Part shown: positions 1 to 49,894 of the stretch, piece by piece
How the letters are laid out: each line of letters starts with the position of its first letter
Numbering within the stretch: position 1 is the stretch's first letter
Assembly (NCBI GenBank): GCA_030748775.1
Contig: JASMLH010000008.1
Location: 1 to 49,894 of the forward strand
Source: Candidatus Thalassarchaeaceae archaeon
GTDB taxonomy: Archaea; Thermoplasmatota; Poseidoniia; Poseidoniales; Thalassarchaeaceae
DNA: 49,894 bases
Direction: 5' to 3'
Position numbers and translations under genes: made by a program
Notes under the pieces: generated by a model
Seen by the model: the letters and a program-made list of their open reading frames with translations, nothing else
The model's database searches: none
Told to the model about the DNA's origin: nothing

Positions 1-2763
1 CGTGGTCAGGTTGTACCTTGCTATGCCGATGTTCTCGAATCCCAGGTATACGACGTCCCCAACCTTGGCAATCCTGGCCCTCTCGGTGTCGTCTCCGGCA
101 GTCCAAACGTCTACCACGGTGCCGTTTGCAGTGTTAATCACTGCTGCGCCCTCGAAGGTTCCCGCGTACAGTAGGTCTGTCCCTATTGGCACGACGGAAA
201 TTACGAACCTAGAAGGCATCCCGTCTCCCTGGCCACCGCCCCCGCCACCGGAAGTCCAGCAGTCCTCGAGTTCGATGGAGGGTTGGTTCGCCGTTGGCCA
301 GTTCCACATGCATGCTCCTCTGTTGGTTCCGGCGTAGATTCCGTTGCCATCGCTTGAAACGTCGTAGAACTCGTATGGGTCATTGTTCCACCCGGGTATG
401 CTGGTCGGAAGCATCTCCCACGAGGTTCCGTCCCACCTGGCGAGTCCGCCGTTGCTGTTTGCTCCCGAGTTCTGTACTTCCGAGCCTATTAGCAGGCCAC
501 CGTAGTAGTCTATCCCGAGGGTGTTAACGTCAGCGTCGGGGATTCCGTTCGGATCGTCGGGAGTCCAAAGGTCGATAATGTCGCTAGTCAGCCTATCGAT
601 AATCAGAACCCCCAGGCCCGGGAGTCCCAGGTATATCTTGTCCCCATCTACAGCTAGGGGGGTTTCATCCAGGTTGTCGACCTCGAGGGACTGCCATGAC
701 CCGATGATGGTGGGGCCGCTCAGGTCAATCCTCATCACCCCCTGGTCGCCGGTCGCTATGTACGCAACTCCGTACCTCGTTGCGATGTCCCGGACAGAGT
801 CCGAGTCGAGTCCGTTCGATGTTGAGAATGTCTCCACGACCTGCTGAAGAGAGGTCGAATACAGGGATACCCCCGTCTCTAGGTGCCCTATCACCAGGAT
901 GTCGTTGCTGGCATCGTAGGCCATGCTGGTAACGTAGGAGGAGCTGAGTCCCTGAATGTCCCCGTAGTAAGAGCCGTCCAGGTTGCTTAGCCTGTGCGTT
1001 CCGCTTCCCGTGGTACTGACCCAGACCCATCCGTTCTCGTCCTGGATGATGGCTGTGATCGACCCCGGGTCGGATACGTGTTCTCCAAGGTCGAACGGAG
1101 CCTTCCATATTCCGGCCCTCTTGTCCATCATATCGATCACGCTGCCCGAGGAAATCCAGAACTCGCCGCCCTGACCGTCATCGATGATGGCTGTGACCTG
1201 GGCGTCGTCTATGGAGGGACTGCTTACCACTGCCATGTTCCCATTCGAGGTGTCCTCCATGACCCGGCCCAGAGTCCCTGAACCGTCGCTGACTAGCGCC
1301 ATGGACGAGGCCGGAGCCCTATCTGGCCCGCTAGGCCAGCCGCTGATCGTTACTCCCTGGCCAGAGAGTCCGAGGTCGGAAAGCGAAATCTCGGATTGGA
1401 AAAGTAGCGAGTCGGTGTCGTATGCCTGAACCTGGTCCTCACCTAGGATGTGAAGCCAGCCGGGAGTGGCTGCAAGGCCGATGACCGTATCGGAAACCAG
1501 CCAGTTACTAGATGACCAGGAAGAGAGCCAAGTTGAGGAAGAGAGGTCCAGCCTGTCTATTCCTGAGTCCGATGTGGCGATGTAGAGGACGTCCTCGGCT
1601 ATCGAGATGTCCGATATGGAGTCACCCGAGAGGAAGTTCGATGACCCCCAGGCCGTATTCCTATCGATGACCACCGTCGAGGAGTCACTCGATGAGACAT
1701 TGTAGTTGATGCTGTGGATCCCGTGTTCCTCGGTTGCTACGAACAAATTCCTGCCATCGACTTGGAGCCTCACAGGGACCTCCACATCTGAGCCTAAGCA
1801 GAACTCCAGGGATTTCCAGTTGGACCCCTTAGTCGATGCCAGGTAGTGTAGGGTGCAGTCGGTGGCTGCCCAAACCACGCCAAACACATCTACCGTCATC
1901 CCAAGTATCGGCTCGGAGCTGGTGGTGTTTACGTCCTCTGGGAACCCTGAGATTTCGCTCGAGTCGCTAAGCCTTGTAGCTGAGACGTTGCCCCTCGAGT
2001 CTCCGACGTACAGAGTGTCCCGATTTGCGTCCACGACCAGAGACGTTCCTGAAACCCCTGTGATAATGTCGATGATGCGCTTGTTTGCGTTGTCATCGAG
2101 ATGTAGTAAATCGTCATCGACCAGGAGGTATAGCCTGCCATCAATTGGGTTGTAGCCACTGTCGTGCACTGTAACGTTTAGCGGATTGAAGGAGAGCTTA
2201 GGGTCTACTGGCCTCAGGGCCTCGATGACCAGGTCAGTTATCTCTATCCCAGTTGGGAGGTGCCAGGATGCATCGCTGACAGTGTTCGGCTTTAGTGAGG
2301 TATCGAGGATACCTCCTGTAACCGTTGGAGGGTTATTCGAGAATGCGTCTTGCCTACCAAGGTCCCCCTGGCCACTCCAGTCCAGAATCTGGGTCTGAGT
2401 GTTCATTATGGCGAGTTGTGGTTGGTTGGCCCAGTATCCCTCGCTCCCATTGACTGCAATTTCCAGAGTGAGGTTGCTGATTATAGAGCCAGGAGCGAAC
2501 TCGAGCATCAGATCTGCGTAGGCGGGTGTTCCATTCTCCGGGTCGGAGCCCACGGCGTCCAAATCTATCCACCCAGTATCGTTACTGCCATTCACGCCCC
2601 AAGATCTAGGGGCTACTCCCTCTGAATGGGGCGTCTCAGAGAGCCTCGTTCGCTCGAAAATCTCCGAAGTCATTGACCCGAAAGGCAGCAGTAACATCAG
2701 CAGTACCAGCAGGCCGGCCTTGGCCTTACGTCTGCGTAGCAGGGTGTTGGGACACACGGGCAC
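1..2763 (-). CDS. Large secreted beta-propeller-like/repeat protein, 3' part beyond the left edge (partial)
   Basis: Open minus frame (absent from ORF track because its stop lies off-window). Reverse complement from GTG at 2763 reads VPVCPNTLLRRRKAKAGLLVLLMLLLPFGSMTSEIFERTR (signal peptide) and continues ...GRLYLLVDDDLLHLDD..TLYVGDSRGNVSATRL..; repeated 'LYVGD/LYIATSDSGIDRLDL' blade-like segments. Confidence 0.7.
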   Translation of the reverse strand, partial: MPVCPNTLLRRRKAKAGLLVLLMLLLPFGSMTSEIFERTRLSETPHSEGVAPRSWGVNGSNDTGWIDLDAVGSDPENGTPAYADLMLEFAPGSIISNLTLEIAVNGSEGYWANQPQLAIMNTQTQILDWSGQGDLGRQDAFSNNPPTVTGGILDTSLKPNTVSDASWHLPTGIEITDLVIEALRPVDPKLSFNPLNVTVHDSGYNPIDGRLYLLVDDDLLHLDDNANKRIIDIITGVSGTSLVVDANRDTLYVGDSRGNVSATRLSDSSEISGFPEDVNTTSSEPILGMTVDVFGVVWAATDCTLHYLASTKGSNWKSLEFCLGSDVEVPVRLQVDGRNLFVATEEHGIHSINYNVSSSDSSTVVIDRNTAWGSSNFLSGDSISDISIAEDVLYIATSDSGIDRLDLSSSTWLSSWSSSNWLVSDTVIGLAATPGWLHILGEDQVQAYDTDSLLFQSEISLSDLGLSGQGVTISGWPSGPDRAPASSMALVSDGSGTLGRVMEDTSNGNMAVVSSPSIDDAQVTAIIDDGQGGEFWISSGSVIDMMDKRAGIWKAPFDLGEHVSDPGSITAIIQDENGWVWVSTTGSGTHRLSNLDGSYYGDIQGLSSSYVTSMAYDASNDILVIGHLETGVSLYSTSLQQVVETFSTSNGLDSDSVRDIATRYGVAYIATGDQGVMRIDLSGPTIIGSWQSLEVDNLDETPLAVDGDKIYLGLPGLGVLIIDRLTSDIIDLWTPDDPNGIPDADVNTLGIDYYGGLLIGSEVQNSGANSNGGLARWDGTSWEMLPTSIPGWNNDPYEFYDVSSDGNGIYAGTNRGACMWNWPTANQPSIELEDCWTSGGGGGGQGDGMPSRFVISVVPIGTDLLYAGTFEGAAVINTANGTVVDVWTAGDDTERARIAKVGDVVYLGFENIGIARYNLTT

Positions 2764-2947
2764 GAAATCGACCCCTCGATGTGCGATTTATGAAAGGTAT
2801 GGGTAGACGACTGCGACTTGCTCACCGAGAATTGGGCGAATGCCCGGAAATATCGTTTCCAATGCATTGTTGGCCGATAATCTTCCGATTAGCAATAGGA
2901 TAGCATCATAGGAGATGGTCAGGCCGGGGCACCCGAGAGGTGGGCCT

Positions 2948-5236
2948 GTGGACAACAAGCAACTGCGCGACGACGCGCTGAACTACCATTCATCCGACCC
3001 CCCAGGGAAGGTCACGGTAGTCCCAACCAAGCCCCATGGAACCCAAAGGGAGCTTTCTCTTGCATATTCACCCGGGGTTGCTTACCCCTGCCAGGAAATC
3101 AAGGATACGCCTGATGACGTGTACAAGTACACCTCCAAGGGAAATCTGGTTGCAGTGATTAGCAATGGGACCGCTGTTCTCGGCCTGGGTGACATTGGCG
3201 CTCTGGCCAGCAAACCCGTAATGGAGGGCAAGGGACTTCTGTTCAAGGCATTCGCAGACATCGACGTTTTCGACATAGAGGTCGACAGGACGGATGTGAA
3301 TCAATTCGTGGATGCCGTCAAGGCCATCGCACCGACCTTTGGCGGAATCAACCTAGAAGACATTGGGGCCCCAGAGTGCTTCGAGATTGAGAAGAGGCTG
3401 GTGGAGGAGCTGGACATACCCGTCATGCACGACGACCAGCATGGTACAGCGATAATCTCCGGTGCTGCTCTTCTGAACGGCCTTGAGGTAGTGGAGAAGG
3501 ACATCGGAGACGTGCAGGTGGTAATCCTGGGAGCAGGCGCATCTGCGATTTCTTGCGCTAAGCATTACCTTAGGCTGGGAGTTTCTCCTGAAAACCTGGT
3601 AATGGCCGACTCGAAGGGCATTATCACGACAAACAGGGCAGAGAAAGGCGAGTTGAATGAATACAAGTCTGCTTTCGCCAGGGACCTAGATGATGGTGGC
3701 GTCGAGGATGCCATGGATGGGGCTGACGTTTTCCTCGGACTGTCCAAGGGTGGATTGGTTTCTCCTGAAATGATCAGCAAGATGGCCAAAAGGCCCCTTG
3801 TTTTCGCACTGGCAAATCCCGATCCTGAGATAACCCCCGAGGAAGTAATGAGCGTCAGAGAAGACGCCATTGTTGCCACTGGCAGGTCTGACTACCCCAA
3901 CCAGATCAACAACGTACTGGGTTTCCCCTACATCTTCAGGGGGGCTCTGGATGTCAGGGCCACAGAGATTACCGAGGGAATGAAAATGGCCGCAACTAAC
4001 GCTCTAGCTCAGCTGGCAAAGGAACCGGTTCCTGACGATGTGCTATCGGCCTACGGAGGAGAGCAGATGCAATTCGGGCCAGAGTACCTCATTCCGAAGC
4101 CATTCGATGCAAGGGTGCTAATCTGGGAAGCTAGCGCAGTAGCCGAAGCGGCAGTTGAAGAAGGCGTTTCCAGGCTATCGGCAGAAGAGTTCGATGCTGA
4201 GGAATACAGGGAGGAGCTGGAGGCGAGGCTTGGGCTCACTAGATCAATAATGAGGAGAGTCATCAACCAGGCAAAGAGGGACCAGAAGAAGATAGTGTTC
4301 TGCGAAGGCGAGGACCCCACAATTCTCAAAGCGGCTGCTCAGTGCATCGCAGAGGGGATTTGCAAGCCTATCCTTCTTGGTCAGGTCGATAGGATCGAGG
4401 CCGGTAAAGAAGAATTGGGGCTGGAATTCGAGTGTGAAACGATTGACGTCAGGTATGATTCCCGAAGAAGGACAGATTACGCGGACGAGCTGCACCGCCT
4501 AAGGGGCCGAAGGGGGCTGACAAGGGACGATGCTGTTCGCCAGCTAAAGTCTGCGACGTACTTCGCGCCCATGATGGTCAGGATGAGGGACGCAGATGGA
4601 TATCTGGGTGGTGTCTCTCACCACTATCCCGACATAGTAAGGCCGTGCCTGCAAGTGATTGGTCCCGACCCGGATTCCCATAGAATCGTCGGGATGTACA
4701 TGATGACCGTGAATGGCCAGTTGTTGTTCATTGGAGATGCAACCATCAACATATACCCCGACTCGCGTACCCTCGCTGAGATCGCTATTCAGACGGCAAA
4801 GGTTGCCAGAAGGTTCGGCGTGAAGCCAAAGGTTGCAATGCTCTCATTCTCAAACTTCGGAACCTCGGAAGAGATGAGGACTGACAGGATCGAAGAGGCC
4901 ATTGAGATGGTCAGGGAAATGGAGCCGGATTTGATCATTGACGGTCCCATGCAAGCGGATACCGCATTAGTTCCGGATATCCAGGATGACTTCCCGTTCA
5001 TGTCCTTCAAGGGACCTGCAAACGTTCTCATTTGCCCTAATCTGGCATCTGCAAACATCGCCTACAAGTTGCTTCAGAGAATCGCTGGGGCAGAGATGAC
5101 TGGCCCGATTCTAGAAGGCCTCTCTAGACCTGCTCACGTTCTACAGAGGGGAGACAGTGTGAGAGAGGTTGTTCACATGGCAGCGATATGCGCAGTTGAC
5201 GCTCAGAGAGACGCTAAGCAGAGGCTAATCGACTAG
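2948..5236 (+). CDS. maeB: NADP-dependent malic enzyme, MaeB type with C-terminal phosphotransacetylase-like domain
   Basis: ORF 2915..5236; GTG start likely near 2948 ([14 protein letters not shown]); [33 protein letters not shown] motifs, then PTA-like second half. Confidence 0.9.
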
Positions 5237-6832
5237 GATTGGCTTTGGGCCTGCCTGCTGTACCTCTTCGGAACACCCGGATGAGAACTGCTCGAAGTTC
5301 TCGATGAACATCTGGGCCAGGAGATTTGCGGTCCCGTCGAACTTCTTCTTGTCGTGCCAAGTCTCCCTTGGCTGCAGAATCGAATCCGGTACCCCCTCGC
5401 ATGCCAGGGGAACCGAGAATCCGAACCTCTCGTCGGTAACGAACACCACGTCGTCCAGATCCCCTCTCAATGCTGCATTGAGGAGGGCCCTCGTCCACTT
5501 GATCTTGATCCTGCTGCTGTCTCCGTATCCTCCGGCCACCCATCCTGTGTTTATCATCCAGCACTTGGCTTCATGCCTCTTGATCTTCTCAGATAGGAGA
5601 TCTGCGTAGACGCTGGGGTGCCTGGGCATGAACGGGGCTCCGAAGCATGTTGAGAAAGTCGCCTGGGGCTCGCTAATTCCGACCTCCGTGCCAGCAACCT
5701 TTGCCGTGTATCCAGAGATGAAGTGGTAGGCTGCTTGCTCCGGAGTTAGGCGTGAGAGGGGCGGGAGGACGCCAAATGCATCGCAAGTCAGGAAAACCAC
5801 GTTCTTCGGATGGCCGGCCATGGAATCCTGGGTCCTGTTCTCGATGGACTCAATTGGGTAAGACCCCCTCGTGTTCTGAGTAAGCGATCCGTTCTCGAAG
5901 TCAGGTGTTCCATCAGCATTCAATACTACGTTTTCTAGAATTGAGCCTGGCATCCTAGTAGTCGCAAAAATTGCTGGCTCGTCCTCCTCGGATAGGCCGA
6001 TTAGCTTGGCATAGCATCCCCCTTCAAAATTGAATACTCCGTCATCGGACCAACCGTGCTCGTCGTCCCCCACCAAGGCCCTGTTGGGATCCGCGGAGAG
6101 AGTCGTCTTTCCAGTCCCCGAAAGACCGAAGAACAACGCAGAATCCTCGCCGTCTGTGTTCGCTGAGCAGTGCATTGGGAGCAACCCCTTCATTGGCAGG
6201 ATGTGGTTCATTATGGTGAATATCGCCTTCTTTATCTCGCCCGCGTAATGTGTCCCCCCGATTATCACAAGTCCTCTATCAAGGGCTAGGATGACGAACA
6301 CATGCGAGTTCGTTCCATCCCTTCCCGGGACGGCCCGAAGACTGGGTGCATGCAGGATTGTAAACTCTGGTTCGTGGGACCCGAGCTCCTCCTCCTCGGC
6401 CCTGACGAACATGTTGTGCATGAATGCGGCATGCCAGGCCTTCTCGGTAACCAGCCTGACAGGCATCCGATGATTCGGGTCGGCCCCGCAGAACGCATCC
6501 TTTACGAACAGGTTTTCGCGAGAATTGAGGTGCCCTCTGACCATTCCAAGTAGGTTCTCGAAGACTTTCGAGTTGGTCGACTTGTTTACTTCCCCCCACC
6601 AGACATCTTCCGCTAGGCCGGGTTCGTCCACAATGAACCTGTCATTCGGAGAACGGCCGGTTCGCTCTCCGGTAGTAGCTAGTAGAACGCCCTGGGAAGT
6701 AAGCCTAGCCTCACCAAGTTCTACTGCGGAAGAGTGCAAATCCTGCCATCCCAAGTTCCAGTGGACCTTCCCAGAGGGGTCCAGTCCGTGAACAGATAGA
6801 GGCACGGCAGTCTCTTGCGAGGAGTCCTGCAT
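5225..6832 (-). CDS. pckA: Phosphoenolpyruvate carboxykinase (ATP)
   Basis: GLSGTGKTTLSADPNR kinase-1a motif, TGERTGRSPNDRFIVDEP, FSTCFGAPFMPRHPSVYA; ORF extends to 6949 but homology begins about MQDSSQETAV (6832). Confidence 0.93.
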   Translation of the reverse strand: MQDSSQETAVPLSVHGLDPSGKVHWNLGWQDLHSSAVELGEARLTSQGVLLATTGERTGRSPNDRFIVDEPGLAEDVWWGEVNKSTNSKVFENLLGMVRGHLNSRENLFVKDAFCGADPNHRMPVRLVTEKAWHAAFMHNMFVRAEEEELGSHEPEFTILHAPSLRAVPGRDGTNSHVFVILALDRGLVIIGGTHYAGEIKKAIFTIMNHILPMKGLLPMHCSANTDGEDSALFFGLSGTGKTTLSADPNRALVGDDEHGWSDDGVFNFEGGCYAKLIGLSEEDEPAIFATTRMPGSILENVVLNADGTPDFENGSLTQNTRGSYPIESIENRTQDSMAGHPKNVVFLTCDAFGVLPPLSRLTPEQAAYHFISGYTAKVAGTEVGISEPQATFSTCFGAPFMPRHPSVYADLLSEKIKRHEAKCWMINTGWVAGGYGDSSRIKIKWTRALLNAALRGDLDDVVFVTDERFGFSVPLACEGVPDSILQPRETWHDKKKFDGTANLLAQMFIENFEQFSSGCSEEVQQAGPKPILVD

Positions 6833-6968
6833 CCCACTTCCCCCAACAATCGGGGTGAGCACCAGGCCTTCAAGAGTTCCGGCTTGGAGAATTACACAAA
6901 CTGGGCCATTAGCATAATCGAAGTCCCTGTAGGGGATGTGATTATGCAATGAAAGCCTTGTTGGCAGG

Positions 6969-9900
6969 ATGATGACGGATGAGGAGCCGGATGACAGGAT
7001 TATCCGCGAGCGTCAATTCAAGAGATCCCCCGGGATAGACATCATTGACCTAAATCAAAATCCTTCTAAGGCAGAAGAGGAGGTTTCTCCGCCAGAAGAC
7101 GAGGCGCTCGGAGACGTATTCGACCCATTCATCGACAAGGGTGGTTCCGCCCCTGGAGCAGTACGCTCGGATGGAACCGTTGCATCGGAACCAGAGAGGG
7201 ACGTTGTGACAGAATTGGCGATTGACGGGGAGAGGAGAGTAAACTGGATCCTGATGGCATCCATGGTAGTGGTCTACAGCGCAATAAGCATCCAAATTGG
7301 TAGGACTCTCGATCCTGTCATGGGCACGTTTGCACTCCTGTTACTGGCATCGATGGGATTCTTGCTGGGTGAGTATTGGGTCCCGAAGGAAGGAATGACC
7401 CTTCTGGGAGTTACATGGGTGATTATCTCGATGAAGGTCCTGTACGGCCTAGCCATAGAACTGAGGCAGTGGGGGGTAATCGACAGTGACCTGTTACTGG
7501 GCATCTCACTATTGGTGCTCGTGGGTCTAAACGTCTACGTCTCGTACAGGCACGACCAGGATGCCATAGCTGCCCAGTCGACCCTGGTCCTGCTTGCAAT
7601 TGGATCTACAGCGGGAACAGAGTTCGGAGAGATGGGGGTGGCTGCAATGATCCTCCTGGCAACAATGCTAGTTCACGGACTGGCTCTGAACAGGCAGTCT
7701 GGAAACCTAGCATCACTAGGAATTGCTTCCTCAAACCTCTGGATTGGGATGCATGCCCTGACCTCTGGATTCGAAATCGGCCAACTTCGAGTACTCTCCC
7801 TCGATTCCCCCTTGCTCCTTTTCATGCTCCTGATGACTGTGACAGCGCTCAACGCAGTAATGGCAGCAAGGTTTGCCCGTGAAGAGAACTGGTTCTCTAA
7901 GGGATTCGAAACCGTCGGACTTGGGAAACCAGGACTTTGGGGGGTCTCGATTTCCCTGGGCATGGTAGGTGCGATCCTGGCCGTTGCTTCGAATCGGGAT
8001 GATGTCGGTTACGCCTTGGGAATGATCACCTTCCTAGGAGGGGCATTCGGGGGTTCATACCTGGTCGTCAGAGGAGTAGAGACACGAAGGGTGGCATTAC
8101 CTCTGGTGTCTTCCGGATTGTTACTTAGCCTGCTACTACTGGGTGGTGACTGGGTTCACGGGTCGCTTGACATCTCTGCCTACCAAGTGTTCACCGTTCT
8201 GGGGTCCTTGATCACGGGGGCGGTAATACTCAGAGACCAAAGCAGCGTTTCCGACCGGGTTTTGTGGGTTGGCGCGATAGCTATTCTCGGGATTCTAGTG
8301 ATTCTTGTACCCGCGGAGTTCTCCGATTCTGGTGGTGATGGAGGAGTCCTACTCCTGGGACTACTGGGGGTACTGCACATTGGCACGGCCATTCTAGCAC
8401 TGACCAGAGATTCTCCCTCGCTAGCTGGGGTGACTGTCCTACTGCCTTGGTCCTGGATGCTAATCGAGGAGGTTGTGCAGGAGTCTTACAGGACCATAAT
8501 GCTAGCCAACGACATTTCAGATCCAGGGGGGATAGTCGAGCTTGCCCCCGGCCCACTGGCAGTTTACCTGAGCCTCTCATGCGTTCTGCTGTATGTTGTG
8601 AATAGCAGGATGGGAGGCAATGGGGTGAACCTAGCTTCGGGTTTTCTAGGGATTACGGAGATTTCTTCCTCAATCAGAGATTCTGGGATTCTACAGTTGT
8701 GGAGCATTGGCCTTTGGCTACCTGCTCTAACAGTCCTATTCATGGCACAGTTCGGCGGCTTCGACTCGGTTACGATAGTTGCAGTAGTTTCTCTTCTGGC
8801 TGGGACGCATGCGTATGCCAGCATCGGCGGGTTGAGGGACGGAGGTGGACGTGGCATAATGTGCGCAATAGCCTTGGTAGCTCTGGTAGTGCAATGGAGG
8901 CATGGTCTAGAACAGGAAATGATGGCTATACTATGCATCACGATAGCTTATCTAGTTCAATTTGGAGAAGAAGAGTTTAGCCTGGGAATGGGGCTTGCAT
9001 CTCTTCCGATTCTGGTAGCGATCACTGACAGGAAGGGACCGGTAACTCTTCAGGAGCCGAATTGGCTGTCAGGAGAGGGTGATGTGCTATCATTCCCAAG
9101 CGTGGAAGTGATGGCAGTTGCTTGCTCTGTGATGTTACTGGCAATTTACCTGCCCAAGGCAGACAAATTGGAGAAGATGCTCCCGGCTGCGGCCTCCTCT
9201 CTAGGACTGATCGTGGTGACCACAGTGCTGGCACTCAATTCAGACGAGGTGAGCGTTGTGGCAGCATCCGTTGCTATGTTCGCCATCACCTCACTCTGGC
9301 TGATTGCTAAGGGGGAGTTGCGATCTGAGTTGAAGACTATGGCTAAGCGCGACAGAGTGCTGGAAGAAGCGGGTTTGGGTGCTGCTGGAACATCTGTGTT
9401 GAATGGTGAAGGCGTTGATTCCTACAACCCAAAAATTGCAGAGATGATGGAACTCAGGAAGAAGAGGAGCCATTTGTCTGAGGCAGCTGAACTGGATGAG
9501 CTACTAACCTCTGACATTAGCCATAGGCCAGTCGTTGGAATGTTCGTCCTCGCGATTGTATTGTCATCCACGACAATCGTGGGTGCGCTATTTGGTTCTA
9601 GTCAGGAGATATGGCCACTATTTCTTCTGGCGTCTGGTGGTTTCTCCGCATTGATTGTCCTATTGATTAGAAACAGGACCCGGGGATTGGAGCTTCACCT
9701 TCCTCACGTTCTGGGAATTGAGATGCCAATAGCGTTCTCCATTGTGGGCATCTCGCTCGCTCTGGTAACTGCGCATGTGATTTCACCCGGGAGTAGCAAT
9801 CAGAATCTGCTAGACTTGGCGGTTCACACAATCCTGATATTGTTACTAGTTATGATTTCCCTGGTCCACCAGAAAAATCTACTAGATAGGATTGCCATTG

Positions 9901-10718
9901 CCATTGACTGGTTTGTATTGCCAATCTTATCCGTGAGGTTTCTGGGTGCTATGCTTGGAGGTGGTCTTCCCGCCCCACTTAGCGTGAGTCCTCTAGAAGG
10001 AGATCTGCTTGAGTGGAAGATGCCTTGGATTCTTCTAGAGATGCTGTTGGTCCTATGCGTCTTCATAGGATTCTGGTTGGATGAGAAGAGGTTGCAAATC
10101 GGTCGAGAACAGCAGACTAATGGAACGGTGATCGGTGCTCGGACGTTTGCTATAGTCATGCTTTCCTTTGGAGTTGCAGGAATACTTGCTGCTGCCAATG
10201 GTTGCTATAGGGGTTGGAAGTCTTCTGAGCCATCGGGCCTAGGAATTTCCCTCCCTGCTGGAATGATTGCTCTGGCTTCCATGGCTTCTTGGAACGGGAT
10301 ACTATGGAACACGATTTTTGAGTTCGTTCTAGCATTCGGACTATTGCTAATTCTTGCATGTCTCCTGACTGTTCCCCTGAAGATGGAAAGGTGGACGGTG
10401 ACGATTGCTGCTGATGGCCACCTATTCGTCATTTCAGGGGCTCTGGGGATGGGTCTGCTCGTACAAATCGAGATGCCGATGCTATTGGTAGCCATGTCAA
10501 CAGTGGTATGGGTAGTGGGAATACTGCAACTCAGGAAGGCAATGAGAATATGGGGGCTAGCAGAGTTGGTCGCAGCTGTACTTTGTTCACTGATTTTCGT
10601 TTCAAGCGAGATCACTCAACCAGAGAACCTGCTAGTAGGGCTAACTGTCCTAGCAATTGAATTGGGGATTGTGGCTTGGCTGGGCTCGGCTAGGCAGGAA
10701 GAACTCGTTAGAGACTAG
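6969..10718 (+). CDS. Very large polytopic integral membrane protein (1249 aa), unknown function
   Basis: Long ORF with ~90-aa acidic cytosolic-like N-terminus followed by numerous hydrophobic helices and a charged central linker. Confidence 0.8.
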   Translation: MMTDEEPDDRIIRERQFKRSPGIDIIDLNQNPSKAEEEVSPPEDEALGDVFDPFIDKGGSAPGAVRSDGTVASEPERDVVTELAIDGERRVNWILMASMVVVYSAISIQIGRTLDPVMGTFALLLLASMGFLLGEYWVPKEGMTLLGVTWVIISMKVLYGLAIELRQWGVIDSDLLLGISLLVLVGLNVYVSYRHDQDAIAAQSTLVLLAIGSTAGTEFGEMGVAAMILLATMLVHGLALNRQSGNLASLGIASSNLWIGMHALTSGFEIGQLRVLSLDSPLLLFMLLMTVTALNAVMAARFAREENWFSKGFETVGLGKPGLWGVSISLGMVGAILAVASNRDDVGYALGMITFLGGAFGGSYLVVRGVETRRVALPLVSSGLLLSLLLLGGDWVHGSLDISAYQVFTVLGSLITGAVILRDQSSVSDRVLWVGAIAILGILVILVPAEFSDSGGDGGVLLLGLLGVLHIGTAILALTRDSPSLAGVTVLLPWSWMLIEEVVQESYRTIMLANDISDPGGIVELAPGPLAVYLSLSCVLLYVVNSRMGGNGVNLASGFLGITEISSSIRDSGILQLWSIGLWLPALTVLFMAQFGGFDSVTIVAVVSLLAGTHAYASIGGLRDGGGRGIMCAIALVALVVQWRHGLEQEMMAILCITIAYLVQFGEEEFSLGMGLASLPILVAITDRKGPVTLQEPNWLSGEGDVLSFPSVEVMAVACSVMLLAIYLPKADKLEKMLPAAASSLGLIVVTTVLALNSDEVSVVAASVAMFAITSLWLIAKGELRSELKTMAKRDRVLEEAGLGAAGTSVLNGEGVDSYNPKIAEMMELRKKRSHLSEAAELDELLTSDISHRPVVGMFVLAIVLSSTTIVGALFGSSQEIWPLFLLASGGFSALIVLLIRNRTRGLELHLPHVLGIEMPIAFSIVGISLALVTAHVISPGSSNQNLLDLAVHTILILLLVMISLVHQKNLLDRIAIAIDWFVLPILSVRFLGAMLGGGLPAPLSVSPLEGDLLEWKMPWILLEMLLVLCVFIGFWLDEKRLQIGREQQTNGTVIGARTFAIVMLSFGVAGILAAANGCYRGWKSSEPSGLGISLPAGMIALASMASWNGILWNTIFEFVLAFGLLLILACLLTVPLKMERWTVTIAADGHLFVISGALGMGLLVQIEMPMLLVAMSTVVWVVGILQLRKAMRIWGLAELVAAVLCSLIFVSSEITQPENLLVGLTVLAIELGIVAWLGSARQEELVRD

Positions 10719-10735
10719 GGGCCAATGCTCCTGAA

Positions 10736-11740
10736 GTGCCAACGTTGATGACGGGCGGTTGGTACAACGGACTCGTGACAAGGTCTTGGATATCGGATAC
10801 TCCCGACGAGGTGGAGCACCCCCCAATCCCCCTCGGCCTAAACAAAATGGCCGTTCCAAGAGCCGCACTAGTGCTATCCATAGGGACTGTTGTTGTGTTG
10901 ATATTGTCGGCGATTTGGGTAGGAATCTCGACAATCAGTTTTCTCGATGACCTCGAAGCGAGTTTCGGAACTACTGACGTCGAAATGCTAGAGTCCGAAG
11001 GGAGGTGGATTTGGGAGGTGTCACTTCTTTTCGACACCTGCTCCTCTAGAGAAGACAATTGGGAGTGGCCCGAGTCTCTTGCAGATCAGGAAGGGGACTT
11101 CCTCTATCCGGGCGAGTTGAGATGCGACTGGGAGCACCAGGGCGATGGGGATGCGGCTAGCGTGGCCGTGTTCAATCGGGGAAGCGAGGCCCTCAGTCTG
11201 GTTATGGAAATAAGCGGAGGAGGGGTGGTATTCGCTTCTGGTGGCGAGGAGAACCTAATCATCAATGATCTAGGGGCCAACGAAAGCATAATTCTTGAGA
11301 TCGACCTAATCGAGAGCATTACTGAACGCGAAATTAGCATCACTGCCACCCATGTCTCGGTCCTCCAAGCGCAGGTCAGATTGGATGTGAATATTTTCGA
11401 GGGCACCGAACAGAAATCTGTGCATGTCGACTACAATGATAGGATCGAAGTCGATTACATAGTCTGGAATGCCGACACTGACGAGCAGCTTGACGAGGGT
11501 ACTTTGTGGGTTACTGCAGGAAACGACCCAGCCTATATCGATGGTTTTGAATGGTCCGCAATCGGACTAGACATTGACTCAGATAGAGGGGCTGCATACC
11601 CAGGAATAGATACCGGGACCTCCCACACTACTCTCCTGCCTCCGCCCATTGCCTATGGGAACTCAGATGGCCACGAATTGCAAGACAGTTGGCTCAGATT
11701 CCAACTCAAGGTCAACAGAGCACCCCTGTCAAGTGGTTAG
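10736..11740 (+). CDS. Single-TM exported protein, unknown function
   Basis: One hydrophobic segment (AALVLSIGTVVVLILSAIWVGI) followed by acidic extracellular-type beta-rich domain; 18 bp after preceding gene, probably co-transcribed. Confidence 0.7.
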   Translation: MPTLMTGGWYNGLVTRSWISDTPDEVEHPPIPLGLNKMAVPRAALVLSIGTVVVLILSAIWVGISTISFLDDLEASFGTTDVEMLESEGRWIWEVSLLFDTCSSREDNWEWPESLADQEGDFLYPGELRCDWEHQGDGDAASVAVFNRGSEALSLVMEISGGGVVFASGGEENLIINDLGANESIILEIDLIESITEREISITATHVSVLQAQVRLDVNIFEGTEQKSVHVDYNDRIEVDYIVWNADTDEQLDEGTLWVTAGNDPAYIDGFEWSAIGLDIDSDRGAAYPGIDTGTSHTTLLPPPIAYGNSDGHELQDSWLRFQLKVNRAPLSSG

Positions 11741-11761
11741 TCACGAAAGTAACTTGACTGA

Positions 11762-13081
11762 TTGCCAACAGGAAGGGCCGTGACAGAAGCAGGGCACCTG
11801 GCACTCACACCCTCTAAGAAGATGCTATCAAGTGCAAAAAAGAAGGCCAAGCCGGAGTCATCTAGGAAGGGCGAGCCTGAGTTCATCATGACTGACGAGA
11901 TGAGGCGCCTCTCTACTCCTTGGTCGGTGGCTTCGATAAGAGCGAGTCAGATTGACACGATGGATTTGCCCGCAGGGGTGGTCCTAGATGCTGCTGCTGG
12001 CTCTGGAGTGCAACTCATCGCTTTCTCAAAGAGTCTCAAGAGGCCCGCCCTGGGGATTGAGCTGGACGAAGCCGTTGCTAGGATGTGCGCTGCCAATATG
12101 GAGTTGAGTTCCGAGGGAGCGGTGCAGAGGGACCTAGACAGGGTTCTAGTTGGCGACGGCAGGGAGGCAGACGCTGCAATCTCGTCATACTGGGCTAGTC
12201 TTAGGGAGGCCGGTACTAGGGCACACCCGCCAATTGGGATGCTGCATCTGGATCCAGCCAGGCCACAGGATGCTCAGAATCACAGCATCGATGAAATGGA
12301 GCCAGACATCAAGTCTGTTCTGAAGGCATGGAGCTCGCATCTGCAAACTGGACCTAAGGGGCCTGCAATTCTGCTGGACCTGTCCCCGAGGCTTGACTCC
12401 GTCCAGAGGGCAATGGTAGATGGGATAATCGAGACCACGTTCCCTGGAACAAACAGAACCTGGGAGTGGCTGAGCCGTGGAGGGGGCAGGGTAGACAGGC
12501 TATCAGTGTGGATCGGCTCCCTGTCCACAAAGAACAGCAGAAGATGCCTTAGAGTAGGCAGGAAGAGGATTATTGCAAGCATAGAAGGAGAAAGCTCTGC
12601 TGCCCAGTCAATAACCTTCGAGAGTGCCATGGACGTACCGCGTGGGGCATGGCTTTCCATAGTCGATCCGGCTCTTTTCGAAAGCGGGCTTCAGGGCTCG
12701 TGGCAGAATAGCGCCGTGAAGTCAGGAACGGGTTCGTCGTGGGTCAGGACAGAGGGGAGGAGGCCTCTTCTGATTCACTCTGATTCTCTTTCTGATGATG
12801 AAAACGTCCAGGGGTTTGTTGTCGCAACGGGAGAAATCGTACAACAGAGGCTTAGGCCGCCGGAGCTTCACACTATAGATCAGGTGGCCTCTTCAATTTC
12901 CAAGAAGGGAATAGGGAAGGTCACTCTTCGATGCAGCTTGGACCCAGAAATCCACCCGACACTACAGAGGCGTTTGGATAGGGAATTGAAGGGTGTTGAC
13001 GGGTCAAGGAGTTTCATGGTCGACATGGAAGTCTCTCGTCCGTCTGGCACCCAGACAATCTACTTGGTGTGTAAGGAGTAG
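11762..13081 (+). CDS. Class I SAM-dependent methyltransferase, THUMP-like domain type
   Basis: VVLDAAAGSGVQLIAFS SAM-binding motif, MLHLDPARP motif, C-terminal KVTLRCSLDPEIHPTLQRRL region typical of THUMP-like methyltransferases. Confidence 0.7.
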   Translation: MPTGRAVTEAGHLALTPSKKMLSSAKKKAKPESSRKGEPEFIMTDEMRRLSTPWSVASIRASQIDTMDLPAGVVLDAAAGSGVQLIAFSKSLKRPALGIELDEAVARMCAANMELSSEGAVQRDLDRVLVGDGREADAAISSYWASLREAGTRAHPPIGMLHLDPARPQDAQNHSIDEMEPDIKSVLKAWSSHLQTGPKGPAILLDLSPRLDSVQRAMVDGIIETTFPGTNRTWEWLSRGGGRVDRLSVWIGSLSTKNSRRCLRVGRKRIIASIEGESSAAQSITFESAMDVPRGAWLSIVDPALFESGLQGSWQNSAVKSGTGSSWVRTEGRRPLLIHSDSLSDDENVQGFVVATGEIVQQRLRPPELHTIDQVASSISKKGIGKVTLRCSLDPEIHPTLQRRLDRELKGVDGSRSFMVDMEVSRPSGTQTIYLVCKE

Positions 13082-13088
13082 GTTTTGG

Positions 13089-13103
13089 CGCCCCTACGGG
13101 GCG
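13089..13103 (+). terminator. Short GC hairpin immediately after the methyltransferase stop; possible termination/processing element
   Basis: CGCCCC-TAC-GGGGCG perfect 6-bp stem; no T-tract follows. Confidence 0.3.
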
Positions 13104-13112
13104 TCCAATCGG

Positions 13113-13120
13113 TTCAAATA
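13113..13120 (+). promoter_or_regulatory. Putative TATA-like box of the S13 operon
   Basis: ttcaaata about 20-27 nt upstream of the structured leader; weak consensus match. Confidence 0.3.
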
Positions 13121-13139
13121 GGGACGGTAGGTCGCCGAG

Positions 13140-13185
13140 ATGCCCAATGGGCCACCGGGAAACCGGTGAACACGGGGGAACCGTA
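13140..13185 (+). promoter_or_regulatory. Candidate structured 5' leader of the rpsM operon (three tandem hairpins)
   Basis: GCCC-AAT-GGGC (13142-13152), CACCGG-GAAA-CCGGTG (13153-13168), ACGG-GGGAA-CCGT (13172-13184), abutting ATG at 13186. Confidence 0.5.
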
Positions 13186-13653
13186 ATGCCAAAAGTGGAC
13201 GAAGCAGAACTGGGTGACGACTTCTCGTACATCCTGAGGATCGCTGACACGGACATTGACGGGCTCAAGCCCATTACCTACGGTCTGGCCTCCGTGAGGG
13301 GAATTGGAATCAGGACATCTATGATGGTGTGCCAGATTTCTGGAATCGACGGAAACAGGCTCGGAGGGCACTTGACCATTGAGGAACAGGACAAACTAAG
13401 GAAGGTTATTGACGAGTATGCCACAAGTGTTCCTTGGTGGATGGTAAACAGGCAAAGGGACTTGGAAACCAACGAAGACGCTCACATCATATCAAACGAG
13501 GTTACAATGACTAGAGACGATGACGTCTCCCGTCTGGCCGAGATCAAGACCTACAGAGGAATTAGGCACAGAAGCGGTCACAAGGTAAGAGGGCAGAGGC
13601 TTCGGTCAAATGGAAGGAAGGGCTCTGCACTCGGAGTCGAGAGGAAGAAGTGA
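13186..13653 (+). CDS. rpsM: 30S ribosomal protein S13
   Basis: FSYILRIADTDIDGLKPITYGLASVRGIG...; C-terminal RHRSGHKVRGQRLRSNGRKGSALGVERKK. Confidence 0.96.
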   Translation: MPKVDEAELGDDFSYILRIADTDIDGLKPITYGLASVRGIGIRTSMMVCQISGIDGNRLGGHLTIEEQDKLRKVIDEYATSVPWWMVNRQRDLETNEDAHIISNEVTMTRDDDVSRLAEIKTYRGIRHRSGHKVRGQRLRSNGRKGSALGVERKK

Positions 13654-13663
13654 GGCTGATTGA

Positions 13664-14329
13664 ATGGGTGAGCCGAAATTCTCCAGGGCTAGGACTCAGA
13701 CCCCCACTCACCCATGGAAGCAGGCAAGGATAGACGAGGAGCATGCTCTCAAGGAAAAGTATGGACTCAAGAAAGTTGGTGGAATGAAGGAGATTTGGAG
13801 GGAAAAATCCGCTCTAAGGAGACACCGAAACCAGGCAATGAAGCTCATTGGTAGAGTCGATACGACGGAAGGGCACTATGCCAAGGAAAAGGATCAACTG
13901 ATTGGGTCACTGCACAAGAAGGGGCTTCTTCAGGACGGTGCCGACGTCGGTGACGTGCTGGAGATAAATGTCGAGCACATGCTTTCTAGACGTTTGCAGT
14001 CTGTGGTCTACTACAGGGGCCTAGCCCCATCCATGAGGGCAGCAAGGAACCTAATTGTGCATGGTCACATTTGCGTTGGCGACCAGCGGATGACAGTTCC
14101 CGGTTACCACGTGCTGAAGGAGGAAGAAGAGCAATTGCGCTACAGTGAAAGCTCCCCATTCGCAGACCCGGAGCACTCCTTCAGGAAGGAATTGGAACTA
14201 CGAAGGGTCTCCGATGATGGAGAAGAGCAAGTAGAGGGCGAGGCTTCCGAGTCCAAGGAAGGCGTAGAGCAAGTAGAGGATGCAGGAGAGGGCGAATCCG
14301 AGGAAAAGTCTCCCAAGGGGGATGAGTGA
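13664..14329 (+). CDS. rpsD: 30S ribosomal protein S4 with acidic C-terminal tail
   Basis: S4 domain: LSRRLQSVVYYRGLAPSMRAARNLIVHGHICVGDQRMTVPGYHV. Confidence 0.95.
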   Translation: MGEPKFSRARTQTPTHPWKQARIDEEHALKEKYGLKKVGGMKEIWREKSALRRHRNQAMKLIGRVDTTEGHYAKEKDQLIGSLHKKGLLQDGADVGDVLEINVEHMLSRRLQSVVYYRGLAPSMRAARNLIVHGHICVGDQRMTVPGYHVLKEEEEQLRYSESSPFADPEHSFRKELELRRVSDDGEEQVEGEASESKEGVEQVEDAGEGESEEKSPKGDE

Positions 14330-14709
14330 TGGGACACAAGGCCATTCTCCACATTTTCAGCACGTTCAACAACGTACTGATAACGGCAACAGATCTGACA
14401 GGAGCAGAAACCATCTGCAAGGTTTCGGGCGGGATGGTAACCAAGGGTGGAAGCGATTCTGGTGGTCAGTTCGCAGCCACTAGGGCTGCAGAGAAGATAG
14501 CAGAGATGCTTTCGGAAAAGGAATTCGACCAAGTGATAGTGAAGTACAGGGGAGCTGGTGGGAACAGATCCAACAGTGCACCTGGAGCGACTGCGGCTAT
14601 CCGAGCCCTGACTAGAGCGGGAGTTAGGATTACAAGAATCGAGGATGTGACTCCCATTCCCACTGATGGGACCAAGAGTAAGGGCGGGAGAAGGGGCCGT
14701 CGAGTATAA
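14329..14709 (+). CDS. rpsK: 30S ribosomal protein S11
   Basis: ILHIFSTFNNVLITATDLTGAETICKVSGGMVTKG...PHNG-type C-term KSKGGRRGRRV; ATG overlaps rpsD stop. Confidence 0.96.
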   Translation: MGHKAILHIFSTFNNVLITATDLTGAETICKVSGGMVTKGGSDSGGQFAATRAAEKIAEMLSEKEFDQVIVKYRGAGGNRSNSAPGATAAIRALTRAGVRITRIEDVTPIPTDGTKSKGGRRGRRV

Positions 14710-14724
14710 GGAAAAGGTGAAAAA

Positions 14725-15612
14725 ATGGTTAAAATGAATGTACTGAAGGAAACCGAAGAAAGGCTGCAAATACTGCTGACGGGTACCGACAGGAGCCTTG
14801 CCAGCGCCCTTAGAAGGTCATTGATTTCTGATACTCCCAAGATGGCTATAGACAGCGTGAGGTTCCAACTTGGCACAAAGGAGCAAGACGAGCAAATCTG
14901 GGAGACCACGGGGCCAATTCCCGATGAAATGGTTGCACAGCGCCTTGCCATGATACCTATTCCTACAAAGCACGAGAAGTTCCACTTCCAGAATGAGTGC
15001 CCAAACTGCAAGGACCTAGTGGAGGCAGACAGGGGTTGCCTAGAATGCCAGATGATATACACATGCGTGGTATTCGGAACGGAAGATGGCAAGTGGGTAA
15101 CTGCAGGGGACATGAAGTACCTTGGAGAAGAGGCTCTGGAGATTCCTGAGGATTACAAGTCAATTCCTATTACGAAGCTTCTGAAGGGGCAGATGATTGA
15201 GTTCTATGCCACAGCAATAATGGGAAGGGGAAGAGAGCACACCAAGTGGTCACCAGTGTGCGGTGTTTCATTCAGTCCTCGAAGAGTGGGAGTGATAAAC
15301 AACAAGACGAAGGCAAAGGTACTCTGGGGAATGGACCTAGGCATCTCAGCAAAGGACTTCGGAAAGGACAATCGTCTAGATGATGTGGACAAGATTGCTA
15401 TCCTAGAAGGAGAGTTGCACCATGTCGGAGAAGGGACTGAGGCGTCTCGGGAATTCAAAGAGGCGATTTCACTGGAAGAAGTGCCGGGCGAGTTCATCCT
15501 TGACTTCGAAACAGATGGCTCAATGACTCCAAGAGTCGCCCTTGAGATGGCCTGCAAGGAGCTTGCAGAGAGATTTGGGGCTCTTGAGAAGGATCTTGGA
15601 GCTGCGCTCTGA
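14725..15612 (+). CDS. rpoD: DNA-directed RNA polymerase subunit D
   Basis: LTGTDRSLASALRRSLISDTPKMAIDSVRF; position after S13-S4-S11; Cys-rich insert CPNC...CLEC. Confidence 0.92.
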   Translation: MVKMNVLKETEERLQILLTGTDRSLASALRRSLISDTPKMAIDSVRFQLGTKEQDEQIWETTGPIPDEMVAQRLAMIPIPTKHEKFHFQNECPNCKDLVEADRGCLECQMIYTCVVFGTEDGKWVTAGDMKYLGEEALEIPEDYKSIPITKLLKGQMIEFYATAIMGRGREHTKWSPVCGVSFSPRRVGVINNKTKAKVLWGMDLGISAKDFGKDNRLDDVDKIAILEGELHHVGEGTEASREFKEAISLEEVPGEFILDFETDGSMTPRVALEMACKELAERFGALEKDLGAAL

Positions 15613-15652
15613 GATTCCAACAATTCATTACCTAATTGCGGGATGATTCGCT

Positions 15653-16630
15653 ATGGCCACTCGACTGGGCAGAGGTCATTGCGGAGCGCATCTGACATTG
15701 CTATTCACGGTGGAGGACGAGGCAGAGGAGCCAGAGTACCAGGGAAGCATGGGAGCTGGAATTTGCCTGGATGACGGAGTTGAGGCCATAGCCAGGGGAG
15801 AAGAAGGAGGATCATCCCTGACCGTCTCCTTTCTTGATGGGGATTACCCGGCCTCAATGTACGAAGAGGTCCTAGACGTTCTTTCCTCCGACATCCCAGA
15901 AGCTTCTGAGTTGATTTGGGAGCTTACAGTGAGGATGGGCTTGCCAGCATCTCAAGGATTCGGAATGTCGGCTTCTGGAGCAGTTGCAGCTGCAATGGCA
16001 TTTCAGAGGGCAATGGGGATTCCCAACGAGGAGTGCCTGAGGAGATCGTTCCTTGTTGCACATATTGTGGAGAGAAGGAGATCTAGCGGGCTTGGGGACA
16101 CCACAGCACTGGCGGCCGGGGGAGTAGAAAGAAGGACTTCGTCGGGGTCCCCATACAGCGGCGACCTGTTGAGTAACGGTCCAGGAAAGGCAGAAGGATG
16201 GTCCGAAGGAAGTTCCGTTCTTCTGTGCTGGAGAAAGGACACTGGTGCACATACATCTACGTACATTGACGATGAAATCTGGAAATCCAAGATTAGTACT
16301 GCTGGGACAAACGCAATGAGAGTTCTGGGGGATGGAAAATGGGACATGACCAGGTGGGGGGACTTGATCGAGGAGGCTAAGAAGTTCTCAGTTGAAAGCG
16401 GACTAATTGAAGACGTATCCAGGGGAGAGCTTGTGTCGTTGGTAGAGGATGCGATTTCCGAATGTCGGCTAGAGGGAACGGCCTCAGCATTACTGTGTAT
16501 GCTGGGCGAGAGTGTTGTAGTCCTTGAGAACGAATTGGATGGTGGAACTGAGAATCTGGAGGTTCTATCCAAAAAGCTAGGCGCTCTTGGGATAAAAACG
16601 AAAATTAGCCGAGTCGGGAGTCTGGCCTAG
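15653..16630 (+). CDS. Pantoate kinase (GHMP kinase family)
   Basis: GRGHCGAHLTLLF, GMGLPASQGFGMSASGAVAAAMAF glycine-rich GHMP motif, RRSSGLGDTTALAAGG. Confidence 0.75.
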   Translation: MATRLGRGHCGAHLTLLFTVEDEAEEPEYQGSMGAGICLDDGVEAIARGEEGGSSLTVSFLDGDYPASMYEEVLDVLSSDIPEASELIWELTVRMGLPASQGFGMSASGAVAAAMAFQRAMGIPNEECLRRSFLVAHIVERRRSSGLGDTTALAAGGVERRTSSGSPYSGDLLSNGPGKAEGWSEGSSVLLCWRKDTGAHTSTYIDDEIWKSKISTAGTNAMRVLGDGKWDMTRWGDLIEEAKKFSVESGLIEDVSRGELVSLVEDAISECRLEGTASALLCMLGESVVVLENELDGGTENLEVLSKKLGALGIKTKISRVGSLA

Positions 16631-17715
16631 TCATCTGCCTTCCTAGAGTTCTCGTGGAAGTCCTCAAGGGGTTTCAGGTCAAGCGGGCTTGAGTCGAGCT
16701 TCACCGCACCCCTGAGTCTCAGACCGTCACAGAATCCGTGTCGGTACACTATGGCACCCTGTCCATACTCTGCGACATAACGGTCAACTTGCTTCTGGGT
16801 CTTCTTCCTCGGGAACTTCAGATCGGCCCCGAAGAAGTGCTTCGCATCGATCCACGCACAAGGAATCCCATTGATGCGGACATCATCCAAGAGGAGCAGG
16901 TCAGGGGTAATTATCGCCCTTCCCTCACTTCTTTTCTGTTCGTTGAGCAAATCATCCTGCTTTCTGAACCGGATTCCAAGTGAAGAGAAGTGATCACACA
17001 GTATCTCCTCGAATACCTCTGCCGCATTCTGTGTCTCTGTCTGGTTTACTGAGCTGACCCTGTCTACTGACTCAGCTAGCTCGAACTGCTCCCTATCGCG
17101 TTCATTTAGCTTGGAGGGGTTCTTGTTCAGGGTGTCCTTGATCCTGGTCTTTGTCCATCCCCTACCGGTCAGAACTGCTCGGAAGGTGTTTACTGGGGGA
17201 GCGTCGAACCTCTTTGAAAGGGAAATTACGCTTTCTCCAGAATCGTACCTCCGGCTGAGCTCATTTGACCTGCGCATTAGCTTGGAGTGCGAGTATACGC
17301 TCTTCTCCTGGTTTAGCGCCGCTCTAAGGGAAAGGGCCTGTTCGAGTGAAATTGGCATCCCCTCCAACTGTTCTGCAATCTCCTGTACCCTCTCCTCGGG
17401 GAGGAAACCGAATTCACCGGGAACACACGAAATCTTCCCTGCAGAAACTTGTACGGACTTTGGGACTGCATTGGTCTTCCAGTTTATCCCCACCTTCTTT
17501 GGTGGTGGGTCTATCACTTTGGGAATCCCCATGGGCCTTGGTTCGACCTTGAACCTAGATAGCGCCCTCTCAATCTCTTGCGACTTGGGCTGCCTTCCGT
17601 TCTCCTTGGGAACTTGGTTTTCGTTCCTAGGTTTCCGGCGGCGCCTTCGGCGCCCCCGGCGCCGCTTGGAACTCCCGTCTTCACTCAATAGTACTGCCAG
17701 AGAAAGGGGCTCCAT
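16627..17715 (-). CDS. TPD-domain PD-(D/E)XK nuclease-like protein, homolog of eukaryotic CDIN1 (C15orf41)
   Basis: Reads ITPDLLLLDDVRINGIPCAWIDAKHFFG...QVDRYVAEYGQGAIVYRHGFCDGL; collinear with the human CDIN1 pattern (TPDFILQVP..VEGHIIHWIESKASFG..FGPGLVIYWYGF) as I recall it; N-terminal poly-basic KRRRGRRRRRRKPR. Confidence 0.75.
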   Translation of the reverse strand: MEPLSLAVLLSEDGSSKRRRGRRRRRRKPRNENQVPKENGRQPKSQEIERALSRFKVEPRPMGIPKVIDPPPKKVGINWKTNAVPKSVQVSAGKISCVPGEFGFLPEERVQEIAEQLEGMPISLEQALSLRAALNQEKSVYSHSKLMRRSNELSRRYDSGESVISLSKRFDAPPVNTFRAVLTGRGWTKTRIKDTLNKNPSKLNERDREQFELAESVDRVSSVNQTETQNAAEVFEEILCDHFSSLGIRFRKQDDLLNEQKRSEGRAIITPDLLLLDDVRINGIPCAWIDAKHFFGADLKFPRKKTQKQVDRYVAEYGQGAIVYRHGFCDGLRLRGAVKLDSSPLDLKPLEDFHENSRKADD

Positions 17716-17735
17716 GAACCCACCGTGTCAAGAGG

Positions 17736-18071
17736 CTAATTCCGAAAGCGGGCAAAAAGGTCGTAGGCGGCATCTCTGATCGGCCAGGGAACCAGGGCAA
17801 TCGCAGATGCAATTGGCCATGGGAATCTGAGTAATCTGAAAATCCTCCACACAGCTGAGCTCTTGGCATGCCAATCTCCTAACGATGAAACCAGAAATAC
17901 AGAGTCGACTCCCTGAAATCTGACAGGCATTGATTCCAAGATTTCCTGTCCCTCTTGGCTGCTCTGTCCAATTAGTCTGACCTTGGAGGATGGGTCTCTT
18001 TTCTCGATAAACCCAGCCCAACGGCTGCAATTGTTGCAGTTATCATCGAAGAGGACTAGTGGGTGATTCAT
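17736..18071 (-). CDS. DCC family thiol-disulfide oxidoreductase (DUF393)
   Basis: LVLFDDNCNNCSRWAGFIEKRD...; C-terminal AAYDLFARFR typical of DUF393. Confidence 0.85.
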   Translation of the reverse strand: MNHPLVLFDDNCNNCSRWAGFIEKRDPSSKVRLIGQSSQEGQEILESMPVRFQGVDSVFLVSSLGDWHAKSSAVWRIFRLLRFPWPIASAIALVPWPIRDAAYDLFARFRN

Positions 18072-18078
18072 CTGACAC

Positions 18079-20934
18079 CTACAAGAAAGCGATTCCGGGC
18101 TCGAGGGGGAATGATATTCTTGCCTTCCCTCCTACGTCCTCTCCTTGGCCTACTCTGTAGACCTCAACTGTGTTAACCCCAAGGGATGCGGCAATGAAAT
18201 CGGCATTTTCCTGGATTACTGCCTTCTCATCGAGACCGCCTGAAATCAGAGACTTCTGGCCGTCTGACCAGGAGTGGATGCGTCCTCGCTTCTTCTTGCT
18301 TCCAGTAGTTATTGACTGCCAAGTCTGGAAAACGTCTCCCCGCTTCGACTCGTCCTGGAAGATCTCTAGAGTCTGCACGTGAGACTGGCCTTGTGTCTTG
18401 AAGTCGAAGCCCTCGAGATTCAGCCTGATTGCGTCTCTCGCCATGTCGGTCTTCCACTTTGCTGCAGTCTGAATGACTGCTCGAGTGATTTCCTTCTCCG
18501 AATGCCTTTCAGCAAGGGATCTGAGATTTCTTCCACTGGTGATTAGGTCCCTGATGTATGCCTCGCGGGCTATCGCTGAATCGCTCCCGGAAGTCAGTTG
18601 CACCGGTTCCAAGATATGGCTTGCAAGCAAGCCGTCACCATCCAATTTGAGCCAGAACTCCTCTGCTATGTGCGGCGTGGCGGGAGCCAGCATGGGAATC
18701 CAACCCTCTAGGAAATGCCTTGCAGTTTTGGGGTCGCAACCACCTCTACGCAGGTACCAGCTCCAGTCTGATAGCATCTCGAAGTGACTAATCATCACCC
18801 CTTCTCGGAGGCTGACATCTGACATTGCTTCAGTCCAAGATGTTTGGTTTCTACTCAATTTTGCCATTAGCCATTCATCCATCTCCGAAGGGCTTCCATC
18901 AAGGGTGATTGCTTGAACGACGGCATCAATAATCGAGGAAATCTGACGGTTGTTTGCCTCTAGAGCGCTGTCTGACCAATCCATGCCTGCTTCTGGGTTT
19001 GCCCCGAACAGTATGAACAAGCGTACAGTGTCGGCCCCGAACTTGGAGACCATCTCCTCAGGGCTAACGGTATTTCCCAATGATTTACTCATCTTAGCGT
19101 TGCGTGACGACAGAGAAGAGCCGCAAGTGGGGCAGTCGGTCCCAAAATTGTCTATGTGATACTCGGAGTTGCATTTTTCGCAATATGGAGCGGGTGCGTT
19201 GAGCATTCCCTGGCACACCAGCCTTCCGAAGGGTTCTCCAACCGAGTTCATCCCTGCATCTCTGGTGAACTTGGTGAAGAATCGGGCATATAGCAGGTGC
19301 ATCACTGCGTGTTCGATTCCTCCGATGTAGAGGTCCACTCCACCCTCCATCCAGTAATCCACTGATGCCCTATCGAAGGGCTGTGATTCGTTGCTGGCAT
19401 CGCAAAATCGCATGAAATACCAAGAGGAGTCGAAGAATGTGTCCATTGTGTCGGTTTCTCGCTTGGCATTCCCTCCGCATACTGGGCATGCAACATCGAT
19501 GAATTGTCGATGAGAGGCAAGCGGATTGCCACTCTGCTCCTCACTGAAGACCACGTCCAGTGGGAGTTCGACAGGGAGTTCGTCCTTTGGAACTGGAACT
19601 ATTCCGCATGATTCGCAATGTATCATGGGAATCGGGGTCCCCCAGAATCGCTGTCTACTTAGAAGCCAGTCCTTGAGACGGTACTCGACCGTTCCGTGAC
19701 CTGCTCCGGAATCCTCGAGTGCCTCAATAACTGCGTTCATGGCATCCTCTCCCGATAGTCCGTCGAACCCATCTTTCGAGGAGTTGACCATATGCCCATA
19801 TCCCTCAAATGCCTCTGTCAAAGGTGAGTTCGGATCGTCTCCTGAGCCCTTTGTCAAGACTCTTCTAATTTCCAAGTCGTATGCCTTTGCGAAGTCAAAA
19901 TCTCGCTGATCGTGCCCGGGTACTGCCATTACTGCTCCAGTCCCGTAAGAGGCTACGACGAAGTTGCCTGCGTAGATCGGTACCTCTTCCCCATTCATCG
20001 GGTTGATTGCGTTTCTACCAAGGAAGACTCCCTTCTTTTCCTTGAGCATGTTAATCCTCTCAAACTCTGACATCTTCGCACACTCGTCCCTCAGTTCGCT
20101 CCAACCCTCTTCCCACTGGGTGCCTTCACAAATCTCCTCACAAAGAGGGTGTTCGGGTGAGAGGGTGACGAAGGTGACTCCGAAGATGGTATCTGGACGG
20201 GTTGTGAAAGCCCCTATCACTGAGTCGGAACCAACAACAGGGAAGTCGATATGAGCCCCGTGGGAACGGCCAATCCAGTTTCTCTGCATAGCCTTGACAT
20301 TCTCCGGGAATGAGATGTTGTCAAGCTCGTCAAGAAGCTCGTCTGAGTACTCTGTCATTTTGAGGAACCACTGTGCCATGTCTCTCTGGACCACTTCTAG
20401 TCCACACCTCCAACATCTGTTGTTCTTCACCTGCTCATTGGCGAGGACAGTGTCGCAATCGGTGCACCAGTTGACTGGGGCCATCCTTCTCTCGACCAGC
20501 CCGCGTTCGTTTAGAGTGAGGAACATCTCTTGGTTCCACTTGTAGTAATCAACGTCAGAGGTGGCCAGGAAGCGCCGCCAGTCGTAAGAGTAGCCCATCC
20601 TCTCCTGGTCTGAGCGGATGCTGGAGATGTTGCTATGTGTGACGTCGTGGGGGTGTCCGCCTTCCTTCTTCGCTGCATTTTCTGCGGGCATCCCGAATGA
20701 GTCGTAACCCATCGGATATAGGACGTTCTTTCCCATCAGTCGTTGAAATCGGGCCATGGCATCACCGATCGAATAGTTCCTGACATGCCCCATGTGCATG
20801 TGGCCAGAGGGATATGGGAACATCTCCAAGCAGTAGAATTTGGGCTTGGAGCTGTCTGACTCAACCTCGAAAACTCCAGAGTCGTCCCAGGCCTTCTGCC
20901 ACCTGGTCTCAAGTTCCTGAGCATCGTATGCCAT
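18079..20934 (-). CDS. leuS: Leucyl-tRNA synthetase, bacterial type
   Basis: YPSGHMHMGHVRNYSIGDAMARF, GYDSFGMPAENAA, TRPDTIFGVTFVTLSPEH, KMSKSLGNTVSPEEM; likely start MAYDAQELETRWQ (20934). Confidence 0.96.
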   Translation of the reverse strand: MAYDAQELETRWQKAWDDSGVFEVESDSSKPKFYCLEMFPYPSGHMHMGHVRNYSIGDAMARFQRLMGKNVLYPMGYDSFGMPAENAAKKEGGHPHDVTHSNISSIRSDQERMGYSYDWRRFLATSDVDYYKWNQEMFLTLNERGLVERRMAPVNWCTDCDTVLANEQVKNNRCWRCGLEVVQRDMAQWFLKMTEYSDELLDELDNISFPENVKAMQRNWIGRSHGAHIDFPVVGSDSVIGAFTTRPDTIFGVTFVTLSPEHPLCEEICEGTQWEEGWSELRDECAKMSEFERINMLKEKKGVFLGRNAINPMNGEEVPIYAGNFVVASYGTGAVMAVPGHDQRDFDFAKAYDLEIRRVLTKGSGDDPNSPLTEAFEGYGHMVNSSKDGFDGLSGEDAMNAVIEALEDSGAGHGTVEYRLKDWLLSRQRFWGTPIPMIHCESCGIVPVPKDELPVELPLDVVFSEEQSGNPLASHRQFIDVACPVCGGNAKRETDTMDTFFDSSWYFMRFCDASNESQPFDRASVDYWMEGGVDLYIGGIEHAVMHLLYARFFTKFTRDAGMNSVGEPFGRLVCQGMLNAPAPYCEKCNSEYHIDNFGTDCPTCGSSLSSRNAKMSKSLGNTVSPEEMVSKFGADTVRLFILFGANPEAGMDWSDSALEANNRQISSIIDAVVQAITLDGSPSEMDEWLMAKLSRNQTSWTEAMSDVSLREGVMISHFEMLSDWSWYLRRGGCDPKTARHFLEGWIPMLAPATPHIAEEFWLKLDGDGLLASHILEPVQLTSGSDSAIAREAYIRDLITSGRNLRSLAERHSEKEITRAVIQTAAKWKTDMARDAIRLNLEGFDFKTQGQSHVQTLEIFQDESKRGDVFQTWQSITTGSKKKRGRIHSWSDGQKSLISGGLDEKAVIQENADFIAASLGVNTVEVYRVGQGEDVGGKARISFPLEPGIAFL

Positions 20935-20957
20935 TTCTTCACTCCCAGTAAGCTTAG

Positions 20958-20978
20958 CAGGGAGCGTTAGGCTCCCTG
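20958..20978. repeat. Perfect inverted repeat in the leuS 5' region
   Basis: CAGGGAGC-GTTAG-GCTCCCTG, 8-bp stem/5-nt loop. Confidence 0.7.
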
Positions 20979-21000
20979 CAGAAGCAGTAGGCAAGGGGAA

Positions 21001-21057
21001 AGCCCGCCTAGCAGGGTCTGTGAAGCGGGCATTCGTGCCACGTGCCGACGGCGGGCT
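21001..21057. repeat. Competing inverted repeats upstream of leuS
   Basis: AGCCCGCC (21001-21008) is complementary to GGCGGGCT (21050-21057, 8 bp) and, through GCCCGC, to GCGGGC (21025-21030, 6 bp). Confidence 0.6.
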
Positions 21058-21113
21058 ACCTCGATTTGAATCATCCCCCCTCGATGTGGCAACTTGGAAT
21101 ATTCCCTTGCACT

Positions 21114-21854
21114 ATGACTTTGTTTGGTGGCCTACTCGACGAGAGTATGCTATCCGATGGTGAGTTCCATGTTTCCATTTGGGAAGATGGGGTGGAGGTC
21201 TGGGTGACACAGATGGGGAACCTGATGAATATGAACACAGCCTTCGTAGATAGGATCAATGGGGTGGTTGCAATTATCGATCCATTTGATGCAGAAAAAT
21301 GGATTAAGAAGCTCGAGGAGGAGGGTTTGAAGCCGACTCATCTTCTCTACACCCATACTCATAGAGACCATGCTGCAGGCTTTCCAGGGATGATTAAGAG
21401 ATTCCCAAATCTAGAAGTTTTGGGTCACGAAGAAGCGAAGGTGCCTAGCCTACTTGGCCATGTGGTCTTCAGGAAGGTGGATTTCACAGAAACCTGGGAT
21501 TGCCTTCCGAATGAAAGTGTGGGGTGGTCGGCCGGGGCAATAAATCTAGAGATCACTCACTCACCGGGACACGCTCCGGGACATGTCACCATTCATGGAC
21601 ATGGGGTCTATCATGCTGGAGATCTCCTATTCGTGAGGAGCGCGGGAAGGGTTGACTTGCCTGGAGGAGACCCGCAAGCAATGCAAAGGAGCCTGATAAG
21701 GGCGAAGGAGATCCTAAGTAGCCTAGATCAGGATTGGAGGCTGATTCCAGGCCATAGGTACGACTCCCATGGAGGCACGACCCCTGACTGGATCAGCGTT
21801 GGAGATGCTCTGAAGTTCAACTACTTCCTTGCAAATATCACAATGATTGACTAG
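21114..21854 (+). CDS. MBL-fold metallohydrolase
   Basis: ORF 21042..21854; LLYTHTHRDHAAGFPGM (HxHxDH), THSPGHAPGHVTIHG, YHAGDLLF, IPGHRYDSHGG; start could be 21042, 21114 or 21147. Confidence 0.88.
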   Translation: MTLFGGLLDESMLSDGEFHVSIWEDGVEVWVTQMGNLMNMNTAFVDRINGVVAIIDPFDAEKWIKKLEEEGLKPTHLLYTHTHRDHAAGFPGMIKRFPNLEVLGHEEAKVPSLLGHVVFRKVDFTETWDCLPNESVGWSAGAINLEITHSPGHAPGHVTIHGHGVYHAGDLLFVRSAGRVDLPGGDPQAMQRSLIRAKEILSSLDQDWRLIPGHRYDSHGGTTPDWISVGDALKFNYFLANITMID

Positions 21855-22340
21855 TTATCTTCTAATCAGTCGGCGGACTAGAGAACTCTCTTGTTCCAGC
21901 GAATTGTCCGGTTTCTCCCTAGTCTTCTTCATTGCATTGATTGGAATCCAGTCATCGGGAATCATCCTCCACGGGGTTACTCTTGCCATTATGCCTAGGA
22001 GAATCTGACTCCCAGGAATCATGAAGACCCTTAGCGGGGGGACTACGACGCTCAGTGCAGCCAGATCTTTACGGGCATCGATCTTCTTTTTCTTGCTGAC
22101 CTTCCTCCCGATGAGGATGTTAGCAAGTGTTCCTGCTGTGTCTTTGAAGTGCTCTGCCCCTATCTTCGAGCTGTCCCAAGCCTTCTCTATGGCCTGCCCC
22201 CACTTACCTGGCTCCTTCGCCACCTCCTTGATGTCTTCTTGGGAGTTGTCAGGTAGGCGTCTGTATGCGGCAGCGGCCCCTGTCGCGACCCATGGGAGCC
22301 ATCGAACCATAAATCGAACCGAGTTTCCGACCCTACCCAT
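21855..22340 (-). CDS. Small LETM1-like membrane protein (tentative)
   Basis: ARKDLAALSVVVPPLRVFMIPGSQILLGIMARVTPWRMIPDDWIP resembles the LETM1 'kDl..lvPf.vfiivPf.e.llp...k.fPnmLPs' pattern. Confidence 0.45.
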   Translation of the reverse strand: MGRVGNSVRFMVRWLPWVATGAAAAYRRLPDNSQEDIKEVAKEPGKWGQAIEKAWDSSKIGAEHFKDTAGTLANILIGRKVSKKKKIDARKDLAALSVVVPPLRVFMIPGSQILLGIMARVTPWRMIPDDWIPINAMKKTREKPDNSLEQESSLVRRLIRR

Positions 22341-22344
22341 ATTA

Positions 22345-25002
22345 TCACGCTGTCTTGTCCGTTCTTTCGAACGATACTCCCCTTTCCTTGCCTACCTTCA
22401 TTACGGTTCCAGGAGGTATTTCCCCCTCTTGCTCTAGGGCAGATAGGGCCGCAATCACAATGCTGTTGGTGTCTATCTCGAAGAACGAACGCAGTGCTTC
22501 CCTCGAGTCTGACCGTCCGAAGCCGTCGGTTCCAAGGACCACAAAACGCCCACCAACCCAGCGCTGAATCATCTCTGGAACGGCGGCGATATAGTCAGAA
22601 GTAGCTATTGTTGGCGTGCTGTCACCAAAGCACTCTGATACGTACGACTTTGTGGGTTTCTCCGGATTTAAGCGTGTCTTCCTCTCTGATTCAAGACCCT
22701 TCCTCCTCAACTCCCCATAGGAGGTAACAGACCAGACCTCGGAGCTTATTCCATGTTCTTTTTCCAAAATCGATGCAGCCTCGAGGACGTACTTCAGAAT
22801 AGGTCCTGATCCGAGCATCCGCACCTTGGTACTCCCGTCTCCCATCTCTCGGAGAAGGTAGGCTCCGCTAACTATTCCCTCTTCAGAACCATCTGGCTTA
22901 GGCATCTGCTGCTGGTTCTCGTTGTACAGCATCACGTAGTGGAACACATCGAGGTTCTGAGACCACATCTCGTCCATTCCATGCCTGATGATAGTGGATA
23001 GCTCGTATGCGTAGGCTGGATCCCAAGCACGGCAGTGCGGGACCGTTGAGGCCATCAGTAGGCTGTGCCCATCCTGGTGCTGCAGACCCTCTCCATTGAG
23101 TGTCGTCCTACCAGCAGTGGCGCCCATCAAGAAGCCCCTGGCCCTAGCATCGGCAGCGCTCCAAATTTGGTCTCCAACACGTTGGAATCCGAACATTGAG
23201 TAGAACGTGTAGAAGGGCATCGTTGGAGCTCTGGCATGGGAGTATGATGTGGCGCTAGCAATCCATGAAGCTATTGCTCCAGCCTCTGAGATTCCCTCTT
23301 GGAGCACCTGGCCGGATTCTGACTCCTTGTACCTCAACAGCATTGTGTGATCGACAGGAGTGTACTTCTGCCCCTTGGAGGCAAAGATCTCGAACTCGCT
23401 GAAGAGAGGATCCATTCCGAACGTACGACCCTCGTCAGGGATGATGGGAACTATCTTTTCGCCGATTCCGGACTTCAAGAGATTCCGGAGTAGTCTCACG
23501 AATGCCATAGTAGTCGAGACCTCTTGGCCCTCGGGGGTTCCCTGATCAAAGGAAGAGTAGATTTCCATCCCTGGGAGTTCAAAATCGATATTTATTGGGT
23601 TTCTAGACGGAAGTTTCCCTCCTAGATTCTGCCTTCTCTCAAGCAAGTAGGCTATCTCTTCGGAGTCCTCATCTGGTGAGTAGAATGGATCATCCTGGAG
23701 TCTCGAGTCATCTATTGGTAGGTTGAGGGCGTTCCTGTAGGATACAAGATCGTCGATTTCCATCTTCTTCTTCTGATGTGTCGAGTTCCTTCCCTCGAAG
23801 GAGTCGATTCCCCAGCCCTTTACGGTGTGAGCCAGAATTACTGCGGGGCCTTCTGCTTGTAGGGCTGCATTGTACGCAGCGAAGACCTTGATTGGGTCGT
23901 GTCCTCCCCTGGTCAGGCCTTCAATGTCCTCATCCGATAGAGAGTTCCCCAGCTCCTCCAATGTTTCACTGCCGGAGAACAATTCAATTCTGAAATCGGA
24001 TGTGGGCAGTGTACTAAGGCGTTGCCAGTCTCCATCGGTTATCTCCTCGAATCTAGAGAGTAGTTCTCCTCCTGTGTCCCTTCGTAGGACCTTGTCCCAA
24101 CCTGATCCCCAGATGACTTTGATTACTGTCCATCCGGCCCCTCTGTAAAGTCCCTCAAGTTCCTGGATGATCTTGGCGTTTCCTCTTACGGGCCCGTCCA
24201 GGCGCTGGAGGTTGCAGTTCACTACCACGACTAGATTGTCTAGATTCTCCCGTCCTGCCACGGCTATCGACGCAATCGCCTCAGGCTCATCCATCTCTCC
24301 GTCTCCCAGGAATGCGAACACCCTGCTTTCCGACGTATCGGCTAGGCCCCTTTTGTGAAGGTACTTCCAGAATCTGGCCTGCATCACTGCTCCTAGTGGT
24401 CCTAATCCCATTGAAACAGTGGGGTACTCCCAGAAATCACTCATCAGACGAGGATGCGGGTATGAAGAGAGGCCATCTTCAAACGCCTCCTGCCTGAAGT
24501 TTGAGATCTGCTCCCTCGAAATCCTACCCTCTAGGAAAGCTCTAGCATAAATCCCAGGACTAGCGTGTCCCTGAACATATACCGCGTCCCCTATTCCGTT
24601 GTGCTCCTTACCTCTGAAGACATGATTGAAGCCAACTTCGTACAGCGTGGAGCTAGACGCGTAAGTGGAAATATGTCCTCCAATTCCGTCCACCCTTCTA
24701 TTTGCATCGGACACTATCAATGCCGCGTTCCATAGGATTGAATTCTGTATGGACATCTCAATAGTGAGATTTCCCGGATATGGGGGCTGCTGTTCAAGTG
24801 ATATGGAGTTCAAGTAAGGCGTTCTCGATGGAGGCCTGATAGGGACATTCAGAGAACTGGCTTCCGCCATCAGCTCTTGGAGTAGCAACCTGGCTCTTTC
24901 CACGCCTTGTGAAGATACTACAGAACGCAGCGCCTCCAACCACTCGCCTGTCTCCTCTGGGTCGGCGTCCGGGAGTCTCTGGCGTGGTTCTGGAGGGGTC
25001 AT
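22345..25002 (-). CDS. aceE: Pyruvate dehydrogenase E1 component, homodimeric (AceE) type
   Basis: GHASPGIYARAFLEGR, GDGEMDEPEAIASIAVAGRENLDNLVVVVNCNLQRLDGPVRGNAKIIQELEG, GEGLQHQDGHS; likely start MTPPEPRQ (25002). Confidence 0.95.
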   Translation of the reverse strand: MTPPEPRQRLPDADPEETGEWLEALRSVVSSQGVERARLLLQELMAEASSLNVPIRPPSRTPYLNSISLEQQPPYPGNLTIEMSIQNSILWNAALIVSDANRRVDGIGGHISTYASSSTLYEVGFNHVFRGKEHNGIGDAVYVQGHASPGIYARAFLEGRISREQISNFRQEAFEDGLSSYPHPRLMSDFWEYPTVSMGLGPLGAVMQARFWKYLHKRGLADTSESRVFAFLGDGEMDEPEAIASIAVAGRENLDNLVVVVNCNLQRLDGPVRGNAKIIQELEGLYRGAGWTVIKVIWGSGWDKVLRRDTGGELLSRFEEITDGDWQRLSTLPTSDFRIELFSGSETLEELGNSLSDEDIEGLTRGGHDPIKVFAAYNAALQAEGPAVILAHTVKGWGIDSFEGRNSTHQKKKMEIDDLVSYRNALNLPIDDSRLQDDPFYSPDEDSEEIAYLLERRQNLGGKLPSRNPINIDFELPGMEIYSSFDQGTPEGQEVSTTMAFVRLLRNLLKSGIGEKIVPIIPDEGRTFGMDPLFSEFEIFASKGQKYTPVDHTMLLRYKESESGQVLQEGISEAGAIASWIASATSYSHARAPTMPFYTFYSMFGFQRVGDQIWSAADARARGFLMGATAGRTTLNGEGLQHQDGHSLLMASTVPHCRAWDPAYAYELSTIIRHGMDEMWSQNLDVFHYVMLYNENQQQMPKPDGSEEGIVSGAYLLREMGDGSTKVRMLGSGPILKYVLEAASILEKEHGISSEVWSVTSYGELRRKGLESERKTRLNPEKPTKSYVSECFGDSTPTIATSDYIAAVPEMIQRWVGGRFVVLGTDGFGRSDSREALRSFFEIDTNSIVIAALSALEQEGEIPPGTVMKVGKERGVSFERTDKTA

Positions 25003-25076
25003 GGAGTCACAACTGCCGTTTGGGGCAGAATATCCAGTCGAGGCGTGTTTATTGAATGGGTCGTCGGGTGTGCTTC

Positions 25077-25688
25077 TCAAGTAGGCCCTAGTCCCGGACC
25101 GACCTGAATTACGTGGCATTCATGAAGGGTCCGAATTCCTGCGACTGTGATAGCCACATCTCCTGAAACACTTCGCTGGCCACCCCAGTTCCGAACCGCA
25201 CGCAAAACTGTGTTCTTCCCTGGCAAATTATTGGGATCGACCTTCAGTTCTACATTAGCCCTGTCTACCTTTCCAAGCCAGTGGAGTACTGCATCGATGC
25301 TCTTCCTGGCGATTCCATGCCGTTGTTCCGAGCTCCTAACCCAGTATCCCAAATTCCAGTCGGCATCTTCCGATCTTGTTACTCTGTCGAATCCTACGAG
25401 ACCTAGGATGTATCCATCCCATGGCCTCACCATAGACCAATGGTGAAGCAAGCCGGCTCTACCTTTGCGCTCGGTGTCTTCGATAAAATCCCGAATTTGC
25501 GGTTTGGCGTCCTTATCGGGATTTATCCATGGCATTGCCTTGATTACATCAGGCCAAGTCTCTTCGAAGGCCTCGATGATTTCTGAGACGTGAGACATTG
25601 ATGCGGGCCTTAGGATCAGTCCCTCGTCTATTTGGATTGATGACGTTGCCCTCCTGGTCATGTTTCTCTGGGGTTGGCTGCGTCGCAT
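25077..25688 (-). CDS. GNAT family N-acetyltransferase (RimJ/RimL-like)
   Basis: LILRPASMSHVSEIIEAFEETWPDVIKAMPW...LGYWVRSSEQRHGIARKSIDAVLHW...ELKVDPNNLPGKNTVLR. Confidence 0.85.
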   Translation of the reverse strand: MRRSQPQRNMTRRATSSIQIDEGLILRPASMSHVSEIIEAFEETWPDVIKAMPWINPDKDAKPQIRDFIEDTERKGRAGLLHHWSMVRPWDGYILGLVGFDRVTRSEDADWNLGYWVRSSEQRHGIARKSIDAVLHWLGKVDRANVELKVDPNNLPGKNTVLRAVRNWGGQRSVSGDVAITVAGIRTLHECHVIQVGPGLGPT

Positions 25689-25713
25689 CAGCCCTGCGGT
25701 AGAGACTCTTTGG

Positions 25714-26859
25714 TTAAGAACTAAGTTTTTCCCGGGCCTTTGCAATATCTTGATCCTCTGGGTATGCTTCACTTGCTGATTCGATCATGCCAATTGCCTC
25801 CCTGTTCCTTCCTATTGACATGAGTAGCCGTCCGACTGAGTACGCCAATGATGTGCGCTTACCCAGATGGGGGCCGACCTCATCAAGAAGGACTGTTGCT
25901 TCCGCCGTGTTCTGTTCCTTGGCAGCTCTAATAGCGGCCTGAAGTTGTCTGTAGATGTCCGCAGCCGGCCACTCTTCCTGCTGATGCCACGGCCAGAATG
26001 TCCTGTCTTCTTCGGTTTCTAAATCATTGACTGCTGGGGGATTGGGTTCTGGTAGATCCATCGGTGCTGGAGGGAGGGGGGGAGGCATGGCTTCCTCGAC
26101 CTTGGAAACTGGTGCCGAAGCGATTCTCGGGATTGGCAGGTCTACCGGTGCCGGTGGGATAGGGGGCAGGGCATCTTGTTCCGGTGATGTTGCTTCAGTC
26201 GGCTCCTCGAGGGTATTGTCCCCAAACGCAAATTCTGCCTCAAACTCATCCACCTTCCCATCTCCGTCGAAATCAGCTGGGTCTGAAACTGGCAGGCCAC
26301 CCGATGGCTCTGGCCAACCGTTTGAATCCGGAACTTCGCTAGCAGAAACCACCTCGACATTATCTGGAGTATCCGCAGTGGGCTGGATGAGTTCCACAGT
26401 TTGCACCTCCAGGGAATCATCAGTCTCTGGATCCTCTTTTTCATCGGGAATTTCGAATTTTTGAACAAATTCGGGGATGTCGGCTGCAGTGAGTTCGTAT
26501 TCTTCTTCCTCTGGTTCTTGACTTGTGATTATTGATTCAAAAGCTGGGGCGCTGGTCAGAACTATCTGTTCATCTTCCCCGTATTGTTCAACATCGATAG
26601 TGACATCATCCATCGAGAATGCTGTGGGAATGTGCTCCTCTTCACTATCCTCTTTCTCGATTTCACTCATTAGTTGGTCAAGAAGGTCAGAAGATTCACT
26701 GTCTTCTAGTCCCGGGTCTTGTTCGAAAGCGGCTTTGTCAAGTTGATAGTAGCACCTAGTGCATACCCTGGTTCCTTCCTGGTTCCTATGCTGGCATGAT
26801 GGGCATGGAACCCCAAGATTCTGATTGCTGCGCCATGACTTGAATTTATCGAAGACCAA
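25714..26859 (-). CDS. Zinc-ribbon + acidic linker + EF-hand-like + proline-rich repeats + TPR-like C-terminus protein
   Basis: CPSCQHRNQEGTRVCTRC zinc ribbon; DFDGDGKVDEFEAEF EF-hand-like; repeated PPIPPAPVDLPIP / PPLPPAPMDLPEP; C-terminal helical repeat. ORF extends to 27024; start uncertain. Confidence 0.65.
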   Translation of the reverse strand: MVFDKFKSWRSNQNLGVPCPSCQHRNQEGTRVCTRCYYQLDKAAFEQDPGLEDSESSDLLDQLMSEIEKEDSEEEHIPTAFSMDDVTIDVEQYGEDEQIVLTSAPAFESIITSQEPEEEEYELTAADIPEFVQKFEIPDEKEDPETDDSLEVQTVELIQPTADTPDNVEVVSASEVPDSNGWPEPSGGLPVSDPADFDGDGKVDEFEAEFAFGDNTLEEPTEATSPEQDALPPIPPAPVDLPIPRIASAPVSKVEEAMPPPLPPAPMDLPEPNPPAVNDLETEEDRTFWPWHQQEEWPAADIYRQLQAAIRAAKEQNTAEATVLLDEVGPHLGKRTSLAYSVGRLLMSIGRNREAIGMIESASEAYPEDQDIAKAREKLSS

Positions 26860-26929
26860 GTCCCAACCCCCTCGGACGTCCTGCTCGGTGGAACCCCGCG
26901 TATAACTATCACCCGAATTAGTAGAGGGC

Positions 26930-28915
26930 GTGTTTGTATGCTTTCGGTCAGGTAATCGTGATAGGTCCGCATCTAGACGGGAGCGCGTGGTCGAAGCGGC
27001 AAAGGATGTGCCTGCACGTTTCAAACGTAGTCAGGACCACCATGAAGCGTTTCTGAAGCTAATTCGCTGGGAACTGGATGACGAGCTGGCAATCACTGAG
27101 GAGAGGCTCAGAAACTGGCCAGAGGCCAGGCTTCGTGCCAATGGAATCGCATTATTTGGACTGAATGCCAAACCCGACGGTTGGTTGTTTGGGCAGAGGA
27201 TAGTGAAGCTAAGAAATTCTTCAGGTGGGACCTTCGGGAGTCATCGATTCAGACAGGGTGACATCGTGATGCTAAGCCGTTCAAGCCCGTTGACTGAGAA
27301 GCCAATTGAGGGAATTGTTAGCAAGGGCGGTAGGAACTCAATCAGGATCGTCATGCCTGAAATCCCTCAAGGACTCAGAAGAGGAGCTTGGAGGATGGAT
27401 AGAGGCGCCAATAGAGTCGCATTTGACAGGATGAGGGACGCTTTGAATTCGATCTTCGAGGAAGGTGGAGGGGCTCCCCTGAGGGACCTGTTTCTGGGAA
27501 CAGTGCACGACCCGTCAGGAACCGCTTCTCTAATTCCCGAATTGGGCGGTGCAAAGTTAGCAAGGGTGGTTTTACCCAGTGATCTCAACGAGGCCCAGAG
27601 AACGGCGGCAGAGGCGGCCATTTGCAGCAGGCTGGCCCTAATTCAGGGACCTCCGGGGACAGGAAAGACGCATACTGCAGTCAGGATTCTCGAAGCTTGG
27701 GCAACACAGGACATAGGCACAATATTGGCTGTTGCAGACTCGAACGTGGCCGTAGACAACCTGCTGGAGGGCCTGCTAAGCAAAAATGTCCGGGCGGTGA
27801 GATTGGGGCAGCCAGTCAAGGTAAGGGAGGGGTTGAGGAATGCTACCATGGATGCCTTGATGGAAAGCCATCCTCTCAGGAGGGATCTGCTAGAAAATAT
27901 TGAGCTCAACGAGAAGTTGGCAAGAAGAATCAAGGGAATGAGGGGTGGCAAGGACAAGGGATTGGCACACAGGGACTTGAGCAAAGGATGGAAAGAGGTG
28001 CGGAGGATAGAGTCCCAGATGAGGGATGATATCCTTGATCGTGCCCAGGTACTATGTTGCACTTGTATCGGTTCGGGCCACGAACTATTGGATGGAAGGA
28101 GTTTTGTCCGGGTCCTAATCGACGAGGCCACTCAGGCTACAGAGCCCGCAGCACTTGTTCCCCTAGTCAGAGGGGCCCGGCAGGCGGTCCTGATTGGAGA
28201 TCACAATCAACTTCCTCCTACGGTTATATCCAGAAGAGCCGAGGGAGGTGGGCTAAGTCGTTCCTTATTCGAAAGGATGGTAGAAATGGGGGTGCAACCC
28301 TCCGTTCTAACTACTCAGTACAGAATGCATCCATCGATTTCCCGGTTTCCGAATTTACGATTCTATGGCGGGATTCTCGAAGATGGAGTCTCTGAATCAG
28401 AAAGGACTGCTCCCTCTGGACTCCTTTGGCCGGATTGGGATCGACCTATCGCTTTCCTACCAGTTGGTGGAGCGGAGGTCCTTTCCCCGGATGGAGCTTC
28501 AAAAGAGAATCCAGAGGAGGTTGCATGGGTTGTAAAAATCCTCATTGATCTACTAAAACCGGGTGATTTGGCGATATCTGACATAGGCATTGTTACGCCT
28601 TACGCGGGACAAGTCAGAGCGATCAGAGACAGCATCCCAGAGAGTCTCCAAAGTGTTGAGGTGCGTACTGTTGATGGTTATCAAGGACGTGAAAAGGACG
28701 TCATAATTTTCTCTTGTGTTCGTTCGAACATAGACGGGAACGTGGGTTTCCTTTCAGATGCAAGGAGGTTGAACGTGGCCATAACTAGGGCTAAGAGGGG
28801 TCTGGTAGTAGTTGGGGACCCTGATACTCTGAGGTGTGACCCGAACTGGGAGGCCTGGCTAGAACATATTAGAAGTAGAAATCTAGAGGCTTGGCACCTA
28901 CTTGGAACAGCCTGA
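26930..28915 (+). CDS. SF1 helicase, Upf1/IGHMBP2-like
   Basis: LIQGPPGTGKTHTAVRIL, VADSNVAVDNLLEG, VLIDEATQATEPAALVPL, GDHNQLPPTVIS, LTTQYRMHPSISRFPN, RTVDGYQGREKDVIIFSCVRSN, LNVAITRAKRGL; N-terminus uncertain. Confidence 0.92.
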   Translation: MFVCFRSGNRDRSASRRERVVEAAKDVPARFKRSQDHHEAFLKLIRWELDDELAITEERLRNWPEARLRANGIALFGLNAKPDGWLFGQRIVKLRNSSGGTFGSHRFRQGDIVMLSRSSPLTEKPIEGIVSKGGRNSIRIVMPEIPQGLRRGAWRMDRGANRVAFDRMRDALNSIFEEGGGAPLRDLFLGTVHDPSGTASLIPELGGAKLARVVLPSDLNEAQRTAAEAAICSRLALIQGPPGTGKTHTAVRILEAWATQDIGTILAVADSNVAVDNLLEGLLSKNVRAVRLGQPVKVREGLRNATMDALMESHPLRRDLLENIELNEKLARRIKGMRGGKDKGLAHRDLSKGWKEVRRIESQMRDDILDRAQVLCCTCIGSGHELLDGRSFVRVLIDEATQATEPAALVPLVRGARQAVLIGDHNQLPPTVISRRAEGGGLSRSLFERMVEMGVQPSVLTTQYRMHPSISRFPNLRFYGGILEDGVSESERTAPSGLLWPDWDRPIAFLPVGGAEVLSPDGASKENPEEVAWVVKILIDLLKPGDLAISDIGIVTPYAGQVRAIRDSIPESLQSVEVRTVDGYQGREKDVIIFSCVRSNIDGNVGFLSDARRLNVAITRAKRGLVVVGDPDTLRCDPNWEAWLEHIRSRNLEAWHLLGTA

Positions 28916-28924
28916 GGTCACATT

Positions 28925-29494
28925 ATGTCCGATCATGAATCTCCAATTTCCATCCAGGCAGGCGGTACCCTGGCCAAGGCAATTGTTTCACAGGGTGAAC
29001 ATTGGTCTGTTCCTGATGGAGCGATATTGGCCTCCTGGATGTTGAGGGTTGCGGCTTTCTTGGTGGATGTGGTAATTGTGAACTCGGTTCTGATGTTGGT
29101 TTCTCGTCAGGAGATAATGAATGCATGGAACCTATCCCTCTGGAATTCGGCTGACTTCCACTATGCTCTTGCATTCTCGGTGACCATTTTGGCTAGCCAT
29201 TGGCTTTACTGGAGATTAACTGGATTGGCATACTCAAGATCCCTTGGCCAGAAGATGTTCGGAATTGCCATCGTCTGTGACGACGGTTCCGGAGTTACGA
29301 GCAAGATGTGGGACAGGCGAGCAGCGGGAAAGCTGCTATACCTACTTCCACTGGTAAACTTGTACTTCGCAGTTTACGAAATTGCACGTATCTCACAGAG
29401 GCACACTCATCAGTCCAACTTGGATCTGAAAGTGGGGACCATAGTTGCTCAGGCAGAATCGCTCCCCCCAGCCAGTAGACGTCACATAAGGTAG
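28925..29494 (+). CDS. RDD family membrane protein
   Basis: ASWMLRVAAFLVDVVIVNSVL; YSRSLGQKMFGIAIVCDDG; DRRAAGKLLYLLPLVNLYFA. Confidence 0.75.
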   Translation: MSDHESPISIQAGGTLAKAIVSQGEHWSVPDGAILASWMLRVAAFLVDVVIVNSVLMLVSRQEIMNAWNLSLWNSADFHYALAFSVTILASHWLYWRLTGLAYSRSLGQKMFGIAIVCDDGSGVTSKMWDRRAAGKLLYLLPLVNLYFAVYEIARISQRHTHQSNLDLKVGTIVAQAESLPPASRRHIR

Positions 29495-29501
29495 GAATTT
29501 C

Positions 29502-30104
29502 ATGGAAGAAGTGGTTGAGAGCGCGAAATCTGGAAGATGCGTGGTCTATCCAACCTCTACTCTTCCTGCTCTTGGGTGCATCCCTCAGAAATCTGCCTTG
29601 GACGAGTTGTTTTCTATCAAAAGAAGGTCTGCCTGTTCACCAGTTAGTCTGGGAGTTGCAGATATCGGGCAGGCAAGAGAATTCGTGGAGGTTCCCGACG
29701 ACGTGTTGCATATCCTCGAGGCTTTTCCGAGAGGTTCACTGAGCATTATCCTTCGTGCTCATGAAAAGATGGACCCCCGTCTTGGAGGTGAAAACGTTGC
29801 TATCAGAGTTGTTTCGCATCCGAAGGCTAGACAATTATTGAAGAAGACGGGGGCACTAACTGCAACTAGCGCAAATATTAGTGGAGAAGAGCCGTTGAAC
29901 AACTGTGTAGAGGCGGCATCTGCAATTTCATCTCCTGAAAAGGAGATTGTTGCTCTAGAAGGTACCTGCGAAGGTGGAGCTCCCAGTACTTTGATAGCAT
30001 GGCATACGGTCTGTGGTACACCTGAGTCGCTAAGCATCGAGGTTGTAAGAGAAGGAAAGGTAAGTTCAGAGGACGTTGTCTCATGGTGGAAGAGAGTGAC
30101 CTGA
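29502..30104 (+). CDS. Sua5/YciO/YrdC family (L-threonylcarbamoyladenylate synthase-like)
   Basis: GRCVVYPTSTLPALGC..ELFSIKRRSACSPVSLGVAD..SLSIILRAHEK..NVAIRVVSHPKARQLLKKTGALTATSANISGEEP. Confidence 0.88.
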   Translation: MEEVVESAKSGRCVVYPTSTLPALGCIPQKSALDELFSIKRRSACSPVSLGVADIGQAREFVEVPDDVLHILEAFPRGSLSIILRAHEKMDPRLGGENVAIRVVSHPKARQLLKKTGALTATSANISGEEPLNNCVEAASAISSPEKEIVALEGTCEGGAPSTLIAWHTVCGTPESLSIEVVREGKVSSEDVVSWWKRVT

Positions 30105-31096
30105 AACAGTGGCGAGATGCGGGTCATGTTGCTAGGAGGACACTAGAGGGCATCAAGGGAGAAATAGTTGCTGGTAAGAAGTGGTCTGAGGTTATTGACT
30201 CGGCTGAGAGGTTCATCAGAAGACATGGTGGGCAAGCCGCCTTCCCTGTCACGATTTCAGTAAATGACATGGCAGCACATTTCACCTCACACACAGAAGA
30301 AATCCCCCCAACTGGATTCGAAGGTGAGATGGTCTTTGAGAAGGGCGACCTAGTAAAGTTGGATGTTGGGGTTCATATCAAAGGCGCCTTGGGAGACAAT
30401 GCATTGACTGTTGAAGTAGGGAATGGGGGCCTGCATACCGAACAGATCAAAGCAGCCAGGGAAGCAAGGGATGCGGCCATTGAAAAATTGCACCCGGGAA
30501 CTCCATGGCACGAAGTCGGGCAGGCTGCACATCAGGTTGCTTCTGATTCTGGCTTCGAGCCGATTAGCAACCTATGCGGGCATCAAATGGAGAGGTGGAA
30601 CTTGCACACCGGACTGTCGGTACCAATGTACGCATGTGGACCAAAAAACCCCTCATTCAAAGGAGAGGTAGAGGTTGGTGGAGTGTATGCAATCGAGCCA
30701 TTCAACACTACTGGATCATCCGGAATGATTGAGAATGTTCCACCAACCGGTTCTTCAAACATTTTGAGGGTGACAGGCAACGTGAAGATTAGGAAGGCCC
30801 TGACCAAGGGCAAGCTAAAGCCACTGGGTGCAACGATGGCCAGATACATCGAGGAGCGTTACAACACGTTGCCCTTCGCAGAGAGATGGGCATACCCACT
30901 ACTATGCAAGCCCTTCCCAGAGGAGAGTGAAGAGTCGCTAAGGAGAAAATGGAAGGCGCTCGTCAAAAAGCTGACTTCCATTAGATTTCTTGAGGTATAC
31001 TCGGCCCTCAGAGATGTCGATGGCGGTCTAGTTGGACAATTCGAACACACCGCTTACATCACTGATGGCGGACCAGAAGTCCTTACAGTGGAATAA
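30083..31096 (+). CDS. map: Methionine aminopeptidase type II
   Basis: HGGQAAFPVTISVNDMAAHFTSH, GDLVKLDVGVHIKGALGDNALTV, CGHQMERWNLHTGLSVP, GGVYAIEPFNTTGSG; overlaps YrdC gene by 22 nt. Confidence 0.95.
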   Translation: MVEESDLKQWRDAGHVARRTLEGIKGEIVAGKKWSEVIDSAERFIRRHGGQAAFPVTISVNDMAAHFTSHTEEIPPTGFEGEMVFEKGDLVKLDVGVHIKGALGDNALTVEVGNGGLHTEQIKAAREARDAAIEKLHPGTPWHEVGQAAHQVASDSGFEPISNLCGHQMERWNLHTGLSVPMYACGPKNPSFKGEVEVGGVYAIEPFNTTGSSGMIENVPPTGSSNILRVTGNVKIRKALTKGKLKPLGATMARYIEERYNTLPFAERWAYPLLCKPFPEESEESLRRKWKALVKKLTSIRFLEVYSALRDVDGGLVGQFEHTAYITDGGPEVLTVE

Positions 31097-31258
31097 AGGA
31101 GTATTTTTCCTCGAAATTGAGTAGAGTTTCGTATATCTTCACAACGATTAACTATTGCCGGCCCCCTGATGTTATCGTACAGGACGAAAGGTTCTCGCTG
31201 AGTGCATCCCATCCCCTCGCTATTATCTCTCGCCCTGTACACCTTGATAGGTGAGCAG

Positions 31259-32158
31259 TCATGCATTTTCTTCAGCGTCTGATGAAGATGGAGCCGTCCC
31301 ATAAATTGTGACTGTGACTATTGCGGCTAAGACTAGGAAAATTCCTATCGTTTGGTTCCTTGATGGGTTCTCATCTAGAAGTGCAACACCCCAAATCAGT
31401 GTAAGAACTGGCTGAAGTAGTATTGCGAAAGATGTGTGGGCTGCCGGTAATCTTGGTAGCGAATAAGCGATTGCTGTCCAACCCCCTACTTGGCAAACTA
31501 ATGCCAGAACTACCAACCAGGCGTGGCCCGGCCAGCTTGGTTCAAGGACTATGGGTTCAATGGAAATGCGGTCTAGATCCATCAAACCGAGAATTAGCAA
31601 CCCCAGAGCGGCTCCAGCCGTGGCGTCCAATTGGGCATTCACTGCTGGAGCCAACTCCCTGTTTGAATATCGAAATAGGATTAGGAATGAGGAGTAGAAG
31701 AAGGCAGCCCCAGCGCCAAAAATAACACCCTTAACCGGGGCTACGCCAAAGGGCTCAGGATCGTCTATTCCTGCAATTAGGGCAAGGCCAAACAAAACCA
31801 GTGGGAGGGAAAACAGAATTGCGGGGTTCGGGCGCTCACCGAATAACTTCCAAGAAGCCAGTGTCACAATAATGACCTGGGAGTTACCCAATAGGGTAGC
31901 AATCCCAATTCCGATGAAAATCATAGAACTATGGTATGCGAGCATGTCTGGAGCAAGAATGAGCCCAGCAGCGAATGCCAACCACCTTGTCCTGGGGCTT
32001 CTCATGTCCTTTCTTCTGGAATAGAATGCCAAGATTAGCAGAATTGGGAGGGCATATAGCATTCTGAAAAATGCCCCTGTGGAGGGGTTTGTTTCAGATG
32101 CCACAAAGAAGACTGGTGAGAATGAAATCGCTACGGCACCGGACAATGCGATTAGCAT
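31259..32158 (-). CDS. EamA/DMT-family transporter
   Basis: ~10 hydrophobic helices; SSMIFIGIGIATLLGNSQVIIVTLASWKLFGERP; second EamA repeat ending FAILLQPVLTLIWGVALLDENPSRNQTIGIFLVL. Confidence 0.85.
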   Translation of the reverse strand: MLIALSGAVAISFSPVFFVASETNPSTGAFFRMLYALPILLILAFYSRRKDMRSPRTRWLAFAAGLILAPDMLAYHSSMIFIGIGIATLLGNSQVIIVTLASWKLFGERPNPAILFSLPLVLFGLALIAGIDDPEPFGVAPVKGVIFGAGAAFFYSSFLILFRYSNRELAPAVNAQLDATAGAALGLLILGLMDLDRISIEPIVLEPSWPGHAWLVVLALVCQVGGWTAIAYSLPRLPAAHTSFAILLQPVLTLIWGVALLDENPSRNQTIGIFLVLAAIVTVTIYGTAPSSSDAEENA

Positions 32159-32197
32159 TGTCTGTCGGCCAGAATCGACCGGAATGAGAGACCCCCC

Positions 32198-32524
32198 TCA
32201 AGATTCCTCGGCTTCTAGCATCTGCTTCAATTCGCCGCTTTCGAACATTTCCAAAGCAATGTCGGAGCCCCCTATTAGTTCTCCATGAATAAAAATCTGT
32301 GGCATCGTGGGGAAGTCAGCCCAGTCGCATACCGAGGGTATTGCCCTCGGGTCGGAAAGGACGTTGACGCTGATGAAGGGTTGTCCAAGTTGCTGGAGGA
32401 CCATTGCAGCCCTATTGCTGAACCCACACATAGGCTGCTGCGGGGTTCCTTTCATGAATAGAACTAGGGGGTTTTCACTGACAATTTCTTGTAGTTCGTC
32501 TGGGGTCCAGTTGAATTCCGGCAT
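32198..32524 (-). CDS. CGFS-type monothiol glutaredoxin (Grx4/GrxD family)
   Basis: NPLVLFMKGTPQQPMCGFSNRAAMVLQQLG...DWADFPTMPQIFIHGELIGGSDI; start likely MPEFNW (32524). Confidence 0.94.
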   Translation of the reverse strand: MPEFNWTPDELQEIVSENPLVLFMKGTPQQPMCGFSNRAAMVLQQLGQPFISVNVLSDPRAIPSVCDWADFPTMPQIFIHGELIGGSDIALEMFESGELKQMLEAEES

Positions 32525-32528
32525 TGTT

Positions 32529-32852
32529 TCACTCCTTGTCCGGTCTCCGTATATGGACTCCAAAGAACTCTGCTTCTTCACCATGTGGGTCAAATTCTGT
32601 AGCTCCACTTGATTCAGCCTGTTCGGGTGTCATGCACTTGAGATCTAATGCGTGAACGGTGTTTGATTTGATGTACTGTTTGAAGTGACTGAGTATTGGC
32701 CTCTGTCTCTGGAGCGGCCTTACTCCCTCATAGCTGCTGGAAATCACTCTGACATGGAAATGATCTCCACTACCGTGAAGATCGGAGACCTCAACTATAG
32801 CGTCCGGGACTACAATCATGACCTGGTCCCTTATCCAGTCCTCATTGGGCAT
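32529..32852 (-). CDS. BolA family protein
   Basis: VEVSDLHGSGDHFHVRVISSSYEGVRPLQRQRPILSHFKQYIKSNTVHALDLKCMTPEQ; ends 4 nt before the glutaredoxin start. Confidence 0.88.
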   Translation of the reverse strand: MPNEDWIRDQVMIVVPDAIVEVSDLHGSGDHFHVRVISSSYEGVRPLQRQRPILSHFKQYIKSNTVHALDLKCMTPEQAESSGATEFDPHGEEAEFFGVHIRRPDKE

Positions 32853-32894
32853 TGATTAATGCCCGGGGAAGGGTGTTTTGAATGCTGTTAGTTG

Positions 32895-33575
32895 CTATTC
32901 TCCCAGAGATTTGTTGATAGAAGAAAGGTTCTGTCTAATTGATGCTCTGTCATTAATCAGTCCTGAGCCGACAACTGCTATGTCAACACCCCAACTTGCC
33001 ACCATGGCAGCGTTATGATCTTTGATTCCCCCATCAATCATTATCTTTGTCTCACGACCTCCCTCAGAAATCTGCGAGTCTATGGCTGAACGGAATGCCT
33101 TCACCTTTCCCTCAACCTCAGGCATAAATGACTGGCCTCCCTTGCCTGGAACGACTGACATGACTAGTACCAGATCAAGATCTGGTAAGAGAGGAATCAC
33201 ACTATCTTCAGATGTGCTAGGGTTGAGGACGCATCCCACTTGGACCCCTGCATCCCTTAGATTCGATATTAGGACGGGAAAATCGTTTACAGCTTCAATG
33301 TGAGCGATAACCATGTCCACTCCGGCATCGACATACTGATTCCATGTTTCCTCAGCATTTGTAATCATTAGATGGCAGTCGATGAACACATCGGGACCTA
33401 GTCTATCGCGAACTGAGCTAATCAGTGCTGGACCGAAAGTGATGGTCCTGTTAACGACCCAGTTGCCGTCCATCACATCCATGTGAATCCAATCTATTCC
33501 AGACTCTATGGCTTCCTCAAGAGTTTCGCCGAGCTTAGAGAAATCGGCTGTAAGAATGCTGGGCGTTATCTCCAC
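32895..33575 (-). CDS. rpe: Ribulose-phosphate 3-epimerase
   Basis: ITPSILTADFSKLGETLEEAIESGIDWIHMDVMDGNWV, DCHLMI, LVMSVVPGKGGQSFMPEV, IMIDGGIKDHN; GTG start about 33575. Confidence 0.94.
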   Translation of the reverse strand: MEITPSILTADFSKLGETLEEAIESGIDWIHMDVMDGNWVVNRTITFGPALISSVRDRLGPDVFIDCHLMITNAEETWNQYVDAGVDMVIAHIEAVNDFPVLISNLRDAGVQVGCVLNPSTSEDSVIPLLPDLDLVLVMSVVPGKGGQSFMPEVEGKVKAFRSAIDSQISEGGRETKIMIDGGIKDHNAAMVASWGVDIAVVGSGLINDRASIRQNLSSINKSLGE

Positions 33576-33692
33576 TGTTGCCCCCTCAAGCAGCGGGAAG
33601 GTGTTTCGGTTCTCAATACCTCGTATGCAATTCGTTCCTCCGAATACGCATATTGATAGGATGGGAGCACATGGTTTGTACAAGGCGAGATA

Positions 33693-34010
33693 ATGGGGAA
33701 GATTGTTGATGCGAGTGATGCTGACTTTGATGTGGTAACTAAGAGTGATGAGTGGGTTCTAGTCGATTTCTGGGCTCCTTGGTGTGGACCTTGCAGGATG
33801 GTGGGGCCGGTGCTCAGCCAAATTGCGGATGAAAGAGAAATCACCATAGCCAAAGTGAATACAGACGTCAATCCGCTGACTTCTGGAAGATTTGGGATAA
33901 GGGGAATTCCTGCCCTACTATTATTCAAGAATGGCGAAATGATCGATAGGATGACTGGTGCCATGCCGAAGCATGGAATGGACACATGGCTAAACCGTCA
34001 CATGGCATAA
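33693..34010 (+). CDS. trxA: Thioredoxin
   Basis: WVLVDFWAPWCGPCRMVGPVL..IAKVNTDVNP..GIRGIPALLLFKNGE. Confidence 0.95.
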   Translation: MGKIVDASDADFDVVTKSDEWVLVDFWAPWCGPCRMVGPVLSQIADEREITIAKVNTDVNPLTSGRFGIRGIPALLLFKNGEMIDRMTGAMPKHGMDTWLNRHMA

Positions 34011-34011
34011 T

Positions 34012-35577
34012 CTAGGATTGCTCCAACTTTCTAGATCGTTCCTCATGAGGAGCCCCTACTTCCCTAAGTAGTCGAGACCTTAGTGCCTCGTGGAGCCACA
34101 TTCCCTCGTTCAACTCTAGCATGAGACCCCTCTCGATTAGGGTTTTTGGGGGGCTTCCTTCCACATCTGCAGCTCTAGCCAGCCTTGACCATGGGACCGG
34201 CCTATCTGAAACTGCCAGGATTGATAGTATCTCTCGATGATCATCTGGTAGGACATCAAGTATCTCCTCATCCAGGAATCTGAGCCAGTCCTCATGCAAT
34301 GTTTGGCCATAAATTTCTAGCAGTTCTACCGCTAATGGGTGACCTCCCGTGGCCTCGTATATCTGCTCTGCAGGAGCAGTTTCGGGTAAATCCATCATTC
34401 CCAGCCAGTCAGAAACCTCCTCAATACTCAGTCCAGATAGTGACAATTCGGTGACTCTCTCCCTAGTGATGACGTCGCGGCGATCATAGAATGCGAGATT
34501 CGTTCTGGAAATTAGCAAGAGTCTCATCTGGGTTGATTCGGCTATCTGCAGAAGGGCCCCAAAGAAATGGTCTCCTGCACTTCCTATATTGTGAACGTCA
34601 TCTAGGATGATTAGCGCCTCGCCCACGGATGTGTCTATCTTGTTGTCAACGAGTCCCTCCTTGTCATTCATGTGGGCAGTAAGGCGGCGTCGATATGCAT
34701 CCAAATCTATTCTTGCGCCAGGTCTGAGGGGGAGGGAGGCAAGAATGTTGTAAGGATCTTCAGATTCATCTGTGACTCCAAACCTGTGTAGAATACTGGT
34801 AGCAATTCCAAGGGGAGAGTCCCAGGGTTGGCATGGGTAGTACATTGTCATTGGCCTTTGTCCTGAATCAGTATACTCAGAAAGCCAATGGGATGCTAGT
34901 GTGGTCTTTCCACAGCCAGCAATACCAGAAAGAACGAACATAGGTTTTCCAGACCTAAGCCAATCTACAAGAGCAGCCTTCTCGTTTGCCCTCCCATGTA
35001 CTGTTCGGGTAATAGGCGGACTAGTGTGGTAGGTAGAATGTGCGCCAGTCATCATTGACAGTGAACCGGGATTGGGGGTTGTGTCCTCTTTCTTTATTAG
35101 GACCCCAAATCTGATGTCTCCGAAGTTCAGGACTTCCTCGTGTTGGGCATGCATAAGGACTTGAAGAAGACTAAGGCCGGTTTGAAGCTTCGAAGAAGCT
35201 TGGTCTGCTCTGACTTCTAGAAGTTCCCCGTCCCTTGAGCGCACGAGGACCATGGTTGAGCGTAAATTGGATATCCTTTCTCTTGCCAATTCTCTGCCTA
35301 CTTCTGTCAGTTGCCAAGTCTTTTGCCTCCTCTTTTCACCCCTAACGGTCCTACTGTGTTGAGAAACCGCATCGAGAGACATCAGTTCAGTCATCGCCCT
35401 GGAGACATTGGGAGGATGGAGTGCACACGACTCTGCAATTCCTGAGCGAGTGATTTCATTAGTTACAATATAGTGATCCGCCTGGTGGTCTTGCTCCCAG
35501 AGATGTAGGATTATCCTGTCCGATACAGAGACGTTTGGCTTTGCATCGCCGCGTGCCATGGGTTGCCTCGACGACAA
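34012..35577 (-). CDS. Winged-helix + STAND/NB-ARC-like ATPase (putative signalling ATPase/regulator)
   Basis: N-term wHTH (IVTNEITRSGIAESCALHPPNVSRAMTELMSLDAVSQHSRTVRGEKRRQKTWQLTEVGRELA); Walker A FVLSGIAGCGKTTLASHW; Walker B EALIILDDVHN; LLLISRTN sensor; GGHPLAVELL GxP motif; C-terminal winged helix. Confidence 0.8.
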   Translation of the reverse strand: MSSRQPMARGDAKPNVSVSDRIILHLWEQDHQADHYIVTNEITRSGIAESCALHPPNVSRAMTELMSLDAVSQHSRTVRGEKRRQKTWQLTEVGRELARERISNLRSTMVLVRSRDGELLEVRADQASSKLQTGLSLLQVLMHAQHEEVLNFGDIRFGVLIKKEDTTPNPGSLSMMTGAHSTYHTSPPITRTVHGRANEKAALVDWLRSGKPMFVLSGIAGCGKTTLASHWLSEYTDSGQRPMTMYYPCQPWDSPLGIATSILHRFGVTDESEDPYNILASLPLRPGARIDLDAYRRRLTAHMNDKEGLVDNKIDTSVGEALIILDDVHNIGSAGDHFFGALLQIAESTQMRLLLISRTNLAFYDRRDVITRERVTELSLSGLSIEEVSDWLGMMDLPETAPAEQIYEATGGHPLAVELLEIYGQTLHEDWLRFLDEEILDVLPDDHREILSILAVSDRPVPWSRLARAADVEGSPPKTLIERGLMLELNEGMWLHEALRSRLLREVGAPHEERSRKLEQS

Positions 35578-35620
35578 AGGTCTGCATCAAGCGTTCGGGA
35601 TGTAGTATTGCCCATCCTTC

Positions 35621-37441
35621 TTAGTTGCAATGTGGATATCCCTGTAGCATTGGTGGCAAAAACAGATTGCTGCAGTCCCTGTTGACGGAAGAAAGACTGA
35701 GAATGCTCTCAGATCCAAGTCCAAGAGATACAGGCATAGTGGATGATGGGCTGGGAACATAGTCTTCTCCGGACTGGGATATAATCAGGTTTATTCCATC
35801 TCCCTCGGGCACCACAACATCCATTCCGAAGAATTCCATTTTAGCCAAAACTGTGGTTCCGGGGACTAGCATTTCGCCCTCCTTTCCACCTGCGTGGAAC
35901 CTGAGGTCCATCACTGCATGGCCCAAATGCTTTCCATCGCTGGATTGGACCATCTCCACAAACAGATGACCGCTAGTAGCGGCAAGAGAAATTGTGGCCT
36001 CCACGTGGAACGTAGGTGTGCCTACTATCCGGACTTCTCTATCGAAATTGGGGCATTCGATTGTCAAGCTGGAGAAGGTCGTGATCGTGTCGCTGCCTCC
36101 AATTATTGAGCAATGGTCCATATCCATCCTAATCCATTCTAAATCAGCTGGAGGGTACTGAGCCTCGACCCTCCAGCCACCAATGTTATCCTGTACCTCT
36201 GCAACGAGCCTCGGCTGGGGGCCCTTCTCCATCAGATAGAAATTGAACCATTCAAGCAGGTCATCGGCCCAGTCCCATCTAAGTGTATATGGAAAGGCCT
36301 CTCCCCCCCTCCCGGATCCTAAACCCTCATGATCAGATCTCCTATCTGGGTAATGATGGCCCCACTGCCCGTATAGCCCCTTAACCTCAAACCCAGCATC
36401 TACCATGATGTTGTGGACTGGGAATGCCATGTGCGGGTCAACGTTCCAATCTTGCAATCCATGAATAATATACACAGAACCTCCGTAATTTTGAATCGCC
36501 CTAGAAAGAAAATGCCTCTCCTCCCAATAGTCACTTCCAGTCCATGCCAAGTTATCGCCAGTCAGATATGCCCCTACTCCCGCGTAATAGCCCTCAAAAT
36601 ATCCCTCACATGCATTCTGGGTATCCTCTAAATCCCCATCGAGGCCGAAGCTGCCATAAACTCCATTGTGCATTATTGCCCCTCTTGCCTCCATGCTTCC
36701 ATTCCTCCACATCAAATCATGGACCCCGATTAGTCCGGACATTGGGACAATAGTTCTCAGGTATTCCGAACCGATGGCAGCTGCCTCCCAGGGCGTGGAG
36801 CCGTCATATGACTTGCCAATAGCACCAACATTTCCATTTGAGAATGGCGCACTTCCGAGATACTCTACGGCTGCATGGATTCCTTCTTGCTCGTCCAACC
36901 CCATCAGATCCATGCAGTGATTTGATTCCCCTGTTCCAAAAACGCTAACCTGAGCTACACCGAAGCCATGTGGGACGAAGTTCTCGATCAAGAAGCGACC
37001 TAGTCGGTTGGCGGGAGTTAAGGCATCAACATCTCCATCGTCATAGTATGGGCCAATTTCAGCGATTATCGGCACGCGACAATTGTCTTCGACCTCTGGA
37101 GAATCAAAATCACATCCTTCGACAACTGGCAGCCACAGGCCTAGGTGAACATGTGCACCTCCTGATGCTCCGGCTCCCCCATCCTCCAAGCCGATTGCTG
37201 GAACTTCGACATAGATAGAACGAGTCGAATCAATTGCAAATGTGCCATTCCAGGAAACTCTACTGAAAACATCATCGTCACGGTATTGCATCTCAGAGCG
37301 ATCTTCGACAGGGGGCAACCAGTGTTTGTCTTCATTCGTGTCGGAGTCGGCTATTGATCCACCCAAACATCCCGATATAGATGGCATTAGCAAAAAAATG
37401 GAGATTAGTACACACGAATTGCCAATGCGCATGATTTTCAC
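35621..37441 (-). CDS. Lipoprotein-type X-Pro dipeptidyl-peptidase/CocE (S15) family hydrolase
   Basis: Lipobox-like LLMPSISGCLGG; nucleophile GAIGKSYDGSTPWEAA; HGLQDWNVDP; QWGHHYPDRR; C-terminal jelly-roll. Confidence 0.85.
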   Translation of the reverse strand: MKIMRIGNSCVLISIFLLMPSISGCLGGSIADSDTNEDKHWLPPVEDRSEMQYRDDDVFSRVSWNGTFAIDSTRSIYVEVPAIGLEDGGAGASGGAHVHLGLWLPVVEGCDFDSPEVEDNCRVPIIAEIGPYYDDGDVDALTPANRLGRFLIENFVPHGFGVAQVSVFGTGESNHCMDLMGLDEQEGIHAAVEYLGSAPFSNGNVGAIGKSYDGSTPWEAAAIGSEYLRTIVPMSGLIGVHDLMWRNGSMEARGAIMHNGVYGSFGLDGDLEDTQNACEGYFEGYYAGVGAYLTGDNLAWTGSDYWEERHFLSRAIQNYGGSVYIIHGLQDWNVDPHMAFPVHNIMVDAGFEVKGLYGQWGHHYPDRRSDHEGLGSGRGGEAFPYTLRWDWADDLLEWFNFYLMEKGPQPRLVAEVQDNIGGWRVEAQYPPADLEWIRMDMDHCSIIGGSDTITTFSSLTIECPNFDREVRIVGTPTFHVEATISLAATSGHLFVEMVQSSDGKHLGHAVMDLRFHAGGKEGEMLVPGTTVLAKMEFFGMDVVVPEGDGINLIISQSGEDYVPSPSSTMPVSLGLGSESILSLSSVNRDCSNLFLPPMLQGYPHCN

Positions 37442-37513
37442 GTGGAGGGGTCACTCATGATGGATTCGGTTTTCTGAGATGAATTCAATAGTCCTGAGTT
37501 CTAAGGCAATATT

Positions 37514-38395
37514 ATGGGAGACTCTAGGACGGATAGATTGCTTCGCCTGCAAAGGATGGAGGCTACAGAGGCAGAAGTCTACAGGAGGTTGGCAAGGATT
37601 CAGCCAGACCCAATGAACAAATCGATTCTAGAAGGAATTGCGTTGGAAGAAGAGCGGCACGAGGCGGAAATTGCAAAGTTGACCGGAGAAGATGTTGAAG
37701 CGGACATCTGGAAAGTGAGAAAACAAGTAATGCTTGCCAGGCTTTTCGGTTTCACGTTCTCTATCAGGATGATGGAGGCCACGGAGAAGGATGCTGCTAC
37801 TGAATACCGGGAGCTCGGACTCCATGATATTGCCGACGAAGAGGAGGCTCACGAGGAAAACATGATTGGGATGCTCGATGAAGAACGATTGCGATACTCA
37901 GGTAGCGTAGTACTGGGGATGTCTGACGCTTTGGTAGAGCTTACTGGTGCTCTAGCGGGGCTAACCTTTGCGCTTAGGGACCTTAGGCTGGTAGCCTTGG
38001 CTGGCCTAGTAACAGGAATTGCCGCGGCGTTCAGCATGGGAGCCTCGGAGTTCCTTTCATCTAGAGCAGAGAAGAAGGACGAGTCGGCGATTAAGGCCGC
38101 AATATTCACATGGATTTCCTACCTAATTACTGTCTTGCTTCTTGTTTCTCCGTACCTGTTAATCGGAAATGACACTTCAGACTTCCAAGGACTTGGTCCA
38201 CACATTCAGGCTCTGATCGGTACCCTCTCCATTGGACTAATAATTGTGGCTTTGTTCAACTACTATGTCTCGGTTGTTGAAGGAGTCTCATTCAAGACCA
38301 GGTTCGCAGAGATGGCAGCAATCCTGGGAGTTGTTACTCTGATATCATACGGAATAGGAATAGCTCTTCGGGGGATTCTAGGGGTGGAAGTCTGA
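37514..38395 (+). CDS. Ferritin-like domain + VIT1/CCC1-family metal transporter
   Basis: EATEAEVYRRLARI..ALEEERHEAEIAKL ferritin-like ExxH; then VLGMSDALVELTGALAGLTFALRDLRLVALAGLVTGIAAAFSMGASEFLSSRAE. Confidence 0.88.
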   Translation: MGDSRTDRLLRLQRMEATEAEVYRRLARIQPDPMNKSILEGIALEEERHEAEIAKLTGEDVEADIWKVRKQVMLARLFGFTFSIRMMEATEKDAATEYRELGLHDIADEEEAHEENMIGMLDEERLRYSGSVVLGMSDALVELTGALAGLTFALRDLRLVALAGLVTGIAAAFSMGASEFLSSRAEKKDESAIKAAIFTWISYLITVLLLVSPYLLIGNDTSDFQGLGPHIQALIGTLSIGLIIVALFNYYVSVVEGVSFKTRFAEMAAILGVVTLISYGIGIALRGILGVEV

Positions 38396-38446
38396 GATTT
38401 TGGGTGTCTCCGCAATCTATGTGTCTGACGTCGGTCTCCGGAACAC

Positions 38447-39949
38447 ATGGATGCATACGAGGAATTGCTCGATAGACTGAAAGACATAGACTTAATTGGC
38501 CAGATTGGGGGTCTGATAAGCTGGGATCAAGAGGTGATTATGCCTCCAAAGGCAGCCTCACTGAGAGCAGAACAACTTGCTTGGATTTCAAAGGCAGGTC
38601 ACGAGAGTTTGACAGACCAGAAAATTGGAGAACTGCTAACTAAGCTTGAGTCGGATGATAGTCTCGATGAGGTTGGACTGGCAAATGTCAGGCTTGCAAG
38701 AGAATCCTATGACAGGGCAACGAAGCTTCCGACGGAATTCGTCGAGGAGATGGCAAAGCACCGATCTAGAGCTCAGATTTCATGGACTGAGGCTCGTTCA
38801 AAGGACGACTTCTCTATCTTCCGTGACGATTTGGCGAAGGCAATAGAGCTCGCAAGAAGGAAGGCTGACTATCTTGGATACGAGGATTTGCGATACGATG
38901 CCCTGCTTGACCTGTACGAGACCGGACTGACTGTTGCTAGAGTCGATCCACTTTTCGCTGGGCTACGTGATAACGTCGCACCATTGATCAGAGAGGTTTT
39001 GGAAAGTGGAAAACGTCCCGACACTTCCTGGATTGATGACAATTCCTGGCCTCAACCAGCACAAGAGCAGTTGAGTCAAAGTGTTGCTGAGGCGATTGGC
39101 TTTGACTTCGATGCAGGAAGGAGGGATGCATCGACACATCCCTTCTGCGGTGGTCCGAACCCAGATGACGTAAGATGGACAACCAGGTACAATGAGTCAG
39201 ATCCGTTCGGCTCACTCTATGGTTCGATGCATGAGACGGGTCACGGGACATATGAGCAAGGTCGAAGAAGGGACATAGATTTCCAACCCGCTGGACAGGC
39301 GAACGGCCTTGGGGTTCATGAGAGCCAGAGCAGACTCTGGGAGAACCAAGTTGGGAGATCTAGGGAGTTCTGCGAATGGGCACTCCCACTTTGGAAGAAG
39401 TGCTTTCCTGAGAACATGAAAGGAGTAGGGGTAGAAGAGTTATGGCAGGCTGTCAACCTAGTAGAGCCGAGTCTGATCAGAGTTGAGGCAGACGAAGCAA
39501 CCTACAATTTGCATATCATGATTCGCTACGAGATTGAGAAAATGTTGATTGGTGGAAGTCTTGAGGTTGATGATCTGCCCGATGCGTGGGACGATATGTA
39601 CGATGAATTCTTGGGAATCAGGGCCCCTAATCGCGCACTTGGGGTCTTGCAAGATATCCACTGGTCCATGGGAGCATTCGGCTACTTCCCCACGTATACA
39701 CTAGGAAACCTGTATGCAGCACAGCTACTTGAGGCGGCACGTAGCGACCTACCTGAACATGACCTACAGATTAGCAGAGGTGACTTCGTACCATTGCTGA
39801 GCTGGATGAGAGAACACGTGCACAACAGAGGCAGTATTATCAAACCCGCCAGGCTTATTGAGGAAGCTACGGGGAGAACACCATCTCCCGATGCTTTTGT
39901 CCGATATCTTGGGTCAAAGATAGAAAGGCTGTATGGGGTAAAGGCGTAA
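38447..39949 (+). CDS. Carboxypeptidase M32 (Taq) family
   Basis: SWDQEVIMPPKAASLRAEQLAWISK, DVRWTTRYNE, SMHETGHGTYEQGR (HEXXH), GLGVHESQSRLWENQVGRSREFCEW. Confidence 0.96.
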   Translation: MDAYEELLDRLKDIDLIGQIGGLISWDQEVIMPPKAASLRAEQLAWISKAGHESLTDQKIGELLTKLESDDSLDEVGLANVRLARESYDRATKLPTEFVEEMAKHRSRAQISWTEARSKDDFSIFRDDLAKAIELARRKADYLGYEDLRYDALLDLYETGLTVARVDPLFAGLRDNVAPLIREVLESGKRPDTSWIDDNSWPQPAQEQLSQSVAEAIGFDFDAGRRDASTHPFCGGPNPDDVRWTTRYNESDPFGSLYGSMHETGHGTYEQGRRRDIDFQPAGQANGLGVHESQSRLWENQVGRSREFCEWALPLWKKCFPENMKGVGVEELWQAVNLVEPSLIRVEADEATYNLHIMIRYEIEKMLIGGSLEVDDLPDAWDDMYDEFLGIRAPNRALGVLQDIHWSMGAFGYFPTYTLGNLYAAQLLEAARSDLPEHDLQISRGDFVPLLSWMREHVHNRGSIIKPARLIEEATGRTPSPDAFVRYLGSKIERLYGVKA

Positions 39950-39989
39950 CTTCAAGCAAAGTCGATAGCGGAGACGTGTTTGGGCAAAC

Positions 39990-41075
39990 ATGGCAACTGG
40001 TAGTTTGGAGTTCTATGCTTCATTCGTTCGCAGAGTGGATGGGCCTTGCTCCATTCTCTGCATTGAAGATGACGTCATGGTTGCTGGTTCGCGGAACGGA
40101 GAACTGTCATCTTGGGATATTAGCAGCGGTTCGAAGAAATGGAGTCTGGAGTTCGAAGGGCATTGCTCTAGTGCAGACATAAATGATGGATTGATCTTCC
40201 TTTCCGAGTCCGATAACCTGCACTGCATAAAAATCGAGGACGGGGGGTTGCTCTGGAGTACTGAGTTGGAGGGCTCCAGCGATATGGTCAAATTCTCCGA
40301 AGAAGGGATATGGGCAACTTCTTCGGTTTACAGCCTAGAGATTCAAGACTACTACGATAGTGCAGTGTGGCTTTTTGACCATCAAGGTGGTTTAATGGGA
40401 AAATGGCCAATTGAAGGGAGGGCTTGGTCATTGGATTCTGTATCAGGTGTCGCCGTGGTTGGGCTTAGCAGACCGAAATGCGGCTATTGTACTGTTACTC
40501 TAGAAGAGGGCGTTAAGTACCATTCTCTAAACATCTCAAGTCCAGTAACTGTTGGAGTGTCAAGCCAGAAAGGGACGCTTATGGGTCATAGCGATGGTAG
40601 CTTGAGTCATGTCACCTTAGATGGTTCTACATCTACGAGTATTGGAAAGGGATCAGTTTCCGCATTGACCATGGATGAAGGCTGGGTAATTGGGATGGAT
40701 TCTGGAGAACTGGTGTCCGGGGACAATTTGGGTTCCTGGAAAGTAGAATTGGGAGGCGTGGTCGATCTGGTGAAATTTGGTCCTTCTCCCGATGAGGATT
40801 CATGTGTTTGGACTTCCTCTTGGTCCGATTCCTGCAGATTATCTCTTCTAGAAATCCATAGTGGTCAGGAAAAAATGGAAATTCATCATGACTATAGGAT
40901 ATCCGTGGGTTCTTCGGAGCTAGGATTTATTGCCCTGGGTGATTTTAGTGGAGGGGTTTTTCTCCTTGAAGACGGTGTAATTGGACGAAGGAAAGAGCAA
41001 TTTGATGAGGATTTGGACCCAGATAAAAAGAGTGAACTGCTGAGAAGAAAGATTCGCGAGCTCAGGACGAAGTGA
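39990..41075 (+). CDS. WD40/PQQ-like beta-propeller protein
   Basis: Repeated blade-like VAGSRNGELSSWDISSGSKKWSLEFEGHCSSADINDGLIFLSESDNLHCIKIEDGGLLWSTELEG. Confidence 0.75.
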   Translation: MATGSLEFYASFVRRVDGPCSILCIEDDVMVAGSRNGELSSWDISSGSKKWSLEFEGHCSSADINDGLIFLSESDNLHCIKIEDGGLLWSTELEGSSDMVKFSEEGIWATSSVYSLEIQDYYDSAVWLFDHQGGLMGKWPIEGRAWSLDSVSGVAVVGLSRPKCGYCTVTLEEGVKYHSLNISSPVTVGVSSQKGTLMGHSDGSLSHVTLDGSTSTSIGKGSVSALTMDEGWVIGMDSGELVSGDNLGSWKVELGGVVDLVKFGPSPDEDSCVWTSSWSDSCRLSLLEIHSGQEKMEIHHDYRISVGSSELGFIALGDFSGGVFLLEDGVIGRRKEQFDEDLDPDKKSELLRRKIRELRTK

Positions 41076-41327
41076 TTTGCAGTGGAAATTTACTGTTTCG
41101 GACCCCCTTTTCCAGTGGACTGCGCCTAATTTCGGGAAAGGTTTATGTGCCGGCCACGACCCTGGTTTCTTTGCCGCTCCGGGGGAGTGGTGTGAGGGCG
41201 CTTCGGCGCGACTCGCGGGCCACAAAACCGAGCCCCAAAGCTGGGGCGGTAGAACCGAGATTCGAAAGGAGATCGGGGAAGAGCTGGAACGTCTGTGGAC
41301 GGGAAGGCAGCGGCGACGAAATCGGAG

Positions 41328-41349
41328 GAACCGGACGCAAGGAAGGGGA
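41328..41349 (+). repeat. Copy 1 of perfect 22-nt direct repeat
   Basis: gaaccggacgcaaggaagggga; second copy at 41436-41457. Confidence 0.9.
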
Positions 41350-41435
41350 GAGCGAGAAAGAAGCTGCAGAGATACACGCGCGTAGGGGGATGAGAATGAA
41401 CCTGGGTCGCGGAAAAGAGGGAAACGAAGCGGAGA

Positions 41436-41457
41436 GAACCGGACGCAAGGAAGGGGA
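41436..41457 (+). repeat. Copy 2 of perfect 22-nt direct repeat
   Basis: gaaccggacgcaaggaagggga; spacing 108 nt start-to-start. Confidence 0.9.
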
Positions 41458-41790
41458 AGAAAACTGAGGGAAACTCTTGGGCAACAAGGGCGGGGAGACC
41501 CGTGGAGGAGCTCGTATCGGATCGTGGAAGAAGAATGTCGAGAGGCAGGAACGGAAGCGGAGACGGCAAAAGAGAGAGAGATCGATCAAGAGTCGGAAAA
41601 TGACAAAGGGAGAGCATGAAGTCCTGGAGTCTTCTACCCGGGGAAACCCGGGCCTTCGGGCCCGGGGGACACCCGGACCCTGCGGAGTTAACAGGGGGGG
41701 ATGCTCCCCCATGTGCAGAACCCCCTGTTGCTCCCACCTGTTTACTTCGGCCCTTATTTCATACAACCGTTAGCGGAGCTTGTTCCTTAT

Positions 41791-43392
41791 TCAAGAGCTA
41801 GGTCCTATCATTTTCTCAGGCCTGACCCATTCATCGAATTGCTCTTCCGTGAGCATCTCCATCTGAATCGCGCTCTGCCTAAGAGTCAGGCCATTCTCAT
41901 GGGCGTTCTTCGCAATCTTGGCCGCATTGTCATATCCTATGTGGGTGTTTAGAGCTGTGACTAGCATTAGCGAATTCTCAAGGTGTTCAGATATCTTGTC
42001 CTCGTTGGCCTCCAGGCCAGATACGCACTTCTCTGAGAACGAGATGCAGGTATCAGAAATGAGCCTGATGCTGTGCAGGAAGTTGTGAATCATCAGGGGC
42101 TTGAACACATTTAGTTCGAAATTTCCCTGGCTACCGCCGATAGAAACCGCCGTATGGTTGCCAATTACCTGGCAACAAACCATTGTCATTGCTTCTGACT
42201 GAGTTGGGTTTACCTTGCCTGGCATAATGCTGGATCCTGGCTCGTTTGCAGGTAGAGCCAATTCTCCGAAACCGCATCGCGGACCTGAGCCTAGCCATCT
42301 GATGTCATTGGCTATCTTCATCAGAGAGACTGCGAGAGTGTTGAGTGCGCCGGAAGCAGAAACGATTGCATCGTGAGCTGCCAATTGAGCGAACTTGTTC
42401 TCTGCACTTACAAATGGGAGGTCCGTCTTTTCGGAGATTTTCTCAGCGACCAAATTTGCGAACTCCGGGTGCGTATTCAGACCCGTTCCAACAGCTGTAC
42501 CACCCAAAGCCAATTCGAATAGATCTACAAGAGAGGATTGGATTCTAATCAAGTCTGCATCTAGCATTGAGACGTATGCTCCGAATTCCTGCTCCAGTGT
42601 GAGTGGGACTGCATCCATCAGATGTGTTCGCCCGATTTTGACAATACCGGAGAACTCTTCTGACTTTGCAGAAAGTTGTGAACGTAATTTAGCAATTGCT
42701 GGAATTAGGGTGTGTTGAACTTCCTCTGCAGCAGCGATGTGCATAGCAGTAGGGAATGTATCATTGCTGGACTGGGCCCTGTTCACATGGTCATTCGGGT
42801 GAATTGGCGACTTGCTTCCCAGTTTCCCCCCTGTCATCTCAATTGCCCGGTTGGCAATGACCTCGTTAGCATTCATATTCGTCTGTGTACCAGAACCAGT
42901 CTGCCAAATCCTGAGAGGGAAATGTTCGTCCAAAGAACCAGAAATAACCTCATTGCAAGCCTTGGATATCAAATTCCCGATCTCCTTATCGAGTCCTCCG
43001 AGTTCCACGTTCGTCTCTGCTGCGGCTTGCTTCAGAATCCCAAAAGCACGGATTACAGACCTGGGCATCCTATCCTCGCCAATGTCGAAGTTGACAAGTG
43101 ACCTAGCCGTCTGTGCGCCAAAGTACCTATCGGCAGGGACCTCTATCTCCCCCATAGTGTCCTTCTCGATCCTGAATTTTCCTTTCGTTGACTTAGGTTT
43201 CCTAGGCTCACTAGTAATGGAGTCAGTCCGTGTAGGATCGCTACCGGAGAGCGAGCTCTCAATCATCCTTGTGATGGTTGCAGACCTTCCGCTCTGCCTA
43301 CCCTTTCCAACTCTGGCGTCCAATCTCTTGGCCAGATTCTCTGGTATGCTGACTGTGATTATCCTACGGTCGCCCGCACGGTGCTTTGCCAT
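41791..43392 (-). CDS. fumC: Fumarate hydratase class II with N-terminal ribbon-helix-helix domain
   Basis: FumC body from ~residue 72: [31 protein letters not shown]...[18 protein letters not shown]-term [40 protein letters not shown] is CopG/RHH-like. Confidence 0.95.
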
Positions 43393-43438
43393 GCCATTTC
43401 TATTAATTAGTTATTAATAAATATTATTGATTTGAGTC
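43393..43438 (-). promoter_or_regulatory. AT-rich promoter region of fumC
   Basis: Minus strand reads ...tcaataatatttattaataactaattaatag..., strikingly AT-rich relative to surroundings; directly upstream of the RHH-fumC start. Confidence 0.5.
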
Positions 43439-43906
43439 TCACACCCTCTCTACCTTGATTATCTTCTGCGGTGATTCGGGTCTGTCCCCTGGTAGTGTTG
43501 TTGTAGATTCGATTGTTCTAACTACGTCCATACCCTTTGCTACCTCCCCAAAAACCGCATGGTTCCCGTCAAGCCAGGGAGTTGGGACAGTCGTCAGGAA
43601 AAACTGCGACCCTCCAGTATTCCTTCCCGCATTTGCCATGGAAAATATTCCTGGCTTATCATGCCTCTTTGCAAGTGCCGATTGTTCGCAATCTATCTTC
43701 CATCCAGGGCCACCAGTACCTGCCCTACCATTGTTCGGTTCGCTCGAGTGAGGGCATCCCCCCTGGATCATGAAGTCCTTGATGACTCTGTGGAAATGCA
43801 GCCCATCATAGAATCCGTCATCCACTAGTCTGAGGAAATTTCCAGTAGTATCTGGGCACTCGTCCGTATAGAGTTCGATATCGATTTCTCCTTCGCTCGT
43901 CGTCAT
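43439..43906 (-). CDS. Cyclophilin-type peptidyl-prolyl cis-trans isomerase
   Basis: FYDGLHFHRVIKDFMIQGGCP, GIFSMANAGRNTGGSQFFLTTVPTPWLDGNHAVFGEV; start likely MTTSEGE (43906). Confidence 0.96.
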   Translation of the reverse strand: MTTSEGEIDIELYTDECPDTTGNFLRLVDDGFYDGLHFHRVIKDFMIQGGCPHSSEPNNGRAGTGGPGWKIDCEQSALAKRHDKPGIFSMANAGRNTGGSQFFLTTVPTPWLDGNHAVFGEVAKGMDVVRTIESTTTLPGDRPESPQKIIKVERV

Positions 43907-43967
43907 CCTAACATAAGTCATGAAGCTAAGCAGAAGTTCCAAGTTCAATATGGTATGCTTGAATCAA

Positions 43968-44366
43968 CTACGCTACTGTCGAACCGGGCAAAGTTCCCTC
44001 CGGAAGTTCAAGCAGCCTAACCGTTCCATCTGGATCTAGAGAACCCAGAACTAGGAACTGGGAGACAAAGCCCGTTGGAAGCGTCTTCTCTCCCAAATTG
44101 ATGGCTGCCACCACCGTTCTTCCGATTAGCTGCGCCCTAGAATAGTTAGTAATCTGGGCTGAGCTCCAGAGCTTCCCAACCACAGGACCGAAGTCAACTC
44201 TGATCTTGTATGATGGCTTTCTCATCTCTGGGAATTCCTTGACCTCGTCTATCACGCCTGTCCTAATGTCCACGGAGAAGAACTCGCCTATTCCGATGTA
44301 TTCTTTCCTCTCGAGTTTGGTCGGGTGGTAGGGCTGGTTATCCGGGTCTATCTCGTGCTGCCCCAT
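43968..44366 (-). CDS. CsaA-like tRNA-binding (EMAP-II) domain protein
   Basis: FFSVDIRTGVIDEVKEFPEMRKPSYKIRVDFGPVVGKLWSSAQITNYSRAQLIGRTVVAAINLGEKTL..GFVSQFLVLG. Confidence 0.88.
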   Translation of the reverse strand: MGQHEIDPDNQPYHPTKLERKEYIGIGEFFSVDIRTGVIDEVKEFPEMRKPSYKIRVDFGPVVGKLWSSAQITNYSRAQLIGRTVVAAINLGEKTLPTGFVSQFLVLGSLDPDGTVRLLELPEGTLPGSTVA

Positions 44367-44370
44367 TCAT

Positions 44371-44952
44371 TCATCCCACAATGTCAGACTTTACAGTTAA
44401 TGGAAGAAGGAGAATTCCAGCCTCATCGAAGGCCTCAGCTCCGCCCTCCTCGCGATCTAGGATGGTGATGCACGCAACTAACTCGCATCCCATTTCAATC
44501 AGTCTTCTGGCGGCCTTCAAGGCAGACCCGCCTGTCGTGGTTACATCCTCGAGGAGGACGACCCGGTCGCCCTTTTGCAGGCTTGAGCCCTCAATACCGG
44601 GAGGGTTTCCCGTCTTCCTGCCACCTCTTCCCTTGGGTTCCTTCCTAGCAATAAATCCCCTGAGTGAAGACCCTCTGCCGGCCTTAGCTATGGCAATGCC
44701 AGTTAGTGGGACTGCTCCAAGTTCTAACCCCCCAACAGCATCCACCCCCCCAATCCCTTCTATCGTGTCATGAATCAAGACGCCGAGGAGATGGGCGCAC
44801 TCTGGATCCATCATCACTGGCTTCATGTCAAAGAAGTGGTTGCTCTCCCTACCACTTGCCAGGGTGAAGGTTTCCTCAGAGTACAGATATGCCAATTCCC
44901 TAATCATCTCGACGAGCCTTTGTCTCGCATCGTTCACTGAAGTCGCCGTCAT
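44371..44952 (-). CDS. pyrE: Orotate phosphoribosyltransferase
   Basis: FTLASGRESNHFFDMKPVMMDPE; VGGLELGAVPL; PRPP loop RVVLLEDVTTTGGSALKAARRL. Confidence 0.95.
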   Translation of the reverse strand: MTATSVNDARQRLVEMIRELAYLYSEETFTLASGRESNHFFDMKPVMMDPECAHLLGVLIHDTIEGIGGVDAVGGLELGAVPLTGIAIAKAGRGSSLRGFIARKEPKGRGGRKTGNPPGIEGSSLQKGDRVVLLEDVTTTGGSALKAARRLIEMGCELVACITILDREEGGAEAFDEAGILLLPLTVKSDIVG

Positions 44953-45081
44953 CCTACCCGTTCTGGCCTAGACGGAGTCGGATGAAGGTTGCCTAAGCTG
45001 AGAGTAAATAATGCCAAGATGACGGTCAATGTTCTTGGACGGTCGAGTTCGAGTGAGTAATACCGTGGAGGAGCTGGTGAG

Positions 45082-48000
45082 ATGTCAGTAGGCTTAGAGA
45101 ACCTTGCAATGGACTCCAAGAGGCTAGAGCAAGAGCGGGACTCCTATCAAAATAGACTGGATGAGGAGATAGATGCCGTCTATAGGATAGCTGCCGAAGC
45201 CAAGAAGAAAGGGCTTGACTTCTCGGATGAAATAGAAATCCCACGTGCATCGGACCTGGCAAGCAGAACGCAGAAGCTGATGGAACGTTACCTCAACCCG
45301 GACTCAGAAAATAAGGACAGTCTGCCGCTAGACATTGAAGAATTGCTTCGCGATCTGCTAGATTCGCATGACAGGGAGGCTGCTGCGATAATGATTTCGC
45401 GATCTGTGACCAAGCAGATGTTCGCGAAGACGGGAGATAGGAGGAAATCTATCGATTCAGGACTAAGAGTGGGCCTAGCGGTCCTAACGGAAGCAGTACT
45501 CGTTGCCCCATTGGATGGAATCGGTGATGTTCGAATCATGAATAATTCTGACGGGTCAGAGTTTCTCTCCATAGACTTCTGTGGTCCGATAAGGGCCGCA
45601 GGAGGTACTGCTCAGGCGATGGGCGTTCTCATTGGTGATATTCTGAGAAGAGAGCTTGGAGTCGGACGTTACAAACCAACAGTACCAGAGGTGGAGAGGG
45701 TTAAGGAAGAGTTCGGACTATACCGAATGAACCTCCAGTATAGGCCCCAGCCTGAAGAGACCGAAGTCATTGTCAACGCATGTCCAGTAATGATCAACGG
45801 AGAAGAGACCGAGAGGATGGAATGCGCTGGCTACAAAGAAGTAAGGAATGTAGTCAATGAAAATGGGACCTATAGAACTCGGGTTAGGGGAGGGGTGATG
45901 TTGGTAATCGGAGAGGGTCTATGCCTGAAAGCACCAAAGATTCAGACCCACACCGAAAGGTTGGATGTCCCAGGATGGGGATTCATCTCACAATTTGCAG
46001 AAAAGGGAAAGAGTTCCAAGACTGAAGACAAGTCGGAAAAGAGTCGTTTGATAACCAAAGAAGATCGTTACATGGGAGATGTTATTGCAGGAAGGCCGAT
46101 CTTTGGAGAGCCCAGAGAGCCAGGTGGGTTCCGCCTCAGATATGGAAGGAGTAGAGCGACTGGGCTGGCAGCGGCTGGACTTAATCCCATTACGATGGAG
46201 GTGATGGGCGGATTCCTATCAGTTGGTACTCAGATGAAAATCGAGGGACCGGGAAAAGCCTGCGCAGTGACGCCGTGTACGGAAATCGATGGTCCCACTG
46301 TTCTACTCAGGGACGGTTCATTCGTTAGAATTGAGACTGCTGAGCAATGGGAGGAGTGCAAAGATGAACTGGAGTGCATTTGGGACTCAGGGGAGATTCT
46401 GATTGGATTCGGGGAGTTCCTTGAGAACAACAAGAGCCTCGTCCCTTCATCATACTCAATTGACTGGTGGGCTGCAGACGTTGCAGAGTCTATTGACTCA
46501 CACGAGAAGGTAGAGGATTTTTCCGAGATGGTTAGCATTCCCCGAAGTTCACTACCCCCTGGCATTCCTTTCAATGGTGCAATAGAAAGAGGAGGGGAAA
46601 GTTCTCTGGAAAGGGCATGGAGGCATAGAGATTGGATTTCATTCCTCAAGTCACTAGAGCTGAACTGGGATCAGGTGTGCAATATCTCTGAATCCCTAGG
46701 TGCTGCCGTACCACCACCTTGGAACTTGTGGTGGTCCGACTTACCAGTCCAATTCGTAACTCCGCTAATCAAGTCGCTACTGGAGAAGGGCGTAGTGGAA
46801 TCATCCACACTGCGGATTCGAGATGTAGTCGGTGATTGGCCAAACGGAAGCAGGGAAGATTTGGGAATCGGGTCGCCCCTTCTGGATGATTGCCCCGATT
46901 GGACCAGAGAAGGCGAGCATGGTCTAGTCAAGTCATCACTGATGACATTGGGACTGGAGCACAGGCACGAAGATAGAGATATTGTGGTTCCCAAATTCTG
47001 GGAGGGTCTATTCGAGGGGCTGGGCATTGAGAATTCTACCAATGGCCTTCGCTTGAGAGTTGATTCATCCCAACATGTTTCAGAAATCGTGAACAGAGTA
47101 TCTGCTGCCAAGGAGATTGTGATTCAAGAGGGGCAGGAATCGTCAGAATTGGACATTGCCAAGTCGAGCCTCGAAGACTACCTTGTTGAGCGTTCTCTGA
47201 TGTTGGTAAGGAGGATTTCAGTGCTGAGATGGGAGGACTCGGTGCCCTGTAGAGTGGGAGCCAGGATGGGTAGGCCAGAGAAATCAGGAGCCAGAGAGAT
47301 GAAGCCCCTGGTTCACTCTCTCTTCCCCATAAGGGATTATGGTGGGCCACAGAGACTGCTATCAGAGGCATCCTCGAAAGGTTCCATCAGAGTAGTAATG
47401 GGCCCAAGGAAATGTAAAAAATGCGGGAAAGAGTCGTCACATCTCTCCTGCCACAACAGGCCTGATCCAAGCGTCCCAATAGAGTGTGGCGGAAAGACGA
47501 CCGGCGCTGGAAGGAGAAGGGGCAATTCAAGGAGGAAAGGAGAGAGGACGGCGGTAAATCTCGCTCCTATACTGGAAGTGAAGAGGAGAGGTTTGGGGCT
47601 CGACAAGATTCCTGGAAAAATCAAAGCAGTAAAGGGACTAATGTCCGAGGACCAGTCCCCTGAGCCCCTTGAGAAAGGGATTCTAAGAGCGAAGCACGGA
47701 GTCTCGGTTTTCAGGGATGGGACATCTAGGTTCGACATGAGCGATGTTCCGGTTTCTCACTTCAGGCCATGCGAGATTGGAACAAGTTGGAAGAGACTGG
47801 TCGAGTTGGGTTACTCACACGATGTAAGGGGTGACGTCGTGAAAAGTGATGATCAGGTTCTCGAGCTATTTCCTCAGGACTTCATTCCATCCAGCTTGTC
47901 TGCGGAGTATCTCCTAGCCACGTGCTCTTTCATTGATGATCTGCTAGTTCGTTTCTACGGTAAGGAGCCGTTCTATGGTGCCAAAGAGATTAGTGACATA

Positions 48001-48936
48001 GTTGGGCATGTAGCAATTGGCCTTGCACCTCACACTTCTGGTGGAGTTGCGTGCCGGATAATCGGATGGACGGATGCATCGGCAGGATACGCTCATCCAC
48101 TATTCCACGCGGCTAAGAGGAGGAATTGTGACGGAGACGAAGACAGCATCATGATGCTGATGGATGGGTTGCTCAACTTCTCCCAGTCTATCCTTCCCGC
48201 AAACCGGGGCGGCAGAATGGATGCGCCTCTGGTTCTAACTACTCGACTTAACCCGAGCGAGATCGACAAAGAGGCCCTGAACGTAGACTGCTCCTGGGGG
48301 TACACCAGGGATTTTTTCGAAGCGACACTCGGACAGCCCCACTCGAGAGAGGCGCGAGGCATGGTTGACCTGGTAGAGGACCGTCTGGGGACAATTGGGG
48401 AGATCAGGGGGTATGGGTGGACTCATGATTCCGGGCCTCTTGATGCTGGGCCAAGGAACTCTTCATACAAGACGCTAGTCACAATGAAAGACAAGCTGGA
48501 TAAGCAGTTGGAGCTCGGAGAAATGCTGAGATCCGTGAGCGTCAGAGGAGTGGCGAAGCAAGTAATCGAGTCGCACTTCCTTCCCGATATGAGAGGTAAC
48601 CTGATGGCATTCACTAGGCAGAAGGTCAGATGCGTCAAGTGTGGAGAGTCCTACAGGAGAATGCCTCTGGCAGGAAAATGCATCAGCGAAGAAGCATCGC
48701 AGCGCTCTGGAGGGTTCTCAGGAGGTTCCAGTAATGGTTCGTCTTGTGGTGGAAACGTGGTACTCACCGTATCCGAGGGTGCGGTTAGGAAGTACATCAA
48801 AATCACAGAAGAAGTGATGGACGAGTATGGGGTGGACGACTACACCAAGCATAGGGTTGGTTGGATGGCTTCCAGCGTTGACTCGTTGTTCAACAACGAC
48901 AGGGTAACGGTGATGACCCTAGAAGATTTCATCTGA
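45082..48936 (+). CDS. polC: DNA polymerase II (PolD) large subunit DP2
   Basis: CGPIRAAGGTAQAMGVLIGDILRRELG; RYGRSRATGLAAAGLNPITMEVMGGFLSVGTQMKIEGPGKA; RNCDGDEDSIMMLMDGLLNFSQSILPANRGGRMDAPLVLTTRLNPSEID; CVKCGESYRRMPLAGKC zinc motif. Confidence 0.97.
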   Translation: MSVGLENLAMDSKRLEQERDSYQNRLDEEIDAVYRIAAEAKKKGLDFSDEIEIPRASDLASRTQKLMERYLNPDSENKDSLPLDIEELLRDLLDSHDREAAAIMISRSVTKQMFAKTGDRRKSIDSGLRVGLAVLTEAVLVAPLDGIGDVRIMNNSDGSEFLSIDFCGPIRAAGGTAQAMGVLIGDILRRELGVGRYKPTVPEVERVKEEFGLYRMNLQYRPQPEETEVIVNACPVMINGEETERMECAGYKEVRNVVNENGTYRTRVRGGVMLVIGEGLCLKAPKIQTHTERLDVPGWGFISQFAEKGKSSKTEDKSEKSRLITKEDRYMGDVIAGRPIFGEPREPGGFRLRYGRSRATGLAAAGLNPITMEVMGGFLSVGTQMKIEGPGKACAVTPCTEIDGPTVLLRDGSFVRIETAEQWEECKDELECIWDSGEILIGFGEFLENNKSLVPSSYSIDWWAADVAESIDSHEKVEDFSEMVSIPRSSLPPGIPFNGAIERGGESSLERAWRHRDWISFLKSLELNWDQVCNISESLGAAVPPPWNLWWSDLPVQFVTPLIKSLLEKGVVESSTLRIRDVVGDWPNGSREDLGIGSPLLDDCPDWTREGEHGLVKSSLMTLGLEHRHEDRDIVVPKFWEGLFEGLGIENSTNGLRLRVDSSQHVSEIVNRVSAAKEIVIQEGQESSELDIAKSSLEDYLVERSLMLVRRISVLRWEDSVPCRVGARMGRPEKSGAREMKPLVHSLFPIRDYGGPQRLLSEASSKGSIRVVMGPRKCKKCGKESSHLSCHNRPDPSVPIECGGKTTGAGRRRGNSRRKGERTAVNLAPILEVKRRGLGLDKIPGKIKAVKGLMSEDQSPEPLEKGILRAKHGVSVFRDGTSRFDMSDVPVSHFRPCEIGTSWKRLVELGYSHDVRGDVVKSDDQVLELFPQDFIPSSLSAEYLLATCSFIDDLLVRFYGKEPFYGAKEISDIVGHVAIGLAPHTSGGVACRIIGWTDASAGYAHPLFHAAKRRNCDGDEDSIMMLMDGLLNFSQSILPANRGGRMDAPLVLTTRLNPSEIDKEALNVDCSWGYTRDFFEATLGQPHSREARGMVDLVEDRLGTIGEIRGYGWTHDSGPLDAGPRNSSYKTLVTMKDKLDKQLELGEMLRSVSVRGVAKQVIESHFLPDMRGNLMAFTRQKVRCVKCGESYRRMPLAGKCISEEASQRSGGFSGGSSNGSSCGGNVVLTVSEGAVRKYIKITEEVMDEYGVDDYTKHRVGWMASSVDSLFNNDRVTVMTLEDFI

Positions 48937-49894
48937 CTATAGTTCACTAGTAATGATCCCCACTGGATCACCGAAGAGGACCAATGGGATTATCGAGACA
49001 AACAGGTATACCAAGAAGGGGTGCTTGTTTGCCACCCAGGCACTGTGGATGCCCATGGAATCTAGGTCTTCTAGAACCCTCGAAACCTCATCATCTGAGT
49101 TGGGGCCACTCGAGGGGAGTATCCTGTTTACGACCTTCTTGCTGCCCTCGTGTTCGATAACGTCAGTGAGAAGCCATGACCGGCCTTTGCCAATCTCGGA
49201 TATTGGCCTCTTGGTGGAGTGCCATGCCATCTTCAGGTCAGAAAGCGAAGAGATGTTTCCGCGTGCGGCATTCTGGATGAATAGGGTCGGTGGGGCTAGC
49301 AGAAAGGCGGCCCCTGCCCACAGGAACATAGCCATCGATGGAGGGATACTGAAAATTACCCCTTCTGAAGGGAAAACCGGCTCGGGCAGGAAGGCCCATG
49401 AAGGTAATATCACTGTGACCAGAATCAACGCCTTTGCATCGGCTCCGCCTTGGATTATCCTAAGCCTCCATGCCATTAGGAAAAATAGCGTTGTTACTAT
49501 TGCCCCGAGGAGCGACCACCATAGGGTGGTCTCTGGTGACTCATTACCTAGAACCAGAGCAATGAAATCGGTATCCGAGTGGTTCGCTGCCCCGCCGATT
49601 AGTCCAACCAGTCCAACTGCGTATACGATGGACAGGGAATACTGTTCCTTTGTCCACGCAGAGGTTTTTCTCAGATCAGGTGGGTCGAACATGCAAAGCG
49701 ACGACGTTGCCAATAGCGCTACCGACATGCAATAGTTGAGGAGAGTGGTATCGATGATTGCCAGTTCCATGAAAAGAATTGCAGCAGAAGGAACCGCCCA
49801 TTTCAACCAATGAGAGTCATTGACCATCAATGTGGAGTAGTCAGACCTAGCAGCCAATGCAAGGCAGCAGAATAATATCAAGACGCGTGCCCAA
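48937..49894 (-). CDS. Prepilin/preflagellin peptidase-like A24 family membrane protein (5' end likely beyond right edge)
   Basis: AARSDYSTLMVND (first Asp) and RIIQGGADAKALILVTV (GxxD) motifs with multiple TM helices; frame open to window end. Confidence 0.7.
   Translation of the reverse strand, partial: WARVLILFCCLALAARSDYSTLMVNDSHWLKWAVPSAAILFMELAIIDTTLLNYCMSVALLATSSLCMFDPPDLRKTSAWTKEQYSLSIVYAVGLVGLIGGAANHSDTDFIALVLGNESPETTLWWSLLGAIVTTLFFLMAWRLRIIQGGADAKALILVTVILPSWAFLPEPVFPSEGVIFSIPPSMAMFLWAGAAFLLAPPTLFIQNAARGNISSLSDLKMAWHSTKRPISEIGKGRSWLLTDVIEHEGSKKVVNRILPSSGPNSDDEVSRVLEDLDSMGIHSAWVANKHPFLVYLFVSIIPLVLFGDPVGIITSEL

Follow-up and report, generated by a model that had tools for sequence, protein, structure and literature searches.

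What is encoded in a 715 bp gap between two convergent archaeal genes? In the window (the whole 49,894-nucleotide stretch of Candidatus Thalassarchaeaceae DNA that was analyzed), this gap extends from the stop codon of a beta-propeller ORF to the end of fumC:

39990-41075, + strand: beta-propeller ORF, 361 aa, PQQ_2/BamB-like; upstream neighbor of the RNA described below.
41791-43392, - strand: fumC (fumarase); convergent downstream neighbor of the RNA.

A first-pass annotation had described the gap as non-coding, with ~76% purine on the + strand of 41281-41580, and had proposed that it held an undescribed large structured RNA or, alternatively, a very divergent copy of an essential RNA. The descriptive part held: the gap is 715 bp long with no kept reading frame, and the purine content of 41281-41580 is 75.7%. 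The purine peak of the whole window (76.7%, any 300-nt stretch) falls in the same gap, against a window-wide mean of 51% (SD 6%). Our analysis indicates that the gap very likely contains an independent gene for a large structured non-coding RNA, probably dating from the ancestor of Poseidoniales. As a separate observation on the downstream neighbor, the fumarase has ~70 extra N-terminal residues with a weak match to a ribbon-helix-helix DNA-binding domain (PF01402, E 0.006, below cut-off), and the alignment of many MGIIa fumarases begins only at residue ~62-74.

One rival explanation is a protein gene on either strand. Open frames of up to 207 aa, mostly on the minus strand, are present in the gap; however, long minus-strand frames are expected here because a purine-rich + strand gives the other strand few stop codons. 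In addition, the open frame varies among relatives and is broken in several of them (e.g., L007, L016, L023 and L024), the gap frames had no Pfam match, and sequence change follows base pairs. A protein gene can be considered practically ruled out.

Folding energy was of little help in recognizing the RNA. The z-score was -1.6 for the + strand and 0.0 for the - strand, i.e., the fold is not unusually stable, and folding energy and hairpins alone are insufficient to reveal the RNA. The first-pass argument that UUCG and GNRA tetraloops indicate selection at the RNA level was thus too strong, although its conclusion was right. The case beyond chance is comparative, and consists of sequence identity within the genus, compensatory changes, and a promoter whose position does not vary across 56 loci. 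BLASTN searches with the gap matched most genomes of the same genus at 80-95% identity and other genera of the family at 60-74%, whereas the neighboring beta-propeller protein is only 25-37% identical in these other genera. The RNA defined by these comparisons is as follows:

41170-41738, + strand: structured RNA, ~570 nt (540-850 nt in relatives), with homologs in 29 loci and 114 consensus pairs, 64 of them with compensatory changes.

The 5′ end was predicted from the spacing to the TATA element, and the 3′ end was placed at the last conserved block, TGCTCCCACC. In the consensus derived from the 29-sequence alignment, the 64 pairs with changes on both sides compared with 17-24 in a control in which partners were slid by 1-3 columns. 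Standard pairs occupied 96.1% of cells (31-46% when slid), double-change cells numbered 204 (21-40 when slid), and none of 500 shuffles reached any observed value. The slid control is somewhat flattering, since the consensus structure came from the same alignment that was used for the pair counts. An unsupervised covariation scan of all column pairs in 56 sequences returned 14 pairs of the predicted structure among its top 50, and added an enclosing helix (41311-41316 with 41361-41366) in which pairs 41314-41363 (CG/UA/GC/UG) and 41311-41366 covary with 100% pairing.

The overall architecture has two hairpins at its 5′ end and a double stem at its 3′ terminus, together with a long-range stem and a purine-rich domain of multiple hairpins:

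41173-41191, + strand: 5′ hairpin GCCGCUCC-ggg-GGAGUGGU (helix 1); 100% of cells paired in 29 sequences, including a C-G to U-A change; recognizable in MGIIa.
41192-41216, + strand: second hairpin with a UUCG cap (helix 2; placed at 41189-41225 in the first-pass annotation); both-side changes in 6 of 9 pairs.
41217-41221, + strand: 5′ half of the long-range stem, GGGCC, partner 41675-41680 (helix 3); 97.9% paired, almost invariant.
41232-41247, + strand: hairpin GCCCC-aaagct-GGGGC (helix 5); compensatory changes in 4 of 6 pairs.
41281-41580, + strand: purine-rich multi-hairpin domain; 75.7% purine; helices 8-20 covary.
41328-41349, + strand: hairpin module YY-GGA-S-GNRA-S-GAA-RR, copy 1 of a 22-nt exact repeat.
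41436-41457, + strand: hairpin module, copy 2, identical over all 22 nt to copy 1.
41647-41666, + strand: hairpin CCCGGGCC-UUCG-GGCCCGGG; both-arm changes seen in the alignment in L004 (C..G to U..A) and in L017/L018.
41675-41680, + strand: 3′ half of the long-range stem, GGaCCC (helix 3).
41682-41738, + strand: 3′ terminal domain, a GGAGU/GCUCC outer stem plus a 9-bp AACAGGGGG/CCCCCUGUU hairpin (helices 26-27); compensatory changes in 7 of 8 inner pairs.

All hairpins named in the first-pass annotation were present, and most were backed by covariation in relatives. The long-range stem is consistent with the data rather than proven, because its near-invariance leaves it weakly tested. The 3′ terminal domain is also kept in the sister family (MGIIa) and served as the basis of covariance models R1 and R3. 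A 5′/3′ pseudoknot (GGGGGAG with CUCCCCC) was also considered and was dropped, as it is broken in divergent homologs in the alignment.

The hairpin module accounts for part of the unusual composition. We found 85 copies in the 56 RNAs compared with 2.9 in shuffles, with two copies here and 0-7 among relatives. The closing pair was C-G in 62 copies, G-C in 22 and another pair in one, and the outer pairs change together. By analogy, the opposed GGA and GAA would be arranged as three sheared G-A pairs in succession. These repeated hairpins, in which a GGA/GAA internal loop is combined with a GNRA tetraloop, explain part of the purine skew. Between species, the number of modules grows and shrinks, with a maximum of seven in MGIIb copies such as that of L030; the remainder of the RNA is stable. 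With regard to orientation, MGIIa copies have 9-14 TTCG on the RNA strand and 1-3 on the other; TTCG loops with a 4-bp stem occur 4-8 times per RNA on the + strand and never on the other. The + strand is identified as the RNA strand because these UUCG-capped stems are confined to it in MGIIa.

Upstream of the first hairpin, two conserved elements were identified:

41136-41147, + strand: BRE/TATA-type archaeal promoter GAAAGGTTTATG, with unvarying spacing to the first hairpin across 56 loci of both families.
41080-41119, + strand: upstream control element, CAGTGGAAA (41080-41088), a ~20 nt spacer and TTTCCAGTGGA (41109-41119), conserved in both families.

The TATA-like sequence reported in the first pass was confirmed as GGTTTATG at 41140-41147. 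The promoter consensus is GAAA-N-RTTTAT(R), with fixed spacing to the first hairpin in the 56 loci, and transcription is predicted from the sequence alone to start at ~41166-41172. When 16 genomes of the genus were searched for the pattern CAGTGGAAA-N18-30-TTTCC, 14 occurrences were found, 13 of which were the promoter of this RNA, and the remaining one resembles a chance match in coding sequence. The CAGTGGAAA/TTTCC pair was absent from the RNase P and SRP genes. Judged from sequence alone, the upstream element is likely a transcription-factor site, and the RNA appears to have a dedicated, regulated promoter. In a separate case, an MGIIa genome in which the RNA was not found, CAGTGGAAA..TTTCC precedes an apparent ferredoxin-like gene (L264:1500-1540, reverse orientation; G039 C41), which might be another target of the same regulator. 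Comparison gives good support to an element that is conserved, folded as RNA from the + strand, equipped with its own conserved promoter and not protein-coding.

In both families, the beta-propeller gene and fumC flank the RNA where flanks are readable. In MGIIa, the same place was found in two genera with both flanks read, and genus g22 was read on the beta-propeller side only. This arrangement raises the possibility of a cis element, either a 3′ UTR or terminator belonging to the beta-propeller gene or an antisense or 3′ regulator of fumC, and the position between both gene ends in most genomes speaks for it. However, the RNA has its own constant promoter, and its size and degree of structure go far beyond those of a terminator. 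Two species retain the beta-propeller side, but the gene that comes after the RNA is a different one and fumC is on another contig; dependence on fumC was rejected on this basis. Conversely, an empty site is seen in MGIIa: in L121 and L126 (G052, G044) the ends of the beta-propeller gene and fumC are ~10-25 bp apart with no RNA between them. Abutting flanking genes that leave no room for it occur in members of g12 and g15. A cis element is very unlikely.

Another rival is an element acting at the DNA level, e.g., a replication origin or a partition site, for which the purine skew and the short direct repeats could be cited. Against it, the compensatory changes, the strand bias of tetraloops and the promoter point to action as RNA, the repeat copy number varies from 0 to 7, and a two-copy internal repeat is not an origin-box array. 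Judged on these features of the locus alone, we consider this explanation highly improbable as well.

We further checked the occurrence of the RNA among archaea. Covariance model R1 (3′ domain) matched 100 of 340 genomes of the class, all of them Ca. Thalassarchaeaceae (MGIIb) and nearly all with a single match. Model R3, built on divergent copies, added MGIIb genera g2, g3 and g5 and MGIIa genera g14, g16 and g22. With BLASTN and covariance models combined, the RNA is present in all 11 genera of Ca. Thalassarchaeaceae, in one copy per genome in nearly all MGIIb matches, and in three genera of the sister family. No homolog was detected by two models in MGIIa genera g11, g12, g13, g15 and g17, but on MGIIa model R2 performs poorly (E 0.1-0.3 for the true copies in g14), and divergence in these genera is therefore not fully excluded. 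The RNA was not found outside Poseidoniales; the best matches beyond the order (E 0.002-0.02) were treated as chance because similarly weak MGIIa matches turned out to fall within protein genes (a hisS-like ORF at E 0.017 and another at E 0.057), although the E 0.002 match itself was not inspected. In viral contigs, the exact 5′ pattern of the RNA had no match. The RNA likely goes back to the ancestor of Poseidoniales. It is not essential throughout the order, since several MGIIa genera seem to lack it, and this absence suggests loss or, less simply, transfer into the other genera. In genus g3 (L236, L237 and L238), most genomes with a match contained the 3′ domain twice, ~300-330 nt apart, possibly a tandem duplication of part of the RNA.

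Could this be a known RNA after all? None of the 4227 families of Rfam 15 matched the window at the gathering threshold, and in a relaxed scan the best matches were eukaryotic families far below cut-off, at chance level. Eight divergent homologs searched at E<=1 also gave no match, and ARAGORN detected no tRNA or tmRNA in the gap. A far-diverged version of RNase P, SRP or another known essential RNA, the alternative offered in the first pass, would fit the size and the G+C-rich hairpins, and a first look at the 58%-complete genome of this organism gave no RNase P above cut-off. However, among 60 relatives, RNase P was found above cut-off in 48 and SRP in 52, at other loci and including carriers of this RNA; the RNase P matches of relatives score ~230 bits, and the SRP RNA of this genome lies on contig C22 (115.8 bits). 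Neither archaeal RNase P (RF00373) nor archaeal SRP (RF01857) had a covariance-model match in the window. With genuine copies elsewhere and no Rfam match here, RNase P and SRP were ruled out, and the known essential-RNA alternative as a whole is as good as excluded. The proposal of an undescribed large structured RNA is supported, because no Rfam family matches and conservation across the order extends to sequence, structure, promoter and position.

The word "undescribed" needs one caveat. A mdRNA-Seq study of the Red Sea in 2016 reported Tan1 (Thalassoarchaea ncRNA 1), an abundant 229-nt unknown RNA (PMC5069720). It ranked 5th in RNA-Seq and had a complex structure, its five homologs were 75-79% identical, and next to RNase P and SRP it was the one unknown RNA that the study named. 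Tan1 could be this RNA or a part of it that resulted from processing or incomplete coverage, and either case would be compatible with our main reading. The two share the archaeal lineage (homologs here are in Ca. Thalassarchaeaceae and Ca. Thalassarchaeum, MGIIb), a complex predicted structure and an unknown function, and lineage together with abundance makes Tan1 a plausible fragment. Against this, the reported 229 nt differs from the ~570 nt conserved unit, whose true transcript ends are inferred, and no Rfam family matches this locus. The identity is neither established nor ruled out, and we lean slightly against it. No paper on ncRNA in Poseidoniales turned up in a literature search. Should Tan1 prove to belong to this RNA, the full extent, promoter, covariation and order-wide distribution of the RNA would still appear to be new.

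The function of this independent RNA gene can only be approached by inference. In the mechanism we propose, the RNA would be transcribed at a substantial, regulated level, as inferred from sequence alone, would act in trans as a folded particle, and would behave like a housekeeping-style independent RNA gene. The most likely role is a scaffold for a ribonucleoprotein, a guess that we would neither bet on nor against, with protein binding only inferred. An RNA-only oligomer is a less likely second choice by analogy with the families discussed below, with oligomerization also inferred; a regulatory or guide/sponge RNA is about as likely as the oligomer, and a ribozyme is less likely still, catalysis being likewise an inference. 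A bolder reading, with chances that we see as evenly balanced, is an undescribed large RNA family, ancestral to the order, which forms a new ribonucleoprotein or RNA-only particle. If true, it would join a very small set of large non-ribosomal archaeal RNAs, in an order of very abundant, uncultured planktonic ocean archaea (Marine Group II). With predicted boundaries, a promoter, a covarying structure and homologs at hand, the RNA lends itself to a search of existing metatranscriptomes and to in vitro study without culture.

Among known systems, archaeal RNase P RNA (RF00373) is likewise structured, single-copy and under an independent promoter, and archaeal SRP RNA (RF01857) is structured and single-copy; both differ from this RNA in locus. 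OLE, ROOL and GOLLD, for which RNA-only assemblies have been shown, resemble it as intergenic RNAs of 500-850 nt with an elaborate conserved structure and a poorly understood function (PMC12286853). They have no sequence or Rfam-model match to it (if these families are included in Rfam 15), and they are bacterial or phage RNAs, whereas this one is archaeal, and its exact 5′ pattern is without a match in viral contigs. Large structured non-ribosomal RNAs are rare, and each has tended to reveal unusual biology. The well-studied unexplained examples are bacterial or phage-borne; in contrast, the RNA described here is archaeal and occurs in every genus of one family.
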